Source: Geitlerinema sp. PCC 9228
GTDB taxonomy: Bacteria > Cyanobacteriota > Cyanobacteriia > Cyanobacteriales > PCC-9228
Assembly (NCBI RefSeq): GCF_001870905.1
Contig: NZ_LNDC01000045.1
Coordinates: 1-45,585, forward strand
Reading direction: 5' to 3'
DNA length: 45,585 bases
How positions within the stretch are numbered: the first letter of the stretch is position 1; the number at the start of each line of letters is the position of its first letter. The notes beneath the pieces are model-generated. The model worked only from the letters and a program-made list of their open reading frames with translations. It did not search any database and was not told the origin of the DNA. This document shows positions 1-45,585 of the stretch, piece after piece. A program made the position numbers and the translations under genes.

Positions 1-23
1 AGCCCGCTAAGAGGCTAAGACTG

Positions 24-80
24 GACTAACCGAACACAATTAACACAGATGTCAATTAATGTTCAGTGATTTGGTTAGTC
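24..80. other. Imperfect long stem-loop
   Basis: GACTAACC at 24-31 pairs with GGTTAGTC at 73-80, and GAACA at 32-36 pairs with TGTTC at 60-64, leaving an 8-nt bulge on the 3' side. No T-run follows, so it is not a typical intrinsic terminator. It could be the tail of a structured RNA or of an upstream repeat. The rest of 1-483 is AT-rich and shows no gene. Confidence 0.3.
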
Positions 81-326
81 TGCCTAGCTAGAATTCCTCT
101 CTTTTATGTATTTTCCTATACATAGGGAAAAAATTCATCAGCAAAATAGCGTATTTAGAAACGAGCAAAACCGCCAACTTAGCAAATTTTTAGCCGATTT
201 GGCGGTAAAATATTAAATTTTATAAAAAAAATGCCTAATTTTTTTGAAATTTGTAATCTTTAGAAACATGTCGCGATCGCTCTCCAACTTCCCAGAGAAC
301 CACAAGTTTCCATGACCTACAAAAAA

Positions 327-388
327 GGGCAACCACGGGGGGTTGCCCCTACAGAAAAAATGTGGTTTTCCCATGTCGGATTTGGCAT
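327..388. repeat. Partial copy of a MITE-like interspersed repeat
   Basis: Contains a perfect 8-bp hairpin (GGGCAACC 327-334, GGTTGCCC 341-348), then a CCCCTACAGAAAAA block, and ends in CGGATTTGGCAT (377-388). The same blocks in the same order form the right half of the element at 35561-35694, which ends in CGGATTTGGTAT. No left terminal repeat is visible here, so this looks like a truncated or diverged copy. Confidence 0.5.
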
Positions 389-483
389 AAGATAGAGGAG
401 ACCGAGGAGTACCGAAGATGGGGAAGAAGACTGCAGGTCTTAGGTGAGGAAATTTTTCGGGTCTTGGTAGTACGGATTTGGTC

Positions 484-1816
484 TTAATTGTAACTTGCCA
501 AAATAATATAGTCATCTAGAACATAAGAATAATCATAAGGAATTCCAAGATACTCTTGAGCTACTTTACTAATATACTGCTGTGCGGCTAAACGATCCGT
601 TGCATATTGTCGAAATCGCTTTCCCCCTAATGGTTGCCGACTCTCGGTAGAACTTAGACATTTATACCAGACTAGTTGCAATCCTAACTCTCCCAAAAAC
701 TTATTAACAATTTCTTTTTCTTGCTCTATATCATCGCTGGGGGATTCGTTGTAGATTCTGAATAGCTTTTTATTTTGTACAATTAGCAAAACATATCCAC
801 CCGGTTGGAGACAATTTTGAATAATGCGGGTATAATTATGCTTAGCATATACTTGAGAATCTGAATCGGAGAAAAAACAATGGCTAATAACAATAAAGTT
901 AAAAAATTGTTTGGGTAGTTTTTCAATTTCCAAGTCAGGTTTTAATATATCTTTCGTAACAAAACGAAAATAGGCATTGGGTGGCGATTGTTTTGATTCT
1001 ATATATTTCCGCCAAAATTGCAATCCTCGAAATTGAAACATTTTTTGTTTGTCTAGCGAAAAATAGCATATATTCGGACTGGTTTGAGTGCCAAATGAAA
1101 CGCTACTTTCTATCAATAAAGCTAAACCAAAAGCGACTGTTGCTGGACCGGCACCAATGTCAAGTATGGTAAGATTGGTCGGCAATAATTGGTTTTGGTA
1201 AATATAGTACCAAGCAATGTAGTTACAATAGACATTTTCGAGAAAATATCTAATTAAGTACGTATAGACGGTTGCATCATCGCCATCGTAATTGGGATCT
1301 TGACCTTTTTTAATTTATTTAAATCTAATAGCGCCGATTGTAATTTGTCGAAAAAATCTTCTTTTTTTTTGGCTCTTTAATTTGATTTACTTTATCTCTA
1401 CAAAATTGAGCTAAATTTCGATCGAATTTGTTAAAAACTTCATCCACTCCCGTACACTGAACCAAAGCTTCGTCAATTTCTTGTAAGTTCAAGTCCTGGC
1501 GAACCTGTTGGAGAAACTGTTGGTTAGGAAAGATGGTGGGAATCCCTGGTGGCAAAAAATCCAGGAGTTCTTGATAATCTTGAATTTTTTGGGAAAGTTG
1601 CGTATATTGATGCTGGAGCGCTTGAATTTCTTGTTTCTGTGCCTGGATGGTTTCCTGTGCTTGCAGTTTTTCGAGATAAACTTTTTGTAGCGGCGATAGC
1701 TTGGCACCTGAATTCCATATTTTTCCTAAAATTTCTCCGGCGCGGCGATCGCTTCCCCGACGTAATGCTAAGTTAAATTGTAGCGATCGCCACCAATTTA
1801 CCACCAGATTACTCAT
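484..1816 (-). CDS. SAM-dependent methyltransferase-like protein, split by a -1 frameshift
   Basis: Read as one gene it gives a protein of about 440 residues. The N-terminal part (1816 to about 1361) is helical and Gln-rich, consistent with a coiled coil. The C-terminal part holds a Rossmann methyltransferase motif I (LDIGAGPATVAFG) and ends at a TAA at 484-486. The two parts are in different frames: the upstream frame stops at 1325 after a short tail, while the -1 frame is open from before the A9 run (1362-1370) to 484 and continues the protein sensibly. The start chosen is the ATG at 1816, which overlaps the stop of the upstream radical SAM gene by 8 bp (ATGAGTAA), suggesting translational coupling. 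The substrate cannot be told from the sequence. The frameshift may be a sequencing or assembly error, a real mutation, or slippage. Confidence 0.6.
1361..1370 (-). other. A9 homopolymer containing a dnaX-type slippery heptamer
   Basis: On the minus strand the codons are CCA AAA AAA AAG, so the zero frame contains A AAA AAG, the classic -1 slippery heptamer. A -1 slip here joins the upstream frame to the methyltransferase frame. No strong downstream stem-loop was seen, which argues against efficient programmed frameshifting; transcriptional slippage or an indel remain possible. Confidence 0.45.
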
Positions 1817-2735
1817 AACCAAACCCCTGCCTGCCTTCTTGAATATCATCTACAATCCCTTCTAGTCTATCAAATAATCGCTTCTTAAACCCCTCATAGC
1901 ACTCATTTTCTTTATCGAACCACCAAGCATACCGACGTTTGATCGCCTCAGCTTCCTTACGAGTTACCGCCACCAGAGATTGATTTTTACTCGCATGAAA
2001 CTGTTGCACCACCACGCGATCCGCCACTTGCAAACGACGCATAAAAGCTGGTTCGTCTTCAAGCAACGTCGGCAACACAGGCGTCACCGTAATTGAAATC
2101 TTAGGAACGTATCCCCGCAACATATCAATGCCGTAGCGCAACTTTTCCGCAGCTTGAAACCTAGCCACAATGCTGGGTGTTTGGGGTTCAAAATCCCGGC
2201 GTACTTTCTCGCTACCGGTGGGAATGCTAATATTGACCCGCAACCGTTCCAACTGCTGCAACAAATCCAAATCCCTCACCAACATGGGACTGCGCGTCTG
2301 AATTACCAAAGTAGGTTGGTATTCTACCATCACTTCCAGCAACCGTCGCGTTATTTTATCCTTAGCTTCGATGGGTTGGTACGGGTCAGTTACCGAACTC
2401 ATGTAGATACTAGGCGGCGTGTCGGGACATTTTTCAAACCACTTAGCTAGTTCTTTGTCTAACTGTTGGGCAGCATTTTCCTTCACCAACACCCACTTTC
2501 CCCAATCGCGACGCATTCTGGGATTGGGACTAAAAGCCGCTGCATAGCAGTAGCTACATCCATACTGACATCCCCGATAGGGATTTAAGGTAAAATCGTA
2601 ACTCCCAATATATCCCGTAGCTTTTGTTAGGATTGATTGTGCCTTTTGGTTATAAACGCTGGCACTACCAAATTTTTCTCGCAAGCGAACGGTCGCTTTT
2701 TTGCTGGTATAGCCTTCGTATTCTGATTTGGCCAT
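1809..2735 (-). CDS. SPL-family (SplB-like) radical SAM protein
   Basis: About 308 residues from the ATG at 2735; a GTG at 2747 would add four residues. The CX3CX2C radical SAM cluster motif is present as CQYGCSYC (Cys56, Cys60, Cys63), preceded by LNPYRG, the arrangement found in the spore-photoproduct-lyase-like family (COG1533). Members bind a 4Fe-4S cluster and cleave S-adenosylmethionine, but most cyanobacterial homologs have no assigned substrate, and true DNA photoproduct repair should not be assumed. It lies downstream of miaE and overlaps the following methyltransferase-like gene by 8 bp, so the three genes are probably co-transcribed. Confidence 0.85.
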   Translation of the reverse strand: MAKSEYEGYTSKKATVRLREKFGSASVYNQKAQSILTKATGYIGSYDFTLNPYRGCQYGCSYCYAAAFSPNPRMRRDWGKWVLVKENAAQQLDKELAKWFEKCPDTPPSIYMSSVTDPYQPIEAKDKITRRLLEVMVEYQPTLVIQTRSPMLVRDLDLLQQLERLRVNISIPTGSEKVRRDFEPQTPSIVARFQAAEKLRYGIDMLRGYVPKISITVTPVLPTLLEDEPAFMRRLQVADRVVVQQFHASKNQSLVAVTRKEAEAIKRRYAWWFDKENECYEGFKKRLFDRLEGIVDDIQEGRQGFGYE

Positions 2736-2804
2736 GATGCTAGGCACCCAATAGGAGTTGGATCAATTGTCAAACTAGCAAGTTTTGGCAAAATCCTTGC
2801 CTAA

Positions 2805-3401
2805 CTAACTGTGAATCCGAGGTTGGGGATGCAGCGTAGATAAAATGTCGCTTTCTACCGTTGCCAACTCGTCGAGGCGTTGGTCTACTTCTTCCCGGGA
2901 AAAGCTTTCTACAGCCAGCAACCAAAATATGCGGTAGTGACGCGCTTGCGATGCCATCAATCCCCGATAAAATTTTGCTAGCTTTTCATCCGGACAATGA
3001 TAGCCTAGCAATCCCAATCTTTCGTGACTCCTGGCTTCGATTAACGCCGAAACCAGCAGAAAATCCAAACATCTTTTGGGTTCTTCCCCACGGACGTTTG
3101 ATATTAGCGTTTCGCCGTAGGGTGGGGGTGGTAGGGGTTTCAAGGGAATCCCTCTTTCTTGGAGGATTTGGTTGACCATGTCAAAGTGTTCTAGTTCTTC
3201 CCGCGCCAAGGCTGTTAGCTGGCGGACCAATTTTTCGTGGGAAGGATAGCGACAGATGAGTCGCAAGGCGTTTCCCGCTGCTTTTTTCTCGCAGTGGGAA
3301 CGATCGAGTAAAATGGTATCCATATTGGCGATCGCTTGGTCGATCCAATCGGTCGAAGTTGGTTGTTTGAGAACTTTAATTGTCGTTGCAGCAGCGTTCA
3401 T
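2805..3401 (-). CDS. miaE: tRNA-(ms2io6A)-hydroxylase MiaE
   Basis: 198 residues, the usual MiaE length. MiaE is a ferritin-like non-haem diiron oxygenase that hydroxylates the isopentenyl side chain of ms2i6A37 in tRNA. Candidate iron ligands by position are Glu38 in helix 1, the ExxH motif Glu69/His72 (REELEHFD) in helix 2 and Glu122 (IEARSHE) in helix 3. In helix 4 the expected ExxH reads SQARHY, so Gln152 stands where Glu is expected from the family pattern. First gene of a likely operon with the radical SAM gene (69-bp gap), divergent from the TetR gene. Confidence 0.88.
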   Translation of the reverse strand: MNAAATTIKVLKQPTSTDWIDQAIANMDTILLDRSHCEKKAAGNALRLICRYPSHEKLVRQLTALAREELEHFDMVNQILQERGIPLKPLPPPPYGETLISNVRGEEPKRCLDFLLVSALIEARSHERLGLLGYHCPDEKLAKFYRGLMASQARHYRIFWLLAVESFSREEVDQRLDELATVESDILSTLHPQPRIHS

Positions 3402-3571
3402 AAAAAAATGAGCTATCCTAACTTCGTCGCATTTCTTGCTTTCCGAGTGTAGCGCAACTCCAGTCCCTGCGATCGCTGGTTGCTAAAAAACCTCCCCATC
3501 TAGGATATGATGAAATTTGACTATTTGTTCCAAAATCGTTACCGTGGCAATAGAAAGCCCAGCAAGTAGCC

Positions 3572-4204
3572 ATGGCCAGATGCAAGCAGTTTGACCAACA
3601 AGCAGCCTTGGAACAAGCCATGGAAACCTTTTGGCGGTATGGCTACGAAGGTACTTCCATGGAAAACTTGCTCAAAAATATGGGCATCAACCGAGGCAGC
3701 TTGTACGATACTTTTGGTGGCAAGCGTTCCCTGTTTGAAAGTGCGTTGGCTTTGTACGAGGAAAAAGTCCTCGCCACCATTGTTCAGCCATTGGAAGCGC
3801 CAGATGCTGCCAAACAGGCTATTTGCGATCGCTTTGATGAAATTGTAGACCAAGCCGTATCCGACGTACAGCGTCGCGGCTGCTTGATTACCAACTCCGC
3901 CGTAGAACTGGCTTCCCACGACCCAGAAATTCAACAGCAAATCGCGCGGACTTTCGCACAAGTCAAACAAGCTTTTGAAAAAGCTTTGCTGCGTTCCCAA
4001 CAGCAAGGAGAAATTTCTCCCGAACTCGACCGAGAAGCGATCGCAGCTTTTCTAACTTCTAGCTTGCAAGGATTGCGCGTTATGTCTCGTGTCAATCCCG
4101 ATGTACAACAAATGCGCAATATGTTACCGTCACTTTGTCAGTTTTACGGTAAAACATCTGTGCCATCGAAGGAATCGTTTATTTTTTTACCCATTTTGAA
4201 ATAA
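3572..4204 (+). CDS. TetR/AcrR family transcriptional regulator
   Basis: 210 residues. The N-terminal 60 residues carry the TetR helix-turn-helix, with the signature run NMGINRGSLYDTFGGKRSLF. The rest is an all-helical ligand-binding domain that cannot be assigned a ligand. It is transcribed divergently from miaE, with 170 bp between them; no clear operator palindrome was seen there. Its regulated gene is unknown: the plus-strand genes downstream are separated by almost 500 bp of repeat-rich sequence. Confidence 0.88.
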   Translation: MARCKQFDQQAALEQAMETFWRYGYEGTSMENLLKNMGINRGSLYDTFGGKRSLFESALALYEEKVLATIVQPLEAPDAAKQAICDRFDEIVDQAVSDVQRRGCLITNSAVELASHDPEIQQQIARTFAQVKQAFEKALLRSQQQGEISPELDREAIAAFLTSSLQGLRVMSRVNPDVQQMRNMLPSLCQFYGKTSVPSKESFIFLPILK

Positions 4205-4231
4205 TTTTTTAAAAAGAAAAATTCTATAAAT

Positions 4232-4399
4232 TTGAGCCAAGAAATCGCCAATCTCAACCAACAACTAAACCCACAAATCCCCGAAGATTCTTAAGCCAAG
4301 ATGCAGCAAACCAAAGCCGAACTAGGAAAAGCCCAAATTGCCGAACAAAGCCTGCAAACTAAGGATACCGTTCCCAACAGAGAACCATCACAGCAGTAG
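4232..4399 (+). pseudogene. Possible remnant of a coiled-coil protein gene
   Basis: In one frame from a TTG at 4232 the reading is 20 codons (LSQEIANLNQQLNPQIPEDS), an in-frame TAA at 4292-4294, then 34 more codons rich in Gln, Lys, Ala and Glu up to a TAG at 4397. The heptad-like composition on both sides of the stop suggests a decayed coiled-coil gene fragment. It is too short to assign and could be chance. Confidence 0.3.
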
Positions 4400-4510
4400 G
4401 GAGATTTCCAAGTTTCTATGAGTTGCTGCAACGAACTAGCGCATAGCAAATCCGATTTATAAAGATCGCATTGTAGATAGAGACCGAATTGGGGGATTTT
4501 TCGGGTCTTC

Positions 4511-4620
4511 ACTTGCAGATTTTGTATTAAATTTGTAAGATGAAGCCTATTGTGGCAAACAAAAAAATGGATAGCCAAGAACAAACAGAAGCACAATTCC
4601 CTCGATGGAAAACGACACAA
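4511..4620 (+). repeat. Upstream copy of a 110-bp direct repeat (truncated 5' gene end)
   Basis: About 95% identical (5 differences by eye) to 4651-4760. It contains a start codon and about 27 codons matching the N-terminus of the gene at 4680, then breaks off at 4620. Confidence 0.9.
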
Positions 4621-4627
4621 GCCAGTG

Positions 4628-4652
4628 GTAGGGTGGGCATTGCCTACCCTAC
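4628..4652. repeat. Palindromic interspersed repeat between the two 110-bp copies
   Basis: GTAGGGTGGGC (4628-4638) pairs with GCCTACCCTAC (4642-4652) at 10 of 11 positions around an ATT loop. This resembles the GTAGGGTGGGC-type palindromes scattered through cyanobacterial genomes. Confidence 0.6.
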
Positions 4653-4760
4653 TTGCAGATTTCGTATTAGATTTGTAAGATGAAACCTATTGTGGCAAAG
4701 AAAAAAATGGATAGCCAAGAACAAACAGAAGCACAATTCCCTCGATGGAAAACCACACAA
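4651..4760 (+). repeat. Downstream copy of the 110-bp direct repeat
   Basis: Covers the last 29 bp upstream of, and the first 27 codons of, the gene at 4680. Its partner is at 4511-4620, with a 140-bp period that includes a 30-bp hairpin segment. Confidence 0.9.
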
Positions 4761-5771
4761 GAAATTTTAGAGAACAAGCTCAATGAAAGACACCATCATT
4801 TTATGCAAACCCTAGCAGAAATTCGCTCGGATGTAGCCAGTAACGACCTTAAACGTCGTCATGCTGCCATAGAAAAAGCGAAAAACAAGGGAATGCCAGA
4901 AGTAGAACCATTGGTCAATGTTGCCAACACAGTTAAGAAAGAACTCATTTTTCAGTTACTGGTTCCTGTTGGGCAAGCATGGGAAACGGAGACACTAGCT
5001 CTTGTTCCATTTTCTGAGTTACAGGAGCGTTTGCAAGATATTCTTCCGTGGTATATGGCAGCAGAAATAGCAAAAGCTTTCGAGCAAATACAAGAAGGTT
5101 TGGGGCATTTCAAACAATATAAAAAACCAAATCATTTTACCATTGGAGCCAAACTTCAAAATCGGAAAAAAATTCAAAAAATGGAACAAGTGGAAGAGGG
5201 ATTGATACGGCTTTACGCTGTCATGGGGAAGGCTTACTCTAAATTAGCCGAATTTAGCTTACAGTCTCAAGCTACCGAGCTGGAAAATGTATTGCAAAGT
5301 TTGGTCCGCCAACAAGCCGATAATATTAGAAATGTACTGAGAGATAGGCATCCCGATTGGTTTTTATCCGAAATGCCGCCAATAGAGTTGAACGATTGTA
5401 TTTCTGTTCTTGATTTTCAAACCCCAAAACTTTCAGAATCCTTTTTTGTGTTGCCCAATCCAGTTGAGGTCACGAAGAAAAATAAAAAAGAGCTAGCAGG
5501 AACTGTCCAAACTCGAACCCTCTTTAAAAAATCCAAAACCAAATTAATGTATAAAACTGTAGAAATTCAAATTACAAAAATTCCCTATGCTAACACGATA
5601 TTCCATGACTGGCGGGAGGAAATCGAACGGTCGCAAGTGCAACTATGGAATATAATTTGCCAATGTCTAATCGAACAATTAGCTCAAATGAATAGAAAGT
5701 TGCTGGAAAAAACCGAACAACAAGCGATCGCGCTGACAAATCTACCTATAGAAAGCGATCGCGATCGCTAG
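4680..5771 (+). CDS. Dynamin-stalk-like protein without a GTPase domain
   Basis: 363 residues, predicted mostly helical. It has no P-loop or other G motif. It is clearly homologous to about residues 450-785 of the GTPase encoded next (6053-8563). Matching blocks include HAAIEKAKNKGM versus QAAIDKAENQGM, VEEGLIRLYAVMGKA versus IEEGLIRLYTGMEKA, and IPYANTIFHDWREEI versus VPYFTTISDEWRQGI. Alignment offset is about 420 residues. The hydrophobic stretch of the GTPase at 704-716 is replaced here by a basic segment near TRTLFKKSKTK. It is inferred to be a partner or modulator that co-assembles with the GTPase, or a partial duplicate. 281 bp separate the two genes, so the GTPase may also have its own promoter. 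Confidence 0.75.
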   Translation: MKPIVAKKKMDSQEQTEAQFPRWKTTQEILENKLNERHHHFMQTLAEIRSDVASNDLKRRHAAIEKAKNKGMPEVEPLVNVANTVKKELIFQLLVPVGQAWETETLALVPFSELQERLQDILPWYMAAEIAKAFEQIQEGLGHFKQYKKPNHFTIGAKLQNRKKIQKMEQVEEGLIRLYAVMGKAYSKLAEFSLQSQATELENVLQSLVRQQADNIRNVLRDRHPDWFLSEMPPIELNDCISVLDFQTPKLSESFFVLPNPVEVTKKNKKELAGTVQTRTLFKKSKTKLMYKTVEIQITKIPYANTIFHDWREEIERSQVQLWNIICQCLIEQLAQMNRKLLEKTEQQAIALTNLPIESDRDR

Positions 5772-6052
5772 GGCAGGACTCATTTTACAATTTTATTTGT
5801 GGTTGTGCAACCGAATTTTGTATCAATTTAGACAGAAAGTAAGGATTTATCCTCCTCAAGGCACTCTAGTTTCTGGAAAACCTAGGATTTGCGGCTCAAT
5901 TGGTTTCATTGACCGTATGTATGGTTATGTATTGTTTAATTTTTTTATATGTTTCACTCTATCCGTAAGTAAAAAATTGTGACAATTTGGTTTAAAATCT
6001 CCGTTAAGTAGGGAAAAATGGAAAAGTCAGGTTAAAAAATTTACAGGTAGCG

Positions 6053-8563
6053 ATGGTAGATATAGCATCTTCCCCTACAGTTGAGAGCGTTTTAAGTCAT
6101 TTCCGGGACTTACTGCACGAACTAGGTCAGGCAAGCGTCGAGCTGGCGAATGCTTATCCAGATGTTTTTGACGACCCAGACTTAAAAGCTCAAGTGGCGG
6201 CGTTTCAGAAAGCATACCAAGAAGCGACGGAAAGATTGGAAAATCCAGCACTTGCGATCGCAACTTTTGGAACCACCTCCTCTGGCAAATCTACTCTCGT
6301 AAATGCTCTGGTTGGTCGTCGGGTAGCTCCCATGTTAAACCAACAAATGAGCGGTGGTGTCCTGAAAATGAAAGCTGCCGATACCTCGCGTTTGGCAATT
6401 GATGAGACAGAAGGCGCTCAGTGGGAAACGGGAGAATGGTCGGAAATCGATGATGGAGAGACTTATGACCGAGTTAAAAACGTCATGCTCTCCTATCACA
6501 ATATTGATTTTCAGCAACAAGAACAGGGGTGTATGGCACCGCAAATCACCGTTTACGGTCCCCTGTTGCCGGCTGACAATCGCTCTTTGCTGAATCTTCC
6601 CTCCAGTGTAGATGTAGAAATCATTGATTTGCCAGGACTAAAATCGGTGCAAGATGCGGCGAATCTGCGCGTGATTCAACCCCAAGTGGGAAAATCTTGC
6701 AGTTTGGTTGCTTTGGATTACGGACAAATTGACGAACAACACCGGCAACGCTTGCTGCAAGAATTAAAGGATGTGGTCAAGTCCTTAAATGGTCGTACGG
6801 ACTCAATGATTTTTGTTTTGAATCGCGTCGATTTGAGAACGGAAGACAATCCACCGATTGAAGAGGATATTCAAAGGTTAAAAGAAGAAATTCAATCCGT
6901 GCTATCCCTGCAAGAAACGCCAGATGTTATTCCATTAAGCTCTCTATTCATTTATTACGCGCAATGTGCTTGGGGAACGCAAGGTGGTCACCTTCAATCC
7001 GAAGTTGACCCAAAAACGCGGTTGGCATTTTTACAAGCCATGTTTCGCGACTGTGGAAAACTCATCAAGGAAAATACCAAGAGAGATAAAAATTGGCGTC
7101 GGTGGTTTCGAGACTTAGAAGATGATGTAGAAGATGGTGAATCTATCAGTGATGAAAGGATGCGGCATGTTCTTCACTACGCTCTAGAATGGAGTGGAGC
7201 GCAAAAACTTTGGGATACATTGCGATTTCGCGTTCAGCAGTCGTTTCCTCAACTTGTGATTCTACCCGCGTTAAATCCTGTATTTAAGAATTTTGATGTG
7301 TTGGTGGCAAAACTTGAGACCATTGCCAAAACTCGGAAAATTGATAACCAAGAAAAGGTAGAAGCACAATTAGAACGATTAAAAGCAGAGCGTCAAGCTT
7401 TACACAAGAATCTCGAACGATTGCGAAAGAAGTTTGAAGAATCAATTGCAGATATCAGACAAGATTTAAGAAGCGATAACGTTCAGCGCCGCCAGGCAGC
7501 TATAGACAAAGCTGAAAACCAAGGAATGCAGGGTTTTAAAAAGCTCCTGGGAATAGTCGATACTGTTAGAGACGAAATTAATTTTAAATTAATTATCCCT
7601 GTTGAGGAAGCTTGGTACGCTCAAGCATCACCTTATGATTTACAGGATCGATTAAGAGAAGTCGTTCATCCTTATATTGCAGAAGAAATAGGGAGAGGGT
7701 TTGACCGAATCAAAGACGGTTTAACACATTTTGAAATAGAAAGTACAGATGAAGACAATGAAGGCAATGAAGAATCGGGTTATTTTACCATTAGTGCGAA
7801 ACTGGAAGATTCGGACAAAATACAGCAGCTAGAGAAAATAGAAGAAGGATTGATACGGCTGTATACTGGCATGGAAAAAGCCTTATCTCAAGTAGCGGAA
7901 TTTAGCATCCAAGCTCAAGCCGCAGATTTAGAAAATATTTTGCAAGAATTTGCTAGGAAGCAAGCCGAACAAGTCGTTGCCGCCGTCAATGAAGAATTTC
8001 CCGAGTTGGGATTATCAAAAGCAATTCAAGCGGATTTGAATCTCATTCTTTCATCCAATCCTCCCGAACTTCCAGAGAATTTCTTTACTTTGGAGAAACA
8101 AATTCAATCAAAAACCGAAGTTAAAGAGGAACAAACGGGATGCGAAACCATAGAATATACCGAACTAGAATGGTTTTTGTTTATTATTCCATGGCCGGTT
8201 AAAAAACATGATATCAAACCTATTTACGACACGTTTGAATACAAGGCTTTAAAAGTTCCGTATTTTACAACGATTTCTGATGAGTGGCGGCAGGGAATTT
8301 TCAACTCGCAAGAGCAACTTTGGGATGAACTATCTGAATGGATCATCCAATACTTAGATGAAATCAGCGAACAATTTACGAAAGCTGTTGAGCAAGTTCT
8401 TGATTTAATGAATCGTTTTCTAGAAGAACAACTGAAAGTAATTGAAATGAAGTTTGAAGAAGAACAAAACCGTTGGCATCAAATTGAAGCGGAGAAAGAT
8501 TTGCTTGTCGAACTTCGGACTCAATTGCACAATCGAATTATAGGAGAAATAGAAGATGAGTAA
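6053..8563 (+). CDS. Dynamin-like large GTPase
   Basis: 836 residues. The N-terminal G domain has a P-loop (GTTSSGKST, 73-81), a G3 motif (DLPG, 192-195) and a G4-like motif (NRVD, 257-260), in the spacing of the dynamin_N family. From about residue 415 to the end the protein is long helices with coiled-coil character, as in the stalk of bacterial dynamin-like proteins. A short hydrophobic stretch (704-716, WFLFIIPWPV) sits inside the stalk and could be a membrane-contacting tip. Bacterial dynamins bind and remodel membranes on GTP hydrolysis. The stalk has a separate paralog immediately upstream, and the next gene overlaps by 8 bp (ATGAGTAA), which implies coupled expression. Which membrane process it serves is unknown. 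Confidence 0.82.
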   Translation: MVDIASSPTVESVLSHFRDLLHELGQASVELANAYPDVFDDPDLKAQVAAFQKAYQEATERLENPALAIATFGTTSSGKSTLVNALVGRRVAPMLNQQMSGGVLKMKAADTSRLAIDETEGAQWETGEWSEIDDGETYDRVKNVMLSYHNIDFQQQEQGCMAPQITVYGPLLPADNRSLLNLPSSVDVEIIDLPGLKSVQDAANLRVIQPQVGKSCSLVALDYGQIDEQHRQRLLQELKDVVKSLNGRTDSMIFVLNRVDLRTEDNPPIEEDIQRLKEEIQSVLSLQETPDVIPLSSLFIYYAQCAWGTQGGHLQSEVDPKTRLAFLQAMFRDCGKLIKENTKRDKNWRRWFRDLEDDVEDGESISDERMRHVLHYALEWSGAQKLWDTLRFRVQQSFPQLVILPALNPVFKNFDVLVAKLETIAKTRKIDNQEKVEAQLERLKAERQALHKNLERLRKKFEESIADIRQDLRSDNVQRRQAAIDKAENQGMQGFKKLLGIVDTVRDEINFKLIIPVEEAWYAQASPYDLQDRLREVVHPYIAEEIGRGFDRIKDGLTHFEIESTDEDNEGNEESGYFTISAKLEDSDKIQQLEKIEEGLIRLYTGMEKALSQVAEFSIQAQAADLENILQEFARKQAEQVVAAVNEEFPELGLSKAIQADLNLILSSNPPELPENFFTLEKQIQSKTEVKEEQTGCETIEYTELEWFLFIIPWPVKKHDIKPIYDTFEYKALKVPYFTTISDEWRQGIFNSQEQLWDELSEWIIQYLDEISEQFTKAVEQVLDLMNRFLEEQLKVIEMKFEEEQNRWHQIEAEKDLLVELRTQLHNRIIGEIEDE

Positions 8564-9449
8564 ATTTAGGGATGCTTTTGATAGACTAGCTCAAGATGAA
8601 AAGAATCAAGATATAGACGTTGCCATTCGCTCGTGGTGTGATGAAATTGGCTATGGAGATAGCTACCAACAGATAAAAAAAGAGTTATATAGTTGGATCG
8701 AAGATGGATGGGTTGTAGACAATATTAGCAAGATATACAACCAATTGCTTCGTTCAACAATGGAATATGGCAAAAAGAATACCCATATGCCTGTATTCCC
8801 TTTGTGGGATGATTTGGTAGGAAATCCAATTTTACAAGGTGCAAAAGATGGAATTGAAAGTATTGTTAAAGATACAAAAAATAGAATCAAAAAAATGGAT
8901 ATAAAATTAATATTGATAATAGCTTTTGTTTTAATGTCAATTGGACTAGTACTTTGGATATTGAAGTTAGAAAAAGAAAAAAAGTCCAATGACAAAAGGG
9001 AAATAAAAACTTTCCCATTAGAAATAGAAAGAGTACCACAAGGTTCCCAAGAAAAAACAATTTTTTTGTTAATTTTAGATGCGGAAGGAAGTAAAAAAAT
9101 TATTCCAAATCTTCGTTCTGAAGGTAAAATAACTTCCGAAATGGTCCATATTTTATCTTCTACTTCTATTATTATGGCTTTGTGGCAAGGAACTCAGGAG
9201 GAATTTACTAAAAAAGAACTGAATAAAAGCTTTGATTGCTCTCCAAACTCAGAAGTTTCTGAATATGATGTGTATGTCGTTGAAATTGAGCTAGCTAAAC
9301 GTGAAATAGAGTTTGAAAGGAATGCTAATGCGATGTCGCGATACAATGCTTTCAAAAGATTAGCGAATAAACCTGACTCCCACAAAATCACCAAAGTTTC
9401 CCAACGCCTTCCTAAAGAAGCCTACAATAATCCCCATCTCTATCGCTAA
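8556..9449 (+). CDS. Single-span membrane protein of the dynamin cluster
   Basis: 297 residues, not recognised. The N-terminal 115 residues are soluble and charged, with a Trp-rich stretch near 45-55. One strong transmembrane segment follows at about 117-136 (LILIIAFVLMSIGLVLWIL), flanked by KK on one side and KLEKEKK on the other. The C-terminal domain of about 155 residues is soluble, Lys/Glu-rich, and has no motif I know. Codon use is AT-rich compared with neighbours. Its start overlaps the end of the GTPase gene by 8 bp, so it is very likely made together with the GTPase and may tether it to a membrane; that role is inference. Confidence 0.7.
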   Translation: MSKFRDAFDRLAQDEKNQDIDVAIRSWCDEIGYGDSYQQIKKELYSWIEDGWVVDNISKIYNQLLRSTMEYGKKNTHMPVFPLWDDLVGNPILQGAKDGIESIVKDTKNRIKKMDIKLILIIAFVLMSIGLVLWILKLEKEKKSNDKREIKTFPLEIERVPQGSQEKTIFLLILDAEGSKKIIPNLRSEGKITSEMVHILSSTSIIMALWQGTQEEFTKKELNKSFDCSPNSEVSEYDVYVVEIELAKREIEFERNANAMSRYNAFKRLANKPDSHKITKVSQRLPKEAYNNPHLYR

Positions 9450-9471
9450 AATCGCTAAAGAGGAAAAAACA

Positions 9472-10740
9472 ATGCTAATTCCAACCAATCTAATCGCCGA
9501 TTCTGGAATTGTACAAGGATTAGCCAGCGGAGAGTTGGTTCGCTACGGTAGCGTAATTCGCCATGCTGCTGGTACAGTTCAAGGTGGTCAAATTGTTCGC
9601 CACCTGGCAGAAGCTCCCGGATTGACCAGTCAATTGGCAGGCTTGCCTTTTGCTCCCATTACTGGTGCAGCGAATTTTGTAGTTAACGGTGTTGGTCACG
9701 CTGTGACTTTCAACAAATTGGTGGGAATTGACCACCAATTGACTGGCTTGCAGCAAACAGCTTCCTCGATTCTTGGTGTCAGTCAAATTGCGGCTGGCGC
9801 TAGCGTTTTGGGGTTGGGGGTAAGTGTTGCCGGTTTTGCCTACATGGGTTCCAAACTCAATCAAGTGCAAAAATCGGTTGCCAATTTGCAAAAATCAATG
9901 GATGCGGGATTTCAGCGTGTTGAAGACCGTTTGGATAAAATTTCCGGTCAGCTTAATTATCTGTATTTGCTGGTGGAAGATAGTAGGGAACAACAAAAAC
10001 GCCTCAGCCAAGCGATTACCGAACTACACAAGGCTTTTTTGATTCAAAAAATTGCTAAACTGCAAGCGGAATTGGAAAGTCTGAAGCGATTTCCTGACGA
10101 TTCTCCGAAAGATGCGATTAATACGGCTACTGAGGTTCGTCTTTTTTTGGGAAATCAAGCGCTACAAACGCCTTGTGAATTGGAACCCAATACGCTGATG
10201 CTGGTGGATGTGGCGACGCAAGGTTGGGTGGCTGCGACGGCTACAGAAGCGCAACTTTTGTTGAGGCATGGCTATATTACAGATGCTAGAGAGGTTCTCG
10301 CTGAAACGGTTCCCCAGCTTCAGGAAAACGCGCAGCATTGGGGAGAAAAACTTTTAGAAAGCGATCGCGACGAACTCAATACTGCCTATCGCTTTGCCAC
10401 TCCCTACTTCCAAGACCATATTAGCAAAGAACGGGTGCAACGAATTGCGAGAATTTCTCAGCGCGATCGCGATCTTTCCCCGGAAAAAGCCTGGCAAAAA
10501 CAGCAAGATGCAGAAGTAGAAATGCAAATGAGTCGCACCAAGCCGCATTTGGACAAACATTGGCAATACCAGCAACTGGCTTTGGCGGAATATCTCGATA
10601 CCCTCAGCGAACTGGCTGCCAGACTCGACAGCCTGCTAGCGTTTGCTAAATTGTGCGAACGGCAAGGGGTGAAAAGCAGTCAGGAATTGCTACCCGGCAA
10701 CGATTGGGAATCGGGATTGTATCTGTTGCCAGCGGAGTAG
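9472..10740 (+). CDS. Protein with Gly/Ala-rich hydrophobic segment and coiled coil
   Basis: 422 residues, function unknown. Residues 1-90 are Gly/Ala/Val-rich. A glycine-rich hydrophobic run at about 98-125 (SQIAAGASVLGLGVSVAGFA) could insert in a membrane or pack as a helical hairpin. It is followed at once by an amphipathic coiled coil (about 126-195, with QVQKSVANLQKSMDAGFQRV). The C-terminal half is helical and soluble. A Shine-Dalgarno-like AGAGG precedes the ATG, and the gap to the previous gene is 22 bp, so it belongs to the same operon. The hydrophobic segment plus coiled coil is reminiscent of helical pore-forming or membrane-perturbing proteins, but that is a shape argument only. 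Confidence 0.65.
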   Translation: MLIPTNLIADSGIVQGLASGELVRYGSVIRHAAGTVQGGQIVRHLAEAPGLTSQLAGLPFAPITGAANFVVNGVGHAVTFNKLVGIDHQLTGLQQTASSILGVSQIAAGASVLGLGVSVAGFAYMGSKLNQVQKSVANLQKSMDAGFQRVEDRLDKISGQLNYLYLLVEDSREQQKRLSQAITELHKAFLIQKIAKLQAELESLKRFPDDSPKDAINTATEVRLFLGNQALQTPCELEPNTLMLVDVATQGWVAATATEAQLLLRHGYITDAREVLAETVPQLQENAQHWGEKLLESDRDELNTAYRFATPYFQDHISKERVQRIARISQRDRDLSPEKAWQKQQDAEVEMQMSRTKPHLDKHWQYQQLALAEYLDTLSELAARLDSLLAFAKLCERQGVKSSQELLPGNDWESGLYLLPAE

Positions 10741-10778
10741 ATGGCGCGATTCAAAAGCATGTTATTATACCCCCTGTG

Positions 10779-10799
10779 GTCCCCCTTGTCAAGGGGGAC
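10779..10799. terminator. Palindrome between convergent genes, possible bidirectional terminator
   Basis: GTCCCCCTT (10779-10787) and AAGGGGGAC (10791-10799) form a perfect 9-bp stem with a GTC loop, located between genes ending at 10740 (+) and 10815 (-). There is no T-tract; the sequence also resembles a common cyanobacterial interspersed palindrome. Confidence 0.4.
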
Positions 10800-10814
10800 G
10801 GTGGGGATGGCACC

Positions 10815-12143
10815 CTATTTGTTGTCCGTTCTTTCTTCCAAACGCCGCCGCCATTCGGCATCGATTTTTTCGGCTTGGTCCAGTTCTTGCTGGATTAAAT
10901 CGTCTTCGGTGGTGTACGCCAAATCTTGTTCGGTGATGACCGTTTCTTCAGCAAACTGGCGTGCGTAAGACAGCTTGTTCTGTACCTCTGGCGTAGCGCG
11001 ATTGAGAGCTGTGGCGCGTTCTTGGCGCTTTTGGTTGCGCTCTTCAATTTTTTGGTTGCGTCGCTGCAGCCAGAAATAGCGAATCAATGGAACCGCCAAG
11101 TAGGCAGTGCCGTATCCCAACAATAGCCAATAAATGGAGTTGACAAAGGCTACCAAACCGCCAATCTGTGCGGCAATGGTGCCATCTTGCAGCAAGACCC
11201 CTAAAATAATCGCCAGTACAAAGTTTAGCACGCCCAAACCACCGGCTAAAGTGAGCTGACTGGAACTCGCCTGGCTGAAAGGCCAGGAAAACTCCCGTAG
11301 GTAAGCGGGTACGGATTGCTGGCGTTGCTGACCGGCTGTGGTTTGCAAATCGGGGAAATGATACACAATCCCACCATCGGGACTGACGTGAGGCGTACCG
11401 TTAAAACGGGTTAACACCGGCAGCATGAAATCTTCGTCTTCCCGTTGCCATTGGGTTCCCAAATCGTCCAAATAGGGGGCAATTTGTTCGGCGACCACTG
11501 CACCTTTGTTGTTGCGAATGACCGTAGCAATATCTTGCCAGCGGCGTTCTTCCAAATTGGCATTGGGATTGCCGTCGCCAAACAGGAAGGAAAAGACCGC
11601 TTCTAAAAAGTTCATGTCGCTGGTGTCGCCGCTAGATCGACGTTGCTGTCGTTCGTAGCGTCTTTCTTCGTAGTCTGGGGAAAATACCCAAAACATATCG
11701 GGACCAAACCAGAAGTACGGCATGAAGAAAAAGCCGCCACCACCGCCATCGCTGTCGCCACCGCCGTCATCGTCGCTGCTGGAATTGAGGGCGAATATAA
11801 TGATGGTAATGGCGATCGCGATTAAGATAATCGAGAGAATCAGAATAATCCCAAACGAAATACGGATTAAATAAAATAAAACCTTCCATACCTTTTGCCA
11901 CCATTCTTGTAGTTGCAGGCGTAGGTATTTGTTACGCAGGATTGTGCGAAAATTCTGGGGAAACAGGTAGACGACATCTCCCGTCTCGGCTACTTGTAAG
12001 TGACCGCCGGCATCGGAAGCCAGAGCCAACAATCCCCGTTGTGCGGTATTAATATCTAAACCGGCTTTCGTAGCCACGTCGCCAACGGTGACCCGATAGT
12101 TTAGCTTTTCCACTGCCTGCGATATAGCGGGATTGGAAACCAT
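10815..12143 (-). CDS. Conserved cyanobacterial-type membrane protein with N-terminal winged-helix-like region
   Basis: 442 residues. The first 70 residues (VTVGDVATKAGLDINTAQRG and following) read like a helix-turn-helix or winged-helix domain. A strongly hydrophobic stretch (about 88-118) is followed by an Asp/Gly-rich tract and an aromatic-rich run (FFFMPYFWFGPDMFWVF). Two more hydrophobic segments lie at about 300-325 and 330-365, then a charged Arg/Glu-rich tail. It looks like an inner- or thylakoid-membrane protein with a cytoplasmic N-terminal domain. I do not recognise a named function. It is divergent from the pentapeptide-repeat gene: the two starts (12143 and 12208) are 64 bp apart and must share promoter sequence. 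Confidence 0.7.
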   Translation of the reverse strand: MVSNPAISQAVEKLNYRVTVGDVATKAGLDINTAQRGLLALASDAGGHLQVAETGDVVYLFPQNFRTILRNKYLRLQLQEWWQKVWKVLFYLIRISFGIILILSIILIAIAITIIIFALNSSSDDDGGGDSDGGGGGFFFMPYFWFGPDMFWVFSPDYEERRYERQQRRSSGDTSDMNFLEAVFSFLFGDGNPNANLEERRWQDIATVIRNNKGAVVAEQIAPYLDDLGTQWQREDEDFMLPVLTRFNGTPHVSPDGGIVYHFPDLQTTAGQQRQQSVPAYLREFSWPFSQASSSQLTLAGGLGVLNFVLAIILGVLLQDGTIAAQIGGLVAFVNSIYWLLLGYGTAYLAVPLIRYFWLQRRNQKIEERNQKRQERATALNRATPEVQNKLSYARQFAEETVITEQDLAYTTEDDLIQQELDQAEKIDAEWRRRLEERTDNK

Positions 12144-12207
12144 GCGTTTGCCTATTTACTCCAACGTGCCTTTATTCCAGTATAAAGATCGAACAAGAGG
12201 GATTGCT

Positions 12208-13161
12208 ATGAAGTTCAAAATCGCTGCGATCGCTGCTTTAACCGCTACCTTGGGTTGTACCTTGCCGGCGGTAGCCTACAATCCCGAACACCTGCGACAG
12301 TTGTTGGTTCACAATACTTGTCCCGGTTGCGACCTCCGCGGTGCCCCTTTGCCTGGTGTAGACTTAGAAGATGCCAACCTCTTGGGTGCCGATTTGCGCC
12401 GCGCCAATTTACGCCAAGCCAACTTACGGAAAACTAATTTAGCCAGTGCCGACCTACGCAACGCCGATTTGACCGATGCCGATTTGGAGAAAGCCAATTT
12501 TGGCAACGGCAATTTTTACGATCGCGATCGCTTTCCCGGTGTTGCTAACGCGGAACGTTTGGATTCGGTGTTAAAAAACGCTGCGGATTTGCGCGATGCC
12601 AAGCTGAGTTTTGCCAATTTAGACTCGGCAAATTTAGATGGGGCCAATCTATACCGTGCCCAACTACAAAATGCAACCCTGCGCAAGGCCGATTTACTCC
12701 GCGTGAATGGGGTCAATGCCGATTTTTCTGGTGCGGATTTGACCAAAGCTAACTTAACGGCTGCCAGTTTGCGAAATGCCAACTTTAGCAGCAGCAACCT
12801 CACTGAGGCTACTATCAGTGGGACTTTTTTCCTCAATGCTTCCCTACGCAATGCCAATCTGACGGATGTTTACGGTAGAAGACTGACCGAACGGGAACCG
12901 CCAGCGCCGACACGCTTCGATTTTGCCGATTTGACCCAAGCGGATTTAACAGGTGCTAGTTTGCCCCATGCTAGCTTTGAGTCGGCTACTATGCGGAAAA
13001 CGGTACTGCGAGATGGCAATTTTTCCAACGCCAAACTCCAAGAAGCCAATTTGTTTATGGCGGATTTGGAAGGTGCGAATCTCGATGGCGCTACCTTGGC
13101 GGATAGTATTTTGCCAGATGGCAGCATTTTCCAGGGAGATACCGCGCCGAACGACCTCTAA
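12208..13161 (+). CDS. Secreted pentapeptide-repeat protein
   Basis: About 317 residues from the ATG at 12208, which has an AAGAGGG Shine-Dalgarno 6-12 bases upstream; an earlier in-frame ATG at 12133 would place 25 odd residues before the signal peptide. The N-terminus (MKFKIAAIAALTATLGC through AVA) is a classical signal peptide. The rest is dozens of A(D/N)LXX pentapeptide repeats (LEDANLLGADLRRANLRQAN and on), which fold as a right-handed quadrilateral beta helix. A CPGC pair lies near the mature N-terminus. Periplasmic or lumenal location is likely. Function of such proteins in cyanobacteria is mostly unknown. Confidence 0.88.
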   Translation: MKFKIAAIAALTATLGCTLPAVAYNPEHLRQLLVHNTCPGCDLRGAPLPGVDLEDANLLGADLRRANLRQANLRKTNLASADLRNADLTDADLEKANFGNGNFYDRDRFPGVANAERLDSVLKNAADLRDAKLSFANLDSANLDGANLYRAQLQNATLRKADLLRVNGVNADFSGADLTKANLTAASLRNANFSSSNLTEATISGTFFLNASLRNANLTDVYGRRLTEREPPAPTRFDFADLTQADLTGASLPHASFESATMRKTVLRDGNFSNAKLQEANLFMADLEGANLDGATLADSILPDGSIFQGDTAPNDL

Positions 13162-13169
13162 AGTGGCTT

Positions 13170-16100
13170 TTAGAATTTCCCATCCAACGCCGCAACGCAA
13201 CGTTCGCAAATGGTGGGATGTTCTTGGGAAATGCCAACTTGGGTGGAATAGTTCCAGCAGCGATCGCATTTTTGACCGTCGGCTTCGGTAATGCCAACGG
13301 CTAGTTTGTCGGTTTCGCTGCGATAATCCAATTGTTGAATGGCTTCTGGCGAGGAAACCATTTCTACCTGGGAAACCAAGAACAAATAGCGCAGTTCGTC
13401 AACGCCGTTGGTTTGGGGTTTGGCTGGCTGTTGCGGTAGGGAGGTTGCGGTTTCGGTGGTGGCGGGTTCGCCGACGATTTGCTGTTTGGTGGTTTGGATT
13501 TTCTGTTGCAATGCCTGGCGATCGCGCGAGAATAGAAGATTGCGGACGACAAATACACCGCTGTATCCCAAGCCAATGAGTTGGAAAATGGCTGGCAATC
13601 CGGGAACTGTCGCGATCGCATTTAAAATACTAGCGGTCACTTTCAACACAATCCCCGCAGACAGCACCACTGCCGCTAAAGTTGCTCCTTTGGTGACCAC
13701 TGGCGACCAAACTTGCCAGGCAGTATTCAGCGCCGCAAAAAATGCATCCCATTCTTCCCTGGATTTGGGGAAAGTCTCAGGAAATTTCACATCGTCAACG
13801 GTCATCTCTTGGCTGACTTTGGCTGGGGATGGTTGGGGATTGGGTTCCGGTTGTGGTGAGGTAGCGGCAACTTGGTGTAACTCTTCCACCGCTTGACACA
13901 GTTGCGGGTCGCTCACATACAGCAAGGCTTTGGCATCTAAGGAAGCACCAATTTTCTTCTCGCTGCGTGCCGTTTCCAGGACTTTGTTGACTTCCATCCG
14001 AATTTGCCGTAATTTTTGCCAGCGGTCTGCCAGTTCTGGCTGGTTCCAGTGGGGTTCGGTATATACCCATCCCGACTCAAACACCGATTCTGCTGTGGTG
14101 GGATAGGGCAAATTCTGCCAAATATCTTCCGCCATGTGACACATCACTGGGGCAATGGAACGAGCTAAATTTTCCACCGCGATCGCCATTACCGTCTGAC
14201 AGCTGCGCCGCCGCCAGGAATCCGCCGCACTGATATACAGCCGGTCTTTCACCACATCCAAATAAAAATTCGACAGATCCACCACGCAGAAATTCTGCAC
14301 CATCTGGAAAAACCGGAAAAACTGATAGTTAGAAAACGCCGTGGTCACCTCTGCGAACACTTCGCTCATGCGATGCAGCATATAGCGGTCCAACTCCGGC
14401 ATTTCCTCGTAAGCTACCGCATGCTGGCTGGGGTCAAAATCGTGCAAGTTCCCCAACAGAAAACGCGCCGTATTGCGAATTTTCCGATACACATCCGCCA
14501 GCTGTTTCAGAATATTCTTCCCTAACGGCACATCCGAAGAATAGTCAACGGAAGACACCCACAAGCGCAACACATCGGCACCGTAAGGCGGGTCTTGTTT
14601 TTGATTGTTTCCACCAGCAATAACCACCTGGGGGTCGATAACATTTCCCAAAGATTTGCTCATCTTGCGTCCTTTTTCATCCAGAACAAACCCATGGGTT
14701 AGCACTGTTTTATAAGGAGAAATGCCATTGTTAGCAACACTGGTCAGCAAACTGGATTGAAACCAACCCCTGTGCTGGTCGGATCCTTCCAGATACATAT
14801 CCACCGGATAAGTTAATTCCTCTCTTTGTGCTGCCACAGCCGCCCACGAAGAACCGGAATCAAACCATACGTCCATGGTGTCGGTTCCCTTCCGGTAAGT
14901 GCGTCCGTTATTTCGGTAAGACTCCGGCAGCAGTTCTTCCACCGGCAGTTCCCACCAAGCATCGGATCCCCGTTCGGCAAAAATATTTTGCACGTGGGCA
15001 ATGGTTTCTTCCGTAAGCAGAGGTTCGCCGCTTGCTTCGTCGTAAAATACAGGAATGGGAACCCCCCAACTCCGCTGGCGGGAAATACACCAGTCGGACC
15101 GTTCCGCCACCATTGATTGAATGCGGTTTTTCCCTTGGACAGGAATCCACTGGACCTGTTCGATGGCTTGCAACACGGCTTCCCGGAAGCCATCCACCGA
15201 CGCAAACCACTGTTCGGTAGCGCGGAAAATGGTGGGTTTTTTGGTGCGCCAGTCGTAGGGATATTTATGGTTGTAGTCTTCTTCGTGTAAAAGAACGCCT
15301 CGTTCTTGCAAAGCATCGATGACCCCGCGGTTGCCATCTCCCAAAACGTTGGTCCCGGCAAACTCTCCCGCTTGTTCGGTAAAGTTGCCATGTTCGTCTA
15401 CTGGCGATAGGAGAGGCAAACCGTAGCGTTGCCCCACCTGAAAGTCTTCCAAACCGTGACCGGGGGCTGTGTGTACCAAACCAGTTCCGGATTCGGTGGT
15501 TACGTAATCCCCACCAATGACAATGGGACTGGTTCTTTCAAACACAGGATGCTGGTAGCTGCAATATTCTAACTGCCTTCCTGTGAGGGTTTCTTTCACC
15601 GTTAGCTGCCGCCCCATGACCTGGCTGAGGCGTTCTACTAGTTCCGCAGCTACAATTAAATACTGAAATTTTAGAGTCCCGGAACTGGAACGGGGGGCAT
15701 TTTGGTCGGACTCTGATGGGGAAGTTTCCCCAAAGCTTTTGCCGCCCGTGTCTTGGGACTGTTGGTTTTTCCTCCCCCCGACTTCGACGACGGCATACTT
15801 GAGTTCCGGGTTGACGCTGACCGCCAAATTTCCAGGAATGGTCCAGGGGGTGGTCGTCCAGATGGCAACCCCTAAATTGGGTAAATATGGAGATAGCTGT
15901 TCTTTGACCTCGGCGTTGAGTTCGGTAACCGCAAAAGCGGCATAAATGCTGCGGGAAATGTGGTTGTCGGGATATTCCAGTTCGGCTTCTGCCAAAGCAG
16001 TTTTGGAACTAGGACTCCAGTGAACTGGTTTTTTGCCGCGATAGATGTATCCCTTTAGAACCATCTGACCGAAAACGCCGATTTGGGCGGCTTCGTAAGC

Positions 16101-16589
16101 CGGCTTCAGGGTTAGGTACGGATTTTCCCAATCGCCCCACACACCGTAGCGTTGGAAGCCCTGTTTTTGCTCTTCTACAGTTTTTAGGGCAAAATCCCGC
16201 GCTTTTTGTCGCAGGGTCAAGGGGGTCAGTTGGGAACGTTCCGACGATTTCATTTGCTGCAGGACTTTTAGTTCAATGGGCAATCCATGACAATCCCATC
16301 CGGGGATGTAGCGAACTTTACGCCCTTGCAGCAGCTGGTAGCGGTTAATAATATCTTTGAGGATTTTGTTGAGGGCGTGACCGATATGTAAAGCGCCGTT
16401 GGCATAGGGGGGACCGTCGTGCAAAACAAATATATCCCCCGGATTGTTCTGGGACAATCGCTGGTAAATCTGCTTGTCTTCCCAAAACTGCTGGATTTCC
16501 GGCTCTCGCTTGGCGGAGTTGGCCCGCATGGAAAACGAGGTTTTGGGGAGGTTTACGGTGTCTTTGTACGAAGGTCCTGATTCAGTCAC
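13170..16589 (-). CDS. ileS: Isoleucyl-tRNA synthetase with CAAD membrane-anchor insertion
   Basis: 1139 residues, about 180 longer than usual bacterial IleRS. Class I signature HIGH is at 68-71 and KMSKS at about residue 640; the C-terminal zinc ligands are Cys1108, Cys1111, Cys1128 and Cys1131. Between the anticodon-binding region and the zinc domain, about residues 910-1060, lies an insertion: a Pro/Gln-rich linker, then a CAAD domain (about 934-1040) with two hydrophobic helices ([20 protein letters not shown] and the [19 protein letters not shown] region), then a second linker. CAAD is known to anchor cyanobacterial aminoacyl-tRNA synthetases to thylakoid membranes. A second, low-complexity Ser/Gln insertion is at about 270-310 in the editing region. 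It ends 8 bp from the convergent pentapeptide gene. Confidence 0.97.
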
Positions 16590-16762
16590 GGTTACACTTC
16601 TGGATAGGGGGCAGAAATACTAGCTATTATTTTTACATTTTTGCGGCCCGAAAAGAAAGTTTTGGGTAGAATTCCCCAAGTAACTTCGGGGGGATTGCCC
16701 CTAGTAAGGTCGCGGGCAAATGGGCGATGCTATAAGTAAAGCGATCCCAGAGCATATTAGCT

Positions 16763-17152
16763 ATGGATTATATATATCACCTCGCCAATACGAGCCTAAC
16801 CCTACGGGTAGCAAACCATCTCCGTGCCCATCCTGAGTTCCCCACGGAATTTATGACGGTAATTCATCAAATTGATGGATGGGTGGTTCGCGTCAAGGTG
16901 AAGGATTCGCTGGATTCGTACCAGGCTGGCAATTTCCTGGCGTTTATGAACGAACTAGGTATTCCTTACCAGCCGGATATTCGCATCCGCATGGCCCTGT
17001 GGAGTTTGGAAAGCGGACAGTCTCCCACTCAGGTAATGCGGCGCTATCACGTTGCAATTGTATCCCACGGCGAACCTAATTTTGATGAAATTCAGCTCTT
17101 CCGGCATCAATTTGTGAAGGGACTGGGCTATTGCCCGGAAACCTTGGCATAA
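16763..17152 (+). CDS. Small conserved-type hypothetical protein
   Basis: 129 residues with a mixed alpha/beta composition, no signal peptide or membrane segment. The coding pattern is ordinary for this genome and an intrinsic terminator follows at 17233, which support a real monocistronic gene. I do not recognise the family. A GC-rich imperfect hairpin (CCCCAAGT, ACTTCGGGG, about 16673-16691) lies between this gene and divergent ileS. Confidence 0.65.
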   Translation: MDYIYHLANTSLTLRVANHLRAHPEFPTEFMTVIHQIDGWVVRVKVKDSLDSYQAGNFLAFMNELGIPYQPDIRIRMALWSLESGQSPTQVMRRYHVAIVSHGEPNFDEIQLFRHQFVKGLGYCPETLA

Positions 17153-17232
17153 TTTCTTGGTTGAAATGGGCAACTACCGCTACAGTATGGTTGGCCTGTA
17201 AAGTTTCATGACAATCTATTTGTTGACCAGGG

Positions 17233-17263
17233 GGCGAATGCGAGAGGCAGTTCGCCTTTTTTT
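17233..17263 (+). terminator. Intrinsic terminator
   Basis: GGCGAA (17233-17238) pairs with TTCGCC (17251-17256), followed directly by seven T residues. It ends the transcript of the gene at 16763-17152. Confidence 0.7.
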
Positions 17264-17460
17264 GTGAATGAGGTTGCTTAGTTCTTATATGTCTGGCTTG
17301 GTTGAAGGTGAATTCCAAGATATGCTACGTTTGGTGGCAGGCATAGAAGGGTCGTGTTATAATATCGGCGTATCACAAAAGAAGCTAACATCTCGCTCGC
17401 ATTTCGCGTTGGAGAAGGCTTTCAGGATATCTATAAGTTTTTATTTGCTTCCGTGAGGTT

Positions 17461-18390
17461 ATGAAACGCGGCATTTATATTTTAGGCAATAACCGGGTTC
17501 GAGAGAATGCGATCGCGCTTTTGAATAGCATTCGACTGTATGACCGGGAAATTCCCGTTTACTTAGTTCCCTTTGACGACCAATACCAAGAGCTACTAGC
17601 AAGCTTGCAGCCAAAAGGGGTGGAATTGTTTCCCAATTTAGATAAAATTCAACAACTCTCCCAAAAAATGAAAGCCTGGTTTCCAGAAGGCTTTTTTTCG
17701 GGAAAATCCAGTTTGAATAAGCTACGCAAGTTTAATTTTTGGTTGGGACCGTTAGATGAATTTCTCTATATAGATACCGATATCGTTGTTTTTGAAAAAG
17801 TTGCCGATATTTTAGACTATTTGTCAGAATATGAATTCCTCTGCTGCGATTTCCAACATAAAGGCGGATTGAAAAATATTTTTAATCCCGTAGTACGAGA
17901 AAAAGAAATTTTTACAGATAGCGATTTGCAATATGTTTTTAACAGTGGATTGTTTGCATCCAGAAAAAATATAATCTCCGAGTCTCGCATGGATGAAATT
18001 TTACAAGAATGTAGCAACCATCGAGAGTATTTTGATTTTACTAATAGAATTGTGGACCAACCTCTTTTAAATTATATGGTTCTGAAATGTACCTCCAAAC
18101 GTTTAAATTTAGTCAGAGTTCCTGGTTGCAATGCTGGTAGTTGGGCAGGTTCTTCCCATTTCCAGCAGGTAGAACCGGGGGTTCTTTACGATGGCAATCG
18201 GCGCTTGAAATATTTACACTGGGCGGGTAGAAGACCGAAAGATGCCTACCAGGAAATTTGGGAGTACTATCGCTACATGTACGAACCCAAACCAGAACCA
18301 GTGAAGGTTCCGTTTTGGCAGCAAATTTGGACAAGTACCAAGCACAATATCAAAACAAATCTTCAAGCCTTGCTCAAAAGATCGTCTTAA
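17461..18390 (+). CDS. GT8-like glycosyltransferase-fold protein
   Basis: 309 residues. The N-terminus reads as a Rossmann-like nucleotide-sugar fold (MKRGIYILGNNRVRENAIAL), and a DxD metal motif, DTD (106-108), follows FLYI, as in family-8-type glycosyltransferases. No membrane segment or signal peptide is seen, so it acts in the cytoplasm. The next gene is a sulfotransferase and the one after (opposite strand) a GT4 glycosyltransferase, which suggests a surface-glycan role, but donor and acceptor are unknown. Confidence 0.7.
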   Translation: MKRGIYILGNNRVRENAIALLNSIRLYDREIPVYLVPFDDQYQELLASLQPKGVELFPNLDKIQQLSQKMKAWFPEGFFSGKSSLNKLRKFNFWLGPLDEFLYIDTDIVVFEKVADILDYLSEYEFLCCDFQHKGGLKNIFNPVVREKEIFTDSDLQYVFNSGLFASRKNIISESRMDEILQECSNHREYFDFTNRIVDQPLLNYMVLKCTSKRLNLVRVPGCNAGSWAGSSHFQQVEPGVLYDGNRRLKYLHWAGRRPKDAYQEIWEYYRYMYEPKPEPVKVPFWQQIWTSTKHNIKTNLQALLKRSS

Positions 18391-18474
18391 ATGTTTTGGG
18401 GGATTTATCAAATATTCACAATTAATTACAAATGATTTTGATAAAATATTGCTTGCTGTTGTTGGAATCGCAAG

Positions 18475-19299
18475 ATGATGAGGGAAGCTTGGTTGAAGTT
18501 AAGGCGATATTATCGTGGAATAACCATCCCTTTGCGGTTAAAACCTAAGTTTATGATTATTGGTACCCAAAAAGGGGGAACCTCTATTTTAAGCGTATAC
18601 ATGAGGCGTCACCCTACCATTGTACCTGCCGTCCAAAAAGAACTCCATTTTTTCGATCGCCCCAAATATCGCAAAGGCAAGTATTTTTATTTTAGCGAGT
18701 TTCCCTTGCCGAAGTTAGACAAACTTGGTTCAAAACAAATTACTGGAGAAGCAACGCCTGACTATCTTTTTCATCCCCATGCTCCAGCACGGATTAAGGA
18801 ATTATTTCCCGATACCAAATTTATTGTATTGCTAAGAAATCCGTCCGATCGCGCTTACGCTCATTACAACCATGAAGTCCGCAATAAGCGAGAACCCCTT
18901 CCTTCCTTTGAAGAAGCGGTGAATGCCGAACCAGAACGCTTGCGAGGAGAACTGGAAAAGATGCTTTCCGATCCTACTTATGAAAGCGAAGTTCGCGATC
19001 GCAAATCTTATTTGGAACGCGGCAAATATCAGGAACAGTTGCAGCGTTGGTTCGATCTTTTCCCGCGGGAACAATTTTTAATTTTTAAAAGCGAAGATTT
19101 TTTTGTCGATCCACAATCTGTTCTGAAGGAAATTTGGCAATTTTTAGATTTACCTGAGTGGTATCCCGAACAATATTCTAAATACAAGCAAAGCTACTCT
19201 TCCATCGACCCACAACTTCGGGAAAAACTGATGGACTATTTTCGTCCGTACAATGAAAAACTATACGAATATTTAGGAAGGGATTTTGGTTGGCATTAA
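18475..19299 (+). CDS. Sulfotransferase, heparan N-sulfotransferase-like
   Basis: 274 residues. It has the 5'-phosphosulfate-binding loop GTQKGGTS (30-37) near the N-terminus and the 3'-phosphate-binding segment RNPSDRAYAHY (121-131), the two PAPS-contacting motifs of the sulfotransferase fold. The arrangement KELHFFD shortly after the loop is typical of NDST-like enzymes that sulfate sugars. It would transfer sulfate from PAPS to a glycan or other acceptor in the cytoplasm. Located between two glycosyltransferase-like genes; convergent with the GT4 gene at 19325. Confidence 0.88.
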   Translation: MMREAWLKLRRYYRGITIPLRLKPKFMIIGTQKGGTSILSVYMRRHPTIVPAVQKELHFFDRPKYRKGKYFYFSEFPLPKLDKLGSKQITGEATPDYLFHPHAPARIKELFPDTKFIVLLRNPSDRAYAHYNHEVRNKREPLPSFEEAVNAEPERLRGELEKMLSDPTYESEVRDRKSYLERGKYQEQLQRWFDLFPREQFLIFKSEDFFVDPQSVLKEIWQFLDLPEWYPEQYSKYKQSYSSIDPQLREKLMDYFRPYNEKLYEYLGRDFGWH

Positions 19300-19324
19300 T
19301 TTACGTTTGGTTTTCCAGTTGAAT

Positions 19325-20479
19325 TTAATTTTCTAAGGCTTCCCCATACATCCGATCGAGTATTTCACTCATTTTTCGCGATTCGTGCGCTATTTGAAAT
19401 CGATGCAAGGCACCTTGGCTTAACATTTCGTAATGTTCTTGGCGATCGCTGCGTTCTAAAAATAGTTGTAGTCTGGTAAAAATTTCTTCTGCCAGATAGT
19501 TATAGGCACGATCGACCAATTCCCAGTGGCGATCGCTACCCAATCTTTTCCAATTTCCCCACCCCGACCACAAGCGATTTTCTTTTTTGCCTAATGAAAT
19601 TATGTATCCGTTTTGGTTGTCTCGAACCAACTCTGGTAACGCACAAATGTTGGTAGCGATCGCTGGTGTGGCGGTGGAAAATCCTTCTGCTATACTATAG
19701 CCATATTCATCGTGCAAACTAGGCATAATTTGAAAGTCACTATTCGCCATCATCTCCAATACTCGATCGTTGGGCAAGCGACCGTAAAATTCCACATTAG
19801 GTAAATCCAACAGTTCTAAATCCGGACGATATTGTTCTTTATTGGGAAAATCAGTTGGGACGCCCGCTCCCAATTTTAAATCCGATATAATACGAACAGA
19901 AATAGGTAAATTCTTTTCCAGTGCTTTTTTCGCAACTCGTACGGCAACAACGCCACCTTTACGAGCAAAATGACCTCCCACAAATATCAAGTTTACCCGA
20001 TCTTTATTTTGCAGTGCTTTGGGTTCCGAGGTTCTTTGGATAAAATTGGGATGGACGATGGTTTCTTTTTCCAGAACAATTTTCCGGTGTTTTTCATTTT
20101 GAATGGCATTTAAGTAGCGTTGTTTGGCATAATCAGATTGAAAAATAATTTTTTTGCAGTTGCCAGCCGTTAGTTGCGATCGCAAAAAGCGAAAGAACAA
20201 TGCTTCAGCACCTCTGGTTCTTTTACTTTTATATACAAAGGGGGGAACGCTGATGGTGACTAAGAAAGGTTTATTGGTTACTGGAATGGCATTAAAGGCA
20301 TGCAGCAAATCACATTCCTGGGAAATGGGGAATCGCCAGGTTGCCAAATTTTGAAAGGGCGACCAAATTCGGTCTAAAGGCCAGTAAAGAGACTTAAAAA
20401 AAATGTTTTGGGAATGGCGGGGAAGATTGGGAATGCTAATGTGTTTGGCACCAGCGATCGCGATGCTAGCAGGTTTCAT
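19325..20479 (-). CDS. Family-4 (GT-B) glycosyltransferase
   Basis: About 384 residues from the ATG at 20479, which has GAAGAAG six bases upstream; in-frame starts at 20494, 20518 and 20521 would add a hydrophobic run that looks non-native. The C-terminal half shows the GT4 pattern: LIFVGGHFARKGG, then the E-x7-E donor-binding signature in EYGYSIAEGFSTATPAI. The N-terminal half is more diverged. No membrane segment. A role in exopolysaccharide or surface-glycan assembly is inferred from the sulfotransferase next to it. Confidence 0.85.
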   Translation of the reverse strand: MKPASIAIAGAKHISIPNLPRHSQNIFFKSLYWPLDRIWSPFQNLATWRFPISQECDLLHAFNAIPVTNKPFLVTISVPPFVYKSKRTRGAEALFFRFLRSQLTAGNCKKIIFQSDYAKQRYLNAIQNEKHRKIVLEKETIVHPNFIQRTSEPKALQNKDRVNLIFVGGHFARKGGVVAVRVAKKALEKNLPISVRIISDLKLGAGVPTDFPNKEQYRPDLELLDLPNVEFYGRLPNDRVLEMMANSDFQIMPSLHDEYGYSIAEGFSTATPAIATNICALPELVRDNQNGYIISLGKKENRLWSGWGNWKRLGSDRHWELVDRAYNYLAEEIFTRLQLFLERSDRQEHYEMLSQGALHRFQIAHESRKMSEILDRMYGEALEN

Positions 20480-20755
20480 GGCGAGCTTCTTCATTGCAGA
20501 AAAAAAGAATAGCAACATCAAATAATCATAGCGCGTTTAGATCGAAATTGTAGGCAATACAATGGCTATTTTCAACGGTTGATTTCATTTGCGATCGCTA
20601 TAGAACTCTGGTCGGTGGGTATCACGCGAGCGTACAATTTCTGAAAAACAGCAATTGTCTAGATAGAATTTTTCCATTAACCTGATAGATCGTTGCGCGA
20701 AGCGCCCCTACAAAAATATCCCCATTTTCTCTGGAAAAACTTTAAGGAAATGGAC

Positions 20756-21109
20756 TTACCTGGATGTTTGGTTGCGAAATTCATCAAGAGAATCTTCCGA
20801 AGATTGAGATTCGGTGGGTTGGGGTTGGGGTTGGTCAGGACAAAATTCTAGACTAATTCTTACCTTTCCTTTTTGCCATACGCCTGTTTGCGGGTCTAAA
20901 AACTCACAATTGACCCCTTTTTCGGTCCATTCACTCATAGATATTTTCTCATTACCATAAAGAGCTATAGATGATTTTTGGGATAAAGCTTTCATCAATT
21001 CATTTTTCTTGAAAGTGATATGAGGAGGTAATCGTCTAAGGGGATTGCGGCTATCTGTAATTGAAATAACATCTTTGGAATTGAGAGGTTTCCAAGATTG
21101 ATTTTGCAT
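20756..21109 (-). CDS. KGK-domain protein
   Basis: 117 residues. The C-terminal half contains the WQKGKVRISLEFCPD segment that defines the KGK family, found almost only in cyanobacteria and of unknown function. It ends in a Pro/Gln/Ser-rich tail (QPQPQPTESQSSED). The ATG at 21109 is preceded by GGAGAATAGGG, a good ribosome-binding site. No membrane segment. The 234-bp gap to the GT4 gene contains a cyanobacterial repeat with the GCGCGAAGCGCCCCTAC core near 20695-20711. Confidence 0.8.
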   Translation of the reverse strand: MQNQSWKPLNSKDVISITDSRNPLRRLPPHITFKKNELMKALSQKSSIALYGNEKISMSEWTEKGVNCEFLDPQTGVWQKGKVRISLEFCPDQPQPQPTESQSSEDSLDEFRNQTSR

Positions 21110-21306
21110 CCCTATTCTCCTAATTTAATGACGGTAGTTAGCTCATACTATATCATTTCTAAATTTTCGAGGCAAGCGCGATCGCTTTTTTCGAGGGAAA
21201 TCCAGCCCATCGATAAAATTCTTCTAGGCGATCGCGGAACGAATAGGGTACCGTAAAAAGAAGCAACCATTTTCACCATAGCCAACCCTTGCAATCCGGA
21301 CAATCC

Positions 21307-22848
21307 ATGAATAACCTTGACATCGTATTTTTGGTCCTCGATACCCAACGGTTCGATCGCCTTTCCTGCTACGGCTATCCCCTAGAAACCTCCCCCGAAC
21401 TCGACAAACTTGCCAGCCAAGGAACGCAATTTCAAAACGCCGTAGCGCCAGCGCAGTGGACCATTCCTTCCCACGCTTCCATGTTTACCGGCGTTTACCC
21501 TTCCCTCCACAACACCGTACAATCTTACTCAGTTCTGCCAGAAACCTTACCCACCCTAGCCGAAAGACTGCAATCTGGGGGCTACTACACAGCCGCTTTT
21601 TGTAACAATCCCCTCGTCGGTGTCATCAACAACGGCTTGCGGCGGGGATTTTATAGCTTCCTCAACTACAGCGGTTGGCTAACCTCACATCCCAACCAAG
21701 CCGGCGTAGGTTCTAACTTTATCGATCGCTACCGCCAGGGATTCAAACGGTTGCTTGCCGGTACGTTAAACAAAGTCCAAGATACCTTTGCGCGATCGGA
21801 AACCATGTTAGCGCTTTCGTTTACACCGATTATGGTTCCATTGTGGCAAACAGCACTAAGTTTTAAAGGCAACACCAAAAAATCCCTCGCCGATGCAGCG
21901 CGTTTGTTAGTAGAACGACGGGGAATTGGCGAAGAACGCCCCATTTTTACTTTTATTAATTTAATGGGAACCCACATGCCCTACCATCCGCCGCGCCAAT
22001 ATGTGGAAAAATTTGCTCCCCACGTGTTACAAGATAAAGAAGCACAGCGGTATTTGCGCCAGTTTAACAGCGACGTGTATGGATGGCTAGCGCCTTTGGC
22101 TGACCCGCTGGACGATCGCCGCAAAGCAACCCTTGATGGCATGTACAATGCGGAAGTAGCGGCGCAAGACGAACAGGTGGGACGGTTTTTAAAAACTTTG
22201 CGGGATAGCGGTAGGCTAGACAAAACCATGGTGGTGGTTTGTTCCGACCACGGCGAACATTTAGGGGAAAAGCAGTTGGTGGGTCATACCAATGCTTTGT
22301 ACAATGAATTGGCGCGGGTACCGTTAATTATCCACGACCCTAGAGGAGATTTTGCTGTGGGCAAACGGTATGACGTAGTGTCTACCCGCCGTTTGTTCCA
22401 TACGGTATTGACAGCGGCTGGTTTGGCAAACGAGTATGAAGAGGCGTTGAATTTGGCTTCGGCGACGAATTCGGAAGGGGATGCCGTGTTTGCAGAAGCA
22501 GTTCCGCCGCAAAATGCCGTGAATTTGCTGTTGAAGCGACAGCCGCATTTGGTTTGCGATCGCGGTTACGATGTTACCACCCGCGCTATTTGGCAGGGGA
22601 AATACAAACTGCTAGCCAACGGCGAAGATGGGTTAAAACGGCGAGAACTGTACAATATTGCCGATGACCCGGCGGAAAAAACCAATTTGCACGATATTTT
22701 CCCGGAAACGGTAGAATCTTTGTGCGATCGCTTGCAATCGTTTGTCGGGGAAATCCCAGCCACGGCAACCGCCAGCGACCGAACCGCCGACAATCACGAC
22801 GACCCGGAAGTCTACCGTCGCCTGCGCGACCTCGGATATTTAGAATGA
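21307..22848 (+). CDS. Sulfatase-fold hydrolase (alkaline phosphatase superfamily)
   Basis: 513 residues from the ATG at 21307; a TTG at 21289 would add six. Metal ligands of the superfamily are visible: Asp12 near the start (LDTQRFDRLSCYGYP) and the DHG motif later (VVCSDHGEHLGE). The nucleophile region reads WTIPSHASMFTG, with Thr52 where true sulfatases have Cys or Ser in C/S-x-P-S-R. A Thr cannot be converted to formylglycine, so a phosphodiesterase or phosphotransferase activity is as likely as sulfatase. No signal peptide. Followed 13 bp later by lgt, so probably co-transcribed with it. Confidence 0.85.
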   Translation: MNNLDIVFLVLDTQRFDRLSCYGYPLETSPELDKLASQGTQFQNAVAPAQWTIPSHASMFTGVYPSLHNTVQSYSVLPETLPTLAERLQSGGYYTAAFCNNPLVGVINNGLRRGFYSFLNYSGWLTSHPNQAGVGSNFIDRYRQGFKRLLAGTLNKVQDTFARSETMLALSFTPIMVPLWQTALSFKGNTKKSLADAARLLVERRGIGEERPIFTFINLMGTHMPYHPPRQYVEKFAPHVLQDKEAQRYLRQFNSDVYGWLAPLADPLDDRRKATLDGMYNAEVAAQDEQVGRFLKTLRDSGRLDKTMVVVCSDHGEHLGEKQLVGHTNALYNELARVPLIIHDPRGDFAVGKRYDVVSTRRLFHTVLTAAGLANEYEEALNLASATNSEGDAVFAEAVPPQNAVNLLLKRQPHLVCDRGYDVTTRAIWQGKYKLLANGEDGLKRRELYNIADDPAEKTNLHDIFPETVESLCDRLQSFVGEIPATATASDRTADNHDDPEVYRRLRDLGYLE

Positions 22849-22861
22849 ACGATAGCCCATC

Positions 22862-23701
22862 ATGTATCCACCTGTCGATCCGATAATTTTTGAGTTTGGA
22901 CCCTTTGCCCTGCGCTGGTATGGTTTGTTAATGGTAAGCGCTATTTTAATTGGCGCTTATGTTGCCAGTGTCAGGGTTCAAAAACGTGGCGAAGATAGCG
23001 AAAATCTCTGGGATATGTTGATTTGGATTTTAATTCCAGGGATTATTGGCGCGCGGCTGTACTACGTTTTTATTCAATCGCCACGCGATGAAACTGGCAT
23101 TGGTCGCTATTTGTCAAATCCCATCGAAATTTTGCAAATTTGGGATGGCGGCATCCATATTTTTGGCGCGTTTATTTTTGGTGGCATTGCCCTGTGGTTG
23201 TATACCAGACTCAATCGGCTGCCAACGTTAATTTATCTCGATGCGATCGCGTTAGCATTACCCCTTGCCCAAGCGATCGGTCGTTGGGGCAATTTCATCA
23301 ATCAAGAACTATATGGACCTCCTACCACTTTACCGTGGGGATTGCGCATCGATCTATCCCACCGCATTCCCCCCTATAACAATTTAGCGGAATATCCCGA
23401 AAGTACCCGCTTCCATCCCTTGTTTTTGTACGAATCGTTGTGGAATTTTCTGGGATTTTTCCTGATTTTTTGGATTTCCCGACGGTTTGGCGCGCAACTC
23501 AAAGATGGGGATATCTTACTACTGTATTTAATTTGGTATCCCGGCGGTCGGTTTTTTATTGAGTTTCTCCGAACCGATTCTTGGTTTTTCCCAGGAACGC
23601 CGTTTAATGTGGTTCACATTCTTTGTTTCGCGGCGGTGGTGGTTGGCGCAGTTCTCCTGTTTCGCCGCCACTGGGGAACTCGCGATCGCAAAGTTAGTTA
23701 A
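22862..23701 (+). CDS. lgt: Prolipoprotein diacylglyceryl transferase
   Basis: 279 residues, seven hydrophobic segments. The Lgt signature IGRWGNFINQELYG is intact. Lgt moves diacylglyceryl from phosphatidylglycerol to the lipobox cysteine of prolipoproteins, the first step of bacterial lipoprotein maturation, in the cytoplasmic membrane. It sits between two alkaline-phosphatase-superfamily genes with gaps of 13 bp upstream and 12 bp (to the ATG at 23714) downstream, so one transcript is likely. Confidence 0.96.
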   Translation: MYPPVDPIIFEFGPFALRWYGLLMVSAILIGAYVASVRVQKRGEDSENLWDMLIWILIPGIIGARLYYVFIQSPRDETGIGRYLSNPIEILQIWDGGIHIFGAFIFGGIALWLYTRLNRLPTLIYLDAIALALPLAQAIGRWGNFINQELYGPPTTLPWGLRIDLSHRIPPYNNLAEYPESTRFHPLFLYESLWNFLGFFLIFWISRRFGAQLKDGDILLLYLIWYPGGRFFIEFLRTDSWFFPGTPFNVVHILCFAAVVVGAVLLFRRHWGTRDRKVS

Positions 23702-23713
23702 TTGTCAGAATCT

Positions 23714-25105
23714 ATGGGTAAATTTCCCCGACTGGTAATTATTGGTTTGGATTGCGCGGAACCTTCCCTGGTGTTCCATCGATTTCGCGAGGATTTGCCG
23801 AATCTCTCCCGTTTGATGGAACAGGGAAGCTATGGTAAGCTGGAAAGCTGCATTCCCGCGATTACGGTTCCCGCTTGGAGTTGCATGACCAGCGGTCGCG
23901 ACCCAGGAGAGTTGGGGATTTACGGGTTTCGCAATCGGGTAGATCGCAGTTACCAAAATTTAGCGATCGCCAATAGCAATGCAGTCAAAGTTCCCCGCTT
24001 GTGGGATATCCTGGGGGCAGCGGATTGGAAAGTAGCGGTTTTAGGAGTTCCGGGAACCTATCCACCGCAACTGGTCAACGGCGCTTTGGTTTCTTGCTTT
24101 CTCACACCCAACACCGACAGCCAATATACCTATCCCCTCAGCCTCGGCAGCCAAATCCGCGCCTGGGTAGACAAATATATGTTCGATGTTCCCAATTTTC
24201 GTTCCGACGATAAAGGGCGCATTTTGCGGGATATTTACCACCTCTGCAACCAGTCGTTTACCATGGCATCGCATCTTGTGGAAAGTTACCAGCCGGATTT
24301 GTTAATGCTGGTGGAAATGGGGGTCGATCGCATTCACCATGCTTTTTGGAAACATATGGACGATCGCCATCCCCTACATATTCCCAATTCTCCTTATAAA
24401 AATGCCATTTACGATTATTACCGCCACGTGGATAGCTGCATTGGTAAATTATTAGACCGCTGCGATGAAGATACAGCCGTTCTGGTGGTTTCCGACCACG
24501 GGGCGCAACCGCTGATGGGAGGCTTTTGCTTAAATCAATGGTTGATTGAAAATGGTTATTTAACGTTAAAGGAAAATCCCGATACGCCAGTTCCTCTGGA
24601 AAAAGCGGATGTGGATTGGTCGCGTACGAAAGCTTGGGGGTCTGGTGGTTATTACGGGCGTATCTTTTTGAATGTAGAAGGCAGGGAACCCCAAGGTACC
24701 ATTCCGGTTACAGCTTATCACGAAGAACGGCAAAAATTAATCGACAAATTAGAATCCCTCTGCGACCCTTGGGGGAATTCGTTGGGGGTGAAAGCCTATA
24801 CGCCACAGGAACTCTACCAGCGGGTTCGGGGAATTGCGCCGGATTTGATTGTTTATTTTCAAGATATGGCTTGGCGATCGCTGGGAACCATTGGCGGCGA
24901 TTCCCTTTATCAGTGGGAAAATGATACCGGTCCTGACGATGCCAATCACGCGCAAAATGGTATTATTATATTTCACGACCCGCAAAATCCCAAAGGCGGT
25001 CAGTATATTGAAGATGCCCAGATTTACGATATTTTACCAACTTTGCTCGCTCGTTATGGCATTGCCGCGCCGAAAGGGTTGCGGGGGAAGGTTTTGCCGA
25101 TTTAA
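23714..25105 (+). CDS. Type I phosphodiesterase/nucleotide pyrophosphatase-like protein
   Basis: 463 residues from the ATG at 23714 (a TTG at 23702 directly follows the lgt stop). Alkaline-phosphatase-superfamily pattern: GLDCAEPS near the start, a Thr nucleophile candidate at residue 51 in PAITVPAWSCMTSG, then GVDRIHHAFW and VVSDHGAQ as later metal ligands. Members hydrolyse phosphodiester or pyrophosphate bonds of nucleotides or lipids; the substrate here is unknown. No signal peptide, so probably cytoplasmic or membrane-peripheral. Last gene of the lgt cluster. Confidence 0.85.
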   Translation: MGKFPRLVIIGLDCAEPSLVFHRFREDLPNLSRLMEQGSYGKLESCIPAITVPAWSCMTSGRDPGELGIYGFRNRVDRSYQNLAIANSNAVKVPRLWDILGAADWKVAVLGVPGTYPPQLVNGALVSCFLTPNTDSQYTYPLSLGSQIRAWVDKYMFDVPNFRSDDKGRILRDIYHLCNQSFTMASHLVESYQPDLLMLVEMGVDRIHHAFWKHMDDRHPLHIPNSPYKNAIYDYYRHVDSCIGKLLDRCDEDTAVLVVSDHGAQPLMGGFCLNQWLIENGYLTLKENPDTPVPLEKADVDWSRTKAWGSGGYYGRIFLNVEGREPQGTIPVTAYHEERQKLIDKLESLCDPWGNSLGVKAYTPQELYQRVRGIAPDLIVYFQDMAWRSLGTIGGDSLYQWENDTGPDDANHAQNGIIIFHDPQNPKGGQYIEDAQIYDILPTLLARYGIAAPKGLRGKVLPI

Positions 25106-25441
25106 GAGGTAAGGCTTTTGTAGGTTATACCATTTCCTGAATAGGATGCAAGAGATAGTAGAGGTATTTTCGTAGAGGCACTTCGCGAAGCGCTTCTCCT
25201 CACGCGTTGCGCCCCTCCTAGAAAATCATTGTTTTTCAGAAATGGGATAATTTGTACGAACAAAATATTATTTTCGCGCTGCCTAGATGTTTGAGCGAAG
25301 GAGTCCCAACGAAGCCTTCCCCGAACACCAGCCTCCAGGAAAAAATTTTCCTTTTTTTCTTTTTCGCTGGCAGTAAATTTCACTGATGATGTTCTTATTG
25401 TAGAGGATTTTTCATCGATTGTCAAGACCCCATCGGGAAAA
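25106..25441. repeat. Repeat-rich intergenic region
   Basis: No gene seen. Near 25127-25140 (ACCATTTCCTGAA) and 25236-25248 (TTCAGAAATGGGA) are imperfect inverted ends of a MITE-like element. Inside it is the palindrome CTTCGCGAAG (25182-25191), and a core GCGTTGCGCCCC resembling the repeat at 20695-20711. Confidence 0.45.
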
Positions 25442-28234
25442 TTATTGATAAGCTTGCAAAAAAGCAATTAACTCTTTTTCCTTGAACTCCTGTGCCAACT
25501 GCAATACTTTCTGGGCAAACGGGGCAAATTTGGCATCGGTTTGTTTCAACTGTTCTGCTTGTTTTTGCAGTTTTTTTAGGCTGCCCCTGATGGCTAGATT
25601 GTAAAAAGCTTCCACATCGGATATCGGCGGCGGGATCATATTAGCAACAATGGCTTCTGCCTTTTGGGATTCTTTTTCTGAGTGGGATTGTTCGTACTGC
25701 CATTCAATTTCCAATAATTGTTGCACTTTTTGTAGCAGTTCTGGGGCTTGGATGGGTTTGGGTAGAAAGTCATCGCCGCCAGCTTCGAGGCTTTTGTATT
25801 GGTCGCTTTCAAAAACGCTGGCAGAAGAAACCAAAATGGGGATATTTTGTAGGGAGTCACGTTCGCGAATTTTGCGAATGAAATATACGCCATCGGTTTC
25901 TGGCATAACCAAATCGGTAATAATTAAATCTGGTGCGATCGCTTCTGCAGTTAAAAATCCCTCTTCTCCATCCGTCGCCTCTGCAACGTCAAATCCCAAA
26001 GGACTAAGTAAATTCACAATCACCGAACGATTTTCCCATTTGTCATCCACCACCAAAACTTGACGCCGTTTTCCTTGGTATCCCACGATGGTTCCTTTGT
26101 AGGTTTTGCTGCTAGAATGCGCCCATTCCCTGGCAATGGGAATTTCCACATCCAGCCAAAACGTACTGCCTTTTCCAGGAATGCTGCTAACCTGAATTTG
26201 ACTGTCCATCATTTCGACAATTTTCTGGCTAACTGCCAATCCCAATCCCGTTCCTTCCGATTTTTTGATAGCAGTTCCAGTTTGTTCGAAGGGTTGGAAA
26301 ATTTTGCTGGCTTGTTCTGGAGAAATCCCAATTCCCGTGTCTTCTACCTGAAACCGCAAACGCGCCTTCGATTGGTTGGTATCGGCGTCGATGGTTTCTA
26401 GCAAAAAGACGCGAAAGATAACGTTGCCTTCTTCGGTGAATTTTACGGCATTACTTAATAAGTTGATTAATACTTGGCGCAGGCGTTTTTCGTCGGCGTG
26501 GATACCTGTTGGCAAATTTTCGTCGAATTGCGAGATAAAATCGATATTTTTCTGTTCGGCTTTGAGGCGACAAATTTCGGCAACGCCGCTGAGAAACGAG
26601 GGCAAATGGAAATCTATGGGGGCTAGTTCTAATTTTTGCGCTTCAATTTTAGATAAATCCAATACGTCGTTGATTAACATCAGTAAGTGGGAACCGCATT
26701 CCTGGATAATGCGCAATCCTTCTTTATCCGAGTGGGTGAGAGCTTGCGATCGCTGTAAAATTTGAGCGTAGCCTAAAATGCCGTTGAGGGGCGTACGCAG
26801 TTCGTGACTCATGCTGGCAAGAAATTGGCTTTTGGCTTGGTTGGCGGCTTCGGCTTCGGCTTTGGCTTGGGTGAGTTCTGAAGTGCGTTGAGCAACTCGT
26901 TCTTCTAATTCTTGGTTGGTATTTTCCAAGGCGCGAAACGATTCTTGCAACTGTTCTGCCATGGCATTGAAGGATACGGCTAAGATGCGTACTTCGTCTA
27001 CACCGCGTATGGGAACGCGCCGTTCTAGGAAACCTTTTGCCAATCCCCGACTAGCTTGCGAAAGTTGTAAAATGGGTTTGCTCAACCAACGGGAAGTCCA
27101 AATTCCTAAAATTGAAGCAATGGCTAAGGCTGTCAGGCATAAAATAATGGTGGTTCGGGTATTTTTGTTAATTTGCCCCATGAAGGCAGATTCGGGAACG
27201 GTAACCACAATCAGCCAATCCAAGCCGTATTGGTCTTGCCAGGGGGTTACTTGTACGAATTGGCGATCGCTTTCCGGCTGGAAACTCAGCATGGTGGGAG
27301 AATCAATATTTTTTAGATTGGGAAATTCTTGGTTTAAATATTTTGCGGTTTGCTGAATACGAGGATTTTGGCTTTGACTGGCTGGCAAGCGTTTGAGTTC
27401 GCCGTTTCTTTGTTTAGAAATCCCTTGTTGGCTATCGGCGGCTACCAAACGCCCGTTGCGTTCGATAATAAAAACATCCCCCACTTCGCTAATGTCTAAT
27501 TGGCTTAAAAAATTGCTGATGTAATTGAGGGGTTGTTCGATACCGAGAACGCCGATGAGTTCTCCTTTTTTATCGTAAACCGGGCGGCTGGCAGAGATTG
27601 ATAAAAAAGAGTCGTATTGGTTCCACCATTCCTGCCACCGATAAATTTGACTCCAACGGGGTTTGCCGGTGGCGACGGCATCGGTATACCAGGTATCTTC
27701 GGTGGGTTGGTAGTTTTCTTTGATGCCCCAAGGTTCCTCGCTGCGGTTGCCTTGGCTATCTACGCTGTAGAAAAAGACTTTGCTGGTTGCTGGGGAGGGT
27801 AGGGAGTCGATGGCAAATTCGCCGTTGGGCATTCTGCCGACGCCGACAAATCTGCCTTGGGGATTGCTGTAGCTGATATAGCCGACGTTGAAAACTTGCA
27901 TCTGCTGCCAGAAATGGTGGGAGATTTTGGAGAAGTTATTCTGTTGGATAATTTCTGCTTGCAGGGCTTTGGCGTTGACTTGGTTGAGGCGATGGGGCAA
28001 TCCTAAATAATGATCTAGCAGGTGGGCTACTTGTTGGCTAACTTCCGATCGCAGTTTTTGGGCTAGGTCGTTGACGGCTTGTTGCCCGTTGCGTAGGGAA
28101 AAGTATCCCGTTAAACCGACGGCTATGGTAATTTGTAGGAGAAAGGGAATTATGAGGGCGTAACGTAGGGGAATTCTGCGCGGTGTTTTTTCGATGCGAT
28201 CGCTTAAATCTACCATTATTTTCGTAACCTTCAT
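25442..28234 (-). CDS. Hybrid sensor histidine kinase with extracytoplasmic Cache-type sensor
   Basis: About 930 residues from the ATG at 28234 (28216 is also possible). Order: transmembrane helix at about 25-48, a periplasmic double-Cache-like sensor at about 55-350, second transmembrane helix at about 361-381, HAMP at about 382-435, coiled coil, HisKA with phospho-acceptor His477 ([11 protein letters not shown]), an HATPase domain with EDTGIGIS and [10 protein letters not shown], then a receiver domain with phospho-acceptor Asp774 ([14 protein letters not shown]), and a helical tail of about 60 residues. All catalytic residues look intact. No cognate output regulator is adjacent, so phosphotransfer probably goes through a separate HPt or regulator. 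The sensed ligand is unknown. Confidence 0.92.
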
Positions 28235-28852
28235 TGCCACAAGCAGTTCTAACGAAACTTGCAAAATAACAAAAATGTTTTCGTACGGTTTTGGGAGTTT
28301 TTGAGGGAACCATAAGTTTTCTCCTCTTTGAACTTGTAGATTGTTTCCATTTTTTCTAGAGGATTTTCTTTCAGTTTGCTTTTGTTTCCTAAAATTCTCC
28401 AGTGTGAGATGCGTTCCTAAAATGCAGCCAATCAGAAAGATTTTCTTGTTGGGCTTTATCTTTATAGAACCATACCATCTAAAAGTTAAAGAAAGTTTAA
28501 AAACGAAAATTTTTGCTGCGATTGCAGTTGAAAGGAGAGTTTCATGCGATCGCTTCTTATCTGCAAAAAAAACGAATAGCGATCGAAGCAGTCATATGTT
28601 GTCATAGCGATGGAGAAGCAATTGCGAGCGGTCAATTTTTCCAAATCAGGCAATCGGAGCATTGGCCAACCATATTCCACTTATCCGAACCAAAGATAAA
28701 AAATCTAAAAAAACAATAATTTATTTTCTAAAGTCCCCCAATTTCCCTGGTTGAGGCGCTTTGCGAATTGTCCCTACAAAAAATTTGGATTTCCGATAGC
28801 AGGCTTTCAGGCGTACAATAGAGAAGGAATCTGCGAACTTCGAGCCTGCCTT
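28235..28852. other. Intergenic region between divergent genes
   Basis: About 620 bp between the histidine kinase and carotenoid oxygenase starts. AT-rich; holds HIP1-like GCGATCGC near 28547 and a TTGAGGCGCTTTGCGAA repeat fragment near 28752. Small open frames here lack ribosome-binding sites and coding character. No structured RNA recognised. Confidence 0.5.
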
Positions 28853-30283
28853 ATGCCAACCTCAAACACCAACCAAACTGCTTGGGCAAGAGCGGTTCTG
28901 CCGCCAGGGGTAGAATTCCCCCCCACCGAACTCACCGTACTGTCGGGTTCGATTCCCCCAGGAATTCGTGGTTCTCTATACCGCAACGGACCAGCGCGCT
29001 TGCAGCGGGGAAAACGCCGCGTTGGTCATTGGTTTGACGGTGATGGGGCTGTATTGGGAGTTCGTTTTACCTCCGACAAAGCCATCGGAACCTATCGCTT
29101 TGTACAAACTGCCGGCTATCGCCACGAGGAACAAGCGGAAACCCTCTTGTACGGTGGTTATGGCATGCTGCCTCCGGGAAGTTGGTGGAATCGCTGGCGC
29201 TATCCCGTGAAAAATGTTGCCAATACCTCGGTTCTGGCGCTGCCGGATAAGGTGTTGGCGTTGTGGGAGGGGGGTCATCCCCATGCTTTGGACCCGCAAA
29301 CCTTAGAAACGCGCGGAACGGACGATTTGGACGGTTTGGCAGCGGAAGCGCCGTTTTCTGCCCATCCCAAACGCGACCCCCAAACGGGAGAGATTTACAA
29401 TTTTGGTGTTGTGTTTGGCAGGCAGCCTTCTCTCAACCTCTATCGTTGCAATGCAATGGGCAAAATTGTCAAGCAAAATGCTATTCCTTTGAGTGGGATG
29501 TCGTTGATTCATGATTTTGTTTTGGCAGGTCGGTATTTGGTGTTTTGTATACCACCTGTACGCTTGAAAGTTTTGCCGGTTTTACTAAAATTCATGACGT
29601 TTTCTCAAGCGATGAGCTGGCAACCGTCTTTGGGAACGGAGATTTTGGTGGTTGACCGGGAAACGTTACAGGAAACTTGTCGCTTGCAGGCGGAACCTTG
29701 GTATCAGTGGCATTTTGGCAACGGTTGCGAGGATGAAGGGGGCAATATTGTTTTGGATATGGTTCGTTATGAAGATTTCCAAACCAATCGTTACCTGCAG
29801 GAGGTGGCGACGGGAAATCCCAAAACCAAGGCGCGGGGCAATCTCTGGCAGCTACGTTTGTCTGTTCAAAAAGGTAAAGTGATTGAACTAACGCCCCTGT
29901 ACGATCGCACTTGTGAGTTTCCTTGCGTGGTGTCTTCCCAAGTGAGTCAGCCGTGGCGGTTTACGTATTTATCGGTTTTGCGTAATGAGGAGGATTTGGG
30001 TAAGGAATTGGTGGGTGGCGCGATCGCGCGGGTAGACCGTGGGGAAGGAAAATCGGTTACTGTGGCACTGCCGGCGGGGGATTATGCCAGCGAACCTATT
30101 TGTATTCCCGACCGCGATCGAGAGGAGCAAATGTGGTTGCTGGTGGTGGTTTACCGCAGCAGTTGCCATACCAGCGAACTGTGGATTTTGGATGCGAATC
30201 GCTTTGATGGCCATCCCGTTTGTCGTTTGCAGTTGCCTCGGGTCATTCCCATAGGATTTCACGGTACTTGGCAAGCTGATTGA
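28853..30283 (+). CDS. Carotenoid oxygenase (RPE65/CCD family)
   Basis: 476 residues from the ATG at 28853; an upstream in-frame start at 28751 falls in repeat-like sequence. The family fold is a seven-bladed propeller with four His residues holding Fe(II). Matching His-containing blocks can be seen: AHPKRDPQTGEIYNFG, SLIHDFVLAGRY, QWHFGNGCEDEGGN and the C-terminal IGFHGTWQ. The opening LRGSLYRNGPA-type segment (IRGSLYRNGPARLQRG) is also characteristic. Such enzymes cleave carotenoids or apocarotenals, for example to retinal in the Diox1 type. Substrate specificity cannot be read from the sequence. Cytoplasmic, membrane-associated. Confidence 0.93.
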   Translation: MPTSNTNQTAWARAVLPPGVEFPPTELTVLSGSIPPGIRGSLYRNGPARLQRGKRRVGHWFDGDGAVLGVRFTSDKAIGTYRFVQTAGYRHEEQAETLLYGGYGMLPPGSWWNRWRYPVKNVANTSVLALPDKVLALWEGGHPHALDPQTLETRGTDDLDGLAAEAPFSAHPKRDPQTGEIYNFGVVFGRQPSLNLYRCNAMGKIVKQNAIPLSGMSLIHDFVLAGRYLVFCIPPVRLKVLPVLLKFMTFSQAMSWQPSLGTEILVVDRETLQETCRLQAEPWYQWHFGNGCEDEGGNIVLDMVRYEDFQTNRYLQEVATGNPKTKARGNLWQLRLSVQKGKVIELTPLYDRTCEFPCVVSSQVSQPWRFTYLSVLRNEEDLGKELVGGAIARVDRGEGKSVTVALPAGDYASEPICIPDRDREEQMWLLVVVYRSSCHTSELWILDANRFDGHPVCRLQLPRVIPIGFHGTWQAD

Positions 30284-30853
30284 ACGCAAACAGCGATCGC
30301 TTTTTCTTATGTTGCTTGAAGATGGGAAATTGCTAAAAATCCTTATTGCAGACGGCATGTTTGCCGACAATATATTGGAAATATGTTAGTTTGTTATATG
30401 GTTTGTTCAACTCTTGCCAGTTACATGCCCAAAAGGTGAAATAAAACGTTGCCACTAAGCAATTAGAAAAGATTTTGACTGCAAAACTTTACGACCTGTA
30501 ATTTTTTTAATTTTTGTAAATTCTCTGCGGTATTTCGTTATATTTTGCACAAAAAATGTCAAGATCTAAAATAGAAGGTAAATCAAAGCAAATTGAAAAA
30601 AAAATCTATCGATGTTGGCTGGCAAGTGTTGCCTAAAATCCAGATTTTCACGCCATTTTGTTTTGATAATCGCGTCGTTATACCGTCCGGTTCCTCATTT
30701 GTTTTTGATTTAGAAGAAAAAAGCGTAGACAACCAAACCAAACCACCAAGACAACCATCCGATGGTTGTGGGTAAGGTGGGAAAGTTGGGAAAAAACATA
30801 CACAAGTAGGGTGCATTGGAAAGGATTGTTTGAGCGGCGGATAAGGAGTTTCC
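30284..30853. other. Long leader/intergenic region upstream of the photoreceptor gene
   Basis: 570 bp without a gene. A small hairpin CGGCA-TGTT-TGCCG lies at 30353-30366, and a strong palindrome at 30751-30769 (listed separately). AT-rich, with long A and T runs around 30500-30610. Confidence 0.5.
30751..30769. promoter_or_regulatory. 19-bp near-perfect palindrome, candidate operator
   Basis: ACAACCATC and GATGGTTGT form a perfect 9-bp inverted repeat around one C, about 85 bp upstream of the photoreceptor start. Flanking CCACC and GGTGG extend the dyad symmetry imperfectly. Its spacing suits a dimeric regulator, but it could also act as an RNA hairpin in the 5' leader. Confidence 0.4.
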
Positions 30854-33718
30854 ATGAAAAACACTACGGCCAGTTTTGCCAACCATCAAGCCAAAAAGAG
30901 TGCCATGAACGCATTCCAAGGAAGTCATTCGTGCCATAACGCGGGCGATCGCTTGCCATCCATGCCTAATTTATCCGACATTCTAGAGGGAACCGTGCGA
31001 GAAGCGGCTGCTTATTTGGGTGTCGATCGAGTTTTTATTTACCGCCTGCCAAAAGATCGCTGCAGTAAAGTAATAGCGGAGGCTTGCCAGCAAGAACGAT
31101 TACCCTCTTTATTGGGTCAGAATTTACCAACGGCGTTGCTTCCCCAACAGGTCCGTTCCGCGCCAAAGCAAGGCTGTCAGTGGGAAATTGTAGATGTAGA
31201 TGCCCAGCAGAAAACTATGTTGGGGGTAGAGTCCATTGCTGAGGGGATCCACCAATCCCACGAATGCAGCCAAGTGACCAGGGATACCATGTATCGCGCT
31301 TCTGTGGACCCCGATCGCTTGCAACTGCTACTAGAGTATCAGGTTCAAACCTCCCTAACGGTCCCCATTTGGCAGCAAAAAAATTTGTGGGGCATTTTGT
31401 TCGTTCACCACAGCCAAACCTACTTTTTCTCCCAACACCAACTGCAATTTTTACAAACGATTATCAATCGCATCTCTACCGCGATCGCCCAAGGAGAACA
31501 ATCCCAAATCGGGCAGTTTTTAGACATGGAGAATACGAAGACTCAGGTCAACGGTAATGGCAAACACCTCTTTGCTATCGAGGGTAGCTATGCCAACGAA
31601 GAACAACAAAAACAGCTGCTGCTTGAGGCAGAACTGCGTCAAGCGATCGCGCGCGAAGAATTTCTCCTGTACTACCAACCGCAAATCGACTTGAAAACCG
31701 GCGAAATTTCCGGTCTGGAAGCATTAATTCGCTGGCAACATCCTCGACGGGGATTGATTTCTCCCAAAGAATTTATTCCCGTTGCTGAAGAAACCGGTTT
31801 GATTTGTCAAATCGGCGAGTGGGTATTGCATACCGCTTGCCAGCAACATCAGGAATGGCTTGCTCAAGGTGTAGCACCAGTTCCTATTGCCGTGAATTTG
31901 TCCGCCAGACAGTTCCAGCGTCCGGATTTGGTAGACAATATTTTAGACATCCTGGCGCAAACCCAGATGGACCCGAAATATCTGGAAATTGAAATCACCG
32001 AAAGCACCGCCGTTCGGGATGTTCCCTTTACCATTCAGATTTTACAGCAGCTGCAGCAAGCCGGCATCCGAATTTCCATTGACGATTTTGGAACCGGGTA
32101 TTCTTCCCTCAATGCCATCAAAAACTTTCCCGTGGATACTCTCAAAATTGACCGCTGCTTTGTCCGGGATTTGATGAGCGATTCTACAGATGTGGCGATC
32201 GCGAAAACCATTATTGCCTTGGGTCAAGGACTCAACATGCGGGTATTGGCAGAAGGCGTGGAAACCCCCGAACAAATGGAACTGCTGCGATCGCTGCAAT
32301 GCGACTTCGTGCAAGGATACTTGTTTGGGAAACCCATGAATCGGGAGGCAGCTGCTTCCTTGCTGCAAAGACACCTGTTTGTAGATAACAACTGGCAGGG
32401 AACCCTTGCTCCCTTTGCCACTTCCCCCGGCGAAATGGAGATCGAATTTGACAGCAGCAGTTCGACGCCACAAACCTCCCCAAATTACCTAGCCAACGGC
32501 CACCTTCCTTTTCACTGCGACCCCATTGTCCAGCATCAGGTACGCTTGCTGTACCGCAAAAACCAAAAACTGCAAGAACAACTGCGCAAATATCAAGAAT
32601 TGGAAGCTTCTTGGAAGCAACAATTTAAGCGGGAACAGCTGGTGGCGCAAATGACCCAGAAAATCCACCAGTCCCTGAACTTGAAAGATATTCTCAACGC
32701 TACCGTTACCCAAGTGCGGGAGTTTTTGCAAGCCGACCGGGTGATGGTCTATCGCTTCCAACCAGACTATCGGGGAAAAGTGGTGGTTGAGTCTACTGCC
32801 GAAAATGTCCCATCCCTACTAGGAATGATTATTAACGACAACTGTTTCCGGGAAAAATATGTTTCTGCCTACAAGCAAGGGAAAATTTTGGCGGTGGACA
32901 ATATTTACGACTCCCATTTCTCCCCTTGCCACATTGAGTTTTTGGAACAGTTCCAAGTCAAAGCCAATTTGATTTTGCCAATTATCCACGAAGACCACCT
33001 GTGGGGATTGATTTTCGTCCACCAATGCCACCAATCCCGCCACTGGCAGGAGTCGGAAATTCAACTGCTTTCCATTCTCGCCAATCAAACCGCGATCGCC
33101 ATTCATCAGGCGCAACTATACCAGCAACTGCAAGCTGCCAACCAGGAACTTCACCACCTCGCCATTGTAGATGGACTTACTGGGGTGGCCAATCGCCGCT
33201 ATTTCGACGAGTATCTGTACCAGCAGTGGCAAACCCTCTGTCAGAGAAATGCTCCCCTTTCCTTAATTTTGTGCGATTTGGACCAATTTAAAGAGTACAA
33301 CGATACCTTTGGACATCAAGCCGGCGACGAAGCCTTGAAACAAGTAGCCGATGCTATGGAACGGTCGGTGAAACGGTCTACGGAGATGGTAGCGCGTTAC
33401 GGTGGCGAAGAATTTGCTATTATTTTGCCCCATACCGATAGTGCCGCTGCTATGAGAATAGCCGAAGAAATTAGAGTGCGGGTACGAGCTTTGGACTTCT
33501 CGCCATCCGACAATTCGGTAGGACGCAATCTGACGTTAAGTTTGGGGGTTGCTACCATGGTTCCCGATGCCTTGTCTTCGCCAGAAAACTTGGTGGCTAA
33601 GGCAGACCAAGCTCTGTACGTCGCTAAATCGGAAGGACGCGATCGCGTGGTGTGGCAAGATAGTAGCTGGTCGCCAGAGTCAAAAGATGGTCCCAGCAGC
33701 GATCGAGTGGCTTCTTGA
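30854..33718 (+). CDS. Cph2-like photoreceptor: GAF-EAL-cyanobacteriochrome GAF-GGDEF
   Basis: 954 residues; ATG preceded by AAGGAG. Order: GAF1 (about 41-215, no chromophore Cys), EAL phosphodiesterase (about 250-510), GAF2 (about 605-757), GGDEF cyclase (about 768-935). The EAL domain keeps EALIR (289-293), Asn348, Glu380, DDFGTGYSS (410-418), Lys431 and Glu467, so it looks active. GAF2 has the canonical cyanobacteriochrome cysteine in CH (Cys692-His693) before IEFLEQFQVKANLILPI, and DNCF (662-665), the DXCF second-cysteine motif. GGDEF reads GGEEF (850-854), an active variant; its inhibitory site is RSTE (841-844) instead of RxxD. The EAL-GAF-GGDEF order equals the C-terminal half of Synechocystis Cph2, a blue/green sensor controlling c-di-GMP. 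Inferred: light-regulated c-di-GMP turnover. Confidence 0.88.
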   Translation: MKNTTASFANHQAKKSAMNAFQGSHSCHNAGDRLPSMPNLSDILEGTVREAAAYLGVDRVFIYRLPKDRCSKVIAEACQQERLPSLLGQNLPTALLPQQVRSAPKQGCQWEIVDVDAQQKTMLGVESIAEGIHQSHECSQVTRDTMYRASVDPDRLQLLLEYQVQTSLTVPIWQQKNLWGILFVHHSQTYFFSQHQLQFLQTIINRISTAIAQGEQSQIGQFLDMENTKTQVNGNGKHLFAIEGSYANEEQQKQLLLEAELRQAIAREEFLLYYQPQIDLKTGEISGLEALIRWQHPRRGLISPKEFIPVAEETGLICQIGEWVLHTACQQHQEWLAQGVAPVPIAVNLSARQFQRPDLVDNILDILAQTQMDPKYLEIEITESTAVRDVPFTIQILQQLQQAGIRISIDDFGTGYSSLNAIKNFPVDTLKIDRCFVRDLMSDSTDVAIAKTIIALGQGLNMRVLAEGVETPEQMELLRSLQCDFVQGYLFGKPMNREAAASLLQRHLFVDNNWQGTLAPFATSPGEMEIEFDSSSSTPQTSPNYLANGHLPFHCDPIVQHQVRLLYRKNQKLQEQLRKYQELEASWKQQFKREQLVAQMTQKIHQSLNLKDILNATVTQVREFLQADRVMVYRFQPDYRGKVVVESTAENVPSLLGMIINDNCFREKYVSAYKQGKILAVDNIYDSHFSPCHIEFLEQFQVKANLILPIIHEDHLWGLIFVHQCHQSRHWQESEIQLLSILANQTAIAIHQAQLYQQLQAANQELHHLAIVDGLTGVANRRYFDEYLYQQWQTLCQRNAPLSLILCDLDQFKEYNDTFGHQAGDEALKQVADAMERSVKRSTEMVARYGGEEFAIILPHTDSAAAMRIAEEIRVRVRALDFSPSDNSVGRNLTLSLGVATMVPDALSSPENLVAKADQALYVAKSEGRDRVVWQDSSWSPESKDGPSSDRVAS

Positions 33719-33778
33719 ACTACCGATTTATAGTAGGATGGCAAACTAGAACCGCAAGCGTTAAGAAATCTTAAGCCC

Positions 33779-34585
33779 ATGACCTCCCAACTCGACGCTC
33801 AGTCGGTATTTTCTACCCTAAAAACCATCCGCTACAACCAACCCCTCATTCACAACATCACCAACTTGGTGGTCATGAACTCTTCCGCCAATGCCTTGCT
33901 GGCTTTGGGAGCTTCTCCCGTCATGGCCCATGCTTTGCGAGAAGTGCGGGATATGGTAACCATTTCCTCGGCGTTGGTGGCGAATATTGGTACTTTAAGT
34001 GCCGACTGGGTGGAAGCCATGGACCTGGCTATGCAGCAAGCCAGAGATAGCCACAAACCCATCGTACTCGATCCGGTGGGCGCTGGTGCCACCCCCTATC
34101 GGACCCAGGTAACCCGCCGGCTGCTGGCAAGTAACCCAGTTACCGTCGTTCGCGGCAATGCTTCTGAAATTGCGGCCCTTGTTAGCGACGAAAGCACCAC
34201 CAAAGGCGTCGATGCAACGCAACCTTCTCAAAATGCCCAGGAAGCCGCTCGCATTTTGGTCAAACAGTACGATTGTACCGTAGTGGTGAGCGGGGCTGTC
34301 GATACCATTTGCGATCGCCACCAAACTTTACACATTGCCAACGGTCATCCTTTAATGGCGAAAGTCACCGGCATGGGATGCAACACTTCCGCTTTTATTG
34401 CCGCCTGCCTGAGCGTTACCTCTCCTCCCCCGATTGCTGCTGCCACCGCCATGGCCGTTGCCGGGATTGCCGGAGAAATAGCAGCCGAGAAAGCAGCAGG
34501 ACCGGGGAGCCTGGCGGTACATTTTTTGGATGTTTTGTACAATTTAGATGAGGCAGATATTCGCCAACGGCTACACTGCTATTAA
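33779..34585 (+). CDS. thiM: Hydroxyethylthiazole kinase
   Basis: 268 residues, normal length. It has the ThiM opening pattern (PLIHNITNLVVMNSSANALL), VLDPVGAGATPYR, and the catalytic-cysteine loop reading VTGMGCNTSA. ThiM phosphorylates 4-methyl-5-hydroxyethylthiazole, a salvage step of thiamine synthesis. Only 60 bp separate it from the photoreceptor gene, too short for a TPP riboswitch, and none was seen. No other thiamine gene is in the window. Confidence 0.95.
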   Translation: MTSQLDAQSVFSTLKTIRYNQPLIHNITNLVVMNSSANALLALGASPVMAHALREVRDMVTISSALVANIGTLSADWVEAMDLAMQQARDSHKPIVLDPVGAGATPYRTQVTRRLLASNPVTVVRGNASEIAALVSDESTTKGVDATQPSQNAQEAARILVKQYDCTVVVSGAVDTICDRHQTLHIANGHPLMAKVTGMGCNTSAFIAACLSVTSPPPIAAATAMAVAGIAGEIAAEKAAGPGSLAVHFLDVLYNLDEADIRQRLHCY

Positions 34586-34641
34586 AAACTTAGGAAAATG
34601 GGACGTCAGACCCTTTCCCTAGCAAATTCACCCACCAAGAA

Positions 34642-35478
34642 ATGACTTTTTCAACTTACCAACCAGAATCCCTCTTAGACAAACGCGATCCCGAAATGAT
34701 TCAATCGATGCTCCCCTTTTGGGAATTTTTGTATCACTTATACTTCCGCGTAGAAACCGACGGTTGGCATCACATTCCCGAACGGGGAAGCGTTTTATTT
34801 GTTGGTTCCCACAACGGCGGTTTGGCAGCCCCTGATATGCACATGTTTTTGGTTGATTGGTATCGCCGCTTTGGGGTGCAACGAAATGCCTACGGTTTGA
34901 TGCAGCGGGAAGTGTTGACCTCTCCAGATGCAGCAGCGTCGGCAGCGAGAATGGGGGCACTCCCGGCGGAACCTAGAATTGCGGCAGCGGCCCTACGTCG
35001 TGGGGCACCGGTTTTGGTGTATCCTGGGGGCATCGATGATGTATTTCGTCCTTACAGCCAGCGCCATCGTATTGAGTTAGCCGGCCGTAAGGGGTTTATT
35101 AAATTGGCTCTGCGGGAGAACGTTCCTATTATTCCTTTGGTATCCCTAGGCGCTCACGAAACTTTAATGGTTTTGACGGATTGTAAGGATTTGATGGGGG
35201 TTTTGCGACAGCAAGGATTGATTGATGCCAGTACACCCATTACCCGCGTATTTCCTATTTATTTGGGTTTGCCTTGGGGATTGGCGGCGGGAGCAGCTCC
35301 CAATATTCCCCTGCCTAGAAAAATCTATACCCGCGTTTGTTCTCCTATTGATTTTGAGCGTTCTGGGAGAAAAGCCGCACGCGATCGCAAATACGTGGAT
35401 GCCTGTTACGAGCAAGTTCGACAGCATATGCAAGCTGCGTTGGACGATCTGGTGGTTCGTTCGCGAGAGGGGGGATAG
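34642..35478 (+). CDS. PlsC-like lysophospholipid acyltransferase
   Basis: 278 residues. The first motif reads GSHNGGLAAPDMHM, an H-x7-D variant seen in the monoacylglycerol-acyltransferase-like branch rather than the strict HX4D. The YPGG motif (VLVYPGGIDD) and VPIIPLVSLGAHE further on fit that branch. It would esterify a lipid or related hydroxyl with an acyl group at the membrane. Follows thiM by 56 bp; possible co-transcription, without an obvious functional link. Confidence 0.85.
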   Translation: MTFSTYQPESLLDKRDPEMIQSMLPFWEFLYHLYFRVETDGWHHIPERGSVLFVGSHNGGLAAPDMHMFLVDWYRRFGVQRNAYGLMQREVLTSPDAAASAARMGALPAEPRIAAAALRRGAPVLVYPGGIDDVFRPYSQRHRIELAGRKGFIKLALRENVPIIPLVSLGAHETLMVLTDCKDLMGVLRQQGLIDASTPITRVFPIYLGLPWGLAAGAAPNIPLPRKIYTRVCSPIDFERSGRKAARDRKYVDACYEQVRQHMQAALDDLVVRSREGG

Positions 35479-35560
35479 GAGCCTATTGAGCGTGGGAGAT
35501 AGAAGTGTACCATATTTTCCTTGGGGCTATAATGCTATTTCTCCCTCCTTTTCTTATATG

Positions 35561-35694
35561 ATACCAAATCCGATGTATTATGTAGACCCAAAAAAATGTA
35601 GGGGTAGCGCCCCTGTGCCTACCCTAAAAAAAGAATCCCCTACAGGGGGTTGCCCCTACAGAAAAATTGGGGTTTTGCGTCGCGGATTTGGTAT
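35561..35694. mobile_element. MITE-like element, 134 bp, with 12-bp terminal inverted repeats
   Basis: Left end ATACCAAATCCG (35561-35572), right end CGGATTTGGTAT (35683-35694): a perfect 12-bp inverted pair. Inside are GC-rich hairpins built from GTAGGGG and CCCCTAC. There is no open frame. The right half is shared with 327-388. No clear target duplication was found. Confidence 0.6.
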
Positions 35695-35793
35695 GAATAG
35701 ATTGAATTCTCAGACCCCCGGCTGTCGCGGTCTTCCTTAGTCAGGGGAACTTACAAAGATTTCTTCTCCATAAGTCTACAGCCGGATTTCATA

Positions 35794-37536
35794 TTATTTT
35801 AAAAATATCGATGGCAGTTTCCACAATTGGTGGGTTCGGCGTTTGAAGGTGATTTCTTCTTGGTAAACCGCTTCAAAATAATAGTTGCGGTATTGTTCGT
35901 AGGCGGTTCTCAATGGCGAAAAAGGAGGGATCGTTTCCCACAGCAAAACATTGGTTTCGCCGGGAGGAATATCTAGTAAAATATCTTGGGGAATGCCGTT
36001 TTCTTCCATGAAATCCCGGGAAGGTCTTTCAACCAATTTCAAACGTACATCCTTATCGAGAGCGTGGCTCAGAGAAAGGACACGGTTAATTTGATTATCG
36101 CTTAATACCAAAGCACCTTCAAATTGATTGATGGCTTTAGCGAGGGAAATATTGTGAAAATCACTGTATTTGGTCCACCAAGTTTCGGCTTTGGCAATGG
36201 CAATTCCCGATAAAATGCCTCCCGAAAGTAAAAAGACCGTTACCAATTTCCAAAAGCGTTGGGTACGCAATTTGGCAGCAAAATTGGTAATTTGCGAAGC
36301 AAGCAAGTAGGTGACGGTCAGTTGAATGGCGATGTAGGCGGGAAACTGGTAGCGAGCAATAATCGAACGCCTGCCTCCGGATAAAACATCGGTTCCTGCC
36401 ATGGGGAGGGTGGTGGAAATAGCAAGGAACAATAACAGCAACCAGGTGTCGCGAGAGGTGTGGCGAACCAAATAATAACTAGCATACGCCAGCAGCAATC
36501 CCAACGGTACGATAAGATATACAACGGGATTGTCGGGGCGAAACATAACGTTAAATGGGTCTTCGTAGGCGAGTTCCAGGTCAAAGAAGGTCCGTATGAA
36601 GTTGGTAGCCCAATTTTTGAAAAGTACGGGAAATGTTAGTTCTTTAATGACCCACGCCCAACCTTTGTTAACTTGTAGTTGTCTTTCTAAAAAGACAAAC
36701 AACCAGGGTAAAAACAATACGGTGGCGATCGCACTTGCTAAAAAATATCCCAATAAATTTTTATTTGCTTTGCTGCCTTGTTCTGGGGATATTTTGAAAT
36801 TGAACCAAGGAGAAAGCCAATATTCGATCGAACGTATACCTTCCGTACCCAGTACGTAAAGACCGTAGGCAATGACCACAAAACCGGAAAACAAATGGGA
36901 ATAAAAGGAAGCAGCTAGGGAGAAACTATACATTCCCCATCCCCATATAGTCTGCTTTCGCAGAGCGTACAAAAGTGCTGCACTGGATAAAATCGTGGTA
37001 ACAATCCATAAAGGATACTCCCGCACTTCTTGAGCGTATAAAATATGAATAGGAGAAACCGCCAATAAAGCGATCGCGACCCATCCTGCCGCCGCCGAAC
37101 CAAACAATTCCCAAGCCAGCCAATATATGGCAGGAAATGCAAATAAGCTCACCACCACGGAAAAACACCGCTGCCACCAAACGCTATCCCCCAACCATTC
37201 TTGCCACCAACGGGACATCACATAGTATAAAGGGGGATGGTGGGGAGCTTCTGTTTTCATCACATGCATCATATCATCCCAACCGCGATCGGGACTGAGA
37301 CGTTGGAATTGTAAAATATCGTCTACAGTTAACAGTTCGCCGCCGTATAACTCCTCCACCATCTCTGCCATTTCATATCCCGCAATGCGATAGGAACTGT
37401 AGGCTTCGTCGCTCCAATATACCTTATCCTCTAGGTTGGCAAAGCGAAAGCAAATGCCGATTGCCAAGACTACAACGCATAGCAGGGGTAGCCAGTTCTG
37501 GGAATATTTTTGTTTGTGAATCCACTTGGATAGCAT
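35794..37536 (-). CDS. GT39-like polytopic membrane glycosyltransferase
   Basis: 580 residues with about ten hydrophobic segments. The first periplasmic loop after the N-terminal helix carries WSDEAYSSY, the acidic pair in the position of the catalytic Asp/Glu of GT-C enzymes of the PMT/ArnT type. Such enzymes use polyprenyl-phosphate sugars and act on the outer face of the membrane. The C-terminal 110 residues form a soluble domain. Divergent from the next membrane-protein gene. Confidence 0.82.
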   Translation of the reverse strand: MLSKWIHKQKYSQNWLPLLCVVVLAIGICFRFANLEDKVYWSDEAYSSYRIAGYEMAEMVEELYGGELLTVDDILQFQRLSPDRGWDDMMHVMKTEAPHHPPLYYVMSRWWQEWLGDSVWWQRCFSVVVSLFAFPAIYWLAWELFGSAAAGWVAIALLAVSPIHILYAQEVREYPLWIVTTILSSAALLYALRKQTIWGWGMYSFSLAASFYSHLFSGFVVIAYGLYVLGTEGIRSIEYWLSPWFNFKISPEQGSKANKNLLGYFLASAIATVLFLPWLFVFLERQLQVNKGWAWVIKELTFPVLFKNWATNFIRTFFDLELAYEDPFNVMFRPDNPVVYLIVPLGLLLAYASYYLVRHTSRDTWLLLLFLAISTTLPMAGTDVLSGGRRSIIARYQFPAYIAIQLTVTYLLASQITNFAAKLRTQRFWKLVTVFLLSGGILSGIAIAKAETWWTKYSDFHNISLAKAINQFEGALVLSDNQINRVLSLSHALDKDVRLKLVERPSRDFMEENGIPQDILLDIPPGETNVLLWETIPPFSPLRTAYEQYRNYYFEAVYQEEITFKRRTHQLWKLPSIFLK

Positions 37537-37626
37537 AACGGGATTTTTTGTTTGTAGGTGGTTACGCGGTCTAAAGATGGGACAATAAAACCGATAAAGA
37601 CAGACCCAAGCATTTCACAGTACCAG

Positions 37627-39384
37627 ATGGCGGTAGCATCTATGCCCAGCCTACGAAAATTTTTTACCGGTTCGGTTGCCAGTTTTTGGCATCCCCACAG
37701 CATTTTTTGGTTTAGCCTCACCATCACGTTGGCGGCTGTATACGCTTTGTTGGCGATGCAGGCGGCGTTTGACGGCGAGTATGTGGTTCAAGACGATGCC
37801 AGGCAGCATGTGTTCTGGATGCAGCGTTTTGTCGATCCGCAATTGTTTCCCAACGATCGTATTGCCGATTATTTTCAATCGGTTGCTCCCAAAGGATACG
37901 CTACGCTATACCGAGGAGCAAGTTGGCTGGGAATTTCGCCGCTATTGCTGCACAAATTGTTGCCGCTGGTGTTGGGGTTGCTGGCAACAGGATACGGATT
38001 TGGGGTATCCATGCAGATTTTGCCGGTTCCCTTTGCTGGGTTTGCGTCGATGTTGCTGCTGAATCAGTGTCTTTGGCTGCAGGATGGTATGGTGTCGGCG
38101 ACGCCAAAGGCGTTTGTGTATCCTTTGTTTTTGGTGTTTTTGTATTACTGGCTGCGGCGGAATTTGTGGTTGATGGCAGCTGCGATCGCAGTTTTGGGGG
38201 GATTTTATCCCCAGTATGTTTTTATTGCGGATGGGGTGTTGGTGCTTTCGTTGCTCGGCTTTCGCAAGTTAGAATTTCGCTGGCTGGGCACCCGCGATCG
38301 CTATAGGTTGGTCGGGGTTGGCTTGTGGGTTTCGTTTCTGATTTTGCTTCCCTACGCGATCGCAACGTCGGAATTTGCCCCTACTGTGTCTTTGGAAACA
38401 GCAAAAACTATGCCGGAATTCCAACCCGAAGGGCGAACAGTCTTTTTCCATGATGACTTGGGACGGTTTTGGATGGTGGGTCGCGGTGGTTTGCGTTTGT
38501 CGTTAGAACCAATTTTGCTGTGTTTGGGGTTATTGCTGCCTTGGCTTTTGCAGTTACGCCATTGGTTTCCTTTAGGGAATCAAGTACAGAAAAATGTTCA
38601 CTCACTAACGCACTTGCTGGTTTCTGGTTTGGGCATGTTTTTGATTGCCCATATGCTTTTGTTTGCCTTGCACCTTCCCAGTCGCTACACCCAGCATAGT
38701 TTTCGCATGGCAATTTCCTTAGCAGCCGGATGTGCTATGGTTTTGCTGTTAGATGGCATTTGGCAGTGGTTCTCCCAGCGGCAAAATCGATTTTTGGCAA
38801 GGGGGGGGCAGCTGAGTATTGTGGCTTTTTTGGTTGGTTATTTACTTTTGTATCCCCTAACGTTAGATAATTTTCCTTGGACGGGATATATTGTGGGACG
38901 ATATCCTAAATTATACGAGTTTCTCCAACAAACACCGAAGGATACCTTGGTAGCTTCTGTTAGCGTGGAAGCCAACAATATTCCTACATTTGCACGTCGT
39001 TCCACGTTGGTTGCCAGCGAGTATGCCATTCCCTACCATTTGGGATACTACCAACCATTTCGCCAACGTACGGAAGATTTAATCCGTGCCCAGTATAGCC
39101 GCGATCGCGCTGTGGTGGAAAATTTTATTCAATCCTACGATATTGATTTCTGGCTGATAGACCGGGTGGCGTTTATCCCGGAATACGTTTCTAAAAACCG
39201 CTGGTTGCGTCAATACCAAGAGGCTAGCGAGACGGCTTTGACGTCGCTACAACAACCCACACCTCCCGTTTTAGCTAAGTGGGTGGTTCCCGAAATTCCT
39301 TTACCTAAAAGCGAAAGTGAATGTATTGCTTTTGAAAATCAAACGCTGGTCCTATTAAATACTAGCTGCTGGCTGGATCGATAG
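37627..39384 (+). CDS. Polytopic membrane protein, possible GT-C fold
   Basis: 585 residues from the ATG at 37627; a GTG at 37558 is also in frame but would leave only 21 bp to the divergent neighbour, and an ATG at 37642 is possible. About ten transmembrane segments. The first loop after helix 1 reads YVVQDDARQHVFWM, with an acidic pair in the position expected for GT-C glycosyltransferases. C-terminal soluble domain from about 470. I do not recognise a named family. The pairing with the GT39-like gene suggests a shared role in envelope glycan assembly. Confidence 0.7.
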   Translation: MAVASMPSLRKFFTGSVASFWHPHSIFWFSLTITLAAVYALLAMQAAFDGEYVVQDDARQHVFWMQRFVDPQLFPNDRIADYFQSVAPKGYATLYRGASWLGISPLLLHKLLPLVLGLLATGYGFGVSMQILPVPFAGFASMLLLNQCLWLQDGMVSATPKAFVYPLFLVFLYYWLRRNLWLMAAAIAVLGGFYPQYVFIADGVLVLSLLGFRKLEFRWLGTRDRYRLVGVGLWVSFLILLPYAIATSEFAPTVSLETAKTMPEFQPEGRTVFFHDDLGRFWMVGRGGLRLSLEPILLCLGLLLPWLLQLRHWFPLGNQVQKNVHSLTHLLVSGLGMFLIAHMLLFALHLPSRYTQHSFRMAISLAAGCAMVLLLDGIWQWFSQRQNRFLARGGQLSIVAFLVGYLLLYPLTLDNFPWTGYIVGRYPKLYEFLQQTPKDTLVASVSVEANNIPTFARRSTLVASEYAIPYHLGYYQPFRQRTEDLIRAQYSRDRAVVENFIQSYDIDFWLIDRVAFIPEYVSKNRWLRQYQEASETALTSLQQPTPPVLAKWVVPEIPLPKSESECIAFENQTLVLLNTSCWLDR

Positions 39385-39630
39385 GCAATCATTTTGCATG
39401 TATTTTGTAGTGGCACGTCTATTTTAATTTGGTAGGTAAAGCGAGCGCTAAAGTTTATAAATTTAAAATCCATGCAGCCATTCTTCTGTCCACTATGTTG
39501 AAATCGATTTCTTGTTATTTTTTCTTTTTTAAAATAATAAATGCGATCGCATATTTTCTTTCTTTTTTCTGATAATTATTCCGAAAAATAGAATATTTTT
39601 TCTTTATATATAGACAACGCTGCCAGGATT

Positions 39631-39649
39631 TCCGTGTTTTTACGTAAAA
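39631..39649. repeat. CCGTATTTTTACGG-type motif, copy 1
   Basis: TCCGTGTTTTTACGTAAAA; a weaker match to the palindrome at 39681-39696 and to the motif at 44999-45014. Confidence 0.45.
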
Positions 39650-39680
39650 TTTATCCGTTGTTTTTCTAAGGCTTTAAAAA

Positions 39681-39696
39681 TCCGTATTTTTACGGA
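39681..39696. repeat. CCGTATTTTTACGG-type palindrome, copy 2
   Basis: TCCGTA (39681-39686), TTTT loop, TACGGA (39691-39696): a perfect 6-bp stem. It lies about 380 bp upstream of the RTX gene start; a related motif lies upstream of the acidic repeat gene. Confidence 0.5.
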
Positions 39697-40076
39697 AATT
39701 TTGTATCTATTCTTAACAGAGAAGGAAAAAACCATTCGTTGTAAATCCTTATGAGACGGGAATTTGGGGAAATTTTAAGAAAAGTGATTTTGGGATTCCG
39801 GAGAAAGAAAGGACAACTTGTATAGGTTGATAAATTGCGATCGCATTTTGCGTTTTGGGAGTTAATTTTCATTAAAAAATCAACGATATTCCCAAAAGAA
39901 GCTTGGTAGAAATATCGCATCTACCCGAAGCCAGCATCAGGAGTTTTCTATTTCTATATACATACGCGATCGCAGTTATTGGCAACTAGGAAACCACCGT
40001 TACAGCGAACTTCTCAAACGGTAAGAATCCGACAACCAATTGTATTGCTTGCAAAACATCCATAAGGGGTAAAAAT

Positions 40077-41901
40077 ATGGATTTTGACGCTATTCACGTA
40101 TTAAACCCAGACGACAATACCTACACAACCGACGGTCAGAACGATTTGGTTGTGGCTTTGGGAGGTTCCGACATCGTCGCGGCTTTGGGAGGCAACGACT
40201 ATCTGTTTGGTAACCAGGGAAACGATCTCCTCAGCGGCAATGGAGGAGAAGATATTCTGCGAGGCGGTCAGCAAGATGACTGGCTGCTAGGGGGAGATGG
40301 TAATGATGTGATGACCGGAGATTTAGATAACGACGTTGTTGCCGGCGGTAACGGTAACGATTTCATTTACGGCAATCAAGGCAACGACCAACTCTTCGGC
40401 AACAGCGGTCGAGATAACATCTATGGCGGTCAAAATAACGATTTGATTCGCGGTGGTCGCGATAGCGATCGCATTTTTGGCAATTTAGGAGATGATACCC
40501 TTAGCGGCGATTTAGGGAAAGACACTTTACAAGGAGGTTTGGGAAGCGATCGCTTTATTATTGGTGTAGATTTGGGGGGAATGTCTGTAGAAGAGGCAGA
40601 TGTCATTAATGATTTTACCGATGGTGTGGATAGTATCGAAATCGCTGGCAATATCGACGCTGATGATATTGAAATTTCCCAAGGAACAGGAGAATACAGC
40701 GAAGATACGGTGATTCGCAGTCGCGGAAGTAGTGAATATTTTGCGGTTTTCAAAGGAATTGATAGTTCGGTTATTGATGGTGATGATTTTGTCAATCTCA
40801 GCAACGTAGACCCATCACCGACACCAGACCCATCACCGACACCAGACCCATCACCGACACCAGACCCATCACCGACACCAGACCCAGCTAGTTTAGCATT
40901 CGATACTGCTAACTATAGCGTTAGTGAAGATAGCGGCAATGCCACGGTTACTGTTACCCGAACTGGTGGTAGCGATATGGTGAAGTGAGTGTACATTACG
41001 CCACTAGCGACGATACGGCAACTGCTGGGTCGGATTACACCAGCCAAAGTGGAACTTTAACCTTTGCGGCTGGGGAAACTAGTAAAACCATTGAAATTCC
41101 CATTAGCGACGATAGCGATGCAGAAGGAAACGAAACCTTACAGCTAACGCTAACCAATGCGGTAATGCGAATTTGGGAAGTCAGGATACCACCTCTCTAA
41201 CGATTTCGGATAATGATATTGCCACCGCCGTATCGGACTCTGCTAAGTTAGGCGGTTACAATGATGACATAGATTTAAGTAATGAATCTGAGGTAGCTGC
41301 CAGAGGAGGTCCTAGCGTTACTGTGGGAAATCGCTCGATTTATATCGGTTACGAACAAGTGACTAACCTCAATCAAAATCCAGTGATGGTCAGCTTTACC
41401 AACGGTACGCAAGATTGGGTGGTTGGCAGCGAATTGGAAGAAAGTAGTACCGATACGCGGGGATATGGCTTACTATGGGATGGCGGTGACAATCTCTATG
41501 CCGTCTTTAGTACAGATGGTACGCAAGGCAGTACCAATGAAGACTTCCGCGAGTTTGCTACTGATGGCTGGCTGACTAGCTACGGTCAAGGCGGTGGTGC
41601 CAAGGTTGCCATTATCGCCAAGATTGACCCAAATACTGGTATTCCCACGGATGCGACTTTCCTCTATGCCAAACTCAGTAATGGCAACAGCAATACCATG
41701 ACGGTCACTGATTTGTCGCTAAATAGCAATGGCAATGTGGTGGTTCAGGCAGCATCCTACTTCTCACCTCTGCAGGTAGATAAAACCAGGATGGAAAATA
41801 ATGGACCCGATACGAGTTCTCCCTTTGACTATACGATTGAGTTTACGCCAGATTTGAGTTCTGCTGTACGAGCAGAAGCACCCGGTTTTCAAGGAACTTG
41901 A
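40077..41901 (+). pseudogene. RTX/Calx-beta calcium-binding protein gene broken by two frameshifts
   Basis: Three frames must be joined to read the whole protein (about 607 residues). Part 1 (40077 to about 40978) has some 14 RTX-type GGxGxD repeats (GGNDYLFGNQGNDLLSGNGG and on), then four DPSPTP linker repeats and the start of a Calx-beta domain. Part 2 (about 40979-41160) continues Calx-beta (VHYATSDDTATAGSDYTSQS). Part 3 (41161-41901) completes it (TTSLTISDNDIA) and adds a C-terminal domain of about 230 residues, unassigned. Break 1 is a duplicated AT at 40975-40978, making a TGA at 40986; break 2 is one missing base between 41160 and 41161. Such proteins are usually secreted by type I systems and bind calcium. 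The rest of the reading is undecayed, so recent mutation or sequence error is likely. Confidence 0.75.
40809..40880 (+). repeat. Four tandem 18-bp units encoding DPSPTP
   Basis: Four identical copies of GACCCATCACCGACACCA in the linker between the RTX and Calx-beta parts. Identical copies suggest slippage-driven copy-number change. Confidence 0.9.
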
Positions 41902-41932
41902 TAGAATTTTCATCAGTCAGCTAGATGGTTAA

Positions 41933-41961
41933 AATAAGGGCGACAAGCGATCGCCCTTATT
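41933..41961. terminator. Bidirectional intrinsic terminator
   Basis: AATAAGGGCGA (41933-41943) and TCGCCCTTATT (41951-41961) form a perfect 11-bp stem around CAAGCGA. T-rich sequence follows on the plus strand and A/T-rich sequence on the other side. It lies between convergent genes ending at 41901 (+) and 41984 (-). Confidence 0.8.
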
Positions 41962-41983
41962 TTCTTCTTGTAGTTACGGGATT

Positions 41984-42280
41984 TTACAGCAACCCCTCCA
42001 CTGGTTGGCGAAAGGCAATGAGAGCGTATTTTTCCCGAAACGGTTTTATCTCTTCTATCAAGCGATCGCAAATTTCCTCAGAGGTCAGGATTTTGATTTC
42101 AATATTGGTATTGAAACCAGCGATATCTCCCATGCGGGAACCGTGGCGACCGGAACCAACGGCTTGGATAATTGTGTAGCCGCTGGCACCAGAATTTTTT
42201 AACAATTTGACCATGCGGTCTTGCAAAACTGATTCACAAATTACAGTAACCAAAAACATATCTTGTAAAGAAGCAGCCAT
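41984..42280 (-). CDS. Small PII-superfamily-like signalling protein
   Basis: 98 residues from the ATG at 42280; the open frame runs further upstream but that part is the antisense of ygfZ. The fold pattern is PII-like: beta strand (MFLVTVICESVL), helix (DRMVKLLKNSGASGYTI), a T-loop-like segment with GSGRHGSRMGD, then NIEIKILTSEEICDRLIEEI and a final strand. Shorter than GlnB (112 residues), with a modified T-loop lacking the uridylylated/phosphorylated positions of classical PII. Such small PII-like proteins often bind adenine nucleotides and regulate transporters. Downstream of ygfZ, gap 62 bp. Confidence 0.65.
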   Translation of the reverse strand: MAASLQDMFLVTVICESVLQDRMVKLLKNSGASGYTIIQAVGSGRHGSRMGDIAGFNTNIEIKILTSEEICDRLIEEIKPFREKYALIAFRQPVEGLL

Positions 42281-42342
42281 AACGTACAATGAAAAATGAA
42301 CCAATATCGCTATTATCGGGGGTGGTAGGTAACCAAAGCAAG

Positions 42343-43407
42343 TTAGGTTTGTGCTGCCAAATATCCCCGGGAAGCGAAATTGAGATCCACCACGTCGGCT
42401 TCCACCTTGCCGATGGATACCTGCAACCCGAGACCGCCAGCCTTGGTACGAATATACGCCAAACCAAACACCCCTTCTGGCGTTTCCGTACAGCTGGTTA
42501 GGGTTCCCACCTGTTTGCCGTCTAGCATCACTGGCGTTCCCGGTTCCACGAAACTTGGCAGGCGAACTCCCCAAAGTTGGGTTTTCACGCCTTTGTAGGT
42601 ATTCAACCTGGCAATGGTTTCCTGACCGATGTAGCAACCTTTTTCAAAAGAAATATTATGCCACAAAGCGGCTTCTAGAGGATTGTAATCTTCGGTTAAT
42701 TCTGCTTCTGCTGCCGGTCTTCCCTGCAAAATTCGTAGTTTCTCCCAACAAGCATCTCCCATAGGGGGAACGCCGGCGGTTTCTGTTAGCAGTTGCCAGA
42801 CGGTGGCGGCTTCCTCGCGGTTGACTATTAGTGTATATCCTGGCATTGCCAATCCATTGCCGGTGGCAACCCGTACTTGCATTTGTTGCAAATCAACCAT
42901 TTGGTGGCTGTTGGCAGGTAAGTCAACCGAAACTCCCAATTTTTCCCAAACGGTATCGCTTTGGGGTCCAATTAAACTAAAAATGCTGTGGGTATCGCTA
43001 ATATCTTCTAGTTCTACCTTATCAAAAGGAAAGATATAGCGGTCCAACCATTTCATCATAGTTTCCCGTCGATTGGGAGAAACCAGCAGCAAAATGGCAT
43101 CTTCGGTGGCATAGGCAGTAGCCAGATCGATAGTCCGTGCCGTAGAATTGGTAAATACGGTATCTTGGCTTTGTCCTGGCTGGAGATTGTTAAAGTCGTT
43201 GGTACTTTGGTTGTGTAAAAACCGCAACTGTTCTTCGCCGGATAGCCGCAGCAATCCCCAGTGAGAGCGATCGCATATAGCGACTTGGTTCCTGGCAGCC
43301 GCCAACGCTTCGGCATCGTTGCCAAAACTCACCGGTATGGACTGGGTATCCCTATCAAAGGTGGCACCTAGGTCTTTTTGTATCTGTTGTAATGTAGTGG
43401 TTGTCAT
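42343..43407 (-). CDS. ygfZ: YgfZ/GcvT-like folate-binding protein
   Basis: 354 residues. The diagnostic K-G-C-Y-x-G-Q-E motif is present as KGCYIGQET, and the N-terminal domain has the GcvT-like pattern (AICDRSHWGLLRLSGEEQLRFLHNQ region). YgfZ helps assemble or repair certain Fe-S enzymes in a folate-dependent way and is related to the T-protein of the glycine cleavage system. Lies 25 bp after the GNAT gene and 62 bp before the PII-like gene, all on the minus strand, so one transcript is plausible. Confidence 0.9.
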   Translation of the reverse strand: MTTTTLQQIQKDLGATFDRDTQSIPVSFGNDAEALAAARNQVAICDRSHWGLLRLSGEEQLRFLHNQSTNDFNNLQPGQSQDTVFTNSTARTIDLATAYATEDAILLLVSPNRRETMMKWLDRYIFPFDKVELEDISDTHSIFSLIGPQSDTVWEKLGVSVDLPANSHQMVDLQQMQVRVATGNGLAMPGYTLIVNREEAATVWQLLTETAGVPPMGDACWEKLRILQGRPAAEAELTEDYNPLEAALWHNISFEKGCYIGQETIARLNTYKGVKTQLWGVRLPSFVEPGTPVMLDGKQVGTLTSCTETPEGVFGLAYIRTKAGGLGLQVSIGKVEADVVDLNFASRGYLAAQT

Positions 43408-43432
43408 CGGTGTTTCCAGAAGCTATCCATCT

Positions 43433-43969
43433 TTACGATTGTCTATATTTTGAATATAGGGAATCAAGGAACTTGACGTAAACGCGATCGCAGCGAGGGG
43501 TTTCTACATCGGTAGCTGGTTGGTAGCCATATTTTTCGTACAGCTTGACCGCTTCGGTGAGAACGCTGGCTGTCTCCACCCAGATGGCTTCAAATCCTCT
43601 AGCTGCGATCGCAGCTTCTAATTGTTGTAGCAAAAATTTGCCCATCCCACTGCCGCGAACCGACGGCAGCAAATACATTTTCCGAATCTCCACTTGGGTT
43701 GAGGATAGTTGAGACGCTTGATTTTCTCCACGAAAGACGGGATAGTAGCCGCCAGTTCCCACCACAGTTCCCTGTTTTTCCACCACCCAAAACTCGCCGC
43801 CAGTTTCCCAATAATATTTTTCCACCTCTACCACATCGCGATCGCTGGTTTCCGGTTCCCAAGCCAAACCGTACTCCGTTAACACTTCCTCAATAATCTT
43901 CGCACAAATATCGCGATCGCCAGGTTCCCAAGGTCGAATTACCACATCCGCTTTCCAGGTCAACGACAT
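43433..43969 (-). CDS. GNAT-family N-acetyltransferase
   Basis: 178 residues from the ATG at 43969; a TTG at 43978 has a closer GGAGG and is an alternative. The acetyl-CoA-binding motif A is visible as VRGSGMGKFLLQQL, preceded by IRKMYLLPS. The rest has normal GNAT length. The acceptor substrate is unknown. First gene of a likely operon with ygfZ; the decayed gene at 43988 ends 19 bp upstream. Confidence 0.85.
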   Translation of the reverse strand: MSLTWKADVVIRPWEPGDRDICAKIIEEVLTEYGLAWEPETSDRDVVEVEKYYWETGGEFWVVEKQGTVVGTGGYYPVFRGENQASQLSSTQVEIRKMYLLPSVRGSGMGKFLLQQLEAAIAARGFEAIWVETASVLTEAVKLYEKYGYQPATDVETPRCDRVYVKFLDSLYSKYRQS

Positions 43970-43987
43970 CGCAGCCAACCATCCTCC

Positions 43988-44571
43988 CTATCGTTTTTGA
44001 AAACTTGCTGGTTCCCAACCATACCACAAACAAACCGCCAGCCAACTCACCGACAAAAGTCCGGCAATGCTGAGGGTCAATCCCCCGATAGGGAACCAAC
44101 AATCCCAACACTGGCAAAATCGCACCGCTTATGGTAGCAATAAAAATTGCCAAAGAAGTACGTTATAGGTCTGTTCTACCATATACCGCAATTGCGGTGC
44201 GTATGGTTCCCCATCTTTTCCCCAGCTATGCTAGCCGCCATTTCTTTAACCTGTGCCTGTTCCCAATGGTGGTAGCGATTCGCTAACGTAGAACAGAGAA
44301 AAAATCCCGCCACTAACCAACACAAAACCAACGTAGCATGTGGCCATCCCTGCAACCAGCGATCGTACCCCCACAGCCAAGCATACAACCAGGGTGGATT
44401 GGTTTTCTGACCTTGGGAAAAATTGAACAACGCTAAGATCGTTCCCAACAACCCCACCAAAACCAACAAAACCAGTCACAACCGCATCATTTGCAACCCA
44501 AACTGCATTAGTTCCTGGGGATGGGTTCGAGGAGATGGGGAATGCCTTGCGAACTTTGCGAGAGAAGCCAT
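43988..44571 (-). pseudogene. Decayed polytopic membrane-protein gene
   Basis: From an ATG at 44571 the frame reads MASLAKFARHSPSPRTHPQE and on, to an in-frame TGA near 44478 (probably once TGG, as LVLLVLVGLLGTILALFNFS continues). Frame changes follow near 44190 and between 44160 and 44080, after which the readings SLAIFIATISGAILPVLGLL and GGLTLSIAGLLSVSWLAVCL continue hydrophobic segments to a TAG at 43988-43990. The original would be about 195 residues with four membrane helices. The family is not recognised. Confidence 0.6.
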
Positions 44572-45149
44572 ATAAAATGATTCCAAACCAATACCAACTC
44601 AAAATGGGGATGGATGTTACAGCGGAAAAAGTTCCCAGTTCCCCTCTTTATCCGCGATCGCACTTTCCAACTTGAAGATAGCGCACCATCCCACAGGATT
44701 CTTCAGAAACGAAGTTTCCCATTTTCCTCAATTCTTGACTTTCAAAAATTTTCCTAGAAATGGCAGATAGATTTCTTTGACTTTTCCCTCTGACAAATCA
44801 AGCATACCACCAATGAAAGGCGGTTTTCCTTTTTTATGTTTATTTTTCTCACTTTACGCATTAACACGTATTTTAAGCGTTTCTTTATCGAAACTTTATC
44901 TTTTCTGGGCAGAATTTTGAAGAAGCTGTGACATACTCGAAATGGGATTTTGAGGGGAACATAAAATTTCATCGATTCCTTATCAATCGCGTGGTAACTA
45001 CGTATTTTTACGGATTTTCACGGAAAAAGACCCAGAAACGGCAAATCATCGCACATGCTTTGTGAAACCTTCATCAAGCATAGCAGGTGGGAAATCTACA
45101 TATGCGGTGGTTACATAAGCATTCAAACAATCTTTCAAGGGAGAGTATC
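44572..45149. other. AT-rich intergenic region upstream of the acidic repeat gene
   Basis: About 580 bp with no gene seen. It contains a CGTATTTTTACGG motif at 45001-45013 followed by TTTTCACGGA, related to the palindromes upstream of the RTX gene, and ends in a ribosome-binding site (AAGGGAGAG) before the ATG at 45150. Confidence 0.5.
44999..45014. repeat. CCGTATTTTTACGG-type motif, copy 3
   Basis: TACGTATTTTTACGGA, about 150 bp upstream of the acidic repeat gene; matches the 39681 palindrome except at the left end, and a second ACGGA arm follows after TTTTC. Confidence 0.45.
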
Positions 45150-45585
45150 ATGGCATTTACCACAACGCAATTAACTCAGTTAGATGACAATACTGAAAAA
45201 TCTCTGGCAATTGAGGCTATTATGTTGGAAGAGGAAACTTCCGAAGGGAAATCTTCCGATTACGAAGGAGAAGAAACAGTAGCCTATATGGAAGATGATG
45301 ATGAATCTTCTGATGATGATGGCGAATCTTCCGATTACGAAGGAGAAGAAACAGTAGCCTATATGGAAGACGATGATGAATCTTCCGATTACGAAGGGGA
45401 AGAAACGGTAGCCTATATGGAAGATGATGGCGAATCTTCCGATTACGAAGGGGAAGAAACGGTAGCCTATATGGAAGATGATGATGAATCTTCTGATGAT
45501 GATGGCGAATCTTCCGATTACGAAGGAGAAGAAACAGTAGCCGATATGGAAGATGATGATGAATCTTCTGATGATAATGGCGAAT
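45150..45585 (+). CDS. Highly acidic tandem-repeat protein (3' end beyond window)
   Basis: At least 145 residues, open at the window end. The ATG at 45150 has AAGGGAGAG about 7 bases upstream. A non-repetitive N-terminus of about 35 residues (MAFTTTQLTQLDDNTEKSLA and on) is followed by near-identical repeats of SSDYEGEETVAYMEDDDE (18 residues), some with an extra SSDDDGE module (7 residues). Repeat starts are at 45252, 45327, 45381, 45435 and 45510, giving periods of 75, 54, 54 and 75 bp. Almost all charged residues are Asp or Glu, so it should be disordered and strongly anionic, possibly calcium-binding. No signal peptide is seen. No family recognised. Confidence 0.8.
   Translation, partial: MAFTTTQLTQLDDNTEKSLAIEAIMLEEETSEGKSSDYEGEETVAYMEDDDESSDDDGESSDYEGEETVAYMEDDDESSDYEGEETVAYMEDDGESSDYEGEETVAYMEDDDESSDDDGESSDYEGEETVADMEDDDESSDDNGE

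Follow-up and report, generated by a model that had tools for sequence, protein, structure and literature searches.

Bacterial dynamins are common and their roles are mostly unknown, and in animals the dynamin superfamily includes the antiviral GTPases Mx, GBP and IRG. An anti-jumbo-phage system of bacteria, Juk (jumbo phage killer), has JukB as its pore-forming effector. According to a review (PMC13282480), JukB assembles into tetrameric pores on the vesicle of the phage, and phospholipases are among the effectors of Juk. Among the described bacterial dynamins, LeoBC is a single dynamin split into two genes, without a pore- or lipase-like partner (PMC4159319), and in B. subtilis DynA acts against phage as a single protein, stabilising membranes and so delaying lysis (PMC8844932).

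The conserved three-gene operon and its proteins

In the 45,585-nucleotide stretch of DNA from Geitlerinema sp. PCC 9228 that was analyzed here, referred to as the window, four open reading frames were confirmed, all of them on the + strand and with the overlap and spacing that a preliminary description of the locus had given. The first encodes a 363-aa protein (4680..5771) and is separated by a gap of 281 bp from the gene for an 836-aa dynamin-like GTPase, P0002 (6053..8563). The gene for a 297-aa linker or adaptor protein (8556..9449) overlaps that of the GTPase by 8 bp, and the gene for a 422-aa effector-like protein (9472..10740) begins 22 bp after it. Both flanks consist of ordinary genes, and a scan for promoters and terminators was uninformative, with results near the shuffled expectation.

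The order and strand of GTPase, linker and third protein were identical in all of 48 further distinct loci, with median intergenic gaps of 33 and 15 bp, and the inter-locus distances of each protein were correlated with those of the other two (Mantel r 0.90, 0.72 and 0.60, 0 of 2000 permutations). The GTPase, the usually membrane-anchored linker and the third protein are one co-inherited, tightly packed unit. The preliminary description had proposed a membrane module of four genes built on the dynamin-like GTPase; such a module is conserved and plausibly defensive, but its four-gene composition did not hold, as none of the 48 related operons has a counterpart of the 363-aa protein, which is private to one genome.

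The distribution of the operon is patchy among cyanobacteria and reaches the Myxococcota. The close GTPase subfamily was found in 14 of 292 cyanobacterial genomes, and these include all 13 that encode a full-length C-terminal domain of the third protein, a domain that is exclusive to the operon and always stands beside the GTPase; in the fourteenth genome (G247) the third gene survives only as a remnant. One copy resides on a conjugative plasmid, beside DUF499, DUF1156 and SNF2 genes, and several copies are broken (L054, L061, L064, L097, L099). Enrichment near defence genes, which had been suggested as a check, was not seen: by a crude family count, 65 PADLOC families were matched among 136 neighbouring genes versus 133 among 127 control genes, and location in a defence island was dismissed. 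Viral carriage was likewise discarded, as neither phage records nor viral contigs gave a match to the GTPase, the viral scan having used narrow patterns derived from one sequence.

The 836-aa protein contains a dynamin-type GTPase domain, as evidenced by the match to Dynamin_N in Pfam (E 4e-11, 43.7 bits versus a cut-off of 27), and it also matches the PADLOC profiles LeoBC (E 8e-15) and LeoA (E 2.1e-11). Its G motifs, GTTSSGKS in the P-loop, DLPG (DxxG) and NRVD (N/TKxD), are invariant in A1 and, checked locus by locus, are present in nearly all intact homologues. The GTPase domain spans approximately residues 1-405 and is followed by a helical region, 406-836, that by position and helical character probably represents a stalk. 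A search with the sequence profile against the PDB did not retrieve any solved structure for this stalk-like region; weak matches to 2j68 and 9em9, with E-values of 0.065 and 0.28, were confined to the GTPase domain.

The linker comprises a helical N-terminus, one strong transmembrane segment at residues 118-136, in agreement with the single-span membrane protein noted before, and a conserved alpha/beta C-terminal domain at about 166-297. Its AlphaFold2 model has a pLDDT of 82, with values mostly above 93 in the C-terminal domain. The transmembrane segment occurs in 27 of 38 linker homologues and is missing from the other 11. Searches of solved structures with the linker and with the 422-aa protein produced no confident match, and rows of low Z or low probability were not used.

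In the 422-aa protein, an N-terminal JukB-like hydrophobic domain (about 11-138) precedes a coiled coil and a C-terminal helical domain (160-422); the Gly-rich hydrophobic segment and coiled coil of the preliminary description correspond to a stretch at about 106-124 and the long predicted helix behind it. The JukB profile matched with an E-value of 1.3e-10 over about 115 profile positions (16-129 of 323). The region is hydrophobic and rich in Gly, so that similarity by chance arises more easily, and AlphaFold2 did not yield a confident fold for it (pLDDT <50). The same profile recognized the third protein at other loci, with E-values of 1.2e-11 (Geitlerinema), 1.6e-9 (Myxococcota) and 1.4e-4 behind a lipase in L073, and of its matches in 16 cyanobacterial genomes 11 were the third gene of the operon. 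While the JukB-like domain forms the N-terminal part of the third protein in most loci, four of them (L057, L073, L082, L090) carry an N-terminally fused Lipase_3 domain (E 1.2e-31, 4e-29, 3.6e-28 and 1e-25), in each case with intact Ser-Asp-His triad motifs GHSLGG, NDP(V/I)P and DHxxE(K/R)Y. One of these four fusion proteins is devoid of the hydrophobic stretch.

A sister class of operons consists of a GTPase, a linker or linker-like protein and a second GTPase, and the linker is weakly detected there as well. The preliminary description had missed this paired-GTPase class, and likewise the JukB-like domain and the lipase variants.

A possible membrane-attack function

We consider the chances about even that the three genes constitute a membrane-attack operon, in which a membrane-damaging effector, probably directed at phage, is turned on by the dynamin GTPase. 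In such a mechanism the GTPase would assemble on a membrane altered by infection, be it the injection site, the phage vesicle or a damaged bilayer, and its GTP-driven assembly would be relayed via the linker to the third protein at its C-terminal domain. This protein would then form pores in the altered membrane or hydrolyze its lipids, and the resulting damage could abort infection. In favor of membrane attack we counted the unity of the operon, the JukB-like domain and the lipase fusions, as well as the patchy spread, the plasmid copy, the reach into Myxococcota and the broken copies, and also the precedent of DynA as a bacterial dynamin acting against phage. Against it we counted the ordinary flanks in the window, the lack of defence-gene enrichment among the neighbours, the partial JukB match, the linkers that lack a transmembrane segment, and the low pLDDT together with the missing structural match. 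An anti-phage role is inferred here. Somewhat short of even are the prospects that it represents an undescribed immune system, where a dynamin GTPase sensor acts via the linker to trigger a JukB-like pore or a class-3 lipase, as a prokaryotic parallel of Mx, GBP and IRG.

Alternatively, and in our view rather unlikely, GTPase and linker might remodel or repair membranes in maintenance or under stress, with the third protein being a structural partner or, in the lipase variants, a lipid-remodelling enzyme, and no killer. DynA and LeoABC serve membrane stabilisation and vesicle release, and the neighbourhood devoid of defence-gene enrichment would fit this role, as would the occurrence of the linker in paired-GTPase operons, where an effector of this kind is missing. 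However, a maintenance function is less easily reconciled with presence in only 13 of 292 genomes, with plasmid carriage and broken copies, with a lipase fused to the very same C-terminal domain and with similarity to a known pore effector.

For an operon that attacks membranes, the joining of a dynamin to a pore former or lipase implies a direct and testable function, namely GTP-driven assembly that switches on membrane damage. Should it protect against phage, it would connect the membrane-attack effectors of Juk with a sensor of a second kind and would be a bacterial counterpart of the animal antiviral GTPases of the dynamin superfamily. Operons of the sister class, which have a second GTPase where the effector would stand, would be candidates for the same logic.

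The GTPase-less paralogue

Residues 1-347 of the 363-aa protein align with residues 421-781 of P0002 with 35% identity and 60% positives (BLASTP, E 3e-71). The similarity to the stalk-like region had been recognized before, albeit for a range of 450-785, and the reported lack of a G motif is borne out by the absence of any GTPase match in Pfam. A phylogenetic tree places the protein as sister to the helical region of its neighbour P0002 (support 100/98), on a branch of 1.47 versus 0.21 for P0002, seven times longer. A standalone counterpart was absent from 391 genomes of its order and from the 60 closest relatives. Upstream, the 5' end of the gene is visible in the DNA a second time, as a truncated copy of 28 codons (4540..4623, + strand) that is 93% identical to residues 1-28. 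Between this copy and the gene lies a near-perfect 23-bp palindrome (4629..4651), a self-match on both strands with 0 expected by chance and possibly the scar of a small repeat element. Truncated copy and palindrome point to a local rearrangement at this gene.

Because there is no standalone counterpart, the nearest relative is the neighbour, the branch is long and a truncated copy lies upstream, the gene is, by its sequence, a private and fast-evolving duplicate of part of the GTPase gene, specific to its lineage. The preliminary description had considered a decaying fragment restricted to this strain; the restriction is real, but decay, and with it a classical pseudogene, is not supported, given the intact open reading frame and a coding-type divergence from the GTPase gene, with codon positions 1, 2 and 3 differing at 0.44, 0.28 and 0.56. 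These same features, the retention of 32 of 69 family-conserved columns and a persisting LFKKSKTK-like family motif would suit a dedicated regulator that co-assembles with the GTPase in a four-component system. Such a role is nevertheless improbable for a protein found in this genome only, on so long a branch, when P0002 and L066 keep 54 of the 69 columns, and with signs of rearrangement upstream and 281 bp between it and the GTPase gene. At most, the protein would act locally as a modulator, with the potential to co-assemble with the stalk.

Comparison with known systems

A system of this composition was not found in the literature searched, which comprised few subscription papers and not the primary paper on Juk; the preliminary description knew of none either. 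The least probable of the explanations, and a very unlikely one, is a Juk variant whose JukA acts in trans from another place in the genome. The JukB-like domain of the third protein would suit such a variant, as would a JukA-like gene in each of the 16 operon genomes tested. However, the JukA-like gene occurs just as regularly in the comparison genomes (16 of 16), which lack the operon's third gene, and it never adjoins the operon, whose first gene is a dynamin; it looks like a general gene. Canonical Juk with JukA was rejected as well, since every cyanobacterium tested has JukA-like genes and these are not linked to the operon.

The operon resembles Juk in the match of its third protein to the JukB profile and in its lipase variants, that would parallel the phospholipases among Juk effectors. 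It differs in that no JukA is encoded beside it, the JukA profile matching neither the 363-aa protein nor GTPase or linker (P0001-P0003), with the dynamin-like GTPase and the linker in its place, and in that the JukB match of the third protein does not include its C-terminal domain. Standalone cyanobacterial JukB-like proteins (L182, L183, L184) share a GxxxRxGGVIR...IVxHL-type motif and a hydrophobic segment, but have a different C-terminal part and neither GTPase nor linker as a partner.

With LeoABC and the paired dynamins the operon shares the profile matches of its GTPase and a sister class with a second GTPase; here, however, a pore- or lipase-like protein replaces that second enzyme, so that one GTPase is encoded rather than two co-encoded dynamin GTPases, the 363-aa protein having no GTPase domain. 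BDLP1 of Nostoc punctiforme and SynDLP (Slr0869), to which the weak profile matches to 2j68 and 9em9 relate, have a cyanobacterial dynamin GTPase domain as well, but the operon GTPase belongs to a different subfamily with an operon of its own. Like DynA of Bacillus subtilis, it would be a dynamin-like GTPase at membranes during phage attack, yet in contrast to DynA it is accompanied by an apparent membrane-damaging partner.

Conservation and spread of the operon

The four open reading frames of the preliminary description were confirmed on the plus strand of the window, which belongs to a genome of 4.8 Mb in 223 contigs, cyanobacterial to judge by its relatives. The gene for a 363-aa protein (4680-5771) is followed by that for an 836-aa dynamin-like GTPase (6053-8563; Dynamin_N, E 4e-11) with intact G motifs, by the linker gene (8556-9449), which overlaps the GTPase gene by 8 bp, and, after a gap of 22 bp, by the gene of the third protein (9472-10740). 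The anticipated co-occurrence is borne out for the last three. Among loci drawn from the neighbourhoods of GTPase homologues, a scan of ~85,000 species genomes and further genomes, GTPase, linker and third gene were found together at 48 distinct loci besides the window, in identical order and strand in 48/48 cases and with median gaps of 33 and 15 bp. The three are co-inherited: between-locus distances correlate across the proteins (Mantel r 0.90, 0.72 and 0.60), with 0 of 2000 permutations as high. The C-terminal domain of the third protein is present at full length in 13 of 292 cyanobacterial genomes, each time adjoining the GTPase, and the few remaining matches in this set are fragments.

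The operon is patchy, with a match to the C-terminal region of the GTPase in 45 of 391 genomes of the order. One copy resides on the conjugative plasmid pTCL26-01_C of Nostoc sp. TCL26-01, where DUF499, DUF1156 and SNF2 genes are its neighbours, and another was found in a Myxococcota assembly (L087). Broken or interrupted copies were encountered at loci L054, L061, L064, L097, L099 and L216. At L064 (4298-9308) an insertion of ~2.5 kb splits the GTPase gene, with linker and putative effector still intact, and at L216 (genome G342, 974-9218) a TPR-repeat-like gene separates the GTPase from a linker remnant, transposase-like ORFs come next and no effector gene was seen. In genome G116, contig C55 (28770-33329) carries an orphan piece of the C-terminal domain of the third protein, ~3.5 kb from a JukA-like gene. 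Elsewhere in the window, the minus strand (13170-16589) encodes a protein resembling isoleucyl-tRNA synthetase. Close to the C-terminus it carries a hydrophobic insertion, which we take to resemble CAAD, a membrane-anchoring domain of cyanobacteria.

Origin of the 363-residue protein

The likeness of the 363-aa protein to the C-terminal region of the GTPase was upheld, residues 1-347 aligning with GTPase residues 421-781 (35% identity, 60% positives, E 3e-71). A standalone homologue was found neither in the 60 nearest relatives nor in 391 genomes of the order, where all other matches lie inside GTPase reading frames or broken GTPase genes, and within its own genome the protein's only matches, apart from the self-match, are the GTPase and a copy of its first 28 codons. 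The four-gene system originally proposed thus gives way to a conserved unit of three genes, of which the 363-aa protein is, judging from these comparisons, no part; a private regulator is the less likely reading.

A tree built from 43 C-terminal regions places the protein as sister to that of the window's GTPase (support 100/98); its branch length is 1.47, vs 0.21 for the GTPase. Of 69 columns conserved across the family it retains 32, vs 54/69 in both the window's GTPase and a Geitlerinema relative. The two genes differ at codon positions 1/2/3 by 0.44/0.28/0.56, and most of the divergence of the 363-aa gene therefore arose under coding constraint. Of the decaying fragment restricted to this strain that would have refuted the original proposal, the restriction to one genome was observed, and plain decay was not supported. 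We favour a history in which the GTPase gene was duplicated and the GTPase part of the copy would have been lost late, as likeness to the GTPase continues ~five codons 5' of the ATG, across a TAG stop. A stalk-only protein that was retained also fits and is less favoured than this late loss from a duplicate. A truncated copy of the gene start (4540-4623; 28 codons, 93% identical) and, between it and the 363-aa gene, a near-perfect 23-bp palindrome, TAGGGTGGGCATTGCCTACCCTA (within 4540-4651), indicate that the spot 5' of the gene was rearranged; the pair has the appearance of a scar of local duplication or of a repeat element.

Linker and third protein

The N-terminus of the linker is helical and its C-terminal domain is of alpha/beta type and conserved; a TM helix is present in 27 of 38 homologues. 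Comparison with solved structures gave no convincing match. A related protein stands between two GTPases in a sister operon class (L103-L145; E down to 2e-10), and at the Competibacteraceae locus L088 (7812-14445) a GTPase of the same subfamily as the window's (P0002) is followed by a linker and a convergent second GTPase on the opposite strand. The linker is therefore a member of a wider dynamin operon type, whose third position is held by either a second GTPase or a putative membrane effector. The sister class of GTPase, linker-like protein and second GTPase (e.g. L140:7920-13555) is common in cyanobacteria and methanotrophs and weakly related to LeoA/LeoBC. At L088, the first GTPase and a 242-aa protein at the far end share an N-terminal Cys-rich motif type (CPxC...CxxC).

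The N-terminus of the third protein matches the profile of JukB, a component of the jumbo-phage-killer (Juk) system, in the window (E 1.3e-10), in Geitlerinema (1.2e-11) and in L087 (1.6e-9). A reverse search with this profile matched in 16 of 292 cyanobacterial genomes, 11 of the matches being the operon's third gene, and in 0 of 14 control genomes. The third protein has a class-3 lipase domain fused N-terminally at four loci, L057, L073, L082 and L090 (E 1e-25 to 1e-31), and the carriers keep the serine, aspartate and histidine motifs. L073 retains the JukB-like part behind the lipase; in L057 its Gly-rich hydrophobic stretch is not recognisable in the alignment and the N-terminal-part profile gives no match. 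The lipase carriers require two changes in the tree of the C-terminal domain, and a single origin of the fusion is possible. Effector modules typically show such a pattern, in which membrane-attacking activities, here two, are swapped or added while a single C-terminal domain is conserved. With a likelihood somewhat above one half, the third protein is a membrane effector. Standalone JukB-like proteins with a GGVIR...IVxHL-type motif and no dynamin partner were seen at L182 (7553-8803), L183 (7794-9002) and L184 (6875-8155); by eye, the L182 gene lies 3' of genes resembling a type I restriction-modification system, and that of L184 adjoins chlL/chlN-like genes.

Proposed mechanism and relation to known systems

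What the comparisons establish is the make-up, linkage and co-inheritance of the operon, the GTPase motifs, the lipase domain and the likeness to JukB. In the mechanism that we propose, infection would alter a membrane on which the GTPase then assembles, the linker would pass on this assembly, and the third protein would permeabilise or hydrolyse the membrane. As a whole we give it roughly equal chances of being right and wrong. A precedent for a bacterial dynamin acting against phage is DynA, which works by membrane stabilisation (PMC8844932). The neighbourhood failed to display the enrichment in defence genes looked for, with 65 PADLOC families matched for 136 neighbours vs 133 for 127 controls in a crude count, and the predicted model of the JukB-like region stays below a pLDDT of 50; both count against the mechanism.

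LeoABC was ruled out, as the operon has one GTPase, not two. The operon is not Juk as defined either, because a JukA-like gene is present in 16/16 operon genomes and equally in 16/16 comparison genomes, never adjoining the operon; in the searches of the 292 cyanobacterial genomes, none of the latter has the operon's third gene and only one (G066) has a GTPase match, a distant one. The JukA-like gene encodes ~290 aa in all 32 cyanobacterial genomes examined, mostly as a single copy, and given its presence in 32/32 genomes, unlinked, the PADLOC JukA model may be picking up a general gene here. No published description of the three-gene composition was found in a partial coverage of the literature. 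The operon would work like parts of both Juk and LeoABC. We file it among the dynamin operons, as a variant, and see a fair chance that it constitutes a distinct immune system.

Follow-up and report, generated by a model that had tools for sequence, protein, structure and literature searches.

The closest described counterpart of the gene analysed here is the photoreceptor Cph2 (Sll0821) of Synechocystis sp. PCC 6803. According to a review (PMC5812497), its C-terminal module, made of EAL, a cyanobacteriochrome (CBCR) and GGDEF, produces c-di-GMP in blue light, its N-terminal part has phosphodiesterase activity, and the role of its red/far-red half is still poorly understood. Related control by a single sensor is described for SesC, in which blue light raises synthesis and green light raises degradation via one CBCR (PMC9090330), and for SesA (Tlr0924), in which one CBCR-GAF is fused to GGDEF and blue light increases cyclase activity (PMC5812497). 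Typical DXCF domains bind PVB and photoswitch, absorbing blue in their dark state and green as the photoproduct (PMC11284453).

The window, i.e., the whole 45,585-nucleotide stretch of Geitlerinema sp. PCC 9228 that was analysed, belongs to a draft assembly, in which misassembly is possible. It contains an open reading frame of 954 codons that starts with ATG just 3′ of an AAGGAG sequence, and whose product has the domain order GAF1-EAL-GAF2-GGDEF (Table 1). Pfam profiles place EAL at residues 259-494 (E = 4e-80) and GGDEF at residues 770-931 (E = 4.7e-50), and recognize GAF in two stretches, the best at residues 609-750 (E = 4.6e-46). A sequence-only reading had reported the order EAL-GAF-GGDEF, a DXCF motif at residues 662-665, the Cys692-His693 pair, the EAL residues and a GGEEF loop, all of which are borne out by Pfam and by direct inspection. 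On the strength of domain content, motifs, kinship, the decay of GAF1, the absence of the GAF2-GGDEF1 part of Cph2 and the presence of bilin genes, all of which are read from the DNA, we consider it probable that this gene is a Cph2 orthologue that has lost red/far-red sensing and has kept a blue/green switch on its cyclase together with an intact phosphodiesterase.

Table 1. Positions in the window of the Cph2-like gene, its parts and two neighbouring genes.
Feature	Positions	Strand	Evidence
Short Cph2-like photoreceptor (predicted), 954 aa	30854..33718	+	ORF; Pfam GAF, EAL, GAF, GGDEF
GAF1, aa 38-213, degenerate phytochrome-type, cognate of Cph2 GAF1	30965..31492	+	PDB matches, tree, invariant positions
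LLP, aa 95-97, at the DIP site of Cph2 GAF1	31136..31144	+	Motifs of relatives
Asp154-Arg155, at the chromophore Cys-His site of Cph2 GAF1	31313..31318	+	Motifs of relatives
Linker, aa 214-254, where Cph2 GAF2 and GGDEF1 are absent	31493..31615	+	Alignments
EAL phosphodiesterase domain (predicted), aa 255-508	31616..32377	+	49/50 invariant positions kept
Gln-rich charged linker preceding GAF2, aa 560-605	32531..32668	+	Sequence read
GAF2, aa 590-762, DXCF cyanobacteriochrome domain, cognate of Cph2 GAF3	32621..33139	+	Alignment, tree, invariant positions
DNCF (DXCF) motif, aa 662-665, second cysteine Cys664	32837..32848	+	Alignments
Canonical chromophore cysteine Cys692 and His693	32927..32932	+	Alignments
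GGDEF domain, aa 766-933, cognate of Cph2 GGDEF2	33149..33652	+	Pfam; 46/51 invariant positions kept
RSTE at the product-inhibition site, RxxD in relatives	33374..33385	+	Motifs of relatives
GGEEF active-site loop, aa 850-854	33401..33415	+	Sequence read
Carotenoid oxygenase, upstream of the Cph2-like gene	28751-30283		
thiM, 60 bases downstream of the Cph2-like gene, same strand	33779-34585	+	

The 22 relatives that were fetched share the layout GAF1-GAF2-GGDEF1-EAL-GAF3, followed in most of them by GGDEF2, and a 23rd (G675), judged by its translation, falls in the same length class and has the same motifs; GAF1-GAF2-GGDEF1 is present in all 23. Searches and trees establish that the C-terminal part of the 954-residue protein is orthologous to the EAL-GAF3-GGDEF2 of Cph2. 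Only 41 residues separate its GAF1 from its EAL domain, and the tongue-bearing GAF2 and the GGDEF1 of Cph2, about 380 residues, are absent. A search of the organism's own genome with full-length Cph2 found neither another Cph2 copy nor an orphan GAF2-GGDEF1 unit. The hits of a profile scan of genome contigs were due to two generic motifs: its 80 loci, in which only two ORFs matched GAF, include no relative of Cph2 that has EAL and both GAFs. Matches to EAL-GAF-GGDEF were found at E <= 1e-125 in at least 20 of 388 genomes of the order (the present one included) and at least 10 of 386 in an overlapping survey of the phylum, and at E <= 1e-120 in at least 2 of 63 genomes of another order, these counts being lower bounds because the Cph2 of G024 (order survey) and that of G205 were missed. 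Nineteen further genomes gave no survey match, yet G205, with its Cph2-like protein, is among them. Two genomes that match only GAF-GGDEF were left out of the Cph2 count (G025 and G038, the latter with a frame of 837 aa), and two further long frames lie outside the fetched set (G311, 1596 aa; G337, 1323 aa). Among the matches listed in this sample, no other frame of about 950 aa holds EAL, GAF and GGDEF, and a literature search to which subscription papers were mostly closed brought up no description of a Cph2 without GAF2-GGDEF1. The Cph2-like proteins encoded at two loci (L202:3438-8228 and L203:1281-6074) are about 1600 aa long, and some 390 residues lie between their EAL and CBCR GAF domains.

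The N-terminal domain is best read as a degenerate GAF1 of the Cph2 type. Its best PDB matches are the knotless phytochromes 2lb5, 2k2n, 6oza/6ozb, 8w26 and Cph2 itself (4bwi). In a tree built from 79 GAF domains (10 of 89 rows, duplicates or poor fragments, having been dropped beforehand), its neighbours are Cph2 GAF1 and further knotless phytochromes (support 100/98), and its end branch has a length of 1.18 vs. a median of 0.29. It keeps 25 of the 36 positions that are invariant in 14 Cph2 relatives, which themselves score 95-100% when left out one at a time (the invariant-position counts for the domains of this protein used 14, 14, 12 and 11 representatives). The lost positions include the chromophore cysteine and histidine and the DIP aspartate: Asp154-Arg155 stands where 23/23 fetched relatives have CH, and LLP where the same 23 begin the motif with D (DIP in 21, DLP and DVP in one each), so the Cys-His and DIP signature of a bilin-binding Cph2 GAF1 is lacking. 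Mean identity to nine core relatives, chosen among the 22, is 38.7%, vs. 55.1% among these. This domain had been called cysteine-less, which is right for the chromophore position, taken by Asp154, and wrong for the domain as a whole, which contains Cys 70, 78, 108 and 138. Likewise, the phytochrome-like N-terminal half had been declared missing; GAF2 and GGDEF1 are indeed gone, but the half is not simply missing because GAF1, by its PDB matches, its place in the tree and its invariant positions, is a decayed remnant of it. The idea that a cysteine-less GAF stands in for the phytochrome half has to be given up, as the domain lies within the phytochrome clade and retains those 25 positions. In the best explanation, it would persist as a GAF domain that binds no bilin.

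Within the phytochrome clade, GAF1 takes a basal position outside any Cph2 GAF1 group, as would be expected if an EAL-GAF-GGDEF C-terminus had been fused to a knotless-phytochrome GAF of unrelated origin, which later decayed, or if the protein descended from an ancestral Cph2 without GAF2-GGDEF1. The basal position is however explained by long-branch placement, and sisterhood with the Cph2 GAF1s of genus g20 (G019, G068 and G086) is compatible with the data (AU test, p 0.444). The domain is most identical to the Cph2 GAF1 of G019 (41% in the tree set; 43% as the best other genome), the EAL domain is nearest to the Cph2 EAL of the same genus (65% identity), and the long form is found in 23/23 relatives. 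A trace of GGDEF1 in the linker would have marked a deletion scar: a profile of the GGDEF1-EAL junction of the 22 relatives scored 18.4 bits there, a value that 93 of 1000 shuffled versions of the 39 residues upstream also reached, and the candidate was rejected. Since no significant scar is present, fusion or primitive absence keeps some probability, which we judge to be small; a deletion inside a Cph2 gene would be the simplest history and is preferred to fusion.

By its sequence, the second GAF domain is a genuine cyanobacteriochrome. Among solved structures it matches CBCR sensor domains best, with 6oap at the top (E = 2.4e-51), and both of its cysteines, those of DXCF and CH, align with those of the blue/green receptor TePixJ (3vv4), which was the alignment proposed as a check on the dual-cysteine DXCF assignment. 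In the GAF tree it falls in a 38-row clade of CBCR and Cph2-GAF3 domains (100/98) and, within the Cph2 proteins, inside the third-GAF group (90/77, then 88/46), i.e., away from the non-photosensory GAFs with which it should have clustered had that assignment been mistaken; the assignment therefore stands. Thirty of the 37 positions invariant in 12 relatives are kept (88-100% for those relatives left out in turn), the seven changes spare the DXCF and CH motifs, and mean identity to the core relatives is 49.4% vs. 58.9% among these. Cys692 and GGEEF lie 158 residues apart, as in 12 of the 14 relatives with intact GGEEF, so the coupling from sensor to cyclase is conserved in length; the linker ahead of GAF2 looks helical. 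By likeness to typical DXCF domains, GAF2 is predicted to bind a bilin and to switch between blue and green. Phycocyanobilin:ferredoxin oxidoreductase (pcyA) and two haem oxygenases are encoded in the genome, so a bilin can be made.

Both enzyme domains carry full motifs and are presumed to be active. In EAL, the motifs are found at residues 289-291 (EAL), 380 (EITES), 410 (DDFGTG), 431 (KID), 466 (AEGVE) and 487 (QGY), which provides the complete catalytic set of a phosphodiesterase (EAL, N, E, DDFG, K, E, Q); identity shows no deficit (50.7% to the nine core relatives, 49.7% among these), and the domain clusters with EALs from the Cph2 proteins of two genera, in a group (SH-aLRT 93) that includes one Chamaesiphon EAL. 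The GGDEF domain has RYGGEEF and the metal- and GTP-site residues of an active cyclase, with a mean identity to the core of 51.3% vs. 57.8% among these. Its inhibitory site, which is dispensable for activity, reads RSTE where 14/14 relatives with GGEEF have RxxD, and product inhibition may be weaker. The loss of GAF1 function, the deletion and this altered site, along with a GAF2 below its leave-one-out range, might also be taken as the first steps of a pseudogene whose product no longer has a light output. We hold such wholesale decay to be very improbable: the 954-codon frame is open and has a ribosome-binding site, EAL and GGDEF keep 49/50 and 46/51 invariant positions, the two CBCR cysteines are retained along with the spacing of 158 residues, and the loss is uneven and centred on GAF1.

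The EAL domain may run at a steady rate, be steered by GAF2, or be governed by the silent GAF1. GAF2 could drive the EAL on its N-terminal side and the GGDEF on its C-terminal side in opposite directions, an arrangement that we regard as possible but doubtful. Here the EAL lies upstream of the sensor, whereas both outputs of SesC follow its sensor, and a constitutive or GAF1-controlled EAL would fit the sequence equally well. The two-way arrangement gains from the full-motif EAL and GGDEF on either side of GAF2, from the decay of GAF1, which leaves no other photosensor for EAL, and from the existence of bifunctional control by a single CBCR in SesC (PMC9090330).

Under the preferred reading, a Cph2 orthologue deprived of red/far-red sensing, the phytochrome module would have been dismantled by loss of the tongue-bearing GAF2 and GGDEF1, with GAF1 left as a GAF fold without bilin and with EAL, GAF3 (here GAF2) and GGDEF2 staying in place. 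Its bilin binding, colours, enzyme activities and sign of response are predicted as follows. GAF2 would bind phycocyanobilin through Cys692, and addition of Cys664 to C10 would give a blue-absorbing dark state; blue light would break the Cys664-C10 bond and yield a green-absorbing state, and the signal would travel through a fixed-length helix to GGDEF and raise c-di-GMP. EAL would break c-di-GMP down, either steadily or under the flanking GAF domains, light control of this domain being presumed in the latter case. The net effect would be synthesis in blue light and breakdown in green light or darkness.

Losses of the reverse kind were encountered among the relatives. In genus g9 (G008, G037, G193, G156 and G170), GAF1 keeps CH and DIP, GAF3 has neither DXCF nor CH, and GGDEF2 is degenerate (loci L050:8176-11973, L051:9618-13367, L196:5416-9165, L197:629-4378 and L198:4951-8700). 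G019, G086 and G068 lack GGDEF2 and retain DXCF and CH in GAF3, and G205 has no intact GGDEF2 and shows EEVF and CM in GAF3. GGDEF1 reads GGDEF or GGDEL in all nine relatives in which GGDEF2 is lost or degenerate, and is degenerate by motif in all 14 with intact GGDEF2 (RWHG in 12, RWGD in two); with the absent GGDEF1 of the 954-residue protein scored as not intact, 24/24 proteins have a single intact-motif GGDEF. This pattern is suggestive only, and because it comprises two supported independent changes on the EAL tree (sign test, p 0.5; three changes on the best tree) it is a proposition to be tested rather than a result. One tentative and rather unlikely extension would be a rule of one working cyclase, with blue-type Cph2 proteins (GGDEF2 intact, GGDEF1 degenerate) and red-type ones (GGDEF1 intact, GGDEF2 lost or degenerate), in which the present protein would be an extreme blue type with dual control of EAL and GGDEF and with inhibition relaxed by RSTE. 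Should the pattern hold with more lineages, it would assign the output of Cph2 to one colour at once.

Seven neighbouring genes compared with the flanks of the 22 relatives gave just generic histidine-kinase matches and no conserved gene order, promoter- and terminator-like sites are not in excess over shuffled sequences, and no Rfam family reaches threshold in the window. The octamer GCGATCGC, presumably HIP1, occurs 71 times in the window vs. 0.5 expected; two copies (31481-31488 and 31643-31650) flank the GAF1-EAL junction, which may be chance at such density. Elsewhere in the window, an isoleucyl-tRNA synthetase of 1139 aa (13173-16589, minus strand) carries a CAAD domain at residues 960-1040 between its anticodon-binding domain and its zinc finger, a 303-aa protein (40077-40988) has RTX calcium-binding repeats, and the frames at 37558-39384 (608 aa) and 41173-41901 (242 aa) have no Pfam match at 1e-5.

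Set beside known systems, the protein resembles the TePixJ GAF (3vv4, 4glq) in the two photochemical cysteines of GAF2, and differs from TePixJ, a taxis receptor, in having c-di-GMP enzymes as its output. It departs from SesC, whose domain order is CBCR-GGDEF-EAL, by its own order EAL-GAF-GGDEF. With SesC (Tlr0911) of Thermosynechococcus it shares one predicted blue/green CBCR with GGDEF and EAL in one protein (PMC9090330), and with SesA (Tlr0924) a predicted blue/green CBCR joined directly to GGDEF, whereas SesA has neither EAL nor a phytochrome remnant (PMC5812497). Its kinship with Synechocystis Cph2 is the closest: the EAL-CBCR(DXCF)-GGDEF C-terminus corresponds to the architecture given in the review (PMC5812497), and GAF1 is the counterpart of the phytochrome GAF1 in that protein. 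Unlike that protein, it has no GAF2 or GGDEF1, its GAF1 is devoid of the chromophore cysteine and histidine and of the DIP aspartate, and, judged against the fetched relatives, it has RxxE for RxxD. A natural deletion would here have separated the halves of a much-studied photoreceptor, and the protein may offer a compact blue/green tool for c-di-GMP; together with genus g9, in which the blue half is dead as the red half is here, it would allow what each half of Cph2 does to be compared within one family.
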